Under the pieces are notes generated by a model that worked only from the letters and a program-made list of their open reading frames with translations, searched no databases and was not told the origin of the DNA. A program made the translations under genes and the position numbers. 64,000 nucleotides of DNA from Mesostigma viride (Eukaryota; Streptophyta; Mesostigmatophyceae; Mesostigmatales; Mesostigmataceae): positions 7,045,143 to 7,109,142 of the forward strand of contig RPFO01000065.1 in assembly GCA_009746045.1 (NCBI GenBank). Direction: 5' to 3'. Positions 1-64,000 of the stretch are shown piece after piece (positions within the stretch are counted from its first letter, which is position 1; each line of letters starts with the position of its first letter).

Positions 1-3000
1 GCGTGACCTGGCATTGCGCCAGCACGGCCGCCTCCACCTGTAGAGAAGAATGGATATTGCCGTGCACGAGGGCATGGCAGGGGGTAAGTACATTCTTGGC
101 CGGGGCACGCGCATGGAGGGAAATTCGGAGGAAGGCACATGTCTATGTGCACGGATGGAGGGATGGACGGACGGACGGACGGACGGACGGACGGAGTAAG
201 ATGTGCAGTAATAGCACTTCAATCATATCTACAGTTGTATAGTTATCTACCTCTCAGTGCACGAGGGCCTATCTACTAGGGCACGCAATGATGACATCAT
301 CCCAGGGTAAGTGCACCAAATATTAATTCTATTGAACGTACCCACACATTCTGTCATCCATCCACATGCCTCCCATTGAGGAGAGTCACCACCGGGGCGT
401 ATGAAACGATCAAGTACCATTCTAGAGGGAATAAAAGAACCGGACTGCGTTTCGATGGATGCGTTCTAGAGGGGCGCAAGATGTATTGAAGCAAGGCGTC
501 GCACCCTGGGATGCTCTCCCCACTGGTTCGTTATCCTAAGAAGGGGTCCACAAGGTATGTTTCGTCCCCCTTCACGGTGGGTCAGATCCACGGTGGGCCG
601 TTCAGATTCACGGTGGGCCATACACCATATGCACCTCAGCCTTCACCCCCATATGCAATATAGCTGCATGCTGTATATCTGCTTCCACCGCCACCCCCTT
701 ACTGTGGTCCTTAGCCCTTATGCCCCCCTTCCTTACCATGAGCCGGGTCATCACTATCTATCCCATTCTACACCTACTACAAGTATACCTACTATCTCTT
801 TTAAGTATCGCCATCTGCCTCTCACATATTCCCTGCCTCTACCACCCCCTTTATCCCTGCGGCCCCTTTCCCCTTCTTGCCGTGGGGCGTGGGCCAGATA
901 ATCAGAATCCATGCCATGTACGTTATACCATATAATGTCCTCAACACTCCCTTTCCCCTTCACCGTGGCCCTTGCCCCAACTCCCTCACCGTGGGCCAGA
1001 TCATGGCCGCCTTGCTGGCGCCGACCAGCGCCGCGGGCGACGCGGCGGGTGGCGCGACGCGCTCGATGATCTCTCGCACACTTGGCGGGAAGTGCGCGAC
1101 CGACTGGGGGGACCAGCTCTTGCTGCAGGTGGTGCCCAGGTGGGCCACCAGCGCGCGGTGGTAGCGTAGCTGCTTGTAGTCATGGACGCCCCTGATAAGA
1201 TAAGAAAGGAGGAGGGGGGGGGTGAACGGGGAAAAGGTGGAGTGAGGTATGGGTGCAAAGAGGGGTAGAAGGAAGATGACGAGCACAAGGAGGGGTAATG
1301 GGTGATCGAAGGGGGATAGGGTATCGCGCTTTCCATGTGGACAAAAACGGTTGGTCGTCTAGATTAGAGCGATGCAGGCCTCCAAACAGGCCTCCAACCT
1401 TGGAATTCAACTTAATAATACAACATGAACATAGCACGAGGTTTCAATGCGGTCAGATTGGCTTGGTGACCGAGACGCGATGGAAAGTGCGTGCGATGGC
1501 GTAACCATGAAACGCTCCTCCGGATGACATGGCAACACATCCACAAGGCGTTACGGATGACATGGCGTTGCGGATGACACAGCGAGGGACCCACCTGGTC
1601 TTGGAGTTGACGGCAAGGAAGCGGAGCATGACGCGGGAGAGCACCTTGCCGAGATCCACCGGCTGGTTTTGGTCGGTGGCGCACCGGAACAGGACGACCT
1701 CGGTGGCGGATGCCAGCAGCTTGCAGGCCAGGTTCTCGGCGACACGATACAGCCGGTGCTTGGTGGTGGCCTGGATCGTGGTCAGCAGGCCGATCACGTT
1801 GGACAGCACTTGGCGCGTCTTGGAGAGGAATGTGGAGGGGGCGGAACGGGCGAATAGCAGATAGGTGGGTGGGTGGGTGGGTGGGTGGGTGGGTGGGTGG
1901 GCGGGCGGGCGGGCGGGCGGGCGGGTGGGTGGGTGGGTGGGTGGGTGGGTGGGTGGGTGGGTGGGTGGGTGGGTGGGTGGGTGGGTGGGTGGGTGGGTGG
2001 GTGGGTGGGTGGGTGGGGTGGGGTTGGGGGGTTGGGGGTTGGGGGCGTGGGGGTTGGGGGTGGGGTGGGGTGGGGTGGGGTGGGGTGGGGTGGGGTGGTT
2101 GGTTGGGCGGGTGGGCGGGCGGGTGGGCGGGCGGGCGGACGGGCGGGCGGGTTTGTGCGCGGGTGAACTGGCTATCAGGTGTGTGTGGGGGGGTGGGATA
2201 AGGGTTGCCATGAAAGACGAGGTTGCGAGATGCAGGGGAGGAAAAATTACATATAAGTAGCCACATAGACTGGATACAGATAAATAGCCAAAGAGATTTA
2301 CAGATAGAGAGTTACAGATAAACAACGAAGAGGAAAATTACAGATAAATAGCCGGGATCAACCATGATGATGGTGGTTGTGGTTGCGGCGAGAATAGGTC
2401 AAGGAGCATTGCGAGACAAGTTTGCATACACCACTGCATTCCCATTCCGAGGACCAGATAAAATTCTGAGCATCAGGTGCTCCAGGTGCCAGTCGTTGAC
2501 CAAGTGAAGGGCAACGTGTGGCAGTGTTGGCATTGGTGATAGAGTCGGTATTGGCATTGGCGCTTATGTTGTTGTGGTGGTGGGCGTTCCTGCTGGTGTT
2601 GGTGCTGGTGCTGGTGCTGGTGCTGGTGCTGGTGCTGGTGCTGGTGCTGGTGCTGCTTGCTGATGACACTGGCCATGCGGGGAAAAGCAGTTATGTGCAG
2701 TAGTGGCTTGTGCAGTTATGTGTAGAATTGGTTACGACAAGACACGATGGCGGGTGACACGATGGCCGTATCAGAGGATATGTGCAGGGCATGCACACAT
2801 GACAGTGTCAGAGTACATTTGCAGAGCATGCAGTACGGTGACACTTGGCAGTATCAGAGGATATGTGTAGAGCATGAAGAGCCGCTGGTTGATTAGCTCC
2901 ACCAGCAAAAAGGCAACGGATTCGTGCAGCTTCAGGTGTTGCTGGAACCGCTCCAGGGAAGCTTGCAGGTGGTGGCGGAAGAGCCTGGGTGCGGCCATGC

Positions 3001-6000
3001 ATGACATCATCCACAAGTGCATAAGCATGCTTGTGAGAAGAGGCAGGAATGATTACTGAATGAATGAAATTAAAAGGGTTTTCCGATGCACAAGGAAGAG
3101 AGGCAGGAATAATTAAATGAATGAATGAAATAAATAGCCAATGAGTTAGGAGGGTTTTCCAATGCACAAGGAAGAGAAGAGGCAGGAATAACGAAATTAA
3201 TTAAACGAACTTCAATTAAGGGAGCCCCAATCCCAGGTACGCATACGTTACATAGTCCCACTAAGCGCTTGTAAGGTGCTTAATTAAGGGAGCCCCAACC
3301 CCAGGCACGCATACGTCACATCATTGTGCAGTAAGGTGCAGGGAGCAGCGGCATGCGGCCAGTGCCACGACTACCATGTGGAATTAGACTGTTCGCAAAC
3401 CCCTATATCTCACGGATGACTTATTAGTACGTTACTTGTCACAGTTCTGTCGTCATGGCGCCTCACTTCCGGCGTTTTTACCTTGCTATAATGTATAAGC
3501 CCATTGCATAGCGTATTTATAGATCGATCATGGCGCCGCACTCACGACATTTTAGCTTATTATAATATACAAAAAGCTTATACTACTAGCTTAGTCATAG
3601 ATTCACCGTGGCGCCGCACCCACGACATTTCCAGCTTATTCCAAGGTATGTATCTATCATAAGCTCATAGCTTATTCATCGATTCATCGTTGCGCCGCAC
3701 CCACGACATTTCCAGCTGATTCCAAGGTATGTATCTATCATAAGCTCATAGCTTATTCATCGATTCATCGTAGCGCCGCACTCACGACAGCGGGGCAGAG
3801 ATGAGCAGGCGTGCGTAAGTCTCCACGATGCGCGGTGCTGGCAGCTGCAACTTGCCGTCGACGACCTTGACCTGACTGCCCAGGACGACCTCGTCCAGCA
3901 TGTTCAGGAACCTGCACACATGACAGAAAGTACCGCCGGATGAAGAAACCTCGACACGGCTTGTATTAAGAAACCTAGGGGTGTGGGTAGGCATGAGCCA
4001 TGACAGGCATGGCAGGACGACCTCCACCTGCAAGTTCTGGATGGTAGTACAACAGGGTGGTAATAATACAGGATGGTAATGAAACATGATGGTAATAAGT
4101 CAGGCTGGTACTACATCAGCCAGGATCGTGATCCATCAGGAACCTGCCAGGGTGGTAATACGTTTCATCGCTATGGGCATGGATCTTGTATTTGTACCCT
4201 AGTGCGCGGGCCCAGCATGACCTCGTCCAGAACATCGAGGAACCTGTTCATATGTAAAGGACCGGGGGGGGGGACGGGGGGGGGGGGGGGGTCATTCGCA
4301 GTACACATACATGCCCATGCTTGGTGCATGAGCGTTTGCAAACGCCAGGCCATCAAATGCTACTACTACTACTACTACTACGTAGAATATGACCATGCGC
4401 AAACAACACACCATGTCGAATACGACCATGCAAAGAATAATTGGCAGGGTGGCCATCCAGGCAGTGCCATGGGTGTGGTCAGGCCATTGCATTCGCCACT
4501 GACGTTGGCAGGCGCAGGGGAGGCAGAACGTCAAGAGTGTTTGAGCAGGCGCTGCGATGCCGTGATTGAATTCGAGACGAGGGCACACCGTGTGAATGGT
4601 GCAAGGCTATCCACAGGATGGTGCAAGCCCAGGATCCCACATAACGAGTCGTGGGGTGTGCCATTTGCCAACTCATGATGATCTCTTATGATCTCTTATG
4701 ATATTTTATGATCTCTTATGATCATATACTACTATGATCTCTTATGATCTCTTATGATCTCTTATGATCTCTTATGATCTCTTATGATCTCTTATTATCT
4801 CTTATGATCTCTTATGATGATCGATGCCCCTGTTTCTCGTGCAAGTCTAGCGGCTACGAAGCTGCCGCCCAATTACTGCTGAGGGTGTTTCGCATGCGCG
4901 AATTCCGCAGTCCACGTTCACGGATGGCAATTCATAGTATCATGCAAACTTGACAACAGCCTGGCAGGAGTGTCAACATGCGCGCATGCGCAAAACAAAG
5001 AAAAAGAGCCCACACATACACGCGCACACACACACACAGGATTTTCTATGTGGCTGCTGCGGGTCCTTTAGAGGGTTGCCTGCTGCGCTCTCACCCGATG
5101 TACACGCGCGCGCGCACACACACACACGCATACACATACACATACACACACGCACACGCACACACACGCACACACACTTACACTTACACATCTGAAGACA
5201 CAGCAAAGGCCTGCATAAAATGGGCAAGCGCCTCAAAAACCTTCCCCCTCCTGTAAGGGGGAAGCACGTTTTGTTACGTTGTTATCGATTCTGCTAGGCC
5301 CCACCTTTTACGTTGTTCTCGATTCTACTAGACCCCGCCTTTTACGTTGTTATCGCTTCTACTAGGCCCAACCTTTTACGCTGTTATTGATTCTACTAGA
5401 CCCCACCTTTTACGTTGTTATCGATTCTACTAGACCCCACCTTTTACGTTGTCATCGATTCTACTAGACCCCACCTTGTACGTTGTCATCGATTCTACTA
5501 GACCCCACGTTTCGCTATCTTGTTGATACTAGCAACTCATTGGAGCCCACCTTCTGTGCGCATGCAATAGCCCACACCAGGCCGGGGTGGGGGTGGGGGT
5601 GGGGTTGGTCTTACGTAAGAGGATCAGGGTTGCCCCACAGCCTTGCCAACCTAAAGCTTAAGCCCACCTAATTTCGCTCTATGGTAGGTTATGTTAGTAC
5701 TATTCAACCTAAAGCTTTTCCCAGGCCACCTAATTTTGGTGAATGCTAGGTGTTATGTTGGATATATTCAACCTAAAGCTTAAGCCCACCTAGTTGCGCT
5801 GTATGGTAGGTTATGTTTGTACTATTCAACCTAAAGCTCGCCCCATCCCACCTTCGACGCGCGTGCAGCGAGAGACCCAGCAGGAAGGAGAGCGGCAGAG
5901 CCTTGAGTGGCGCGCCGCCACTTGTCACCTCCCTGTCGATTGTGTGGTTGGGTGGCAGGTTCTGCAGCGCGCGAAGCATCGAATCGCAGACGGGCACGCT

Positions 6001-9000
6001 GGTGGAGTGCGACAGCAGCCACAGCCGGCCCTGCATCGTCTCCGAGAGGTTGTCGTAGGGGATGGTCTGTCCGCCTGGGTGGTGCACATTTTTTTGTTGT
6101 TGGTGTGCAGTGAAGGCCGGAGGGGGCTTTGGGGTTTAGGGTTTAGGGTTGGCATGAAGAATGTGTGTGCGTAATTCTGTGTGCGAGTATGTGCGTGTGC
6201 GTGTGCGCGTGCGCATGTGCATGCGTGTGCGTGTGCGTGTGCGTGTGCGTGTGCGTGTGCGTGTGCGTGTGCGTGTGCGTGTGCGTGTGCGTGTGCGTGT
6301 GCGTGTGCGTGTGCGTGTGCGTGTGCGTGTGCGTGTGCGTGTGCGTGTGCGTGTGCGTGTGCGTGTGCGTATGCGTGTGTGTGCGTGTGCGTGGTCACTA
6401 TAGTCTAGTAGTGCATGTGCGCGTGTGTTTGTCAGAGAGGAAGTGAGACCAACAGGAAGGGAAGGGGGCGGTGAGGGAGGGAGGGAGCAGAAGAGATTGA
6501 GAGTAGAGGGTGAACGTGGAATGTCAGTAAAGAAGATGTCTCTCTTATCGTTGGGCTGCACTCCAACGGCCCCTATGCGAGTCAGGTAAACATGGAAGGA
6601 GAGAGAGGGGAGAGGGTAAACGAGGTTTAGGAAGAGCGGTCACGGTGTGGCTGATGGGGTACAGTGTCGTGGTCTTGTAGAGACGCAAGCCACTCCATGG
6701 ACATCCTGTTGATGTTGATGTTGATGTGGATGTGGATGTGGATGTGGATGTGGATGTGGATGTGGATGTGGATGTGGATGTGGATGTGGATGTGGATGTT
6801 GACGTTGATGTGGATGTGGATGTGGATGTTGATGTTGGTGTGGATGTTGATGCGGATGTTGATGTTGATGTGAATGTTGATGTGGATGTTGATGTTGATG
6901 TGGATGTCGATGCCGATGTTGATGTTGATATTGAATGTTGATGTTGATGTCAACTCAAGTCCAGAACCAGCAAGCCAGCCGTGAACCTTGTGATAAAGAA
7001 TGCCAGCAAGCCAGCCGTGAACCTGGTCATCACCGCGCCTAGCAGCCAGTAACGTGCACGTGCCACTGAGGATAGATAGAGCTGGCAGAGAGCGCAACAC
7101 TGAGGATAGAGAGAGCTGGCAGATAGCGCGAATACCTCTGCTTGACAGACTGGTATATCTTCGTGCACATGGGAACAACCACGCACAAAGCACATTGTGA
7201 ACGGGATAATCAACACTACACTCTCTTTATGGCCAGCCACACTTGCTTCCAAGGACTCACTGGTTGACCGCGGCTTGAGCCATGTCGCGGTACGTTGGTT
7301 GGCCTCCATCACTCTATGACGCAACACTCTCTGGCTCCCACCACAAGGGCATGTGGCATGGGACCCACGCCTTGCGCAACATAAAATAATACTGGTTATG
7401 GCGACGTCACTATGGTAGTAATGCACGGACACTGATCACCATGAACAACTCCAGGCATAATTTGTGACATTAAAATATTCTCGCTATAGATCGCGCAAGA
7501 TATTCTTGTGAAATACGAGCACGTTCAGGCAATCTAGTTTGTTCCGCCATTCGCCCCCTACCTCGGTTGACGGACTTCCACCATTCGTCAATGTGCCGCT
7601 GCTGCGTCTGGGCGTACGCAAACATGGCGTACTTCTCCGTGATGGCCCGGTCCATGACCCACAACTTGATGACCTGGCGAATAGGGGGTGAACAAGAGGA
7701 GCACAATATGGCAGAAAGAGACTGGTATTTGCCATGAGTCGATCATGCTTATACGATTACACGGGGCATGACCCACAACTTGATGACCTGGCGAATAGGG
7801 GGTGAACAAGAGGAGCACAATATGGCAGAAAGAGACTGGTATTTGCCATGAGTCGATCATGCTTATATGATTACACGGGGCATGACCCACAACTTGATGA
7901 CCTGGCGAATAGGAGGTGAACAAGAGGAGCACAATATGGCAGAAAGAGACTGGTATTTGCCATGAGTCGATCATGCTTATATGATTACACGGGGCATGAC
8001 CCAGAACTTGATGACCTGGCGAATAGGGGGTGAACAAGAGGAGCACAATATGGCAGAAAGAGACTGGTATTTGCCATGAGTCGATCATGCTTATATGATT
8101 ACACGGGGCATGACCCAGAACTTGATGACCTGGCGAATACATGACCTACGCATAAGAGGTGCATAATACAGAGGGAAAGAGAACGGAAGGTGCTACGCTC
8201 ATAGTGGTTTGGCTACGATGCAGTCATGACCCACGCCTTAACAACCTAGCGAATAGGAGGTGAACAAGAGGAGCGCAATATGAAAGTATGAGAATAAGGC
8301 GGCCTGAGGAAATCAGGTGGTGATTAAGAGGAGCACGCAAAAGGGAGAAAGAGGCTGTTACGAATATCAATGTTGATGGATGCTATCACTATTGATGATA
8401 AGTGAATAATCAAACAGTCCTAAGATAGCACTTAGAATAGCACTTTGGGATAGTGGCAGCCACCACGGACACCATAGTGTTGCGGATGACAGAAACAAGT
8501 GCTGTATATAGGGTGAGCCGATGGGAAAAAAAAGTACTGTGAACTGCATTTGAGGATGACAGTTACAAGTGCTGTAAATAGCGTTTGCCGATGACAACAA
8601 AAGCAATTACTGTAAATAGTTGCGGATGACACAAATCTAGCATTAATTACTTCGTAATGCAGTGCCATTGGGGAGCCCTGGCATGTTCCCAAAGCATCAT
8701 AACCACTCTACCGGCAGCCGCCAAGGAGGCAATTGAGCTGCTCAGGTTGACGAACCCATTTCATGTGTATTATGGTTTTGACAGTAGTACACAAAGGTAA
8801 GTAAAGGGAAGTAAAAAGTAATATTTCGACAGTGGCACGAACCACAGGCGCCACCAAGTTGCTGATGACACCCCCCCCTAAAAAAATGTCGAACCCCTTT
8901 CTGAGAGCACTTGTAACAACAAGAGTGGTTGTAGAATAAGCAGTCACAAGCCGCACGCATCACAGACGCCACCAAGTTGCTGATGACAAACCCTGTAACA

Positions 9001-12000
9001 ATGATGTCAAAACCCTTTCATATGAGCTATTGTTACACAAAAAATACCACTACATAGTAAAAGTAGTAAATAAAAAAATGGCACCAACCACGGACGCCAC
9101 CGAATCGCTGATGACAAAAACAAGCACTGTACATAAGTGACTGTTATATGGACGTAGCGGTATGACAAAAGAAATACAAAGAAATAGCAGCACCCAAGAC
9201 ATAGCGGCACCCACCACGGACGCCATCGAGTTGCAGATGACGAACTCGCTCGCGGACACCATCGGGTACCCCTTGGTCTCCTCGATCCCCTGGCTGGACA
9301 ACGTGCCCATGTCCAGCAGGGTCTCCAGCACACGGCGAAAGTCGGTCCGCTTGTCGCGTTTCATCGCAAAGTCGATGTGGTCGATCCGTGCTGGCAATGC
9401 GGTGGCAACATGGTAGCGACCCGACACAATAGCAACCCAACACAATAGCAACCCAACATACTGGCGACCCAACACAATAGCAACCCAACATACTGCCGAC
9501 CCGACACAATAGCAACCCAACATACTGGCAACCCAACACAATAGCAACCCAACATACTGGCGACCCAACACAATAGCAACCCAACATACTGGCAACCCAA
9601 CACAATAGCAACCCAACATACTGGCGACCCGACACAATAGCAACCCAACATACTGGCGACCCGACACAATAGCAACCCAACATACTGGCGACCCGACACA
9701 ATAGCAACCCAACATACTGGCGACCCAACACAATAGCAACCCAACATACTGGCGACCCAACACAATAGCAACCCAACATACTGGCGGCCCCACCCAGACA
9801 ATCCAGAACGATGATAACAGTAATACACAGCGACTAAATGATAACGATAGCGATGACGAAAAACTACTAGTATGGAAAATCGTATCCCATCTTCATCTTC
9901 ATCTTCACCTTCATCCCCATCCCCATCCCCATCCCCATCCCCATCCCCATCCCCATCCCCATCCCCATCCCCATCCCCATCCCCATCCCCATCCCCATCC
10001 CCATCCCCATCCCCATCCCCATCCCCATCCCCATCCCAATGCCCATCCCCATCCCCATCCCAATGCCCATCCCAATATCCGATTGACCGACAGAGATATG
10101 AGAGGTTAAGGAGTTAAGATGACGGACACATTTCAAAACCTTAGAAAACACGAAAAACATGCACAAGGGAAGTAATAGCCAAGTACAGCTCAAAACGCAA
10201 ATTTCGCAGTATGCGATTCTGCCACCTGTCGTTCAGCATTGCCACCCAAATCTCAAAAGATGCATTCACCACAAGGAGTCTAAGACACCGCACCAAGCCT
10301 GTCTGAATTTAAATGTTCTTGCGAGTAATGAACGGCAAACTGCGCCCGTCGCTAACCTTAAGAACAGATTGGAGAGGAAATTACAGCTCAGACACCGAAT
10401 GCAAAAACCAAACACGCAAGGTAGCAGAAAAGCATCAGAACACAAAGCACTTAATAAGCGAGGTGGATTACTGTCAAAGCTCTTATCTCCAGCTCAATAG
10501 CTCAAATGATCTTAGTTAATAAATGCTTACTGCTAATAGAAATAAGCATCAAGGAGACAAACCAGCGCAAATAAACATAGCTAATCTTGCAGGGAGCTAC
10601 CCTAGGTAGGCGGCAGGCCGTGACACCGGGGCATGACTGTTGTCACACAGCACTTGGAAGTGTACCCGCAGTGGGCCATGGTAAAGGATATTGAACGTCT
10701 GGCTGATGAGCCACAGGATGAAGTTGCTGCGCAGCGGGGCGCCCCACACACGGACCTGGCTGACCCGCTCGATGAAGAGAATGATGTCCAAGTACCTGCA
10801 CGCAGCCGTCACAAGAAGCCATGTGGGCAATGCGTCATGACGGCCATCCACCGTCATCAATCGTAACCAACCGGTATCCACCGTCATCCACTGTCATTAA
10901 CCGACATCAACCATCACGGAAGCCATTTGAAGGCATGCACGCGCCTGTCACACAATGCCATGTGAACCAGCAGGCGCATGCCCCGACTGCCATTGAGGCG
11001 GGGCGCGCATTGAAACTATAAAAGTATGAAAATATAGTCAGTATGCCAGTAAGCATGGTCACCTAGAATGTCAAATAAAACCACGACAACCCCCACAAAA
11101 CCAGGGCCAGAAGAGAGTTGGGTTGGCGTCCAGAGCTTCATCAGAAGCCCTGCTCTTGTGGGGGTTAACGCCAAATATTCGCAAGATCGTAGCCTACACT
11201 GCACTGGCATTGTAACCAAGTACCTGACAAACAGAGATACAACCCTAAACAATCATATAAACCTAAACAATCAATGATTCATTTTACCTCATCTGGGCAA
11301 GGTACGAGACGGCGTTCGGCATCCCATACACACTGGCACTGTAAACAAAGTAACTGATCAATAGAGGTACAACAACCGATATGTACAGTATAGATATTAT
11401 ATGTATAGAATCTATAGTATTCTGAATATTATTATTTGTATTCTATAAATATATAATAATATATAGAATATCTAGTTTATAGAAGTATCCTACTATTAAC
11501 AAAGGTACAACAACCAATACGTGTAGTAGCATCAATAGAGGTACAGGAAGCCATTCTGCACTTACCTCATCTGGGCGAGGTAAAAGACGGCGTCCGCCAG
11601 CTTAAGCCACTCGTTCCAGTGTTGGTGCGCATACGCGTCCATCATTTGGACCGTGGGGGGGCCCTCGACTGGGGCACGCGGACGGGTTCACCGAGGCACA
11701 GACAGTTCATTGAGGCATGAAGAGTTATTACGAGGTGGCCTCGACAGTGGGACATGGGGATTCAACTGGGGCACGGGGCCAGTTCATGATAGGGACGCAA
11801 CGGCTTATAAATTATTGTGAGATGGCCTGGACCGTAGGGCGGGGCTTTGACCGGGGCATGTGGATGGGTTCACCGACGCCATTCATCCTGTTTCTACCCT
11901 AACCCCTCGCCATTCTAGTCGCTCCTAACGCCTTTTATCTTCCGCTCATCCTATTTATATCCTACCCTTCCCCATTCTCCGGGACCAGCAAGCGGTGCAC

Positions 12001-15000
12001 CGGCCATCCACCTCACCCCTTTCATCAGTCCCCCACCTCCATGCTTCCTATTTGTGCTGATATCCTACCCCTCACCGTTCTCCGGGATGAGCAGGCGGTG
12101 CACCTGCACCACGAGCGCGTCCACCAGCATCTCGGAGCTGAACTGCATCGACCCAACCACGTGCTCGCCCTTGAACGTGAAGCCTGGCTGGCGGCTGGCA
12201 AGGTCCTCCAGGAACGGCAGGTACCTGCGCGAGGCAGCATAGGCGAGGCAGGTACGCTTAGATCTACTTTCCTGGCTTATATGAGAATGGCAGGTACCTG
12301 TCGCAGTGGCAGCAGGTGACCCCAAAACAATTCAACACAGGCGATCACAAACACACAAACACAGGTGATCACAAACAGTAAAACACAGGCTTTAACTAGG
12401 AGTGTCTAAGAACGGGAGGTACCTAGTGTCCATATTCACTAAGAGGATTCGCGTTGTTATAAACAAGGCCCCCCATCGCGAGGCTATGCGGGTGCAGGGC
12501 AGAGTAAGCGCAGGGAAACGTGGGTGCAGGGCTATGCGGGTGCAGGGCAGTCCATGCTGTGCGGCGTGGGTCAAACATGCATTCGAGCAGCGGTACCTGC
12601 ACAACGCCACGTAGGCAAGGCAGGTACAGTTCTGGCTCTCATAAGAACGGCAGCAACCTGCACAAGCGTGAAGGCAGTTTATACAAGCCTGCACACAACA
12701 ACCAGCCCCTGCTAATGCTATGCTCCTGGCGTTAATAGAAATGGCAGGTAAACGCGCGGGCCGGAGTAGGGGCAGCACGTTATAACAGTAGACTACAAGG
12801 TCCAGCAGTAGACTACAAGGTCCTTGACTACAAGGATAGCAGGCGGCTAGACAAGCGCTAATTGCAATGTTTGGCAGGTGACAACAAGGGGCCTGCTGTG
12901 CGAAGCCTCTAGGTAGAACATGGAAGCTGGCGCATGGTATCCAACTACATTCGATCCGGCTCTTCTGGAACGGCAGGTGCAGGTGACTCGGTGGTTGCAT
13001 CCCAAACTTGAACTCCAAGCTTGCATTCCAAACTTGCACTCCAAACTTGGATTCCAAGCTCGCACTTGCCCACTGTCCATGACCTATTGCCCAAGCCTCC
13101 ACGCCCAACTCCCCCCTGCCCCCTGCCCCCTGCCCCTGCCCCTGCCCCCTGCCCCCGGCCCCCGGCCCCCTGCCCCCTGCCATGAGTGGTCGATGGCCCC
13201 GCACACACCTGTCGGAGGGCGAGAGCGCCTGGTCGATCCATGCGGGCGAGATACCGCAGTTGAGCGTGTGGGCCAAACAGCCCACCGCTTGGTCCCAGTC
13301 GGCGGTGCCCATGCGCACCGCCTTGACCACCTGCACGCGCGAGCAGTGGTAGCAGTATTTGCGCCATGTTGGGCATCCTAGTTAGAAGGGGGGGGCAACC
13401 GTAGTAGCAGTATTTGTGCCATGTTGGGCATCCTAGTTAGAAGGGGGGGGGCAAGCGTAGTAGCAGTATTTGTGCCATGTTGGGCATCCCTATTCACGAA
13501 CCAGCGCCCCTATTCATGAGCCTGCAGCCCTGCTACGCTACACCAGCATCACTATTCAGGGACCAGCCGCTCTATTCTCGGCTGGTCCATAAACAATGAC
13601 CCGCCACTCATGTGATCATGATGCAACTGGTCATTATTTATCAACAAGATCAAAGGGACCAAAGATGACTGGCCATTAATGAATGAATGAATGAATGAAT
13701 GAATGAATGAATGAATGAATGAATGAATGAATGAATGAATGAATGAATGAATGAATGAATGAATGAATGAATGAATGAATGAATGAATGAATGAATGAAT
13801 GAAATAAGAACATACCTTCGTGGGGAGGATATGTAACGCATATCCCTGAGAAGGGGCATATGGACTGGCCATTGGCCAACCCTAATAGATACAAGGACAA
13901 GACAAATACTCCTATACAGCCAACGCTCCGTTCAACGTCGCCACCCACCTGGGGCCCGAACAGGATCTCCCCAAAAGATCCCACGTAGGTGAAAATCTCT
14001 TCATGGGTGGACGCGTGGGTGATGCAGCGCAGGCGACGGTCTGCAACCGACATCACGTACGTGCGCAGGATGTGAGAGGGAGGTATGCTATGGGATCGGG
14101 CATATAAGGTGATGCAGCGCAGGTGTCCGTCTGCACCATTAAGTCACATGTGCAGGTTATAGGGAACAGTGACTTAAATCAGCCTGCCACCAATGGAATG
14201 ATGACAAGCAAGAGAAGAGGCACCTGCTCCGTCTCCAAACTAGTGCGCACAGAATACATGGCTTAATAGTAATGCAGTAATTGATTGCATGATAGTAATA
14301 AAGTAGTCGAGTTAATGAGAGCAAGGGCAGGCAGACATACCACCCTTGCTTATAAATTCACCTACAGCCTATTATAGTGACCTCCTAGAAGCCTATTATA
14401 GAGACCTGGAAATACCAAGATCCAGCTGCCCTCCCTGTTGGCTAAATAAAACGTTGCGCTCCCATGCAAACCCACCGCCAAACACCATCCTGTAGTCAAT
14501 TTATGGGCCGTCGACGACCCGGGACAAATCCACGGGACAACGTCAATCAGCCAACCCACCAGACAGGAACAATCAGCCAACTCACCGGACAATTAGGCAA
14601 GCCATCAGACAGTGTCAATCAGCCAACTCGCCGGACAGTGTCAATCCGCCAACGTACTGGAAACTGTCACTGCGACAGCCCCACTGGACCATGTGCATGA
14701 GCCGACCCACCAGACAGTGTCTCTGCGCCAACTCACTAGACAGTATGCATGGGACAACCGCGTATGCACCGGACAAATAACGATGAGCGAACCCACGGGA
14801 TAGTATGCCTGGGATAACAACCCACCGGACAGCGTCGTGTAGAACGCCAGAGCATCCCTGCGCCGATGGATGAGCGTCAAAAACGACTGTAGCCGCACGT
14901 CGTCGGAGCAAAAACTGGGCCAGTTGCGCGTCTGTGTTGGGTCCCACGTCGGGTGACATGTGTCAAGGGGCCGGGGGTATGCGTGACATGTGGCGTGTGA

Positions 15001-17162
15001 CGGGGGGTACATTTTCATGTAGTAGTACATGTCGAAAGAGATTCTCACATGTGTGCCAAAAAGACTGCAGCCGCAGGTCATTATTGGGGCCTAAAATGAG
15101 CCGGGTGCGAGCCTACATGTGGTCAATATACGGTCAATGTATGGTTGGATTAGGAAAAAGTTGTGGCCGGGAAGTATAAATAGATGCAGGCATATGCCCA
15201 CTGCCGACATCATCTAGGAGGAGGAGGAGGAGGAGGAGGAGGAGGAGGAGGAGGAGGAGGAGGAGGAGGAGGAGGAGGAGGAGGAGGAGGAGGAGGAGGA
15301 GGAGGAGGAGGAGGAGGAGGAGGAGGAGGAGGAGGAGGAGGAGGAGGAGGAGGAGGAGGAGGAGGAGGAGGAGGAGGAGGAGGAGGAGGAGGAGGAGGAG
15401 GAGGAGGAGTATTTTATTTGATGTTCCAAATATTACAATCATATTTGCCCTCATGGTAACAATAGATTATATTGATTATAGAAAAGATACAACCAGAAGT
15501 GACGCAACATATAAAGCACTGCTAGCAGTCACCCACCCAGGAAATACAGCACGGCAGCTATTTGGCAGCGGCGTTGGTTGGTCTAAGAAGGCGTACACAA
15601 ACGCTTATGCACAGCGGCAACACCAAACTTCAGATATGAAAACTAAAGCCAAGCCTCAAACTCAAACAGATAAACCAAATGGGCTTAACCAAACTCCAAG
15701 TTTGTATCAATCCTAGTCTATAGGCACTGGTGCCAAACTCAGGCTCATGCACCTCAGCGCCACGGGCCGATCGATCTTTCCGGTCGAAACAAAACAAACA
15801 CCAACAACCAAACAGACATCAAAACCCAAGCAGAGTGCACCCAGCAGGCTAACCCGGACAAAATAAACCAGGTCACGCCAATCAACGTAACGTGGGCCAA
15901 TAAATGTAACGTGGTCCAATCAACGTGACGTGGTCCAATCAATGACACGCGGGCCAATCAACGTGACCTGGGCTGGCAAAAATACTAACACCAAGTCAGA
16001 GCAGAGTACACCCAGCAGGCTAACCCGGACACCATTCCTATCTAGGCTGTCTCATTGATACTAGACCCCTTCTGCGCTTTAGACCGGCCCTTAAATGGCT
16101 CCCTAAATGTTAGGTTAGGCACTTCAGTCATTGATGTGAGAAGAGGCCACGCTAGTTTCAAGTATAGCGACCAGCACAAGACCTGTCTGCAATGCATGCA
16201 GCGACAACCATCACACCATGACGGATGCACACATCGATACCAGCTCCACTCCAGCAACGCAAAAGTGAGACAATCACGTGGAAGGTGCCATCGTCAGTCT
16301 TCCAAGTGACAACAATGACAACAATAACCTTACCTCCAGCAAAGCCTCATAGAACGGGACGTGACAGGTGCCGGCATCCAGCAGCGCCTCCAATATATCG
16401 ATGCACGCGTGCAGCGCCGCGCGAGAGAGCCACAGGCAGCCTGAGGAAAGGCCACCCCCACCCCCAAGCCCACCCCCAAGCCCACCCGGGACAGGCCCCC
16501 GTGCACCCCCTGTGCCAGATGCCGGAGCAACACCAGAGGAACCTGCCATACCCAGAGAGCTCCCCCCCCCCGCTGCCGACGACGACGGTGCGGCCGCTGA
16601 TGCCCGTACGGCCGCATCGGTGGCCGCGGCATCTGGGTGGGCCCCACCAGAGGCCTGCACCCCGTCCGCCACGGGGGGGCTCGCCACCCCCCCCGCTCCC
16701 CCCGCCGGCCGCTCCCACTCCACCCCTCCGGCCGCGTGGGGCGGGCGCAAGTATACCCCGCCCTCCCGGACTTGCCCCGAGCCGGCACTGGGCCCCTCAG
16801 GGCCCCCCACCCCAGCGCCCCCGCCCTTAGCCCCACCGACCGGTTTCCCGCTCTGGGAGGTCCCGGGGGGTGGGGCCACGGCGGCCCCAGTGCCACCGGC
16901 TGAGGTGTCCGTGGCCTGTGCAGGGTCACGCACTAAACTGATGGCACCGGCCGCCCCTGCTCCTCCACCTCCTCCTGTGGCCACTTCTGCTGCCGCCACC
17001 CCGGCCCCTCCTGCACCGGCGGACGTGGCAGACGGAGCGCCTGCGGCAGCATTAACGTTGCCAATGCTTCCAATGGCCCCTCCCGCCCCAGTGGTGGCAC
17101 TACCACCGCTGGCCGCTGCAGGACTGGCGGCCCCGCCCCCAGCCCCAGCCTTATTGTTGGCA

Positions 17163-17193
<31 letters not shown>

Positions 17194-19210
17194 ACGCTAG
17201 CGAGGCGACGTCCTTGCCCGAAGGGACGAGCTGGATCGCCCGCAGGGGGCACCCAGGGACCCTGGACGCGTATGCGACCTTGAGGACCGCGCAGAGGAGG
17301 TCGTGGCGGACGCCGGGCGACTTGACGGCGGCCAGCAGGCACTTTGTGAGCGAGGCGAGCGGGGGGAGTGCGGCATCGGCGGCGCCGGGGGACGCCGGCA
17401 GCCGCAGCAGCACCGTCTGGAACAGCTGGAGGAGGAGGGAATCGGCAGACGGCAGGATCATTCGCTCGTGGAGTTCGAGGGCGAGCTCGGAGAGGTACGC
17501 GAGCTGGGGTGCATCGCTGCTGCTTCCGCCGCCACCGCCGCCGCTGACGCCAAACGTGCTAAACGCGAGAGACCTGGGTGGAAAGCCCCCGGGGGTGGCG
17601 GTGGTGAGGGTGGTCATGTTGTTCTCTAGCGGGGGGGTGACGGGGGTGTCACCACAGCAGCACTCGCCGAAGATGCCGACGAGATGAAGGAGAACCGCGC
17701 GCTGGAGGGACTCGAGTGGCTGCGTGCGGGGGAGATGGGGGGGGGGGGGGCAGGGCAGGGCAGGGGTTGTGATAAGGCCGGGGGGCGCAAGGCAGGGGGT
17801 GCACGGCAGGAGATGCAGGGCAGGAAATCAATACTTGGGTTAGGGCAGGGATGATCCAGAAACTTGCGATACAGTGCACCCTTACTGTGTACGACATTCC
17901 ATGGTATAGAACCACTAGCCAGGCGGTCCGATCTTAGGTTCATATGTATTGTTCGTTAGGTACAGCGCTAGAGGCGGAAGTGCACAAGGCATGGTGGCAT
18001 CGTTGCCCTGTCATCTTCCGATGACAACTACTCAACTAGATTGAAGATGACTACAGGAAATGGTTCCAAAAGATAACTAAGAAGAAGAAGAAGGTAGTCG
18101 TGGTCGGTAACTAAGAGGATCGTGGTGACTATGAAGGCCATGTATTAGCCCTTGGGGTCACAGACACCCAGCTGCCCACCTTGCAGCCTAGCAGATGGGT
18201 ATAGGTGGAACGTCTGCCAGCTGGATAAGGAAACGGCACGCAAACGAGGGCGAAACAGGTACCCATACCTGCATATTCGCATTCAAGCCACTGGGATTGA
18301 ATGAAGCCAGTGTCGATAGGGAAGGCCATGCAGGCGAACCAGGCAAGTCGCATAGACTCCATTACCATCACTGCCATCACTGTTGTCATTATGAAGACGT
18401 CAAGAGATGTGACAAGGACACACTAGGCGGCTTACGACGACAGATATGGGATGACAGATATGGGATGACAGATATGATATGACAGATATGGGATGACAGA
18501 TATGGGATGACAGATATGGGATGACAGATATGGGATGACAGATATGATATGACAGATATGGGATGACAGATATGGGATGACAGAGATGGGATGACAGATA
18601 TGGGATGACAGAGATGGGATGACAGATATGGGATGACAGATATGGGATGACAGATATGGGATGACAGATATGGGATGACAGATATGGGATGACAGATATG
18701 GGATGACAGATATGGGATGACAGATATGGGATGACAGATATGGGATGACAGATGACAGCAGCGATCGTAGATTGAGTTATTGCTACTCCGATACTTCATA
18801 GGGACAGACAGGATTAGATTGAGCTATTGTTACTTGGATACTTCATAAGGACAGACAGGATTAGATTCAGCTATTATTACTCGGATACTTCATAAGGACA
18901 GACAGGATTAGATTGAGCTATTATTACTCGGATACATCATCAGACAGACAGGATTAGATTGAGCTATTGTTACTCAGCTACTTCATAGGGACAGACAGGA
19001 CTAAGCCCACGACTTCTCAGGAGTTCCAAACTCCCAAGAGCGTGCCCGCACTCGTACGGCTGGCAACCGCACCTCCTGACAGCGCTGCTGCAATAGCGCT
19101 AGCGCATCGAGGAAGCTCGCCTGGGCCCCCAGGGCACCCCAGGGCCCCCCTGCCTCGTGCTGTCGTGCGCGCTTCCTCTTGTGCCCCGACGCCGCCAGCT
19201 GGCCAGACAT
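1..19210 (-). CDS. MED23: Mediator of RNA polymerase II transcription subunit 23 (plant-type MED23), 16 exons, C-terminus off the left edge
   Basis: Subunit of the nuclear Mediator complex, which links activators to RNA polymerase II. Proposed exons, high to low: 19210-19073, 17719-16334, 14931-14826, 14040-13949, 13330-13209, 12224-12076, 11668-11566, 10795-10647, 9390-9215, 7673-7562, 6074-5852, 3911-3786, 2984-2837, 1818-1595, 1191-990, 37-1. Phases join throughout, giving about 1,164 residues here; plant MED23 is about 1,600. Landmarks shared in order with plant MED23 (compared from memory): IHRRRDA, TADWDQAV, FSSEMLVDAL, HWNEWL, HIDEWWKS, ALPLSFLLG, RIVETYARLL, LLVELINQRL, HRLYRVAENL, KSWSPQSVAHFPP. 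Exon 2 carries a long Ala/Gly/Pro-rich insertion (about 16400-17200) between conserved helices. The start ATG at 19210 is the first plausible one; an upstream exon cannot be excluded. The donor of 2984-2837 and the end of 10795-10647 are the least certain junctions. Introns are filled with tandem repeats. Confidence 0.88.
1864..2150. repeat. (GGGT)n-rich G-satellite in a MED23 intron
   Basis: GGGT/GGGC tetranucleotides, then GGGGTT and GGGGT variants. The strand is extremely G-rich and could form G-quadruplexes. Confidence 0.95.
2596..2653. repeat. (GGTGCT)n microsatellite
   Basis: About nine to ten GGTGCT hexamers in a MED23 intron. Confidence 0.9.
4677..4819. repeat. Decamer tandem repeat (ATCTCTTATG)n
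   Basis: About fourteen copies of a 10-bp unit with a few interruptions. Confidence 0.95.
5268..5515. repeat. Tandem repeat of about 34 bp (TTTTACGTTGTTATCGATTC..)
   Basis: About seven imperfect units, each ending CTAGACCCCACC, in the intron downstream of MED23 exon 6074-5852. Confidence 0.9.
5640..5842. repeat. Tandem repeat of about 60 bp (TTCAACCTAAAGCTTAAGCC..)
   Basis: Three to four imperfect units leading directly into the donor of MED23 exon 6074-5852. Confidence 0.85.
6187..6393. repeat. (GTGTGC)n microsatellite
   Basis: About thirty GTGTGC hexamers in a MED23 intron. Two TTTAGGG units, like the plant/algal telomere repeat, lie just before it at 6133-6149. Confidence 0.95.
6706..6955. 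repeat. (GATGTG/GATGTT)n microsatellite
   Basis: Hexameric array in a MED23 intron. Confidence 0.95.
7653..8145. repeat. 114-bp tandem array copying the 5' end of MED23 exon 7673-7562 with its acceptor
   Basis: The first 21 bases of the exon (7653-7673) plus the adjoining intron sequence recur at 7767, 7881, 7995 and 8109, a constant spacing of 114 bp. A decayed fifth copy lies near 8225. Each copy keeps the CGCCAG acceptor; the last two differ by one base within the exonic part. Confidence 0.95.
8452..9114. repeat. Degenerate copies of the 3' end and donor of MED23 exon 9390-9215
   Basis: The boundary block GGCACCCACCACGGACGCC..TTGC.GATGAC at 9207-9240 recurs imperfectly at about 9080, 8951, 8834 and 8452. 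Confidence 0.75.
9416..9790. repeat. Tandem repeat of about 36 bp (CAACCCAACATACTGGCGAC..)
   Basis: About ten units alternating ACACAATAG and CATACTGGC in a MED23 intron. Confidence 0.95.
9893..10078. repeat. (CCCATC)n microsatellite
   Basis: About thirty hexamers, opening with CATCTT variants, in a MED23 intron. Confidence 0.95.
13677..13802. repeat. (GAAT)n microsatellite
   Basis: About thirty-one GAAT units. CATATCCCTGAGAAGGGGCA follows at 13839, the same motif as at 28731 and 54480, so this may be the tail of a retroposed fragment. Confidence 0.9.
14520..14825. repeat. Degenerate repeats of the donor region of MED23 exon 14931-14826
   Basis: The boundary CCCACCGGACAGCGTC (14821-14836) is echoed by CACCAGACAG, CACCGGACAA, CGCCGGACAGTGTC and similar blocks between 14550 and 14810. 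Confidence 0.7.
15218..15409. repeat. (GGA)n microsatellite
   Basis: About sixty-four perfect GGA units in a MED23 intron. Confidence 0.97.
18439..18752. repeat. 14-bp tandem repeat (ATGACAGATATGGG)n
   Basis: About twenty-two near-perfect units in the first MED23 intron, followed at 18775-19005 by about four units of roughly 60 bp (GGACAGACAGGATTAGATTG..). Confidence 0.95.
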
Positions 19211-21165
19211 GCCATCAACATCAAGGAAACTGATCCAATGCGGTGGTAGAAGAGGGGGGGGGGGGAGATGGATTGGGGCGATCAGGGGCATGAAGTGTGA
19301 CGTAAAGTTGGGTGGGTGGGTGGGTTGGGTGCGTGGGAGGGTGGGTAGGTGGGTGGGTGGGTGGTGGGTGGGTGGGTGGGTGGGTGGGTGGTGGGTGGGT
19401 GGGTGGGTGGGTGGGTGGGTGGGTGGGTGGGTGGGTGGGTGGGTGGGTGGGTGGGTGGGTGGGTAGGTGGGTGGGTGGGTGGGGGGGTGGGTGGGGGGTG
19501 GGTGGGTGGGTAGGTGGGTGGGTGGGGCGGAAAATGGGGGGACAGGGGTGCGGCGTGGTGGTAAGGGCCCAGACCACGCAGATGTGTCATGAAATGAAGG
19601 GCAAACAATGGGCACCAGGCTGAAAACCGTTAGGTTTCCTGTGGGCATTCTTATCAAAGCTGCCACCTACAGAAGGTCTGGAACCATAAATCCATAACAA
19701 GGGCCTTGGTTTCACTTAATGTCACCCTCCTCCGTGCTATTCCTTCATCACATTAGCGCCCTGCCTCAGCTGCTAGTTTCAAGGAGGCTGCAAAATTTGA
19801 AACTTGTCAGGCCAACTCGCGGCAGAATTCGCACAGCGGTACGCGCAAGTGGCTGCCCTACAGGTCGCTAAATAAATGCTACTACATACTGCTATGGCGA
19901 GCCACAGGTGGGTGGCATCGCGGAGCACCCAAGGCACTGGGAGCAAAAACTCAAGGCGGCTCGGAGGGTAGCTTGCTACGGGACTTGACAAATATGTCCT
20001 TCTGCATACCTATGTGCATGGGAGGTGTGTGAAGAAAAATGCCCTGTTCAAAGGCTTGCCGAATGCTCACTCAAGAATGTTGCTGCCTCACGCTTAAGCA
20101 AAACACTGCAAGATTTCGGCGGTCGAGGAGCGGCGCGTGCAGGCTAGATGAAATGTGTGACCACACAACCTCCGATTATCAGTTCTAGAACAAAATAGGC
20201 TTCGAGTAGGATCCCAGGCCACGAAGCGGCGGCTTGCTCACACGCTGGAGAGAAATACGTCTACCAACTATGAGTGCTGGTTGCTCACCTGATGTCCCAA
20301 TCCTTGTTGACGACTTTGGCCCACCTTCGAATGGGCTCCGGCTATAATTATACGAGCAAGAATGTAAGGCGAAGCACGCAAATTAGGTTTATTCAAGGAA
20401 AACAACGAACGAGAGCAGCAATTCAGGCCTGCATGCTGTTGCAGAGCATGGCAAAAAAAAGCAAAATTGCGAAAGCAAAATTGAATAAGGACGCCCGTTC
20501 CTGAGGAAGCAGGCGTTGCTGCTGACGCACTGCGCGTTCGATGGCAATGCTTACCCCAAGCTGGAAGGCAAATATCTGTAGAAGCCCGGCCACAAATTCG
20601 TCTGGTTGACTAACGGCTACCATGGCTTTCTATGGAATCTACCTCTGCCGGCGAATCATGGGCTGCGTGTTAAATTCGCTCAAGTACGCGAGTGCATATT
20701 GCATTTCGCCAACTACTGCGTAACATTTCCAAAACAGCCCACAGTTGGGGAAGACTGCAAGGTTTTGAACACACGCGAGAAGCGTAATTCTCCACATGCG
20801 CTCTTGAAAAACACCATGGTTTTCCCGCGTTTGTTTCTTCTCGTCTGCAATGTCTGCTACCTATCTTGGCTTACTGTGTGTCCCAGTTGCCCGAGGTTTC
20901 CCCGCCATGGTTGCCTAATTTGCCTGCGTCCTGACACGTGTTTAATAACTGGCAGCATTATGTGGGCCTACTTAATAAGGTTAAGGCTGGTTCACTTGGT
21001 TGCCGGTTGGCTAGTTCATAGTTGGGTCGTAACCCCTTCAGTGGTCAGATTTCAGGCCATAAAGCGATTAAAGCCTCAACCTTGTGCACGTTTGTTACGC
21101 CCAACCCTGGTAGTTTACGGCGCTTCCCCTGGTACGTAAGACCGAGTCAACGGCAATAAGTAATA
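19211..21165. other. MED23 upstream / divergent intergenic region
   Basis: No convincing gene. It begins with a GGTG-rich satellite (19310-19530). The rest is unique AT-neutral sequence with only short open frames, for example 20274-20504, which lacks a recognisable domain or splice context. It probably contains the MED23 promoter and part of the upstream region of the divergent gene at 22459. Confidence 0.5.
19310..19530. repeat. (GGTG)n satellite upstream of MED23
   Basis: GGTG tetranucleotides with GGTA and GGG variants directly upstream of the presumed MED23 start. Confidence 0.95.
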
Positions 21166-22073
21166 CAGTCATTCCCGCGTTAAGTTGCGATCGCCCCCTA
21201 AATTTGGCGCCGCAACTTAACGCGGGAACGCAACTTAACGGTAGAATTAGGCTAGCAGCCCACCACCTCCTCCTCTGACGGACTTCTATACGGCATTCGA
21301 CAGCTCTCGTCAAGCCCGATCCAGCTGCAGCGTCAAAGCCGGCCAAAGTCCATTTTCCAGGCCAGATATTGTGGACAAACTGAAAGGCGGGCTGCAAAAC
21401 ACGCCGTGGGCAGCCACGCAGTGCCTGCGTTTTATAACACAAGTGTGTTTAAACCTCTGACTTCGGCTCTTTTTTTGGCGGGTTACTTAATTGCCAGTCG
21501 GCTTCACGTTTGACGGCTGTGACAAAACATGGGAACAGTCGTGAGGGAAGCTTCATTTACTGTCAATGGCCTGCGTGTAAACAATAATAACAGCATCATG
21601 GAGGCCACATGCAGCGAGACTGCCTGTGGCCTCAACAACCTTGTCTTTGCCCTTCTGCGGTGCATTTGGCATGACTCATATGGTGGTAATTTCCGGCAAG
21701 ATAGTGTCTCAATTACAGATGACCATGCATGGTTGTGGATTCTTATGTACCGCAGCCCGCAGGCTGCCGGCAAAACTGAATTTGTAAGGTTGCATTCGCG
21801 CTTTTCACCTATCATTAGGCCAGCAGGCGGGGAAATTTGCGCGCCAGTGGGGCTTGCGTATTTTGCCCCCTAAAATCACGTAGCGGGTCCGGACTTGGCA
21901 AAAAATGGCCTCCTGCGCGGCCAAAAATGGCCTGACACCTACAAATTGAGTCATTACCGCGTTAAGTTGCGATGGCCTCCATGCTTAAGTTGCGGTCGCC
22001 CCCCAAACTTCGGCGCCGCAACACAACGCGGGAACGCAACCTTAAGAAACGCAACTTAACGCGGGAATGACTG
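21166..22073. mobile_element. Tigger/pogo-like non-autonomous DNA transposon (908 bp)
   Basis: The ends form a perfect 24-bp terminal inverted repeat beginning CAGTCATTCCCGCG, flanked on both sides by the dinucleotide TA (21164-21165 and 22074-22075), as expected for a TA target-site duplication of the Tc1/mariner superfamily. The end sequence resembles Tigger/pogo termini, which start CAGxCATxCC. Further copies of the terminal motif lie just inside each end (21205-21240; 21950-22050). The interior has no transposase-like frame; the 114-residue frame at 21529-21873 is not recognisable. It sits in the region between two divergent genes. Confidence 0.82.
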
Positions 22074-22458
22074 TACACCAAGTTGGAGCGCACAATCATG
22101 TACCCGCTGCTGGTAAAAGATACCATTCGTTTGCGTGCGTGCACGTGCCCAAACTGGCGCGTCGCGCATGGTTGAGGGTCGAGCTGTCGATAACATGACA
22201 TGGGAGTCCGCAACGATTCCTGGCTGAGCGTAGCCCCAGTGCGCTCGGGCATTTTGGCCTCCGAAAAATTTGCCGGGAAACGCAGGTTCTGAGTAGGTTC
22301 CGTTGCCCGGCGGTTTTGCGGGGATTTACCCAGGAGACCTAAAGAAAATTGGGGCATAGATCCTGCCGCCGACGATTTTCGCCGCGACCGTGCTTCCGAT
22401 TGGCGGTATTGGTAAATTTGGCCACCTTTAGGGGATCGTATCTGTGGAGCTACCGAAG

Positions 22459-25082
22459 ATGTCGTTAACAGGTTGCCTCGTCTTCCTCCTGCTGTATGCT
22501 TGTTCTCCGTCACTTCTCGCGGTAAAAGGGGAGAAAGGCGTAGAAGCTGCTACGGAATGCTACTGGACGGTAAGACCCGCTGGTGTTTGGTGTTTTATTG
22601 TTGTATGAACAATGGCCCTTGTGTAGGCTTATCGATTAAGGCATCCTCATAGAATACGAAAGCGTCGTAGTTCAGTTCCCTCATTTGCGCCTCCCGTAAT
22701 GGATCACTATGGTGGTCTTGCCTGGAATATAGCGTTCGGCTAGGGAGTGCGTGGCCACCATCGCGTATCCGGGGGAAAGGCACCATTTGACGGCCGCATC
22801 GTCATTACGCCCTTACGAAGGCGGATAGGAACCACCTGACTTATCACGCCGTGCGCGTTGCACTCCCACAATGGCAAATCTAATTTCGCATCGTGCACGA
22901 GTTTAGCAAGATCCCGGTGCCGACGAGGTACGGCGTGTCGTCGTCATCGATGGTGGTGGCTTTGATGTAAAGGAAATGTGTCTGAGCACAGCCACACGCC
23001 CTACCTCGTTGATCTAGGTTGTGAGGGACATCATGTCCATGACTGTTGACATACCGTCCAGACCAGGAACCCTTGCATTTTATACCAAGGAGACGACCAG
23101 CGCAGGCCAGAAATACATGGTCGTATGGCAAGGCAAGGGTGGTAGTACATTTGTTATTAGATATTGCGCGTGCAAAAACACAGGCAGCCCTCAATGACAA
23201 AGTCATGCTCTCATGATTCTGCTGCGCACATATCTTCTTTGTAGTATCAGCCATGATATCATACCAGCCGCTGACGTGGCGAGTCGCCAGCACATCATCG
23301 CCTTTGTGCGCTCCATAATGCCATCCATCACGCCGTTGGCAACACCTACCGCGCCCTGCCATTCCCCGAACACAATGATGCCAGGATAGCAACCAGTTAG
23401 CAGGGGAGGTGGGCAAGGGCATTCCCCCCAATCCTCCCATTCCTTTCTCCTTCACACCCACCCACCCATCCACCCCCCGCCCCCTCCCCCCTTACCTTCT
23501 CCCCCCCAGCCAGAAGAAAGATGATTCTGGCTGGATCGCGAATTTCAGGATTCCTTGTCATGAGCAGCAGCTTTATGTTTATGTAGTATAAATGAATGTA
23601 TGTTTATTATGTGGTATATAATAAACGTGTTCGTTTATGTTGGCTGTTCTTCCCACATTTCCTCAACCCCTGGCCCTTCTCTGCCCCCCGCTGCCCCCCT
23701 TCCCCTCCCCCTCTCTCCAGCCCACCACCCACCCACCCAAAGGCAAGTCTCTCAGTTTCCCCTCCCACACACCCCTTTTTCCAACCCGAACAAACCCTAC
23801 CCCCCACAGTACTTAGCATCCCCTCTCCGTCTTCTCGTACATCGGTTATTGTATGGTATAGTACTATCAAGGAGACAACCAGCGGTATGGGAAAATTATT
23901 AGTAATATTATTGGTACTGTTATTAGTAATATTATTAGTACTACTATTATTACATGTCACAGCCCCCTGTGCTGCCTTTTCCCGCATCCTCTCCCCTACC
24001 CATTGCCCCGCCCCGCCATCATGCAAAACTGCTCATCTACAAGTCGGGAGGACTGTATTTCCTGATACCCTCGCCCTGCCCCGCCCTGCCCCACCCTGCC
24101 CCGCCCTGCCCTGTACTGCCCCGCCCTACCCCGCCCCGCCCTGACCCCACAACCCCCCTTTTCACAACCAACCCAAACCCTTTACCCCTCGCAGGACTGC
24201 GCGCTCATCTACAACCCGCTCAGCTGCGGCCTGGGCCGCGACGTCGCGGACCGCTCCCTCGACTGCAACGGGCGCTGCGCCTACCTGCCCAGCTGCGGGC
24301 CGCACTCCACCCACAACCTCTGCTGCACTATCTCCCCCGCGGTCTACAAGAAGGACTTTTGCGCGGCGCGGCCCGAGCACTCCCTCGAGTTCGACGACTT
24401 CCTTGCCTGCTGCGAGGACGGCACCCCGCCGACCGTGACCTCCCAGCCGAACCCCGGTGGGGCAGGGTTCACCATGACGACCCTGCATGGGTCGTCGGGG
24501 TCGACTCAGCCCACAGGCAGCTCCACCTCCGGCCGCGTGGAGGGCTACTGCAAGTCCGGCTCCAAGCTGCTCTACGAGAAGAAGCCCGCCTTTGTCTGGA
24601 CCGCGCTCGAGTGGGGCGCGTGCAACGCGCCCTGCGGGTCCCAGGGGGAGCGCTCGCGGTCCATTTTCTGCTCCGCCCAGGCCAAGGGCGCCCCGACGGG
24701 GTACACCCGGGTGGAGGACCGGCTGTGTGCGGGACAGCCAATGCCTCCGCTCAAGGAGCCTTGCAACGCGAAGCGTTGCACGGCGCCGACGTCGTCATCC
24801 CGTGGCTCATCCTCTTCCTACCCATCCTCGAGTAATAATAATAATAGTAATGGGGGGGGGAGGCAAGGGGGAAGCAGCAACAACAGAGGGGGGGCACCCT
24901 CCCCGCAGGGGCGGCACCACCGACACGCGGGGGACGGCAGCCACCCGATCCTTGCCTTCTTCCTCTCCTTCTTCTCGGTCATCTTCCTGGCAGGGGCCGT
25001 CCTCGGGGCGCACTTTGTGTACACCCGGTACCGGGAGCAGCGCGACGCCGGGTTTGTGTACGTGAGCCTCGAGAATATGTGA
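22459..25082 (+). CDS. Secreted/type I membrane protein with cysteine-rich ectodomain and one thrombospondin type 1 repeat
   Basis: Proposed exons 22459-22569 and 24195-25082 (phase 0, donor GTAAGA, acceptor TCGCAG), giving 332 residues. Exon 1 encodes a signal peptide: a short N-terminus, then a hydrophobic core at residues 7-21, then charged residues. Residues 34-125 are cysteine-rich. Residues about 169-232 form a thrombospondin type 1 repeat: W at WTALEW, the CNAPCG motif, an R-rich strand, and closing cysteines at EPCNAKRC. A Ser/Asn/Gly-rich stalk follows, then one membrane segment (about 289-312) and a short cytosolic tail ending FVYVSLENM. Such modules usually mediate extracellular adhesion or matrix binding; the ligand is unknown. 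The ATG at 22459 is chosen for the signal peptide. An additional small exon inside the 1.6-kb intron cannot be excluded. Confidence 0.75.
22570..24194 (-). other. Intron of the TSP1-repeat gene containing an unrecognised antisense open frame
   Basis: Within the intron, the minus strand at 22880-23473 is open for 197 codons and has non-repetitive, protein-like composition (for example CTTTLALPYDHVFLACAG). I do not recognise the family. It may be a decayed transposon fragment, since no splice sites or promoter context support a gene. The rest of the intron is C-rich, with an ATTATTAGT-type repeat at 23895-23950. Confidence 0.3.
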
Positions 25083-26545
25083 AGCCACGCCGCGGCCACA
25101 GGCGCCCACTTCCCGTGAGCGAAGGGCCGAGCGCGCCCACTTCCCGTGAGCGAAGGGCCGAGCGCGCCCACGCGGCAGGGGCATGAGGGCGCCCACGCTC
25201 CTGGAAGCCGAGGCATAGTTCCCACTTCCCGTGAGCAAAGGGGCGAGCGCGCCCACTTCCCGTGAGCGCAGCGGCATGTTCACGATCCAACCCGAGGGGG
25301 TTGCCTTGCGAAGCCGTCGCAGCAGCACGGGAGTGAGGGCGCCTACTTGCATCCGGGGGAGTGAGGGCGCCTACTTGCGTCCAGGGGAGTGAGGGCGCCC
25401 ACGCTCCTGTAATAAGCCAAGGAATGACGGCCCGTTTCCCGCGAGCAAAAGGGACAAGGGCGCTCCCTCCCCGTGAGCTCGGCAGTCTGGAGCGCGTTGA
25501 GATAAGGGAAAGCTTGCCCTTGAAATCCTCATGGGTCAGGCCGTTGGGAAGCTCACCCTTGAAACGCTGATTGGGTGCCCGGTGGGACTGGCCCTCTGAT
25601 GTCACGACGAACTCTGTGTGTGGGGCCTAGGTGGTCGTGGGGGATACATGCCCCCTCTTTCTGAGGAGTCGCCACTTGGCATCGCCATAGGGAATGACCT
25701 GCGTGGAGCCTTGGAATTGCCTCATGCTCTGGGTCGGGGGGTGAGGTGGTGGGGAAGCTATTTGGGTAACTAACCTTGGTGGAGATGCTTCAAAAGCTTG
25801 TGTTTGTGCCTTCACCCTTTTTCTTTTGGCACGAGGACAAATTTTGCTCAACGGAGGGTGCGGTGGCCGCGGCGGTGGAGGGGGGGCCGGGGGGGGGGGG
25901 AGAGACACGGGCGCAACACGAACGTGTGATGGCTGGTCCCTTGTTGTGTGTGGCAATGGGGCAGCATCACGCATGGTGTGTGTGTGTCTCTTTAGCACAG
26001 GCCCCTGGGTTTGTGGGCACGGGCCGTGCATGGTGCTTTGATTACGTATCAGGGGGGGGGGGGAGGGATCCATGGGATGGATGGATACCCGTGGGTTTGT
26101 GAACATGTGGTTTTGCGTGGGGTGGTGTAGCATTAGATGAGGGACTGCACAGGCTTGCCTGTCCCGGAAATAGAGAGATGATTTCAAGAGTTTATAGATA
26201 CCAGGAAGTCTCAGAGTGGCTGGAACATGCTGACCTCCATTCCCCTGGTGTAGCCGCATGCACAGATCGCCAGTTTGGTGCTGCAGCCACCTTTTTTGAT
26301 TGCATGAAGGAGTATGTTGTAGAAACAAGCAGAAAAAAGAGGATTCGTTTCTAATGGGGCGCAGCCGCAGTGTGTGTTGGGAATAGACCACTGGGTGGTT
26401 GTTTTGTATTATTAATTTGGCTTCAGGCTCGCGGACGCCTGAGGAACTGACAGGTGGGGCGCAGTTGTTGGTAAATGAGGCGGTGTTGTACATAAAGTTA
26501 GGGTTGTAACAGACCCTCGGCCAGTTAGTATGGAGGTACATCGTT
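25083..26545. repeat. Downstream region with repeated CCCACTTCCCGTGAGCG units
   Basis: Just after the stop codon of the TSP1 gene, 25105-25450 holds about ten irregular copies of a unit around GCGCCCACTTCCCGTGAGCG, some shortened to AGTGAGGGCGCC. The remainder to 26545 is G/C-skewed with long G runs (for example 25880-25900 and 26050-26063). No gene is supported there. Confidence 0.6.
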
Positions 26546-26549
26546 AGCA

Positions 26550-28245
26550 CATTTATAACGCAATTTTTTGCGTTATAACACTTTATTTCAATTAAACACA
26601 TCTAATGAAGCAAGCATGATATGGGCTATCTGAGGCCAGTTATGAATTCTCTGAGATATATAAAAAAATGTAGTATATGGTCTTGGCATGTAATTCCCAG
26701 CCTGGCTATGTGAAATTCAAAGTTGAAGACACATGGGTCTCGTAAACTATGACCCCCTCACACTACAAGGGGCCGGTATGCCACATGGGTCAAGTATTGC
26801 AGGCACTGAATTTTTTGGAGTAAAAGCAATATATGTAGACCCTCGTGGCTGCATATGGGCTTGAAATAAGCAGCCCTCCTATTTTCCCCACACCCATGAA
26901 ATTATAACACTATAACACTGGGTAGACAAGTGGGTGCACACAAAAGGCACCGTGGGCCCCTTGGGGGGCATAAACCCATGGAGATGCACAAACTAAGCCC
27001 AGATATGTCAAAATAAGACAGGGCAACCACCTGCAGCCAATAATACAAGCTGGCCACATGCCACGCTTAACGAGAAGAGCGGGCACTGCGGCCACCTTGT
27101 CCATGCACGTAGGTAACGTGGTACGGACACCCTACGCAAGGCATGCATTCTAGGAGGCAGCCACCAACAAACTAGTGGTGTTGAGCCTATTTCAGCCTGC
27201 CCTAGCAAGGATAAACTAGGCCTAAGCTGCTATAGCTTGCCAGGTGATGGCCAGCACACCTGGTGGCACATGCTGTCAATGGGAAGCTTTTACTCACCAG
27301 TTACGTGCTTGATGATGCCACAGAGACCAGCCAACTGCCTCACACTCATGCAATATGTGTATGGGAAATGTATAACAAACATATATGGAGGTATTCAAAC
27401 CCATACAGCCTCTAAAACTTATCACCATCACCCTGTGGCAGGTCAACTGACTGAGGGAAGCATCTAAGAATGGTGTTTTAGAAAGGGGCCAGGCCAGGGT
27501 CAAGAAAGAGCATGAATAGTGCAAAAAGAATGTGCTACACAAGCTAGAACGTATATATAAATGTCAAACATCGATAGGAAAACGATGCTTAAGCTTTACC
27601 AGGCATGGATGGCGTTACCTTGGCCCAGCCGGTGGCCGCAAAATGGCGCATTTCGGCACACCAAAGCTGTGCAGCATGGTCGCTGGATTCGGCGATTTCT
27701 GGCCACCCTTGCACGTTTACGACTACTATGTATCATAAAAAGTAAAAAGAAACCGATATATCCTTTAAAATACGCCGGAAAGGTATTGCTGTCAACGTTT
27801 CTATCGTCCGGCCTGATCGCAGTTTATTCCAGCAAGAACGCTGCCGACACCTATCAAATGGCCCATTTCTCACCCCAGTATGTTGCTGGGACGCTAACAT
27901 GTCTTCCTATTAGGTTACGATCGCGTTTCCTGGGGTCAAACAGCTGCGCCATGTCGCTAGACTACAGCAGGACTGCAGTGGGTACGCGCGATTTCGTTCG
28001 GCCATCACCTTCGTCTTCCCTAAAAAGTCCTGATTTACAGCTGGCATTGCATGATGCCACGTGGCAACCGTTGGGTACTTGGGTACGGGGATTTTTTTAT
28101 GAGATCCTCTAGGGTTATAAACTAAGCCTGACTGCAGTTGTTTGGCCTCTAAACTATTGGGAAATAGTTGTTTGAACTCCATGTTAACAACGCAATTTTT
28201 TGCGTTATAACCTCACAACGCAAAAAATTGCGTTATGTAATAACG
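26550..28245. mobile_element. Putative element bounded by AACGCAA-TTTT-TTGCGTT palindromes
   Basis: A hairpin-forming palindrome (AACGCAATTTTTTGCGTT) occurs near 26556 and again near 28188. The right one is followed at once by its inverse near 28216, so the outer ends are inverted relative to each other over roughly 20-25 bp. The interval contains one arm of the 771-bp inverted repeat and a frame at 27561-28112 on the plus strand. No transposase family was recognised and no target duplication was found, so the boundaries are tentative. Confidence 0.35.
27092..27862 (+). repeat. Left arm of a 771-bp inverted repeat (partner 59759-60529)
   Basis: Reads as the near-identical reverse complement of 59759-60529 over an equal length of 771 bp; I see only scattered substitutions. 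It encodes a shared frame containing QAWMALPWP and KPIYPLKYAGKVLL, which I do not recognise. Outside the stated limits the two copies diverge abruptly. It is most simply two copies of a dispersed mobile element. Confidence 0.85.
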
Positions 28246-28569
28246 CGAGTTAAGTGAGACAACCACGTGCGTGAACATGCATTAGGGCTGTTTGTTTTGC
28301 TTGAACTGTTCATATTTAAATAGACAACTACAAGTAACTCATGTCTGACAATAGCATGCAATAGTTGTCTCATTTTATGCAGAGCTGTGTTGGAAGAATG
28401 AAAGAAGTATATGAGAGAGAGATGAAGTGCGAACCCCGAATTGGGGCATAATGGATCGAAGCCGGTTTTCACCTGATGGTTGTAAATTCATCGTAATTAA
28501 CAATCCATCCCATATAATATAGATTGAGCCCCGCTCTGGATCGCAGTAGTTGTCAGCTTAGACTAGCTA

Positions 28570-28760
28570 GTTTGACAGGCACCCCCATTCCAACATCCGA
28601 TCGATGCCGAGATCGTTGGCATTAAATTATAACATGGCTCCGTTGGGAGATCAGAATAACATGGCTCCGTTGGGAGATCATAAAAATTAATAAAGAACAT
28701 AACTCCGTTGGGAGTCAATGTAGCACATATCCCTGAGAAGGGGCATATGGCTTCCTAGGC
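28570..28760 (-). repeat. CTCCCAACGGAG hairpin tails, minus orientation
   Basis: Three closely spaced copies of CTCCCAACGGAG (reverse complement of CTCCGTTGGGAG) near 28632-28714 sit in A/T-rich sequence. They are followed by the dispersed motif CATATCCCTGAGAAGGGGCA near 28731. The pattern matches the hairpin tails seen beside the LINE copies. Confidence 0.5.
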
Positions 28761-28899
28761 TACTTCATGCAAGGGTGGGAATGTAAGCTACCCTTGCTCT
28801 AGGTGCACCAGGGCACTACCGGCACCACCATGCTGTCTCAGGTTCAACCCGCCTAAGGGGGGGATCCTGGCACGGGGGAGGAAGATCATCATCGCTATA

Positions 28900-30663
28900 C
28901 AATTAATTAATTAATTAATTAGACTCGTGCTCCCATTGCGGGGGAGTCACGGAGCATTAACCCCGATGGATGGATGGATGGGTGCAAACAGTCCTACCGG
29001 TCTACTCTATCTACATCAGCTACACAACATCTATCTAACAGCATTCTAACTACAACATCTATCTAGACAGCCGCACGCTGCCCTAGGGGAGCTGTCTGGC
29101 GTGCCTCCCACGGGATTGCACACGCGGGCGCTTCCCCACTGGGGGGGGCTCGTTGTCCTCTATGACCTGGGCCCACTTGGCCTTGTCCACGATCATCTTC
29201 TTCCAAATCATGGAGAGGCCTAGGCCCCCCATGTCCTCTACTAGCTGTGCTTTGAAGGTGCGGGCCTTGCGGCGTCTAACATCACTGGGCCCGGCCCACG
29301 TCAGGAGGTGCCGGCCAGGCTGGGCTGGTCGCAGTCCTGCGGGCCGGGGGGGCACGTGAGGTGTCTACCTGGTTGGTGCGAGCTAGGTGCCCTACTAGCT
29401 GCAGGCGTCGCTGCTTAATGGTGCTGGTGATATAGGGCATGCCCTGGTACAGGTCCTCATTGCGGACATGAGCTGATGAGCAGCATATCCTACTCTGAAA
29501 ATGGAACGCAGCATGTTGGTGACCGCGCCGTCCAGCTTGCGGGCCAGGTCGGCGGTGAGGGTCCACGTCTCGGCCCCATACGTGAGAACAGTCCTGAAGG
29601 ACGCCGGACCTTGAACAGGTCCTGTTTCTCGATCTTGCCCAGGGGCTTGCGCCACAGGGCCCGGTACTGGCGTAAAGCGTGCCAGGCGAGGGAGATGCGA
29701 TGGTCCACAGCAACCTCGCAGCTGGGGAGCAGGCTGCCTAGCAGCTTGACGCGGTCCCGATACAGGACTCGAGAGCCGTCGAGGAGATATAGAGGGGCGG
29801 CGGTGAGTTGGTGAGCCCCAACGCCAGGGCCTCTGTCTTCTTGCTGACCTCAAGCCCCACTGCACGGGCCTCGATAGCCAGGCAGTCAAGCCATGTCTGC
29901 ACGTGCTCAGTGTCCTCGAAGAGGGTGGTGTCGTCTGCGTAGATGATGTCTGCCAGCCGAATCTCCATGTCCGCACCGCCATGCCAGAATTTGTTAGCAA
30001 CCTGCACTCCTGGTTCCCTGCCCACGATGCGGGCAAAGCGCTTGCGCGCCTGAATCATTACGTATTCGACCACAATAATGAACAGGTAGGGCGACAGCAC
30101 GCAGCCCTGCCACACACCCTTCTGTAAAGGGCATGGGGGCGTGGTCCCGTAAGAAGTGCGCACCGAAGTGGTGGACCCTTCATACAGGTTGCGGATGACA
30201 GCAATCGGGGGGCGGGGGATCCAGAACAACTCGAGGATGTCCCAAAGCGCAGGCCAGAAAACCGAATCGAAGGCTTTGATGAAGTCCACCAGCACAAGGT
30301 GCAAAGGGGACTCACCAGGCTGAAGGCGTTGCAGTTCCTCCACCAGTCGGCGAGTAGCGAAGAGCGCCTGTACTGTGTTGCGACCTGAACGGAAGCCGTG
30401 CTGAGTCTCGCTGAGGTGACCGTCCAGGGCCGTGCGCAGGCGGTTCAGGATGAGCCGCATAATAAGAAGCTTGACGGGGGCACTTTGAATGCACACCCCT
30501 CTGTAGTTGCAGGCGACCCCTTGTTCTTGTACAGCATCGTGCGAAAACTGTGTTGCCAGGCCGCTGGATGTGGTTGCGACGACAGCAGAAGGCGGTTGCA
30601 GATGGCTATACAAGGGGCGCTAGGGCATGGCTTCTCGACAGAGAGCATCTCTCTGCATGGCAT
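28900..30663 (-). mobile_element. RTE-like LINE, degenerate, with reverse transcriptase and 3' hairpin tail
   Basis: Minus-strand frames 30613-29738, 29713-29282 and 29355-29083 are pieces of one non-LTR retrotransposon protein separated by frameshifts. The reverse transcriptase shows GFRSGRNTVQAL, DFIKAFDSV, KGVWQGCVLSPYLF and the catalytic IIYADDTTLF. Downstream are the C-terminal signatures YGAETWTLT, RRLQLVGHLARTNQVDTS and HLLTWAGP. This layout (YGxETWTLT..MLR..RRLxLxGHxxR) is typical of the RTE group. No endonuclease domain is visible, so the copy is probably 5'-truncated near 30663. After the stop near 29083 comes a 3' region ending in the hairpin (28926-28966, GTGACTCCCCC flanked by TGCTCC/GGGAGCA) and a TTAATTAA-type tail (28902-28921). 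Confidence 0.85.
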
Positions 30664-30727
30664 AGCATGGCTAAATTCTTAATGCAACATCCATTGGTTG
30701 GGAGAATGGGAGTAATAATACGTAACA

Positions 30728-33660
30728 CATATCCGTGAGCTGGACGACGACCTGACCCTGGCGCAGCAACAACGGCGACGGGAGCTATGGCAGACCTACC
30801 TCGATCCAGCTCTGGCAGAACGCAGGGGGGAAGGTATAGTGGAGGGGGCGGTCATCCACGTCGACCACAATTGCCCTGGCACGCGCCCCCTGCCCCCCCA
30901 GCGACCCCAGCTTAATTAGGGAATACTATAGCAGTGTGTGCACGCCGGCGACCTGGTTCTGTACGATGCGGGGGGGGGCGTGTTCTTGAGCTGAGCGCGG
31001 GTGCGGCCGTGCCCGCCATCTTGCACGATGTGCTCGAGCTTGTGGGCATCCCCCATCTTTGGCACCCTGCTGGTCCGCGCCGCCGTCTTCTCTCCGCCGA
31101 TGAGATCGCACGACTGCCGAGCTGGGAGCTGGGGTGGGACGCGGCGCCCGCCCACTCCGGGCCGGCCCACGGCTTGGTGGATGTCACTGCCAGCGGCCCC
31201 TCCTGCCCCATCTGCTTGGACCTGCATCGCCCGGGTGACGGTCTCTGCCGCCTCCCTGCTTGCGGCAACGTCTTCCATCAAGCTTGCATCGCCACGAGCC
31301 TGCACGCGACATCCGCCACCTGCAGCCCCCCGGCTTAATTGCCGGGCCGCGGTCCTTTCCCGGCCCCTTGCCTCCTGGCGTTCTCCCGCTGGGGCCCTCG
31401 CCCGCGTGTCCGTGCGCCGCCAGCCCAACGCGCATGCCCCGCCGGACACCTGCCTCCCCTGTGCGTGGTCGTGGGTCGCGCGCCGGATCGGCTGCCTCCT
31501 CCGGCGCCCCCCTCCCGGCCGTAGGGACCGTCCCCGGGCCGGTCTTGTCCTCCGGGCTGCCGCGAGCCCTGCTGGCCGCCCGGCGGCCGGCCCCGCCCTG
31601 GGTTCCGCGGCGGCCGCGGCCCCTGCAGCTGTCGTTCCTCTGGCTGAGGGTGCTCCCGACCCCTCACCCTCTTGGCCCGGGGCCGCCTGCCCGGGTGGGC
31701 GCACCCCCTCAGATGGCTTCCATCATTATTGCCAAGTCGATGGTCTCCTTGGTGCATGACCCGTGTGGCGCGCGCCTGCCCAACCGGAATTTGTCGCTCC
31801 GGGTTGTGCATAGTCGGGCTTCCCACCCCCACATCACAGAGGAAGCCATGCGCGCCATGGACTGCTACGGCTGCCCGGCAGCCCGCCATCGCCAGCGGAT
31901 TTTTTCGATCCACGGGTGGTACCAACATGAGCGGCAGTGCCGCCGCCAAACCCCCCAGAACGGCCTGCCCGGCGGCCCGGCGGCCGCATGCACCGGCCTC
32001 CCGGTCAGGGGCGGCCCCTCGGTCGGCTCCCGCCCCTCCTCCGGCCTAGCTGGCAGGGTACGAGCGATCCGGGGGACCTCTCGGCATGCAGGCTGGGCAT
32101 TCCTGGCCATGCTCCCTTTTGCCGCCTGTACGCGCAACCCTTGCTATGACGCTCCTGGACGTCCCTCACCGTGCCCGGAGCTTGTTCACGCCGCTGCGCC
32201 TTGCTTTCCCTGGCCCGGATGCACAGTCACCCCCTCGCGACGAACTGGGCCACAAGCTATTCAGTCTCGTCACCCCCCGGCTCCTCTTAGCGCCGTTGGA
32301 GCGGCGCGTGCGTGGCGTACAGGGTGCGGTCATCGCTCGCTGCCGGCGGTTCCTCCTATAGGTGATTCATTGGGAAGGGCTGTACATGTGGGCGCTGCAG
32401 CCTCCGGCCTCCAACCGGGGGTCGGGGGCCGCCTCCTTTGCCCGGGTGGAAGCTGACATCATGCGGTTGGTGAAGGTCGGTGAATTGAGTGAGGCCATGC
32501 AAAAGCTCGAAATGACCGCGTTGGCTCCCTCCACTCCCCCGACCCTGCAGGCTTTGCGCGACCTTCACCCCGATGAACCTGCCTTCGCGGTGCCCGCCCC
32601 GGCCGGCCACCGGCCCCCCGCCCCGGCGCCCCCGCCTATATTGTCCTGGACCTGGACATCTTCACGGCTGTGCTGAAGGATCTGCCGAACGCCTAATCCA
32701 CCGGCCCCTCGGGCTGGCGCTACGAGCACCTCTCCATGATGGCAGGCCATGACGGGGCAACCGCACTCTTTGAGGCTGCCGCCGACTTGGCCGCGGGGTG
32801 CCTGGCCCCAGCGGCGCGCCCTTGGCTGGCTGGGGCACGCGCCTCATTGCCCTCCTGAAAGACGACGTCCCCGGCCCGCCTGCACTGGCCGCATTCGTCC
32901 CATTGCTTGCGGCGAGGTCCTACGCAAGCTGATGAGTAAGGTCATTTGTCCCCAAAAGGCCCCCGAGTTTCGCGCCTACTTGGCTACTTCTGCCCCAACC
33001 GGAGTGATGATACTGAGGAGTCCGTCGCGGCCCAGCTTGGCGTCACCACCAAAGGGGGCAGCAACATCATCGTGCACACAGTTCAGGCCTACCTATAGAG
33101 ACGCATCCGATCCATGTGGCGCTGAAGGTGGATTGCCAGTTTGTAACAATGCGTTCAATGCTGTCACCAAGGCTAGCATCTTTGAGGCCGTCGGCGAGGC
33201 GTTCCCTGACCTTCTTGCGTGGACAGCAGCCTGCTACGGCGAACCCACTCAACTCTCCTTCCTCGATCATGGAGGATGGGACGTTCGCCGACGTCGCTTC
33301 CCGCACAGGAACCCAGCAAGGTGACCCCCTCGGCCCCTTTTACCTGTCCGCCCCGCTGCACAAGGCTCTCCAAGGTGTCCACGCTGCTCACCCGGATGTC
33401 GTGCTCCTCGCCTATATGGATGATATCCATGCCCTTGGCCCGGCCGACGCTGTGCACTATAGGAACTCGGGGGTGGTAAAAAAGTGGTAAAAGTGCAGTA
33501 AACGTGGGTGGTAAAAGTGGTAAAAACAACATTTTACCACTGTGGCATTAGGGAAGGGGGGGTCTTTCCCCCCTGCCCGCTGTGCACACTCAGGGATTAA
33601 AAGCACTAAGGTGCTCCATGACTCCCCAACAGGAGCACGTGTTTAATGGGTTAATGAATT
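30728..33660 (+). mobile_element. Second non-LTR retrotransposon, degenerate, with RING-like and zinc-finger-like motifs and YMDD reverse transcriptase
   Basis: Pieces of one plus-strand coding region in shifting frames. Near 31195-31300 there is a RING-like cluster (CPICLDLHRPG..CRLPACGNVFHQAC). Near 31855-31945 there is a C2H2-like cluster (DCYGCP..FSIHGWYQHERQC). From 32745 there is a region containing RPIACGEVLRKLMSKVIC. Reverse transcriptase motifs follow: NAFNAVTKASIF, TQQGDPLGPFYL and the catalytic LLAYMDDIHAL (33408-33440). Several stops and frame changes show it is inactive. The coding homology fades near 33470. A 3' region follows, with GGATTAAAAGCACTA and a hairpin (GGTGCTCC..GGAGCAC, 33609-33644). 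The left limit is taken where LINE-like sequence starts beside ACACATATCC. Confidence 0.75.
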
Positions 33661-33800
33661 GATTGATCCTCAGTATACTGTCACGCGCATCCTCAGTATA
33701 TTGTCACGCGCATCTTCAGTATATTGTCACGCACATCCTTAGTATATTGTCACGCGCATCCTCAGTGTATCATCACGCGCATCCTTAGTATACGGCACAA
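33655..33800. repeat. Tandem repeat, unit about 23 bp (ATCCTCAGTATATTGTCACG)
   Basis: About six imperfect copies of a 23-bp unit directly follow the hairpin tail of the retroelement. Confidence 0.85.
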
Positions 33801-33996
33801 GCCCCTGTATCAGTGTATCTACGGGTAATTCTTCATGTAGCCCCCATGGGAGCATTTGTCAATTATCGTCTCCAACTAACATCTCAAATAATTTTTCTTG
33901 ACAAGTAAGTGGCTTGTGCCTCCTCAGCGACAAGAATCCTCAGCAAATACTCACCCACTATGTGATTATTATATGATAACCAACGCGCCAGTCTCC

Positions 33997-36273
33997 TCAC
34001 TCGCACGTGCATACGTCCGGCTTCCACCGCGGCTCAGTTGCCCGCGAGTAGAACACCGTCATCGAGTCACTCAGTAGCGCACACGGCGCGTTCTCTGCCG
34101 TCGTCGACAACTCCTCCGAGCAGCACCGCCCCATGACGTCCCCCTTGCCCGGGTCATCCGCCCGCAACGCCATGCAGCAGCCGACAACCTCGGTGCCGAA
34201 AATGGGCTTCCCGCCGTCCTTGGCCGCGCGGCTGTGATACATCGGCAGCTCGAGACGGCCGACCTCGAGCCGCGAATGCCCCACGTACGCTTTGAGGACC
34301 ATGTTGCCGTTAAAGGGACCCTGGGGCCACCAGGGGAATGCCACGAGGCCCCTCTGGAACGCGGCGTAGGAGGAATCGTAGAGGCCCGCGTACGCAAGCG
34401 CGGCGGCGCGTGAGGTTGCGAACGCGAATCGGTCGTTGAGGCCGTACCAGCTCTCGGCTGCGGGCAGGTAGAGGTCGACAGGGGCGGCCCCCTGTGACGC
34501 GTGGGAGGCCGCCACCTGTTCGAGGACGTCCTCGGGAAACGGGTGCCACCACATGGCCTCCGTGCGCTTTTTTTTTTTCAGGGGGACAGAGCAAGGGAGA
34601 GAAGGGGAAAGGCGGAGGGGGGCAGAGGGGGGGGGAGGGTTTAGTATTTGCGTGTGTGAATGTGTGTGTATGTGTGCGTGGTGTTTGGGGAATTTTTCGT
34701 GCATGTAAAAGGAGTGGGGGTGGGGGAGGGGTATGGCATTCATGCCCACAGCACGCACAGTGAATGTGGGACGGCGAGAAGGTGGTCGCAGGTTCCAGTG
34801 GAAGGGCTCTGGGGTGTGGTAAATCGGCAAGAAAATGCACACATGGGCGATTGCGCAGAGTTGGCGGGTAGGCGTGGGAGGAGAAGGCTGGGTTGGGATT
34901 TCCCTCCAACCAGTGGCGGTGGGGAGAGACAGATAATGATTTTTGTCAACCGGCACACAGGCACGCGTGTAGCCAACAGGAGTGCGTATTAGCAACAGGC
35001 GTGCATGTAACAATTCTGTGTACTTGCAGGGCTGACCACCGCCCCCCAACATGGCCACACAATCATAAGGGAATGTACCCGTATAGAAAGGATCCTTATC
35101 CCACCCGCTAATTACCCTACAAACATCATTTAGTACTGCTAATCATTTTAGTATTGTCCTTTCTTAGGCCATGCGGTAGACAGCACTATGTTGTGGCTAG
35201 GCAACTCCCTAGGCAGCACTTCATCGCATCCTTCCGGCCACTCCCACCACGTGCGACGTCCCCGAGCTGACACTGCAATCTACACAAGTTAGCTGTCAAC
35301 TTCTGCTGCCCACGTCACGTGCTTTAAAAACCCCGACACCACATGGAGGTACCACACAGACAACGAGAGTTCATGTGAGCAAGCATAGTACTTTTACAAT
35401 TTTCATCATGTGCTATACAAATGCCCCTTCCATCACTTGATTTCAAAAGGGGGTGGCCCTGCAAAGCGGTAGTGCATTGCAGATCCCAGGGGACAGCGTA
35501 CCGCACCGCAGACAAAGGGCAGACAGGTTTGCACCTACCGAGAACACCACCCAATCGTACGGCCGGCCGCCCCGCGTGGTCCTCTCGTGGTTCTGGATCA
35601 GCTCCACGCATCCCTTCTTCTGCAGCCAGGGCTCCCAGAGACCAAACGGTCTTATACTGGTATCCGGGCCCCCTCCACACACAAACGCGGGAGGCTCATT
35701 CTTGCCACAAAAGCACCGGGCGTGGGGGAAGCGGTCCGGCAGCTTCTGTGGCTGCGGCTGCTTCGTATCGACCACGACGGACATGACGCGGCCCAACCCT
35801 AGCCGCGACAACTCCCGGCTTAGATCATGCCCCGTGCGCCCCGCGAAGCTGAGGTCGCCCGTCGCGTGGACGAAGACGTCGCCGTGGAAGGGGTCTACGA
35901 GGTACCGGTGCATGTTGTGAGCGGTGTCATTCAAGGAGGCGATGGGCCCAATCAGACAGATGGCCACCGAGGGCCCTGGCTGCCCTTTGCGGTTCAGCTG
36001 CCATCTCCGGGCCGCCGACTCGTCCGACCGTGTACTTGGAGGATCACTCGGCGGCCCTGCCCCGCTTGTCGTAGGGGGTTTTGACGCTAATGGCTCGTAT
36101 CCATGTTCACTAAGAGTTGATTTCTCCTGGCCCTCGGCTTCTGCTAGACCTTGCCCGGTAACAAAGTCCAACCCACCATGTCCCTGTCTCAGGGCAAGGA
36201 AAACAATATGAGACACTGAAAATAATAGCAGTGAGGACACTACGCTCCCGACAAAAGCAGTCCTCAGACGCAT
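33997..36273 (-). CDS. Type II membrane glycosyltransferase-like protein (434 residues, two exons)
   Basis: Proposed exons 36273-35539 and 34566-33997, phase 0. The donor is GTAGGT; the acceptor is the AG ending an A-rich tract at 34567, chosen because it restores WVVFSRTEAMWW across the junction. Residues about 8-30 form an uncleaved-looking hydrophobic signal anchor after MRLR, then a Ser/Pro-rich stem, then the lumenal domain from about residue 105. Landmarks are SVAICLIGP, DPFHGDVFVHATGD, YDWVVFSRTEAMWW and WYGLNDRFAFA. This order (conserved opening strand, D-x-F-x-H, YDWVxxSRxD-like, GLNDRFA) recalls an uncharacterised algal/plant family with a glycosyltransferase-type fold. The canonical acidic metal residue after SR is Glu rather than Asp. 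It probably acts in the Golgi; donor and acceptor sugars are unknown. The ATG at 36273 gives the anchor at the N-terminus. Confidence 0.72.
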
Positions 36274-36860
36274 TTTTGGGACCTCTCAGTAAAGGCTATC
36301 CCCCAGGTCTGGTTTGTTGGCCGCGCAGATTTTACCCTTACATTCCTCCCTAATGCTACTCACAGAATTCAGGGCAATGAACATAAAGATCCTCGGGTAT
36401 TCCAAACGGCATATTGCAATTCAGCTATGCGGCAGACAGCCTCGAATTAAGTACGCAGGCAGCCAATTACATTCAATCAAATACGCAAGAAGCCATTTTC
36501 ATTCCACATGAGCCGTGAGCGGCATTAGGCACCCACCCATGTTCATGCCGAGGAAAACTGGGTGCGCTTTGGACTCTTGTGCGAGATGACAGCCATGAGC
36601 CAGGTGGCACCGTGGCATGGCAGCACCCAATTTCTTCTCAGCACTCGGGTAAACTGCCACACGTCTCGGTGTGAGTTACGCCAGAATTAGAAACAATAAT
36701 ATTCAATGGACAAGGCCCATTCATGCCCACAGCAGCTCCCACAGCCGGCTGCCACAGCTGGCAATAATTACTGTTGTTGTTGTGTTGACTGTTGCCCACG
36801 CCACCTGGCAACACTGTTGTTGTTGTTGTTGTTGTTTGGCTTGTTGCCCACCTGGCAACA

Positions 36861-36897
<37 letters not shown>

Positions 36898-37701
36898 ATG
36901 TTCCAAACGCCGCACATGAGCAGCAGATCTCTACTGGCAACACTGTACAAACCAGATCTGCTCCTTTTAGAATTTAGTAGTAAATGGAGGTCAATCAGGT
37001 CATGATACAACAACAACATCAACAGCTTTAGAATGTCGCCATGTGCCCCCTCGCCCGAGCAATACAAGCGAGATACTTGAGGCAATATACCATCCAGCCC
37101 TCGGCCAATATAGAATCTCTGCTACCCATGTGCGGCGTGGGAATCAACAACAACAACAACTGGAGGAAAATTGAACTCGACAAATGTGTCCGTCCCAAGC
37201 TGGCCCTGGACAGTTGCTTTCGAGATTTCCAGCAGCCAGCAAGGCAATTAGTAGCCATAGCCGCACTCGAAAACCCAAGTCCTACCTAAGTGTTCGATGC
37301 ACCTTCAGTAAAGGCAACTGCAGTCCACTGCCGCGACATGGCACACGACGCCACAATTCAGTTGCTAGCTCCTTACAGAACATGTAACTACAACTCTTAA
37401 GCATGGGTAGGCCGCGAGCTCGACTACTGGCGACATGAAGACTTGCGCACGCGCAGCTGACAATATTCGTGAAATTTCGAGAAAGTTTCCAAGCCATGCC
37501 CAATTGTGAAATGCCGCGGCAGAATTTCGGACGAGATGTAGCGCGCGAATTGTGTCACACATCCTATCATTCGAGACCTCCACACTACCAAAATGGTTGC
37601 GATGTATGCTTCACAGAATTGAGACGTTCAACCCAGCTGCGAAAAACACCACAGTCAACCACGCCCGAATTGTATCGAGGATCTTATAATTAATTGCTAG
37701 T
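36274..37701. promoter_or_regulatory. Divergent intergenic region between the glycosyltransferase-like and Amt-cyclase genes
   Basis: A 1.4-kb interval between two divergently transcribed genes, so it should hold both promoters. No core element is clear. It contains (TTG)n blocks at 36772-36897 and a (CAA)n stretch at 37147-37161. Confidence 0.45.
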
Positions 37702-40700
37702 ATGGACCCACCAACCCCAGAACCCATTCTGGTTCGACTTCATCGCCTGAAGGAGGCTGTTGAAACATCCAGGACGGGCAGCCTGACTAACTTCGACAAT
37801 GTCAGTGCCTTTTGGGTTCTGTTCAATGCGGTGGTGGTCATCCTCATTCGGAAAACGGTACGTCCTCGATTAGCCTGCCCGGCAGCGCAATGCTGCGCTA
37901 CTTCATCGCTGGAAAAAATTAGAGCATTCCGGTGTTTCCGCGTGCATTTCTCTTCCTTCCCTGTGTTGAGCCCGCTCGACGCGGCCCGGCTTGACACCAC
38001 CCTGTACCTGCTATTTCACATAGAACCACGCTCGCATGACTATGTTTGACGTGGCACGAAACCGCTGTCCCACGCTGGACCCGCCCCTGCGCGCGCCCAG
38101 GGTTTCCTGTGCCTGGAAGTGGGCGGCGTGCAGGCCCGTAACGCCAAGAGCATCCTCATCAAGTACATCCTCGACATTTCACTCGTCATCCTCGTGTGGA
38201 TGCTCATCGGCTACCCCATCGCGTTCGGGGGCGGGGAGGAGGCGCGCGCGTTTGTGGGCGGGGGTGACTGGCCGTTTGGGGGCATGCAGCACGACTCGTA
38301 TGCGGCCTGGTTCTGGCACCTGGGGTTTGCCGCGATGGCGACATCGATCGTGAGCGGTGAGTGTGATGTCAATCTAAGTGAGGTGTGCCATATGGCAGTA
38401 GATAATGCGCCGCAATGACGAACGTCAACCGTGGACAGTGGGCATCATAAAGCGCGGTGAGGCATGCCGGATGGCACTAGGTAGCTAGCCACGATGGCCA
38501 TGTCCACCATGGGCTGTGAGAATTTGAGCTGGCACGGCGTGGCAGTGCCTTATTCGCCGCAATCGCCAGTATGAATCGTAATCAGGGAGCAGGTGGGTGC
38601 GGCAATGGCAGGCATATGGAGTGGTCAGAATCCAATGTTATAGGGCTGATGTATGATACTGGTGTATCTATGAATGTTATACGTCGTTCCCATGTTATAG
38701 GACTGACACTTGGATGCTGCGCTCTTTTGGGATGGCAGGTGTCACATCCCAAGACCCCATGCCCATGCCGGGTGCCTGGTTGCATGGCGTCGCATGTCGA
38801 AGATGTCCCACCCAGGTTACAAATGGCCGCATCATGGGGGCCCTGCCCACGTTAACCTAGCAAAATAGATGTGTGGGATTTTTGCATTGTTCGTCATGAC
38901 CAGCACCGATCATCACGTCATGAACATCACTTGTCCGCGAGGATCTGTGCCCCATTACCCAACCCAACTCAAACCAAACCAAACCAAACCAAACCAAACC
39001 AAACCAAACCAAACCAAACCAAACCAAACCAAACCAACCCAACCCCACCCGACCCGACCCGACCCGACCCGACCACAATCACGTCATTACCAACAACAAG
39101 CACCCGACAGCAAACGCCTCGCTTGACCCCATGAAGACAATCATACTCGTAATAACAAACAAATAGCAAATCAAATCATATCATCCTCATAATAATAACA
39201 AATAATCATGCTAATAATAACAAATAAGCATCCTCAAAATAAGCACAAAATCACACTCGTAATACTAACAAACCATCATTCTTATACTCACACTCGCACC
39301 AAACAGGTAGCCTGGCGGAGCGTTGCACGCTGCGCGCCTACCTGCTCACCAGCGCGAGCGTCGTGGGCGTGATCTACCCGTGCGCGGCGCACTGGGTCTG
39401 GTCCCAGTCCGCCTGGCTCTCACGCGATGACTCGCTCGGCCTCCAAGGCAGCCACCCAAGTGACGACGGCAGCACCAACCATGGGTCCGAGCTCGCGTTT
39501 CACGATTTCGGGGGCTCGGCCGTCGTCCACGTGTGCGCGGGGTCGGTGGCCTTGGTCGGCGCGGCCCTGCTCGGCCCACGATTGGCCCGCTTCCGACCCA
39601 CGGGGGAACGCCGCCAGGGGGGCCGCCGGTGGCACATCCGGGGGCATAACCTTGTCACGTCTGCCCTCGGCCTCTTCCTGATCTGGCTCACCTGGTACGG
39701 CTTTAATGCTGGCACCGCGTGCTCTTCGGGGGTCGAGTCCCTCCTCCTCCCGCTCTATGACATCCAACCCCCGCCCGCCCCCGCCCCCGCGAGCAATACC
39801 GGAAAAGGCATCGACGTCACACCGGCCAACCCGATGCACCAGCTGTACTTCTACGGGGTGAGCCACCCAGGGAAGTGCGCGGGCAGGTCGGGCGCGACGC
39901 GCGTCGTCATCAACACGTCAGTCGCGGCCTGCGCCGGCGGGATCGCGGTTCTGTTGGCGACAGCATTCCTCCAGTCCCTCCCCTGGCTCCGTCGTGGCCT
40001 CGCGGCGCGCCTCGCTCCCCCGTCGCTGAGGAGATTCCTGCGAGTGGGCGGCCTGGGGGGAGGGGGGGGGGCGGCCAGAGGACCCCGCAGCTGGACGACC
40101 GAGACTCGCTGCTGCATCCGTCACTTGGAAAGACAGGTGGCGGCAGCAAGCGCGCCGATTGGTTCACGCTGGATCTGTTCCCGGTCCTGAACGGTGTCCT
40201 GGGGGGTCTCGTTGCGGTCAGCGCAGGGGTTGATCGCTACTCCCCTTGGTCCTCTGCGGTCGTGGGGGCCATCGGGGCGGTGGCGTACATGGCGATGAGC
40301 GCGCTGCTGCTGAAGTTGCGGGTGGACGACCCACTGGATGCGGTGGGGGTCCACCTGGGGGGGGGCGCGTGGGGCACGATCGCGGTGGGGCTGTTCCAGT
40401 CGGGCGTGATGGATGGCAACGTGCATCAGCTGGGGTACCAACTGGTAGGTGTCGTGGTCGCTATAGTATAAAGTGTCTGTTGGGTAGTAAGTGGGTTGGG
40501 CGACGCTCATTGGTACGTATCTCTGTGGATGTTATGTCAGTACTCTGTGGCATGAATACATCCTTTCGTGCCTCCGTTGTGTTGCCAATCTGACTGCTGT
40601 GGTCTATCGTCCGCTCAATGTCACATCTCTAAATTGTGAAAGTTTGCCATTGTAGGGTGGGGATGCTCCTTCCTGTGCTCTCGCTGTGAAGATTTTTTAC

Positions 40701-41197
40701 ATTACACCAAGTTTTGGGTATTGGCATGGACCCGTATCGGCTATAAGATGGTGACACCCATCAGCTGGGGGTGCCAGGTGGCAGCTCTCTCTGTGGAGTC
40801 TTCATTGTACCTGTATGGGCGTGTACTAGTACACAGCTACCATAGCCATACCTAGTAGCTATAGGACAGTGACACCCACTGGCTTGGGTACCACGTGGTA
40901 GGATATCCCGTCTGTCTCTTCACTTTCTCAATGTGCGTGTGTGAGCAAAAGAGGAAAAAGCAAGATAGCAGTATTGATAAAATCAAGCATACTCCAAGTG
41001 AAACTAGCTCTGCCCACCAGTTACACCTGCCAGCTAACAGGAACAACCCCTTGAAAACTGCCTGCCACTGCCACTGCCGGCCACCCCAACCCCCCACCCC
41101 CACCCAAACATTTCCCCCCCACAAGACCCATCTCTTCACACCACCAACACCAACACCACCAACAACAACAACAACAAGAACACGCACGCACACACAA

Positions 41198-41255
<58 letters not shown>

Positions 41256-44200
41256 AAAACAACATCGAAACCCTTCTCCCAAACCCTCCCCCACCCACCC
41301 CACCAGCTGGGCCTTGTCACCATCGCGGCATGGGCGGCCACGCTCGCCCTTCTCCTCCTCGGCACCCTCCGCGTGACCCGCAACCTCCGCGTCTCCTTTG
41401 TCGCCGAGCAGTGCGGCCTCGACCTTCTCTTCCACAAGGGGCCCGCCTACCCGGAGTTCCTCGTCGAGAAGCTCAGGGATCTTCATGTGCCGGAGGGTTC
41501 CCAGGTGACGGTTCTCGCGCTCATGGTTGACGGCGACCGCGGCCTATTTTTCGCCGACCCGCTCGTCTACGAGTCCTCCATGGACACGCTCAAGTCCATC
41601 CTCGCGGGGCTGGTTAAGGCGTTCAACGTTGTGGACCTCAAGCCGTGCCGAGCGGGGATCATCGGGGTCGGCGTCACGGGGGGGGGCCAGGGGGAACGCG
41701 CCGCGGATGGCAGCATTGAGTTGGAGGGCGGCGACGACGAGGAGTGGCTGGGACTGCTCGCGTTCGATCGGCAGGAGCATGCACTCCATTTCTGCTACGT
41801 GCTCATGGCATCGATGTTGAGGCAGGACTGGGACCCAGAGCTGAACGAGATGCCTGCGGCCGCGCGCGTCATGGTGGGTTTTATTTTTTTTTTTTTTTGG
41901 GGGGGGGGCCTTGAGAGGGAAGGGGGGGGGGGGGGGGAGGAGCACGTCGTGGTGGTTTTTGTGGGGGGGCGGAGAGGGGTGATGTCCTGAGGGGGGAGGG
42001 CGGGTGAAAGCGCGTCATGGTGGGTGTTTGGGGGGGTGGGGACAGCCTGATTGTGGGTGTTGGGGGCCAGGGGGCGGGTCTTGAGAGGGGTTTGTTCGGG
42101 AGAGAGGGGTTTAAGAGGGGGGGTCTTCAGAGGGGCTTGTTGGGGAGAGAGGGGTTTAAGAGGGGGGGTCTTGAGAGGGGCTTGTTGGGGAGAGAGGTGT
42201 GCGGTCTGAAAACTAGATTGCGTTGCAACAAAGGGGGGATGCCTCGTCGCAGGAGGTGATTTTGCCTGTCTCACGTGAGTGTTTTGGGGGGCCTGCGCCC
42301 CCCAATATATGGTCCATGCTTCCAACCTGAAGAGAACGCAGGCAGTTCATAGTGGAGGGGGTGTGGTTTTGGTGGGTGTATTGCTGCACATGCTTTGGGT
42401 GAGCGCTCCCTCGTGTAAAGTTCTTTGGATGATGCGACTCGCAATCTCTAGCAATTCTCCGCAACAGTGCTACGGTTAGCTGGTATGCGTTTCTGGCGTG
42501 CATTCCTTAGTCATACATTCACGGTCTTATGGGAGCGCTTTGCTGGGCAAAACGGTCACCATCATTTGAGTGCGCGTGCATACTTGAGTGCACGGTCACA
42601 TCCTAAAGCGCTGGCTTGGCTGACGAACAAAAATAACGATGACGGTTGCTATTGGAATTTGCTGACAAGCACGGATGTAATCACCTTTGTTCACACATAC
42701 ACACACACCAAAAACATTTTACCTTCCCACCCCATTTCTTCACTTCACGCAGGACGCGATGGGCGATGTCCTCTACAATGGCCTGCGGCTAAAAATAGGC
42801 ATGGACACGGGTGACGTGGGCGACATGCTGCACAAGGCCATGTCACACAATGCGGATGACGCAAGGGCCAACGCCAAGGGAAGCCGGCGCGTCTCGCTAG
42901 GCTCTTCGCAGTACCCCCGCCAGCAGCAGCACCCGGTGGTGGCGTGGGACGTGTATGACCTGCCGGTACGTTTACTAGAGGGCTAGACCCTGCGCCCTGA
43001 ACCTGATGGTGGCGTGGGATGTGTATGACCTGCCGGTACGTCTAGAGGGCTAGACCCTGCGCCCTGAACCTGATGGTGGAGTGGGATGTGTATGACCTGC
43101 CGGTACGTTTACTAGAGGGCTAGACCCTACGCCCTGAACCTGATGGTGGCGTGGGATGTGTATGACCTGCCGGTACGTTTACTAGAGGGCTAGACCCTAC
43201 GCCCTGAACCTGATGGTGGCGTGGGATGTGTATGACCTGCCGGTACGTTTACTAGAGGGCTAGACCCTACGCCCTGAACCTGATGGTGGCGTGGGACGTG
43301 TATGACCTGCCGGTACGTCTAGAGGGCTAGACCCTACGCCCTGAACCTGATGGTGGCGTGGGACGTGTATGACCTGCCGGTACGTTTACTAGAGGGCTAG
43401 ACCCTGCGCCCTGAACCTGATGGTGGCGTGGGACGTGTATGACCTGCCGGTACGTTTACTAGAGGGCTAGACCCTACGCCCTGAACCTGATGGTGGCGTG
43501 GGATGTGTATGACCTGCCAGTATGCGCACGAACAGGTTAGGGGAACCGCCCCTTTGTCCAGTATGTGGGCTTGCCAGTGTTCGCACGAACAGGTTAGGGG
43601 GACTGCCCCTTTGCCCAGTATGTGCGCTTGCCGGTACGTGCACGAACAGGTTAGGGGGACCGCCCCTTTGCCCAGTATGTGCGCTTCCCAGTATGCGCAC
43701 GAACAGGTTAGGGGGACCGCCCCTTTGCCCAGTATGTGCGCTTGCCGGTACGCGCACGAACAGGTTAGGGGAACCGCCCCTATGCCCAGTATGTGCGCTT
43801 CCCAGTATGCGCACGAACAGGTTAGGGGGACCGCCCCTTTGCCCAGTATGTGCGCTTGCCGGTACGCGCACGAACAGGTTAGGGGAACCGCCCCTATGCC
43901 CAGTATGTGCGCAAGGGGTCGAGGGAAGATCCCCCACGGCTCACCCCGGGCCCTTGATTTTGTTGCAATAGAGGGGCCCTTGATCTGTTACAATAGACGG
44001 GCCCTTGATCTGGTACAATAGACGAGCCCTTGATTTGTTACAGAAGACGGGCCCTTGATTTGTTACAACAGCTACAGTAGGCGGCCAGCCTTACGCCCGG
44101 TTGATATTGAAAGAGAAGGTGGGATGAAACGCGAGATCCTTTTTCCTGTTAAGCTTGTTCTGCTGTTGTGCCTTATTATCTCCAGTAGCGAAGGCGTCTG

Positions 44201-47200
44201 AGGCTGTTGTCATGGTACTGCTGTGGATCGAGCCTACTCTTGGGAGTGGAGGGGGGTATATGGGGGCGTGCTTGGGGTTGTTGGTTGGGAGGGCGAGGGT
44301 GCATGGGAGAAGAGCATCATGGTGCCTGCTGATGCTGATAGCATCAACCTACCTAGGAATGGCTTACCTCCAAAGTACTATCTTAACGGTGATTATGGCA
44401 CCGCAGGCAGGCGCTCCCGTCTTCACTTGTGACCGGAACGGCTTTCCATAAAGTTATAGTTATATTGCCATTAACCAAAATCTACCTGGCACTCCCCTCT
44501 TGACTTTACTTGATAAGATTGACTCTCCCGCGCACATTAATTTGGATGCCTAACATCCACACATCTCACATGCACTCGACACCCATGGTCCCCCCCTCCT
44601 CCCCAACCCCCTTTCCCCTCCCTCCCTTCCCCCAACCCCCTTTCTCCTCCCCCTGCCCCCCCCGCTGCCCCCCACCATCACCCCCAGGTGGTCCAACGTG
44701 CGCTATCCCTCTGCGAATGCGTGCCCGAGGGGCCCGGCCTCTACGCGTCCGACTCTGCTATACTTGGGGTGGCCGGCAACGCCGAGATGCCCTTCAAGCT
44801 CTACCACCACGGCGAGCACGAGCACCTGCGGCTGGCCGACCAGAGACGCCCCACCACTACATCCGCCCATACCAAGAGTACCGCCGCCAGTGCCGCCAGG
44901 AAAAACCGTCCGACGGGCCCGTATGGCGGCAGCAAGCCATGGGGCGGGCGGGGCGGGCGTGACGGAAATAGCAGCGACATGGAATCAGACGGCGCGCACG
45001 CCGCGCTCGCTCGCGCGATAGCTCGCGTCACAGGTGTCGACCCTCCCCTGGGCCGGTCAGCCCACCGGAGGGCCGTCGTGTACAGGCTGGGCTTGGGGCC
45101 CGATGGTGGGGCGGGGCCCTCTAATTCCGCCACCCGCCGGCATGCCGGGGCGGGTGATGGCGGGGGGGGCAGGGACAGCCACCTCTACGGCCCACCCTCG
45201 AAGCGCTACGATAGATCCAGCTCCCATCCTATCAGCTCTATCACTTCCGGGAAGTCCTTGGCTTCCGTGACCTCTACCGGCCGTGACTGTGCGGCGGAGT
45301 CGGGTACCGGGAGCAACGGCGGCGCGCCAGGTGGCGGCAGCGGGAGCAGCGGCGGCGGCAGCGGCAGCCTGCCAAGTGGCGCCAGCGGGAGAGACGCCGT
45401 GCTCGACCCAGCAAGTGGCGGCGTGTCCGCCGATGCCTCCGCGGCGGCGGCGGCAAACCAGACGCGGATCCTCCAGGTGGTCTTCCCGCAACTGCCCCCT
45501 GCCCCCGTGCTGCGGCCGATTCACACAAGGCCACTCTCTCCCTCGATCCTGGACGCGCCCGGTTTCATTCGCAAGGCGCTCTCCCGTGCCGAAGCGGGCG
45601 ATAGCGAGGGGGACTTTGCCGACGATGTTGACCGTACGATTGACGGCGGCGGTCTATCGATCCACGGTGACGATGGAGGGTCCCGCGAGCTTGCCCGAGG
45701 CCATGATGATGGGAATGCCCTCTCGACGCCTTCCCGCGGCTCCCACCTTGGTGGGCCTGCGAGGGCCAGGGAAGACAGCAATGGCGGCAGTGACGCGCGC
45801 TGGGCTATGGCAGGGAGGAGAGTGTGTTCTGCCGCACGCCACGCTTGGGGTGTGCTCGCACGCTGCCGCGCAGCCGTGTGGGCTCCACGCGTCGACAACG
45901 AGGGCAGGTACCAGGTATCCAGCTGGACAGGCCTTGGGGACCCTGGGGGGAGCGCGAGAGGAGGACAGGTGGGAGGAGGAGGAGGGGCGGGGGAGGGCGG
46001 CGGCGACCGTCCTTGGGGGGAATCGGGCGGAGGCACCCGGGGCGGTGACGGAGCATATCCATCACATGGGCGTTCGAACTCGCTCGGCCACGAGTATGGG
46101 AGTGTCAGTGGTGGCCAAGCAGGCATTGGAGTTGGGGCGTCCAGCGGGTTCGGTCGCTCGCTGTCCGGCGATCCGTGGCACCTGGGGGCGAACGTCGGGG
46201 ATGACTTGCTGTCCGGTGTGCCCAAGGAGGACCCCGCCGACTTCCTCACGTTTGCATCGACGTCCGTCGACGGCCTGAGCGCGCTCATGGCGTGGAACGA
46301 GCCGCTCACGAGGGCCTCGCTCGCGCTGGCGACCGGCACCATGCGCCGCCGGCTGGCCGAGCACGGCGGTTATGGGTGCCTCGAGAACGGGCAGGGCGGT
46401 TTCCTGATCGCGTTCCCGAGCGTCTGCTCCGCGCTGGCGTGGGCTGCCGACGTCCAGCTGGACCTGCTCTCGCTGCCCTGGGACCCGGCACTGCTGGCGC
46501 ACCCAGACGCGCAGCCGGTCGACATGCCTCGATCCTCAAGCAGCGGCGGGCATCCGGGGTGTGCCACCCCACGCATGGGGCCATCGACATCAGGGACGTG
46601 GGGGGGTTGGGGCGTGGCCACGCCTCGGCCCGCTGCCAACCCTAGTAGTGCGGGGGTTGGAAACGCAGCCCTAAACCCTCGTAGTTGGGGGGAAAGTGGG
46701 AACTCTGCCCCCAACGGGGGAGTTGGAAATTATGCCCCTGGGGGGGGGAGTGGGAACAGTCAGCCCATGGGGGTGATATCGACACACCCACTCACACCAT
46801 CGGGGCCCAATGTCGGCGCGAGCAGTGCCCAGGATGCGCCTGCTTCGATGGCCCAAACGCCCGACAACGCTGGGCCGGGCAGAGGGGCCGCGATCCTCAG
46901 CTCGATTGTGGAGATTGCCACCCCCGTCAATGTGAGCCCTGCCACCCCCAGGGCTGGGAACCCAGCGGTCACAGGGGCAGGGGCAGCGTCCACACCGGGA
47001 CCGACCCCACCAGGTGCATCCTCGAGTGGCCCAGGGAGCACACCGACGGTGTCTCCCCCCGGGGTGCCCCCTCCTCCGGTGTTGTTACTGCAGGGTCTTC
47101 GCGTGGGCATCGGCGTCCACAGCGGGAGGCTCGCGCAGAACGACGTGTGGGCGCACCCGGCGACGGGACGCGCGGTCTACAGCGGGGTGACGGTGAAGGA

Positions 47201-48278
47201 AGTCAGCGAGCTGCGCCGGTGGGCGTTCTGTGCGCAGATTCTGGTCAGCGGAATGGCAGTCCGGGTGCTGACGCTCGAGGTTGCCCAAGAGGAGGCAGCG
47301 GAGGCAGCCGCGGGGAGGGGGAGGGCGCAGGCAGCGGCCGCGGCCGCGGCGGCGGCTTTTACTGCCGCGAACGTCAGGGCAACATCTCTGGGGGGGACCC
47401 CTTTGGCCTTGTCCCGAGCGCACTCGGCGAAGAACGCGGGCAACATGGCCTCATCATCATCTCCCAGGTTCGCCCCATACCCCAATGACTCGAAATCCCT
47501 GGGGGTAATGGGGAGTGGGGACCCTGGGACCAGGCCTCTGGGGGCTTTCTCACTGCCCCATCACCCTCGTCCATCCCACCTCGATCCTCACTCGCAGTCA
47601 TGTACATCCCCCTGGGCACCCGGCCCAATGGAGGAGGCGGTCAGCGGAATGGCCGTGCTGCGGGCTTATGATGGCCTACTGTTTGGGGAATGGGACAAGC
47701 ACATGCCGGGCCACGATGCGTACTATAGCGGTCACTATGCCGCCGGGCAGCCACACGGGGGCCACCCCAACCCTCAGGGTCCCGGGGGGCCCAGCTCCCT
47801 GGGCTCTGCGGCCGCGGCGTCGCTCCGGATGCTGGGCGGCGGGTCGGGCCGCGGTGGGTTTGCGGCGATCAGCGGGCTGAATCAGCCCTTTTTGTCGTCG
47901 TCATCGGCGATGGGGTCTCTGGCATCCGCGACTCGGTTCGTGTTCGAGTACCTGCCCGCCCCACTGCTGCTCCGTCGGGCCTACTGGCCGCTGCTCCGGC
48001 AGGAACGGCTGATCCGGCTCAACCTGGGGCTGGTCCCCTCGGGCGACTGGAGTGCCGAGTTTGGGCAGTGGGGGCTGCTGGGGGGGATGGGCGGCGGGGG
48101 TGGCGGCAGCACAGCGGGGGGCTTGTATATGACCGGGACTGATTGGACCCCCGGGGAACAGGTCGACGGCAGTACGCGCAGCAGCCAGTATCTAAGGGCC
48201 CCGTGCACCTTGGCGGAGCTGCTTCACTTCACCGGCGACAGCAGTGGGGGTGGGGGGGCGGGGGATTGGGCAGCTTAG
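37702..48278 (+). CDS. Amt/Mep/Rh-type ammonium transporter fused to two degenerate class III nucleotidyl-cyclase domains
   Basis: Proposed exons 37702-37857, 38101-38356, 39307-40444, 41307-41873, 42753-42965, 44688-48278, about 1,973 residues. Exon 3 needs one extra base in the G runs at 40055-40071. Residues about 25-568 are an Amt channel: TGFLCLEVGGVQARNA, VSGSLAER, YPCAAHWVWS, DFGGSAVVHV (pore Asp and first His), WYGFNAGTA, INTSVAACAG, DDPLDAVGVH (second His) and the terminal GLDLLFHKGPAYPEF. Cyclase domain 1 (about 575-835) is split over exons 4-6: VTVLALMVDGD, LRLKIGMDTG, VVQRALSLC, GLYASDSA. A Ser/Gly-rich linker of about 450 residues follows, then cyclase domain 2 (about 1290-1640): LTFASTSVDGLSAL, GGFLIAFPSV, LRVGIGVHSG, QILVSGMAV. 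The usual metal Asp is Met in domain 1 and Ser in domain 2, so catalysis is doubtful. Presumed topology: transporter in a membrane, cyclase pair in the cytosol. Introns repeat their own splice boundaries. Confidence 0.85.
38968..39070. repeat. (AACCA)n pentamer repeat
   Basis: About fourteen AACCA units grading into CCGAC units, in intron 2 of the Amt-cyclase gene. Confidence 0.95.
42930..43520. repeat. 66-70-bp tandem array copying the end of Amt-cyclase exon 5 with its donor
   Basis: The exon end GTGTATGACCTGCCG and the donor GTACGT at 42966 are followed by eight more copies, at about 43035, 43101, 43171, 43241, 43311, 43377, 43447 and a last altered one at 43517. Coding bases for VAWDVYDLP are preserved in each. 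Confidence 0.93.
43512..43915. repeat. Second tandem array, unit about 59 bp (GCGCACGAACAGGTTAGGGG..)
   Basis: Seven units beginning where the previous array ends, joined by a hybrid unit CTGCCAGTATGCGCACG. A third short array (GGGCCCTTGAT..TACAATAGAC, about 25 bp, five units) follows at 43947-44070. Confidence 0.92.
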
Positions 48279-50385
48279 GGAGCTTTGGATCGTATCGGGG
48301 ACAGATGCTGGCGCACGGGGGACGTCGAGGGACAACTGGTTGAAGGCAGCCCCTTTAGCTTTGCAACTGGTTGAAGGCTACCAGTTTGTAAGGCAACCCA
48401 AATACGGTGGTTCCGCTTTGGGGGGGGGCGAGGGAAGCGTCGTTTGATGGCCTGATGGGGGTGCATGGCTTGAGGGTGGCTGGTGCCATCGCAGGGAAGA
48501 GGGGAAAGCAACAGCCAGAGTAAAAGGCCGGGGAGAAGTGGCTGGAGAGGGAAGGTTGGGGAGGGAAAGCTGGAGAGATGATGCCCAGGCGGGAAGGGTC
48601 TGAAGATCCAGGAACTATGGCATTGGGGGATGAACACTCTGGCGTGTGGGGATGCAGGGGGAGGTCATATTTCGCAGCGGTCACGGCGGTGTGTCGCTTG
48701 TGCCTGCATGCAATGGCGTGCTCTACATGATGCCAAAATGGACGACCCTGCTGAATCTTGTTATATTCAGGGTGCGCTGTGAACAGCTTGGCAAGGGAGC
48801 CGCCTGACGTGTATTCGGGTTTTGGGTTAGGGTTTATGTATAGTAGCTACGCAAAGCGTTGCCTCATGGACATGGCTTTGCGAGGCGAGCCTACAAAGTG
48901 CCTGACTGATCCCGCCACCTCGAAGGGGAGCCCACGTGACGGACACCTCCCGAGACTGCCGACTGCCGAGCCTCCCTCCCCTGGGACCCTCTGCAAGGAG
49001 CCATGGTCGGGTCAGTTAGGCTAGTCGTGCCTACCAGGCATTGTATGCAGCAGCCAGACTCTGTGTTCCTATACATGTAGATCTACAGCATGATACGGAT
49101 GATTGAGGATGACAGCCAGGCTCTTTTTTCTTTCTTTTCTGGCAAAGCAACCCCAAAGGCGCGAAGCGATGAAGCTCGACATTGCTAGCATTCCTGACTG
49201 GCTTTGGTCTGGGCCCCAAATGATTACGGCTCCCTTGCCATGATCCCTTCCCCTCGCGAACCCTGGGTGCCCCTGTGATTGGCCGCTGTGGCATCCAGCG
49301 TCATCGCGTTGTTGCCTCGCTGGGTGGCCAACTGGCGATGGCTGGCTTCTGTTGTAGCCGTAGCTACAGTAGCCAGTGCCATGCTGATTGAGCCAGGGCG
49401 GGCTACCGGGATTCGTGAATTTACACATAGACTGCGTCATGTGAGCATAATCAATGGGATGGAAATGGGATGGTGGCGGGCTACCAGGATGGCCACCCCT
49501 GCCATGTGTCCTTGGCACGGCTCGGGGCGGTCGAGGGAATGTGGCGACTTGCCACCTCCAGGCTGGAATCGGTTGGAAAAGTGGAGAAGTTTGGAAGCGG
49601 AGGGTGGCGGGATGGTGGAAGATGTCCGGGGAAGAGGGCACAACGGGGGCATCCGTGGCTGCTTGATAGTGGCGTGTTTCTGGCTGGTTTTGATGGCGTT
49701 GTCTGCTAGGATCCGGGCGGGAGACCATGAGCGCCGCTTGCTGGCATTGCGGATTCTTTGCCCTTGCGGGCATTACGGATGGTATGCCCTTGCAGGTATT
49801 ACGAAGCGCTTGGCTGCTCGTTGGCAGCATCCTAAGTTCTGGGGGAGATTCAGGTGGGATGCTGCTTCAAATAGCAACATTTGCCGGGACTCAGCGGGGA
49901 CCGTGCGTCATGGCATTGCCACTGAGTTGTTGGGTGGTAAATGTTGGGGGGTGTATCACTGTTTGCTGGCCGCTGTAAATTTGATGGCTGTCCTTGATGG
50001 TGAATTGTATATAGCCGTGCTTGCACTATATTACATTCCACGTGTGGGCGGTGCAAGTTATGACTTTATTTTCTTGTGTAGTTGGCCGATCATGCCAAAT
50101 GTGTGGCGTGGGGCCAAGCCTGTACATTGTGTGTTGATACGACAACCAACGTCGGCATTGGTTGTTGTATTCTAGGGCAAAGGGCCTGCTTGGTTTATCT
50201 GGATGCAGACGATAAGAATGAGGTCCAAAGTCCTGTAGTTTATGTTCACAGACTTGAGTTAGGGATGTAGGCTACACTGCTGCGCAAGACACCTGCACCA
50301 GCGGTCCCTGAAGGTCACTGTGCTTGTGCATATTCTCGCATATTGAATCATGGGCACTTTTCAATCACAAATCAGTAGCAAATAC

Positions 50386-50418
<33 letters not shown>

Positions 50419-50700
50419 GTGAAAATTGTGTGCATGGCGGAAGCATTTTTTACATTGGGCTTGATTTATGCTTTCCATGTTTAGTATTTGTAAAAGGTTT
50501 GTAAATCGGTAGAATTTGTTGATCAATATGCATGAGCTGTTTGCCTCATTGATAAGAGCTTGAGCCTTGCATGAGATTGATAACGTCTAGCATTTCTCAT
50601 TTTAAAGCATTGGGTCTTAATTCAGAATATTCACGTAGTACTCTGGGGGTCTACAGTATGAAGCGACCCAAGTACGTAACACCCAAAGGCCAAAACGCCC
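48279..50700. other. Region downstream of the Amt-cyclase gene
   Basis: Contains the 3' untranslated region of the Amt-cyclase gene and intergenic sequence. The open frames here (for example 49279-50175 plus) show no recognisable domain, and no splice-supported gene was found. A (TTA)n microsatellite lies at 50386-50418. Confidence 0.45.
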
Positions 50701-50805
50701 CTTCCTTCTCGATCAGGGGGGGGCTTTGCCCACAGGGGCTGGCGTGTGGGCCTGGACATGCAATGGTCTGCCATCTCTTCTTGTCCTGCATGGCAGTCCA
50801 ATTAG

Positions 50806-51915
50806 CTAGGGAGAGGGAGGAAATGCGGTGAACAATCTGAGCTGGGACCATGAGGTCGGCCAGCAGCTGATCTGTGTATGGTTGATGGCTGGTCTGCCAA
50901 CCCTTCTGGGTTTGTCCCTGGGGCCAGGCCAAGTCAGAACATGCCGCCCTCGGGTCTGGCCGAGCCGCTGGGGCGGCCAGCCAAACCAAGGGCGGCCGGT
51001 GTCTACCTGACTGGTTCGAGCAAGATGTCCTACAAATGCCATCCTACGCTGCCTAACCTCATCAGAAATGCGATTCATACCCTTCTACAAAGACTCTAGT
51101 GACCGGTGGGTGGAAACTGAACCCTACATTCAGGACCTGTCGGAGCATCCTAGTTACTGTGCTGTTCAGCCGTTTGACCAGCTGGTCCGTGAGCGTCCAG
51201 GTCTTGGCCCCGCATGTGAGCACCGTGAGGACCAAGGCCTTGAAGAGCACTGGCTTGCGCGGTCATCCTCACCTAGGTCCTTCGAGTGCCAGCAGGAGTT
51301 GAGCGAGCGGAGCCTGGCGCAGGCCAGGCCGATGTGGGTGTCCACATTGTCGGCCGTGTCAGGGAGCATGCTCACCAACAGTTGGTAAAGCGATCACGGA
51401 ACTGCACCTTCAGACCCGGCGGGCGGGACTGTAACACCAATCCCCATCGCCTCTGTTTTGAAGCAAATTTCCAGCCCCACCGCCCGAGCCTCCAAGCCCA
51501 GACAGTCCCTCCAGGTCTGAATGTGCTCGGGTCGCTCAATGAGGGTGTAATCATCCGCATAAATCAAGTCGGACACTGGCGATAACCAGGGCCATCGCCG
51601 CCCATGCTACGCCGGTGTTTAAGGATGTCCAAGCCAGGCTTGAACCGGCAAAGCGCGCACATGCCTGGCGCATGACCGTGATCCACGACAATAATGAACA
51701 GATATGGGGACAAGACACAACCTTGCCACACCCCATGGTCAGTGAAGGGCCGGGGAATGGTGGGGTGGTGCCTTCAACAGTCCGCAATACTGCCTGCACA
51801 TGAACCCTCATAATTAAGCCACCGAATGCATGGCAGCAATAAATATGGTATAGTGGCACACGGTCCAGAGCCACCTGGGATGGCCCAAAGAGCCTCCCAG
51901 AGGAACGTGCGGGTG
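50806..51915 (-). mobile_element. RTE-like LINE fragment with YADD reverse transcriptase
   Basis: Minus-strand frames carry, in order from 51905 down, GVWQGCVLSPYLF-like sequence near 51740, the catalytic LIYADDYTLIERPEH (about 51530-51576), LGLEARAVGLEI, CGAKTWTLTDQLVKRL (51150-51215) and RRMAFVGHLARTSQVDT (about 50997-51048), then LTWPGP. It is the same family as the copy at 28900-30663 but with more frame breaks. Both ends appear truncated. Confidence 0.8.
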
Positions 51916-52028
51916 CCGGCATAGGATGAACTAACTTAAGGTAGCCGGTAGTATGCTGAGCCCGGCATACGCGGCGCTGCGAAGGCCATAGTCTAGCTGA
52001 CTGAATTTGGGGCTCTGACGCAGTTGAT

Positions 52029-53745
52029 ATGAGCTCCGGCTGCTGCGCCGTCAGCCATGCCCCGGCGCGTGGCTCTCAAATTTACACATGCATGTTGTTC
52101 AGACGCCATGGTCGCAATGGTGCTCTATGCTCATCTATCTTATCAGCTTGTGGCTCTATGCTCTCTAAAGAACAATGTGACCAGGTTCTCAGGCACTTGG
52201 CCGGGCACGGTCTAGCTCGGCGACATTTATCTGCCATATCGATCCGCGGCCACCATGCAGATCGACTGGCCCAACTGGGAGCCACTGCTAAGTTCAGCAC
52301 CCGGTGGAGTATTTGCGGCCACTGTACGTCATCCACTGTGCACACGTACGGCGACGACCAGGACATCCGTGCACTGAGGCGAGCAGCGCCGGGGCAGCCT
52401 CAAGCTTCACCTGCACGCCAGCCGATGGGCAGCCGACTGACGTCCCGGACACCATCCCAGCTTTAGTGGAGGAGCAGCTGGCGCCGATTGCTGCTGAGCA
52501 GGTAGCTCGCAGCCCTGGCTGCGCCTGACGGCCCGCTCAACATCAACACCGCCATTCATGCAAGGTCAACAACATTGAAGCCAAAGTCGCACACAACATG
52601 CTCCAGCCCCAGTTTACCGCTGCGCAAGAGCATTCGTTGCCGTCCAGGCCTCCGAGGCCACTGCATGAGCCACTGTGACCGCCCGCCTCAACCACCGAGG
52701 TGGAAGGCCGAGTTGGCCAAGGCATCGTGAAGCTGGAGGCAGTTGCTACACCGGCCAAGGTAGACGCCCTGGTCTGACGCAGGTCCCCGAGATCGCTAGC
52801 TGAGCGAACAGCCATGCACCATCGCCACCCAACCTGGGCCGGTCGGATCGAATGACAGCGACTGACCCCTCGAATCGCGCCTCCTGGGCTCAGACCTGCT
52901 CAAGAGCCTGCAGGCCGAAGTGCCGCCGAACCATGCAGGCGAACCCCCATCACCACCGCCAATACCACCACTGGCTCTCCACCAGGAGCTGGAAGACAAG
53001 CGCCGCAATCGAGGCCGCTGACCGCGACCGTTGCCGCCTGGCATGCCGGGTCATGCTCAGGCGCCTCAACATGCAGCCGGAGGAGACCCCAGACTCTCTT
53101 CTCGACAAGCTCTGACAGGAACCAGCTCTTCTAGCGCGGCGGCATGTAGAGCTCTGCAAGGGACTAATAATATGCAGTGACTCTGCAGGGCGCCTACCGC
53201 CTGCCCGCCCTGCCCCATCCACGGGACTTAAGGCTGGCCACGTACCCGCCGGCCAGCCAGTGGTACTCACCTAGGCTTTTGAGCGACATCGCAGCCCGAG
53301 CTAGTTCGGTTCCGCCTGCCCCAGCCACGGGACAAGGCTGGCCCCCCACCAATGGTCCTCACTTTCAGCGACATCACCGCCTGAGCTCGACCGGTTCCTC
53401 TCTCACCGCATTGAAGAAGCTGGCGAACTCCCCGTGCATGGTCACTTGACGTCGACCTGACGCCTGTCAGCCCAGCCGCAGTACCCCGCAATCAGTACGT
53501 GGCCCGACTGCATCCGCCACACTTGAGACCAGCCGCGACACTGAGCCCCAAGTGGACTGGCGGGGCGGGGACCTTTATCATCACCATTCCGGCAGGGCGC
53601 CTCTGAATGAGTTCCAAGGCTATCAGTGTGGCCACTGGACCAATGTGGGGCGTGGGCCAGCCCTACGCACTGCATCCGCTATGATTTTGCTACGTCCCAC
53701 GAAGCTTTATTGCACCCACAGTATTGATTGTAGATGCTAGACTCT
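52029..53745 (+). mobile_element. Probable decayed retroelement coding region
   Basis: GC-rich, protein-like but heavily interrupted plus-strand sequence, for example RCRLACRVMLRRLNMQPEET at 53027-53088. It is followed at 53707 by the block ATTGCACCCACAG, which recurs at 54209 and 55579 next to retroelement debris. I did not identify a diagnostic motif; the assignment rests on the context and the shared 3' block. Confidence 0.4.
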
Positions 53746-53904
53746 CCGAGTGAGCCTGTGGCCTGCCTTTCAAGACAACGAGAGAGGGGGGGGTCCCATG
53801 TTCATGCCCCCTTCTTCTTGCTCAGTGCATCAAACAGTGATGATCGAAAGGTACAGTACATATACCTACTCAAAAAGTTGGTACCCCCTGGCTCTCCCAA
53901 CGGA

Positions 53905-53940
53905 GGCGCGTGAATGAATGAATGTCAACAACAATGATCT
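53905..53940 (+). repeat. Hairpin CTCCCAACGGAG with AATG-type tail
   Basis: CTCTCCCAACGGAG is followed by GCGCGTGAATGAATGAATG, one of several dispersed hairpin-plus-microsatellite tails in the window. Confidence 0.5.
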
Positions 53941-54295
53941 GTGGAAGCCCCGGCCCCGGGCTCTCTCGGCGCCGGGACAGAGCATTCAAGCTATTTGTCT
54001 AGATGGGGGCTGAATCGAAAATAACGGGACGGATATTGCTTAGGGCCATTACAGCACTAATTGTCGAACGATATTAGCTCAGCGTTTTAGTATTAAATTA
54101 TAGCTCTGGCAGCCTTGTGGCCGGCCATTACCTTGCACCTTAGTTAGCCGACGTGTCAGTTTACCCACGCCTCAGATAGGGCAATGTAATGCTCCCACGT
54201 TTCATATTGCACCCACAGCTAGAACCCGGATCGTTTCGACGGGTCCGATTGTGCACGGGTCCTGTGGCGTGCCTGTGGCATATGAGGGAATGAGA

Positions 54296-54445
54296 GGGGG
54301 GGTCCATGCCCCCCGGCCTTGCGGCCCCGGCTGTGCACACCGATCTCATGGCCGGATTAAAAGCACTATGTACCGATATGGTACGTGCTCCGTGACTACC
54401 CAACAGCTAGGAGCATCAGCATATAAATTAAATTAAGAACATACA
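54296..54445 (+). repeat. 3' tail block of a retroelement, homologous to 33550-33650
   Basis: Shares with 33550-33650 the order G-run, C-run, TGTGCACAC, GGATTAAAAGCACTA and a hairpin around GTGCTCCGTGACT..CCCAACA..GGAGCA, then A/T-rich AAATTAAATTAA. This supports a common 3' end shared by different element copies. Confidence 0.65.
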
Positions 54446-54499
54446 CCGAGTCCGTCGGTTGGGAGCATATGTATTACACACTATATCTCTGAGAAGGGG

Positions 54500-54873
54500 C
54501 ATATATATGGTTTTCGGTGGCGCGGCCCTTGGCTCTTAGCCACGTGGCTGGGGCCTCCCTCACGGCAGGTTACACGGCGGACCGGGCGGAGCGGGCCAAG
54601 CTCCTGGCCTACGGCGACGTCGGGCACCATCGTGTGGTGCCCTTTGTCCTGGAGGAGTTTGGGGCCATGGGGCCCCTGACCTCCGCCTTCTTCAAGGAGT
54701 GTTGCCGGCTCCGGGAGGACCGGCTGGACCTGGAGGGCCAGCGGGCCCCATGGTCGGCGCGGACCTGGACGTCATATTGGCGTCAGCGCTTGTCGGTGGC
54801 GCTGACTCGGGCCATGGCGGACATCATGCTCCGCCGTACGCGGGCTGATTTTGCGGTGCAGCAGGGCTATTAG
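54500..54873 (+). mobile_element. C-terminal fragment of a non-LTR retrotransposon protein
   Basis: An open frame ending at 54873 contains AKLLAYGDVGHHRVVPFVLE, TSAFFKECCRL and WRQRLSVALTRAMADIMLRR. That arrangement (AxLxxY..VPFVLE.FG and W..RLSVALxRxxAxxxLRR) is typical of the C-terminus of non-LTR elements like the YMDD element at 30728-33660. It is 5'-truncated; the dispersed motif TCTGAGAAGGGGCATAT lies just before it at 54488. Confidence 0.65.
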
Positions 54874-55940
54874 GTTCCTCCCGTTAGGCGTTTCCATTGG
54901 TCTTATCGTACTTCGTAGTATAGAGCTTTGACATGGCTCTGTATATAGGTTTATAGCTGGGCGTTTGCTTTGGTTTGAGTGATTTCACTCTGCTGTAAGT
55001 AATTATATTTTTAATATATATGGTTTTTAGTACATTCTGGGCTACAACCTGCAGGGCAGGAGGGTGTAAACTGCCACCACCTTAGTACTCTGGGCAGTGC
55101 ACAAGGTGCACCTGCACCACCATGATGTATCATACCTAAAGTGAGGCCTGGCATGGGGTGGAAATTGACCGTTATGGCTAGGCAAGGTCTATTAAGGCAT
55201 GGCGTCTCAGCAGATCGAGAGTGACTCTCTGCATCATGGGCAAAGCAGGTGTATACGGGAGGGGCGCGGGCGGGGACCTGATATGATCAACCACAAGATG
55301 TGGACGCCCCCTGCGGGCTATAATAATAGCCCTAGCTTGTAATCACCATGGTAGTCACTGCCGCCATGCATGGCAGCCATGCATGCCTAGAATGTTTGCC
55401 TAGCCAAGCCACCACCATACCTAGTCAAGTGCATGCACCGCTAACGCACGGTACACAACCATGCAGCCATAGCCTTAGCTTAGCCCTTGTATATACATGC
55501 AGCCATGCTACGTCCTGGCTATGATCAGCTTACTTGCCCGTGACGCTCCTTGTTATGATATGCTCACACGGGTCTTATTGCACCCACAGAACTGATTGCC
55601 GGATCGTCTATCGTACGTGTCCAATTGCTGGTGTGGCATGCCTCAGAGGTTAGGCCCCCAAGGAGGACGACGATGTCAAGGAGGTGTCACACTGAGAAGG
55701 AGTTCCTGAGGGGAAACCCAGGCCAGAAGCGTGCTGCCCCCTCCCCCCCACCCGGCCTGCCAAGGAGCCAGTGGTGAAGAAGGAGAAGACTGATGACAAG
55801 GTTGTCTATGTGTTCTAGACACCTTATGATGATGCTGGGCCTTTGATAAATAGCCCTTTGACGTTTGCAGATAGGCCCTTGCCTTTGTACCTTTGTCTCT
55901 GCTACTAGATAGCAAACTTACCGTATAACTTTTATGGCAT
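54874..55940. other. Intergenic repeat debris
   Basis: No gene is supported. It holds the third copy of ATTGCACCCACAG (55579) and a segment near 55030-55120 that loosely resembles 28760-28850. Confidence 0.4.
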
Positions 55941-55949
55941 TCAAGGTCG

Positions 55950-56620
55950 TCATTCTGACACGTACCTGACCTACGGCGCCGAGACCTGGACACTGACGCA
56001 GGAGCTGGAGCAACGACTCGATGGCACCGTCACCAAGATGCTGCGCAAGGCCCTTAACATCCCCTTTGGTTTGCACATTAGTAATGCGGATTTGTACGCT
56101 GATTTGCCCTATGTTTCCCACATTATTAGGCACAGGCGCCTGGGCCTAGCCGGGCACCTGGCCCGCACAGATCAGGTAGATACATCAGATAGACTAGCTG
56201 GCACCAAGCCCGCCCAGCCTGGGCGATATGTCCTCACCTGGCGTGCCCCAGGCCGCGCGCGGCAGGGCCGCCACCCGTGGACTTTTCGTGATAGCTAGAC
56301 TCGGCATGGACATGATGTGCTATACACTAGACGTGACGGGCTCACACCCGGCGGCCGGCGGGCAGCCTCCTGGTTTGTCTGTAATATGGAGGCAGATGGT
56401 GCGCAAGGATAGATGGCAAGTAGTGATGAAGGAGACCACCCCCAAGTCTGTGGGGGCTCCGCATGTGACCGTGTCTGGCATTCATAGCGATTCGCGCCGC
56501 GGTGCCCACACCCCTGTAACTATAAGACCTAGATAGCTTACACCATCCATTCCATCCCATGTTCCCCTCCCACTGAGGACCGGCTTATGCTCACGTGATG
56601 CAGTCACGTGTCTAAATTAA
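55950..56620 (+). mobile_element. 3' end of an RTE-like LINE
   Basis: Plus-strand frame with TYGAETWTLTQELEQRLDGT, MLRKALNIPFGLH, ADLPYVSHIIRHRRLGLAGH, LARTDQVDTS and YVLTWRAPG, collinear with the C-terminal part of the copies at 28900-30663 and 50806-51915. It lacks the reverse transcriptase core, so it is a 5'-truncated insertion. The 3' part ends near 56620 with CACGTGTCTAAATTAATTA, resembling the tail of the 29-kb copy. Confidence 0.8.
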
Positions 56621-56886
56621 TTACATGGCAGACCCATTTTGGACTTACGTAAATTTACCGTAGTGCATGTATGCCATGTGAATAATTAATTAGTGCACGG
56701 TTTTGGTGACATGTAAACATTCATTGTTCATCTACTCAACAAGCCTGACACGCCTATATAATTTGTTTGGCGATTGGACAAGTAGTTTGGCCTGTGCACT
56801 AGCGTGGCAGGCCCCTTTTGCCTAGTGTTAGGGACTTTGGGAATTTGTCCCTAGTCTTGAATTCGACGCCGCGCCGGTACTGCACC

Positions 56887-58310
<1,424 letters not shown>

Positions 58311-59363
58311 CACTACAATACGCTTCCGCGGACACCTTTTTCAGCGGGGAAAGTGCCCCCGGGCCTCCGGGGCAAATTCAGCAAGCGCTGCGGAACTTAG
58401 ATACTAAAATTTCGTTTTTGGTTCGTACCGTACAGCCAATCATTTTGCGCCCGGATCAAATTGTGATCTGGGCACTGAACACGAAATTTTCAGCGGAACG
58501 TACGAAACACCAAAGCAACTACAGAAAATTTTCAGTGACGAAACTGTAGTACCTTGTACCAAGTAAAATGTAGTAGGACTTCGCTAAATTCACGTTCGGA
58601 ATTTTTCCCCGCAAGATTCCCCCGCAAGATTCCCCCGCACGATTCCCCCCGCTAGGTTCAGGCTCCAGTCGATGCTCGCCAAATGGCGCAAAAAAAGAAA
58701 CATATGTTAAAATCAACGGTGCGAATCCTCGTTACCGCTCGGGTAACATTCTCACTCATTTCGCGTCTCCTACGAACCGTATTGTAGTGGTTGTTGTTGT
58801 TGTTGTTGTTGTTGCGGTTGTTGTTGTTGTTGTTGTTGTTGTGTCCCAACTGTTGGTACTGCATGCACCGTACGACCCAATATTTCGGTACTGACGCCGT
58901 ACGAATGCAGTAAAATTTGTACGAATCAAAGATACGGGTCGACTCGTGACTTGGCACTCGTAATTGCCAAGTACTGGCCCGCGGGGGTGGCTGATGGATC
59001 CAAAATAAAAAAAAGGCGGCTGGCGTGCCTGCATGAATGTAATTAATTAATTTTGGAAGACGAAGCTGCCCCATAGCCCCGCATGCCACAAACGCTATAG
59101 CGGAGAATGAAGATAAACGAAATTTTACGTGACAACGCCAATCATGTTAAAACAAGTACCCTGTCAACGCAATATTGTACGCGTTAGGCGACAAATTGCA
59201 GGAGATGGTCGACAATCTCGAGGGCGGGCGCCCCTCACGCAGGCCTCGCGTGCAGGCAGGTCGAGGCCCGAGCAGTCCTCCACCTCCTCTTCTGATGAGG
59301 AGGGAGGGGAGGAGGATGACACGCAGGATCAGGGTAACGATGAGCAGGAAGACGCGACCTTAA
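58311..59363. other. Sequence between the GTT tract and the TTAA-flanked element
   Basis: No clear gene. GATTCCCCCGCAA is repeated near 58610-58645. A plus-strand frame at 59129-59374 ends in an acidic Ser/Glu/Asp-rich segment, exactly at the TTAA border of the neighbouring element; its nature is unknown. Confidence 0.4.
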
Positions 59364-59758
59364 TTAACCCCTAAATGGTCTGGCTGCCGATTTTCCGCCT
59401 AAAACTGAGTTACAGCCGACACGTCGGCCCCTTCTCGGGGGACCAAATGCCGCGAAAACTATTGAGAATTAGGAAAAGTTTAGCTGAGAAGATTGAAAGT
59501 TTATAATTTTCCTCACAGCATGGTACTAGGGTTTGCATACTTCTGACAAAGTTATAGAGGTGTTCTGGCCGGTCAAAGTACAAGGGGTCAGGGTACTTTT
59601 TCACGTACAACGTGCATTCCGGAAAACGACGACCTGGCCATGGCGGCTTGCGCCCACGCATGGCATTTACGTTTTCGTTCGAATTTTCTGACCAAACTCA
59701 GGAAATTGATTTTATACGTCCTAAAGATGATACAGGCCAATTTTTGGTTCGCGGGAAT

Positions 59759-60529
59759 GCCATTTGATAGGTGTCGGCAGCGTTCTTGCTGGAAAAAACT
59801 GCGATCAGGCCGGACGATAGAAACGTTGACAGCAATACCTTTCCGGCGTATTTTAAAGGATATATTGGTTTCTTTGTACTTTTTATGATACATGGTAGTC
59901 GTAAACGTGCAAGGGTGGCCAGAACTCGCCGAATCCAGCGACCATGCTGCACAACTTTGGTGTGCCGAAATGCGCCATTTTGCGGCCACCGCCTGGGCCA
60001 AGGTAACGCCATCCATGCCTGGTAAAGCTTAATCATCGTTTTCCTATCGATGTTTGACGTTTATATATACGTTCTAGCTTGTGTAGCACATTCTTTTTGC
60101 ATTATTCATGCTCTTTCTTGACCCTGGCCTGGCCCCTTTCTAAAACACCCTTCTTAGATGCTTCCCTCAGTCAGTTGACCTGCCACAGGGTGATGGTGAT
60201 AAGTTTTAGAGGCTGTATGGGTTTGGATACCTCCATATATGTTTGTTATACATTTCCCACACACATATTGCATGAGTGTGAGGCAGTTGGCTGGTCTCTG
60301 TGGCATCATCAAGCATGAAACCGGTGAGTAGAAGCTTCCCATTGTCAGCATGTGCCACCAGGTGTGCTGGCCATCACCTGGCAAGCTATAGCAGCTTAGG
60401 CCTAGTTTATCCTTGCTAGGGCAAGCTGAAATAGGCTTAAAATCACTAGTTTGTTGGTGGCTGCCTCCTAGAATGCATGCCTTGCGTAGGGTATCCGTAC
60501 CACGTTACCTACGTGCATGGACAAGGTGG
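59759..60529 (-). repeat. Right arm of the 771-bp inverted repeat (partner 27092-27862)
   Basis: Near-identical reverse complement of 27092-27862. It lies inside the TTAA-flanked element. The minus-strand frame shares QAWMALPWP and PIYPLKYAGKVLL with the other arm. Confidence 0.85.
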
Positions 60530-60989
60530 CACCTGCACATAGGTGCCATGTAAGGGCAGTGTGATGATGCAGTTATGTTTCCCCATCATTGTGGAAGGGA
60601 AATGTATTGTGTGGCATGGTTGGGGGCCATATTAGTAGGTATTAGTAGGTAGTATGCCCACTCCTACCCCCTTGGTTGCTTTTTACCAACGGTACCCCTA
60701 TGGGCTGTACTGGGTGTAACTGCTGGTATACCCACCCAAATGATGACCCCAATGGCTCAAACTGTTCAGCAACTAATTGTTTATCATCCCTGAAGTGGTA
60801 GGTGCCTAGCTCTTACAACATAATTCAAAATGCACATTCTACCAAAAATGAAAACGCTCGTCTTGACCCCCCTGACTTTGGCGGCAGTTATACATGGCCT
60901 ACCCTGCATATATGTAAGGTTGTGATATACCAACCCGAAGGGCAACTCATGGACATGCTTGGCCCCCAAGGACAGCCATTGGATATGGG

Positions 60990-62730
60990 CAGAGTGAGAT
61001 CATACGCCGTATAATACGGTATAATACGTAATACGCTGGCTTTGAGCGTATGATTCATACGTTATAATACGTTTTAGCGTATAATGACGTATAATACCGT
61101 ATTATACCGTATGATGCCGTGTTTTCCGCGTTTTTTTTACGTTTTGCGCGGCTAGGATGCCAGAACGACAGGGCAACGATTTGAAGCCACAGATTTCGTA
61201 TCTCTACTATAAGTACTGACCCGTCTGAACTTTCACAATTCGACGCGATCTTATTTTGACATTGTGGTGCACAGTGCGCGCACCGTGCGGAGGTGGCCAT
61301 GGCGACGTGCGTTCCGTTAAAATATGGCTAATCCGGCGGGCGACAGGCGAAAAAATTAAGCCGATGGTTAAAAGTGATGTTCTATTATGATGTTTCATAG
61401 CAAGATCTGCACTATTTGCAAATTCGCTGCCTTTGTTGGTACAGATTTGCACGGGGGTCTCATCCAACGTCAATTTGGCCGCGATGAATAATCTAGCATG
61501 TGTGCCTGCGACGGTAGAACTCGACATTCGTGGGTTATTTTGATGCAGCAAGAGCCGTTTAGTAACGGACACCATGAAAATAACCTAAGCATCTTCGATC
61601 TGCGGCCATTTCCTGTCATTTCTAAAATGATTTCGTTCAGGCCTGCGCGATCCGCGGTTAATCCATCCATGGCTGGCTGGCTTTTCTTGCGCGCCTGGGT
61701 AGGAAATAATGCCGGCCGTGGTACGTTGATTTGCCGCATGTCACCGCCCAGTCTGTTTGCGCTCTTAATGAACCTGGCATGAAACTTTTTGCGCCGTTTC
61801 TGGGTTTTTCTTGCTATTTTGTTCTCCACTTGTTGCAGTTGTGCTATCAGATTTTCCGCAGCTTTCAATGGTTTTCCTTACGCTGCGTATGCCATGCTTC
61901 CTAAAGCTACCCAGAATTGATCGGGCAGTTATCTGGCTTTGCTACGCTTCCTGTATGGAGGTTTTCACACGGTAGACATTCTATATTGCGTAGTCAAGGA
62001 CCCTAGCTGCCTGGGAGCGGCATCACCGTTGCAAGGAGCTGGCGAGCTCATAGACGCCTGTCATGCTCTTCAGCCTGCTGGAAAACAAGGTTGTTGTATG
62101 GAAGGTGAGAATATGTGAGTTACTTATCACATCCCCACCTGTTTAGCCTCCGTGGTTCCCCAACGGGGACACGAGATTAATTAATATTAATTAATTAATT
62201 CAGTTAATTAATTAATTAATGCACACCACGAGTCACACACCTGTAGTCACATGCAGCTCAGTATATTCACATAGCATCGCACCATGCAAACATACTACAT
62301 GCATTAATTGTATACTACTGTAGTATTTGCGTGCATGCACAGCCACATATATATATATTAAAATATATAATTACTTGCATCAAAGTGAAGGCACCCAAGT
62401 AAACATAACCAATATAAAGCCACATATATACACATACACACAATTATGCATGCGCACGTTTACATTCTCAGTATTACATGCAATACATCGATCGTGTCCA
62501 CAATATCCACCGTATAGAGTATAGCCGAGGGTAGGGCAACCTTGGATTATGTCCAAAACAGTGTTAAAAACATGTGGATTGATGGTGGGTGTCTTAAAAT
62601 GTGTAAAATCAGAGTATTCTGAGTGTGTCCGTACGAAAACGTATAATACCGTATTATACCGCATTATACCGTATTATACATTATACTCCACCGTGACCGT
62701 ATAACGCGTATAACGTACGATCTCACTCTG
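60990..62730. mobile_element. hAT-like DNA transposon with 8-bp target duplication
   Basis: The ends are inverted repeats CAGAGTGAGATCATACG / CAGAGTGAGATCGTACG (one mismatch in 17), flanked on both sides by the 8-bp direct repeat GATATGGG (60982-60989, 62731-62738). An 8-bp duplication and a CAGAG terminus are hAT hallmarks. Subterminal arrays of CGTATAATACGGTATAATAC occur at both ends. Minus-strand frames at 61868-61470 and 61575-61207 may be decayed transposase; no domain is recognised. It is nested inside the TTAA-flanked element. Confidence 0.82.
62150..62222 (+). repeat. Hairpin-like CCTCCGTGGTTCCCC motif plus TTAATTAA tail
   Basis: CCTCCGTGGTTCCCCAACGG followed by GGACACGAGA and repeated TTAATTAA, similar to the LINE tail at 28902-28966. 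It may be a tiny truncated LINE insertion inside the hAT-like element. Confidence 0.5.
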
Positions 62731-62819
62731 GATATGGGTGGGTTGGATGGCATCTGGTTTGCAAAATTGTGAAGTTACAGCCGATGCATCGGCAGTATTT
62801 CTGCCCATTTAGGGGTTAA

Positions 62820-63766
62820 GTGTTACGCCGCAAGCCTCGGCCGCCACCTCTACCTCTACCTGTCCTGATACTACCTAAACTAGTGAGGCTGCTTCTATTT
62901 ACACCCCTAGCGAAAGACGACCGAGACGAACCAGATCTCAATGCATTTACATATGTACTACTGTAATACGCCATAGGCCATTTAATCAAACCCGTTTACT
63001 CCAGGAAAAGAGGAAGGAAACACAACTAAACTGCCGTGACCCAAGCTAATATGTGCTAATTCATTTAACACACGCCGAGTGACCACACAAGGAGTGGAAC
63101 GTGCATAAATGGTCACCAACGGTCCAACAGGCTCGGGCCGACCTGGCCCTCGCCTGCAGAAACACAGAAACACAAGCAGGTGCACAGATGCACGCCTGTC
63201 CACTACATTCTACAAAAGGATAAGGACCACTAATATAGTACGCGGCGCGGCGCCCAAAGGCACCCACTATACCACAGTACTGTTACGGGGACAATCATGT
63301 CCAAACTAGAACTGCACGTAACCTAGGAACAACCGAGGCCAAGGACCTAATTTACGTCCGTAACTACAACGAATTGTTACGCGACGTAACACCTCCCCCC
63401 CACAAAAGGTAGGGAGCCCTCTCCCTACGCAGAGAGGAGGGAACCAGAGGGGTAGGAAAATAATCCTAACGCACCCAGCACACACCAACACAATCGATAG
63501 ACCATCCCAGATACAAAGCACCAATAGTTCACACGGTCTCCACCACCACGCCGGGTGGTGTAGGGTTAGCCAGCACCAAGCCTGGTGGTAGGTTCCCCTA
63601 ACTGCCTGGAACGGAGTCCTGGCCGGGGGGACGGCACTGGGCAGGACACACAGAGTAAACACATCAGCGCTAAGGACCAAGAACAGCCAACCAACTGGCC
63701 AGAATATGAGGGCGACTCTACATACCGGAGGGACAACACCCTCAGGTCGGGCCTAAGGCCCTCTAT
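62820..63766. other. Unassigned sequence right of the TTAA-flanked element
   Basis: No feature is supported beyond short frames. It may belong to the same unit as the minus-strand frame at 63767-64000. Confidence 0.35.
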
Positions 63767-64000
63767 CTAGTGGCCATCCGTCTGGTAAGTGCCACGAGAG
63801 GCCAGCAGGACCTCCAGGTAGGCCTGGTAGTGAGCCACATCCTCAACATTGTCATGCCTATCTACAGTGAGGAAAACATCGGCCCACACGCCGTCAGGAA
63901 AGAGGCCCAGGAAGGCCCAGTAATACCTATGCTGCGTGAGGACGACCTGGCCACGGGCCCAGTCCAGAAAGCCACAGGCAAAGAGGCGAAGGAAAGGCTC
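63767..64000 (-). CDS. Partial open frame of unknown protein, cut by the right edge
   Basis: The minus strand is open from 64000 to a TAG at 63767-63769 (77 residues). Composition is protein-like: FACGFLDWARGQVVLTQHRY, WAFLGLFPDGVWADVF, DVAHYQAYLEVLLASRG. No start lies in the window and I do not recognise the family. It could be the last exon of a gene or part of a mobile element. Confidence 0.45.
   Translation of the reverse strand, partial: EPFLRLFACGFLDWARGQVVLTQHRYYWAFLGLFPDGVWADVFLTVDRHDNVEDVAHYQAYLEVLLASRGTYQTDGH

Follow-up and report, generated by a model that had tools for sequence, protein, structure and literature searches.

Yeast Mep2 is a transceptor without a fused output domain, and the receptor-type adenylate cyclases of T. 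brucei carry a sensor domain that differs from Amt. A bacterium, Candidatus Kuenenia stuttgartiensis, offers a characterised Amt sensor with an output domain attached: Ks-Amt5 is described, in the part of the report drawn on here, as an Amt protein that has lost transport and drives a fused histidine kinase (PMC5764959). In the part of a Chlamydomonas study used here, cells lacking the major importer AMT4 still show ammonium chemotaxis, for which the authors propose a dedicated receptor, and the pathway has COP5/HKR1 upstream, with a cyclase domain that is without key residues of the functional COP6 cyclase (PMC11621555). Here we report a gene of the streptophyte green alga Mesostigma viride that is predicted to join an Amt channel to a probable and a clear cyclase-like domain, D1 and D2 respectively. 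The combination of an Amt with a signalling module belongs to a known kind, while a eukaryotic Amt with a predicted degenerate class III pair is new among the literature matches listed.

The gene lies in a window of 64,000 nucleotides, by which we mean the whole stretch of DNA that was analysed. Seven exons, with GT..AG at every junction and the same coordinates as in the initial annotation of this DNA, give an open frame of 1961 codons, arranged as follows:

37702..37857, + strand: exon 1, with the start codon, the N-terminus and most of Amt helix 1 (GT donor in phase 0; placed by alignment to Amt structures)
38101..38356, + strand: exon 2, from the end of Amt helix 1 to the Phe-gate helix, Phe at 38326-38328
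39307..40043, + strand: exon 3, with the Amt Trp (39399-39401), the pore Asp (39504-39506) and the first pore His (39528-39530), and also the FNAG motif and an extended loop
40044..40078, + strand: 35-nt GT..AG stretch between exons 3 and 4, 89% GC
40079..40444, + strand: exon 4, second half of Amt, with the second pore His (40352-40354)
41307..41873, + strand: exon 5, last Amt helix, C-tail GLDLLFHKGPAYPEF (41415-41459) and the N-terminal half of D1 from about 41490
42753..42965, + strand: exon 6, middle of D1 (DVLYNGLRLKIGMDTG)
44688..44843, + strand: first part of exon 7, C-terminal half of the D1 core
44844..46223, + strand: exon 7, Gly/Ser/Ala-rich low-complexity linker
46224..47282, + strand: exon 7, D2, a degenerate domain homologous to class III cyclases, with a long insert (46521-47069) dividing it
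47283..48278, + strand: exon 7, C-terminal low-complexity tail and stop codon

Exon 7 (44688-48278) is open for 1196 codons, compared with a longest open run of 535 codons in 300 Markov simulations read in six frames, and in exon 1 the GC content at third codon positions is 0.60, with values of 0.75 to 0.87 in the six exons that follow. The irregular joint is that between exons 3 and 4. The remaining five introns measure 243-1722 nt at 48-59% GC, unlike the 35-nt, 89%-GC stretch, which may be a microintron or an assembly indel within a G run; the reading frame is not the same on its two sides. We infer from the sequence that exons 3 and 4 are parts of one gene, because each side contributes what the other lacks, in the right order for one Amt fold. 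Between Amt and D1 no splice is required: exon 5 by itself encodes the final Amt helix, the C-tail and D1's first half, and the public model P0001 (jgi/Mesvir1 Mv10965-RA.1) reads across this boundary. That model is identical to residues 454-1961 and shares the last three junctions; it begins inside exon 4 at 40289, with exons 1-3 absent. The initial annotation had claimed that the Amt runs in frame across GT..AG introns into the cyclase-like part, and this is borne out by the 1961-residue open frame and by the joint within exon 5. Its series of seven exons with GT..AG junctions likewise holds, but it had passed over the 35-nt stretch, a possible assembly indel, through which alone exons 3 and 4 are connected.

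Pore, filter and gate residues were assigned by the roles known for AmtB and those given for Ks-Amt5 (PMC5764959), and by alignment to solved Amt structures the protein retains the pore Asp (aa 204), the twin His (212 and 475), the Phe gate (128 and 270) and the filter Trp (169), with Thr at the filter Ser position. The Pfam family PF00909 (Ammonium_transp) was matched far above its cut-off of 23.2 bits (263.9 bits, E 2.7e-78) as the sole family in the first 569 residues, and TIGR00836 scored 282.9 bits, under its subfamily cut-off of 343.3. Together with the C-tail, these results agree with the earlier description of a complete Amt channel with readable motifs, and the domain may still transport ammonium. 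Among solved Amt structures the best-scoring were chains of 644 and 661 aa (8qj3, 8qpf) and Ks-Amt5 (6eu6), followed by A. fulgidus Amt1 (2b2f) and E. coli AmtB.

Ks-Amt5 shares with this protein the order of Amt followed by a C-terminal cytosolic transducer, as well as the filter Trp, the Phe gate and the twin His; its output is a histidine kinase, whereas here a cyclase-like pair occupies that place, and no kinase was found among the Pfam matches of the pieces scanned, from which the D1-D2 linker was left out. Seven residues form the Ks-Amt5 high-affinity site according to the part of the structural report used here (PMC5764959); two are identical in this Amt (Glu 58 and Asp 77, both acidic), two are exchanged from Thr to Ser (134 and 137), and three are otherwise changed (Gln to Lys at 51, Asn to Tyr, Thr to Ile). 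The same part of that report names three bulky residues as closing the Ks-Amt5 pore, and at two of these positions this Amt has Leu and Gly. Because the extra-site and pore-closing residues differ, the protein is not a copy of Ks-Amt5, its pore may be open, unlike that of Ks-Amt5, and transport may remain.

D2 has the homology and fold of class III cyclases and is clearly related to them, since profile, homologue and alignment-guided fold evidence agree. The excised D2 core had no match above cut-off in Pfam or NCBIfam (PF00211 gave E 0.24 for its C-terminal half), and a PDB sequence search placed 1fx2 at E 0.051, below two designed-protein chains that resemble chance matches. Folded from its single sequence, D2 gave an unusable model (mean pLDDT 35.2), so the fold match rests on alignment rows that are themselves cyclases, and it holds for the structures ranked by Foldseek, which leaves room for other folds.

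D1 is probably a divergent class III-like sister of D2, given that it scores high against D2 and P0010, a protein with tandem cyclase domains, and low against a bacterial set. Against the bacterial-only cyclase profile it reached 6.4 bits (7.3 bits with loops cut out), a score equalled by 1 of 1000 shuffles and by none of 200 decoys from open reading frames of the window. The profile extended by P0010 and D2 gave 16.0-19.5 bits, and the three-sequence profile of P0010 plus D2 gave 37.4-44.9 bits, neither being attained in 1000 shuffles (hmmsearch listed 620-694 of each 1000, the others scoring below listing). With hhalign the probability was 94% against the P0010 plus D2 set and 3%, at E 0.013, against the bacterial set. 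The excised D1 core matched nothing above cut-off in Pfam or NCBIfam, and a PDB sequence search with D1 gave nothing. ILQVVFPQL, encoded from 45468, is a weak candidate for the last D1 strand, at 1.2 bits, a value that 9 of 1000 shuffles attained; with it included, D1 scored 6.0 bits (0 of 1000 shuffles), no higher than before. The claim of two class III cyclase-like domains is thus clear for D2 and probable for D1. The initial annotation had held that it would fall if no cyclase-family hit were obtained; at the Pfam cut-off neither domain has one, an outcome that the profile, homologue and fold evidence overturns for D2.

The catalytic residues of class III cyclases have well-known roles, and their state in the two domains bears directly on the output of the protein. 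In an alignment to active cyclases, made for D2 with P0010, which carries a similarly placed long insert, the two metal Asp positions of D2 are Ser and Gln, the substrate Lys is Leu, and the transition-state Asn/Arg pair is Lys and Glu, so that all five positions examined are changed. Within the aligned stretch, the T. brucei cyclases GRESAG4.1 and 4.3 (1fx2, 1fx4) retain both the first and the second metal Asp, and D2 has neither. D1 loses at least three catalytic residues: its first metal Asp is Met, the Asn is Gln (44694-44696) and the Arg is Ser (44706-44708). The second-Asp column of D1 is Gln in one alignment, with an acidic GGDDEEW in the adjoining insert, so the loss there is uncertain. 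With that one uncertainty, the two metal Asp and the transition-state Asn and Arg expected of class III are missing, and neither D1 nor D2 presents an evident complete half-site of the C1-C2 type, for which P0010 shows the working-pair pattern of both metal Asp in C1 and Asn and Arg in C2. Direct synthesis of cAMP or cGMP by the D1-D2 pair is unlikely, because D2 is without all five residues and D1 without at least three. Of the C1-C2 type cyclase pair first proposed for this fusion, the tandem architecture in one gene survives and the working pair is not supported.

A search for relatives of the Amt part used a query of 1376 residues and scored 7993 candidates, limited-length proteins sharing 5-residue words. 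The 9 matches were P0001, the eukaryotic P0002 and seven proteins with Amt plus other Pfam labels (P0003-P0009); no second Amt-cyclase fusion was confirmed among them, in a search that short or divergent fusions would escape. The labels of P0003, P0004 and P0006 we take to be Amt with kinase and response-regulator, and those of P0005, P0007 and P0008 Amt with MCP; P0009 carries the precomputed labels PF00563 and PF00990, and P0008 is a protein of a Kiloniellaceae bacterium. Like the gene described here, P0003-P0008 fuse an Amt to a signalling module (32-37% identity over the Amt part for P0003 and P0005-P0008), but they have a kinase or MCP output in place of a cyclase-like pair, and they look prokaryotic. 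P0002, a transcript of eukaryotic origin, encodes two Amt domains together with a protein kinase, and is thus also a eukaryotic Amt-based fusion (35% identity over the Amt part), although its output is a kinase. By eye, the segment between its Amt and kinase parts looks cyclase-like, a resemblance that the profiles did not establish: the extended profile gave 9.4 bits, above all 1000 shuffles, the bacterial cyclase profile 6.3 bits (equalled or exceeded by 1 shuffle in 1000) and P0010 plus D2 -1.7 bits (720 in 1000), and PDB and Pfam searches had no match. P0010 resembles D1-D2 in its tandem domains, both of which carry a long insert at roughly the place of the D2 insert, and differs in having no Amt match and a plausible complete catalytic site. 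Among the matches listed from literature searches, titles and abstract openings describe no Amt-cyclase fusion, and in the portion of the main text available for the Mesostigma viride NIES-296 genome paper the words "ammonium" and "cyclase" each occur 0 times (PMC6947507).

Our observations are consistent with a model in which an Amt channel, its key pore residues retained, continues straight into a pseudo-cyclase pair within a single predicted membrane protein; of the pair, one domain is clearly and one probably of class III, and both have likely lost catalysis. Ammonium binding to, or passage through, the Amt trimer would move the C-tail, and since the tail continues into D1, this movement could alter how D1 and D2 pack, either together or onto a separate partner. 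Protein contact or nucleotide binding would carry the signal onward, without synthesis of a cyclic nucleotide. We give an even chance to the proposal that the protein is an ammonium transceptor with a pseudo-cyclase pair that passes the signal on by contact or binding. Its observed basis is the Amt domain, the joining of C-tail and D1 inside one exon, the kinship of D2 to class III cyclases and the catalytic residues that D2 lacks. Beyond this it supposes that D1 is a second such domain, that ammonium drives the C-tail and that D1-D2 packing changes as a result. The architecture is known from one genome, and the word-based search found no second species with it, so conservation lends no support to function. 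The more specific idea of a new build of eukaryotic ammonium receptor, in which an Amt and a dead cyclase pair would relay the signal by conformation and partner binding, is tentative, and we think it possible but less likely than not. A sensor or transceptor is still the most likely form of the one-protein ammonium sensor-transducer suggested at the outset, and what has been given up is the cyclase output, with the residues lost.

The main rival to the transceptor reverses the direction of control: the cytosolic pseudo-cyclase pair would sense a nucleotide or a partner and gate the Amt through its C-tail, making the protein a regulated transporter, not a receptor. We consider this possible but clearly less probable. 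In plants the AMT1 tail motif GMDMTRHGG has a phosphorylated Thr, of which GLDLLFHKG here has no counterpart; this would suit gating by the attached pair, as would the retention of the examined pore residues, with Thr replacing the filter Ser, and the direct joining of D1 to the C-tail. Amt allostery is also said, in the part of the report used here, to depend on contacts of the C-tail and loop 5 (PMC5764959). Set against this, the nearest solved Amt relatives include the Ks-Amt5 sensor, and the loss of the substrate Lys from D2 makes nucleotide sensing at the old site doubtful. The cyclase part could instead be the remnant of an ancestral Amt-cyclase fusion, now without a role and attached to an Amt that is still a transporter, and the strong divergence of D1, the large low-complexity insert of D2 and the missing catalytic residues would all fit; yet a 3.6-kb exon in decay should have gathered stops, and with exon 7 open for its 1196 codons and the high third-position GC of exons 2-7 we regard decay as unlikely.

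Misassembly, or two adjacent genes read as one, could in principle account for the absence of exons 1-3 from the public model and for the need of a 35-nt junction between exons 3 and 4. It appears improbable, as the Amt/D1 boundary falls within one exon and is crossed by the public model, and exons 1-3 and 4-5 give ordered, complementary parts of one Amt fold. Slightly less probable again is an active ammonium-regulated adenylate or guanylate cyclase with unconventional catalytic residues, as the initial annotation had implied. D2 retains the overall class III domain, the tandem order resembles P0010, and in D1 one metal ligand could still come from the acidic residues close to its second Asp position; but D2 is changed at every catalytic or substrate position examined and D1 at three or more, and no complementary site like that divided between C1 and C2 of P0010 is evident. 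An active cyclase was rejected on these missing residues.

The role of an Amt as an ammonium-binding receptor is not yet settled in green algae, and a green-algal Amt with its own cyclase-like module offers a named gene with which to test it. In a flagellate alga, an Amt receptor with a dead cyclase pair would be a direct candidate for the ammonium-binding receptor of chemotaxis or nitrogen status, and the gene would make a non-catalytic transducing role of the class III fold testable. As predicted from one genome, the architecture is unusual and may bear on how green algae detect ammonium.

Several other features occur in and around the gene. A 70-bp minisatellite of 8.5 copies (42937-43522) spans the boundary of exon 6 and intron 6, and its copies include the exon's 3' end along with the splice donor; a frame that continues beyond the first donor runs into a stop after a few codons. 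Directly after it, in the same intron, lie two further arrays, at 43515-43912 (57-bp, 7.0 copies) and 43947-44068 (25-bp, 4.8 copies). Divergent from the Amt gene, the minus strand at 35446-36285 carries an open frame of 280 aa that has a hydrophobic segment at its N-terminus. At 56802-58404, a trinucleotide repeat of about 1.4 kb gives six open frames, each consisting mostly of one residue in 474-481 copies.
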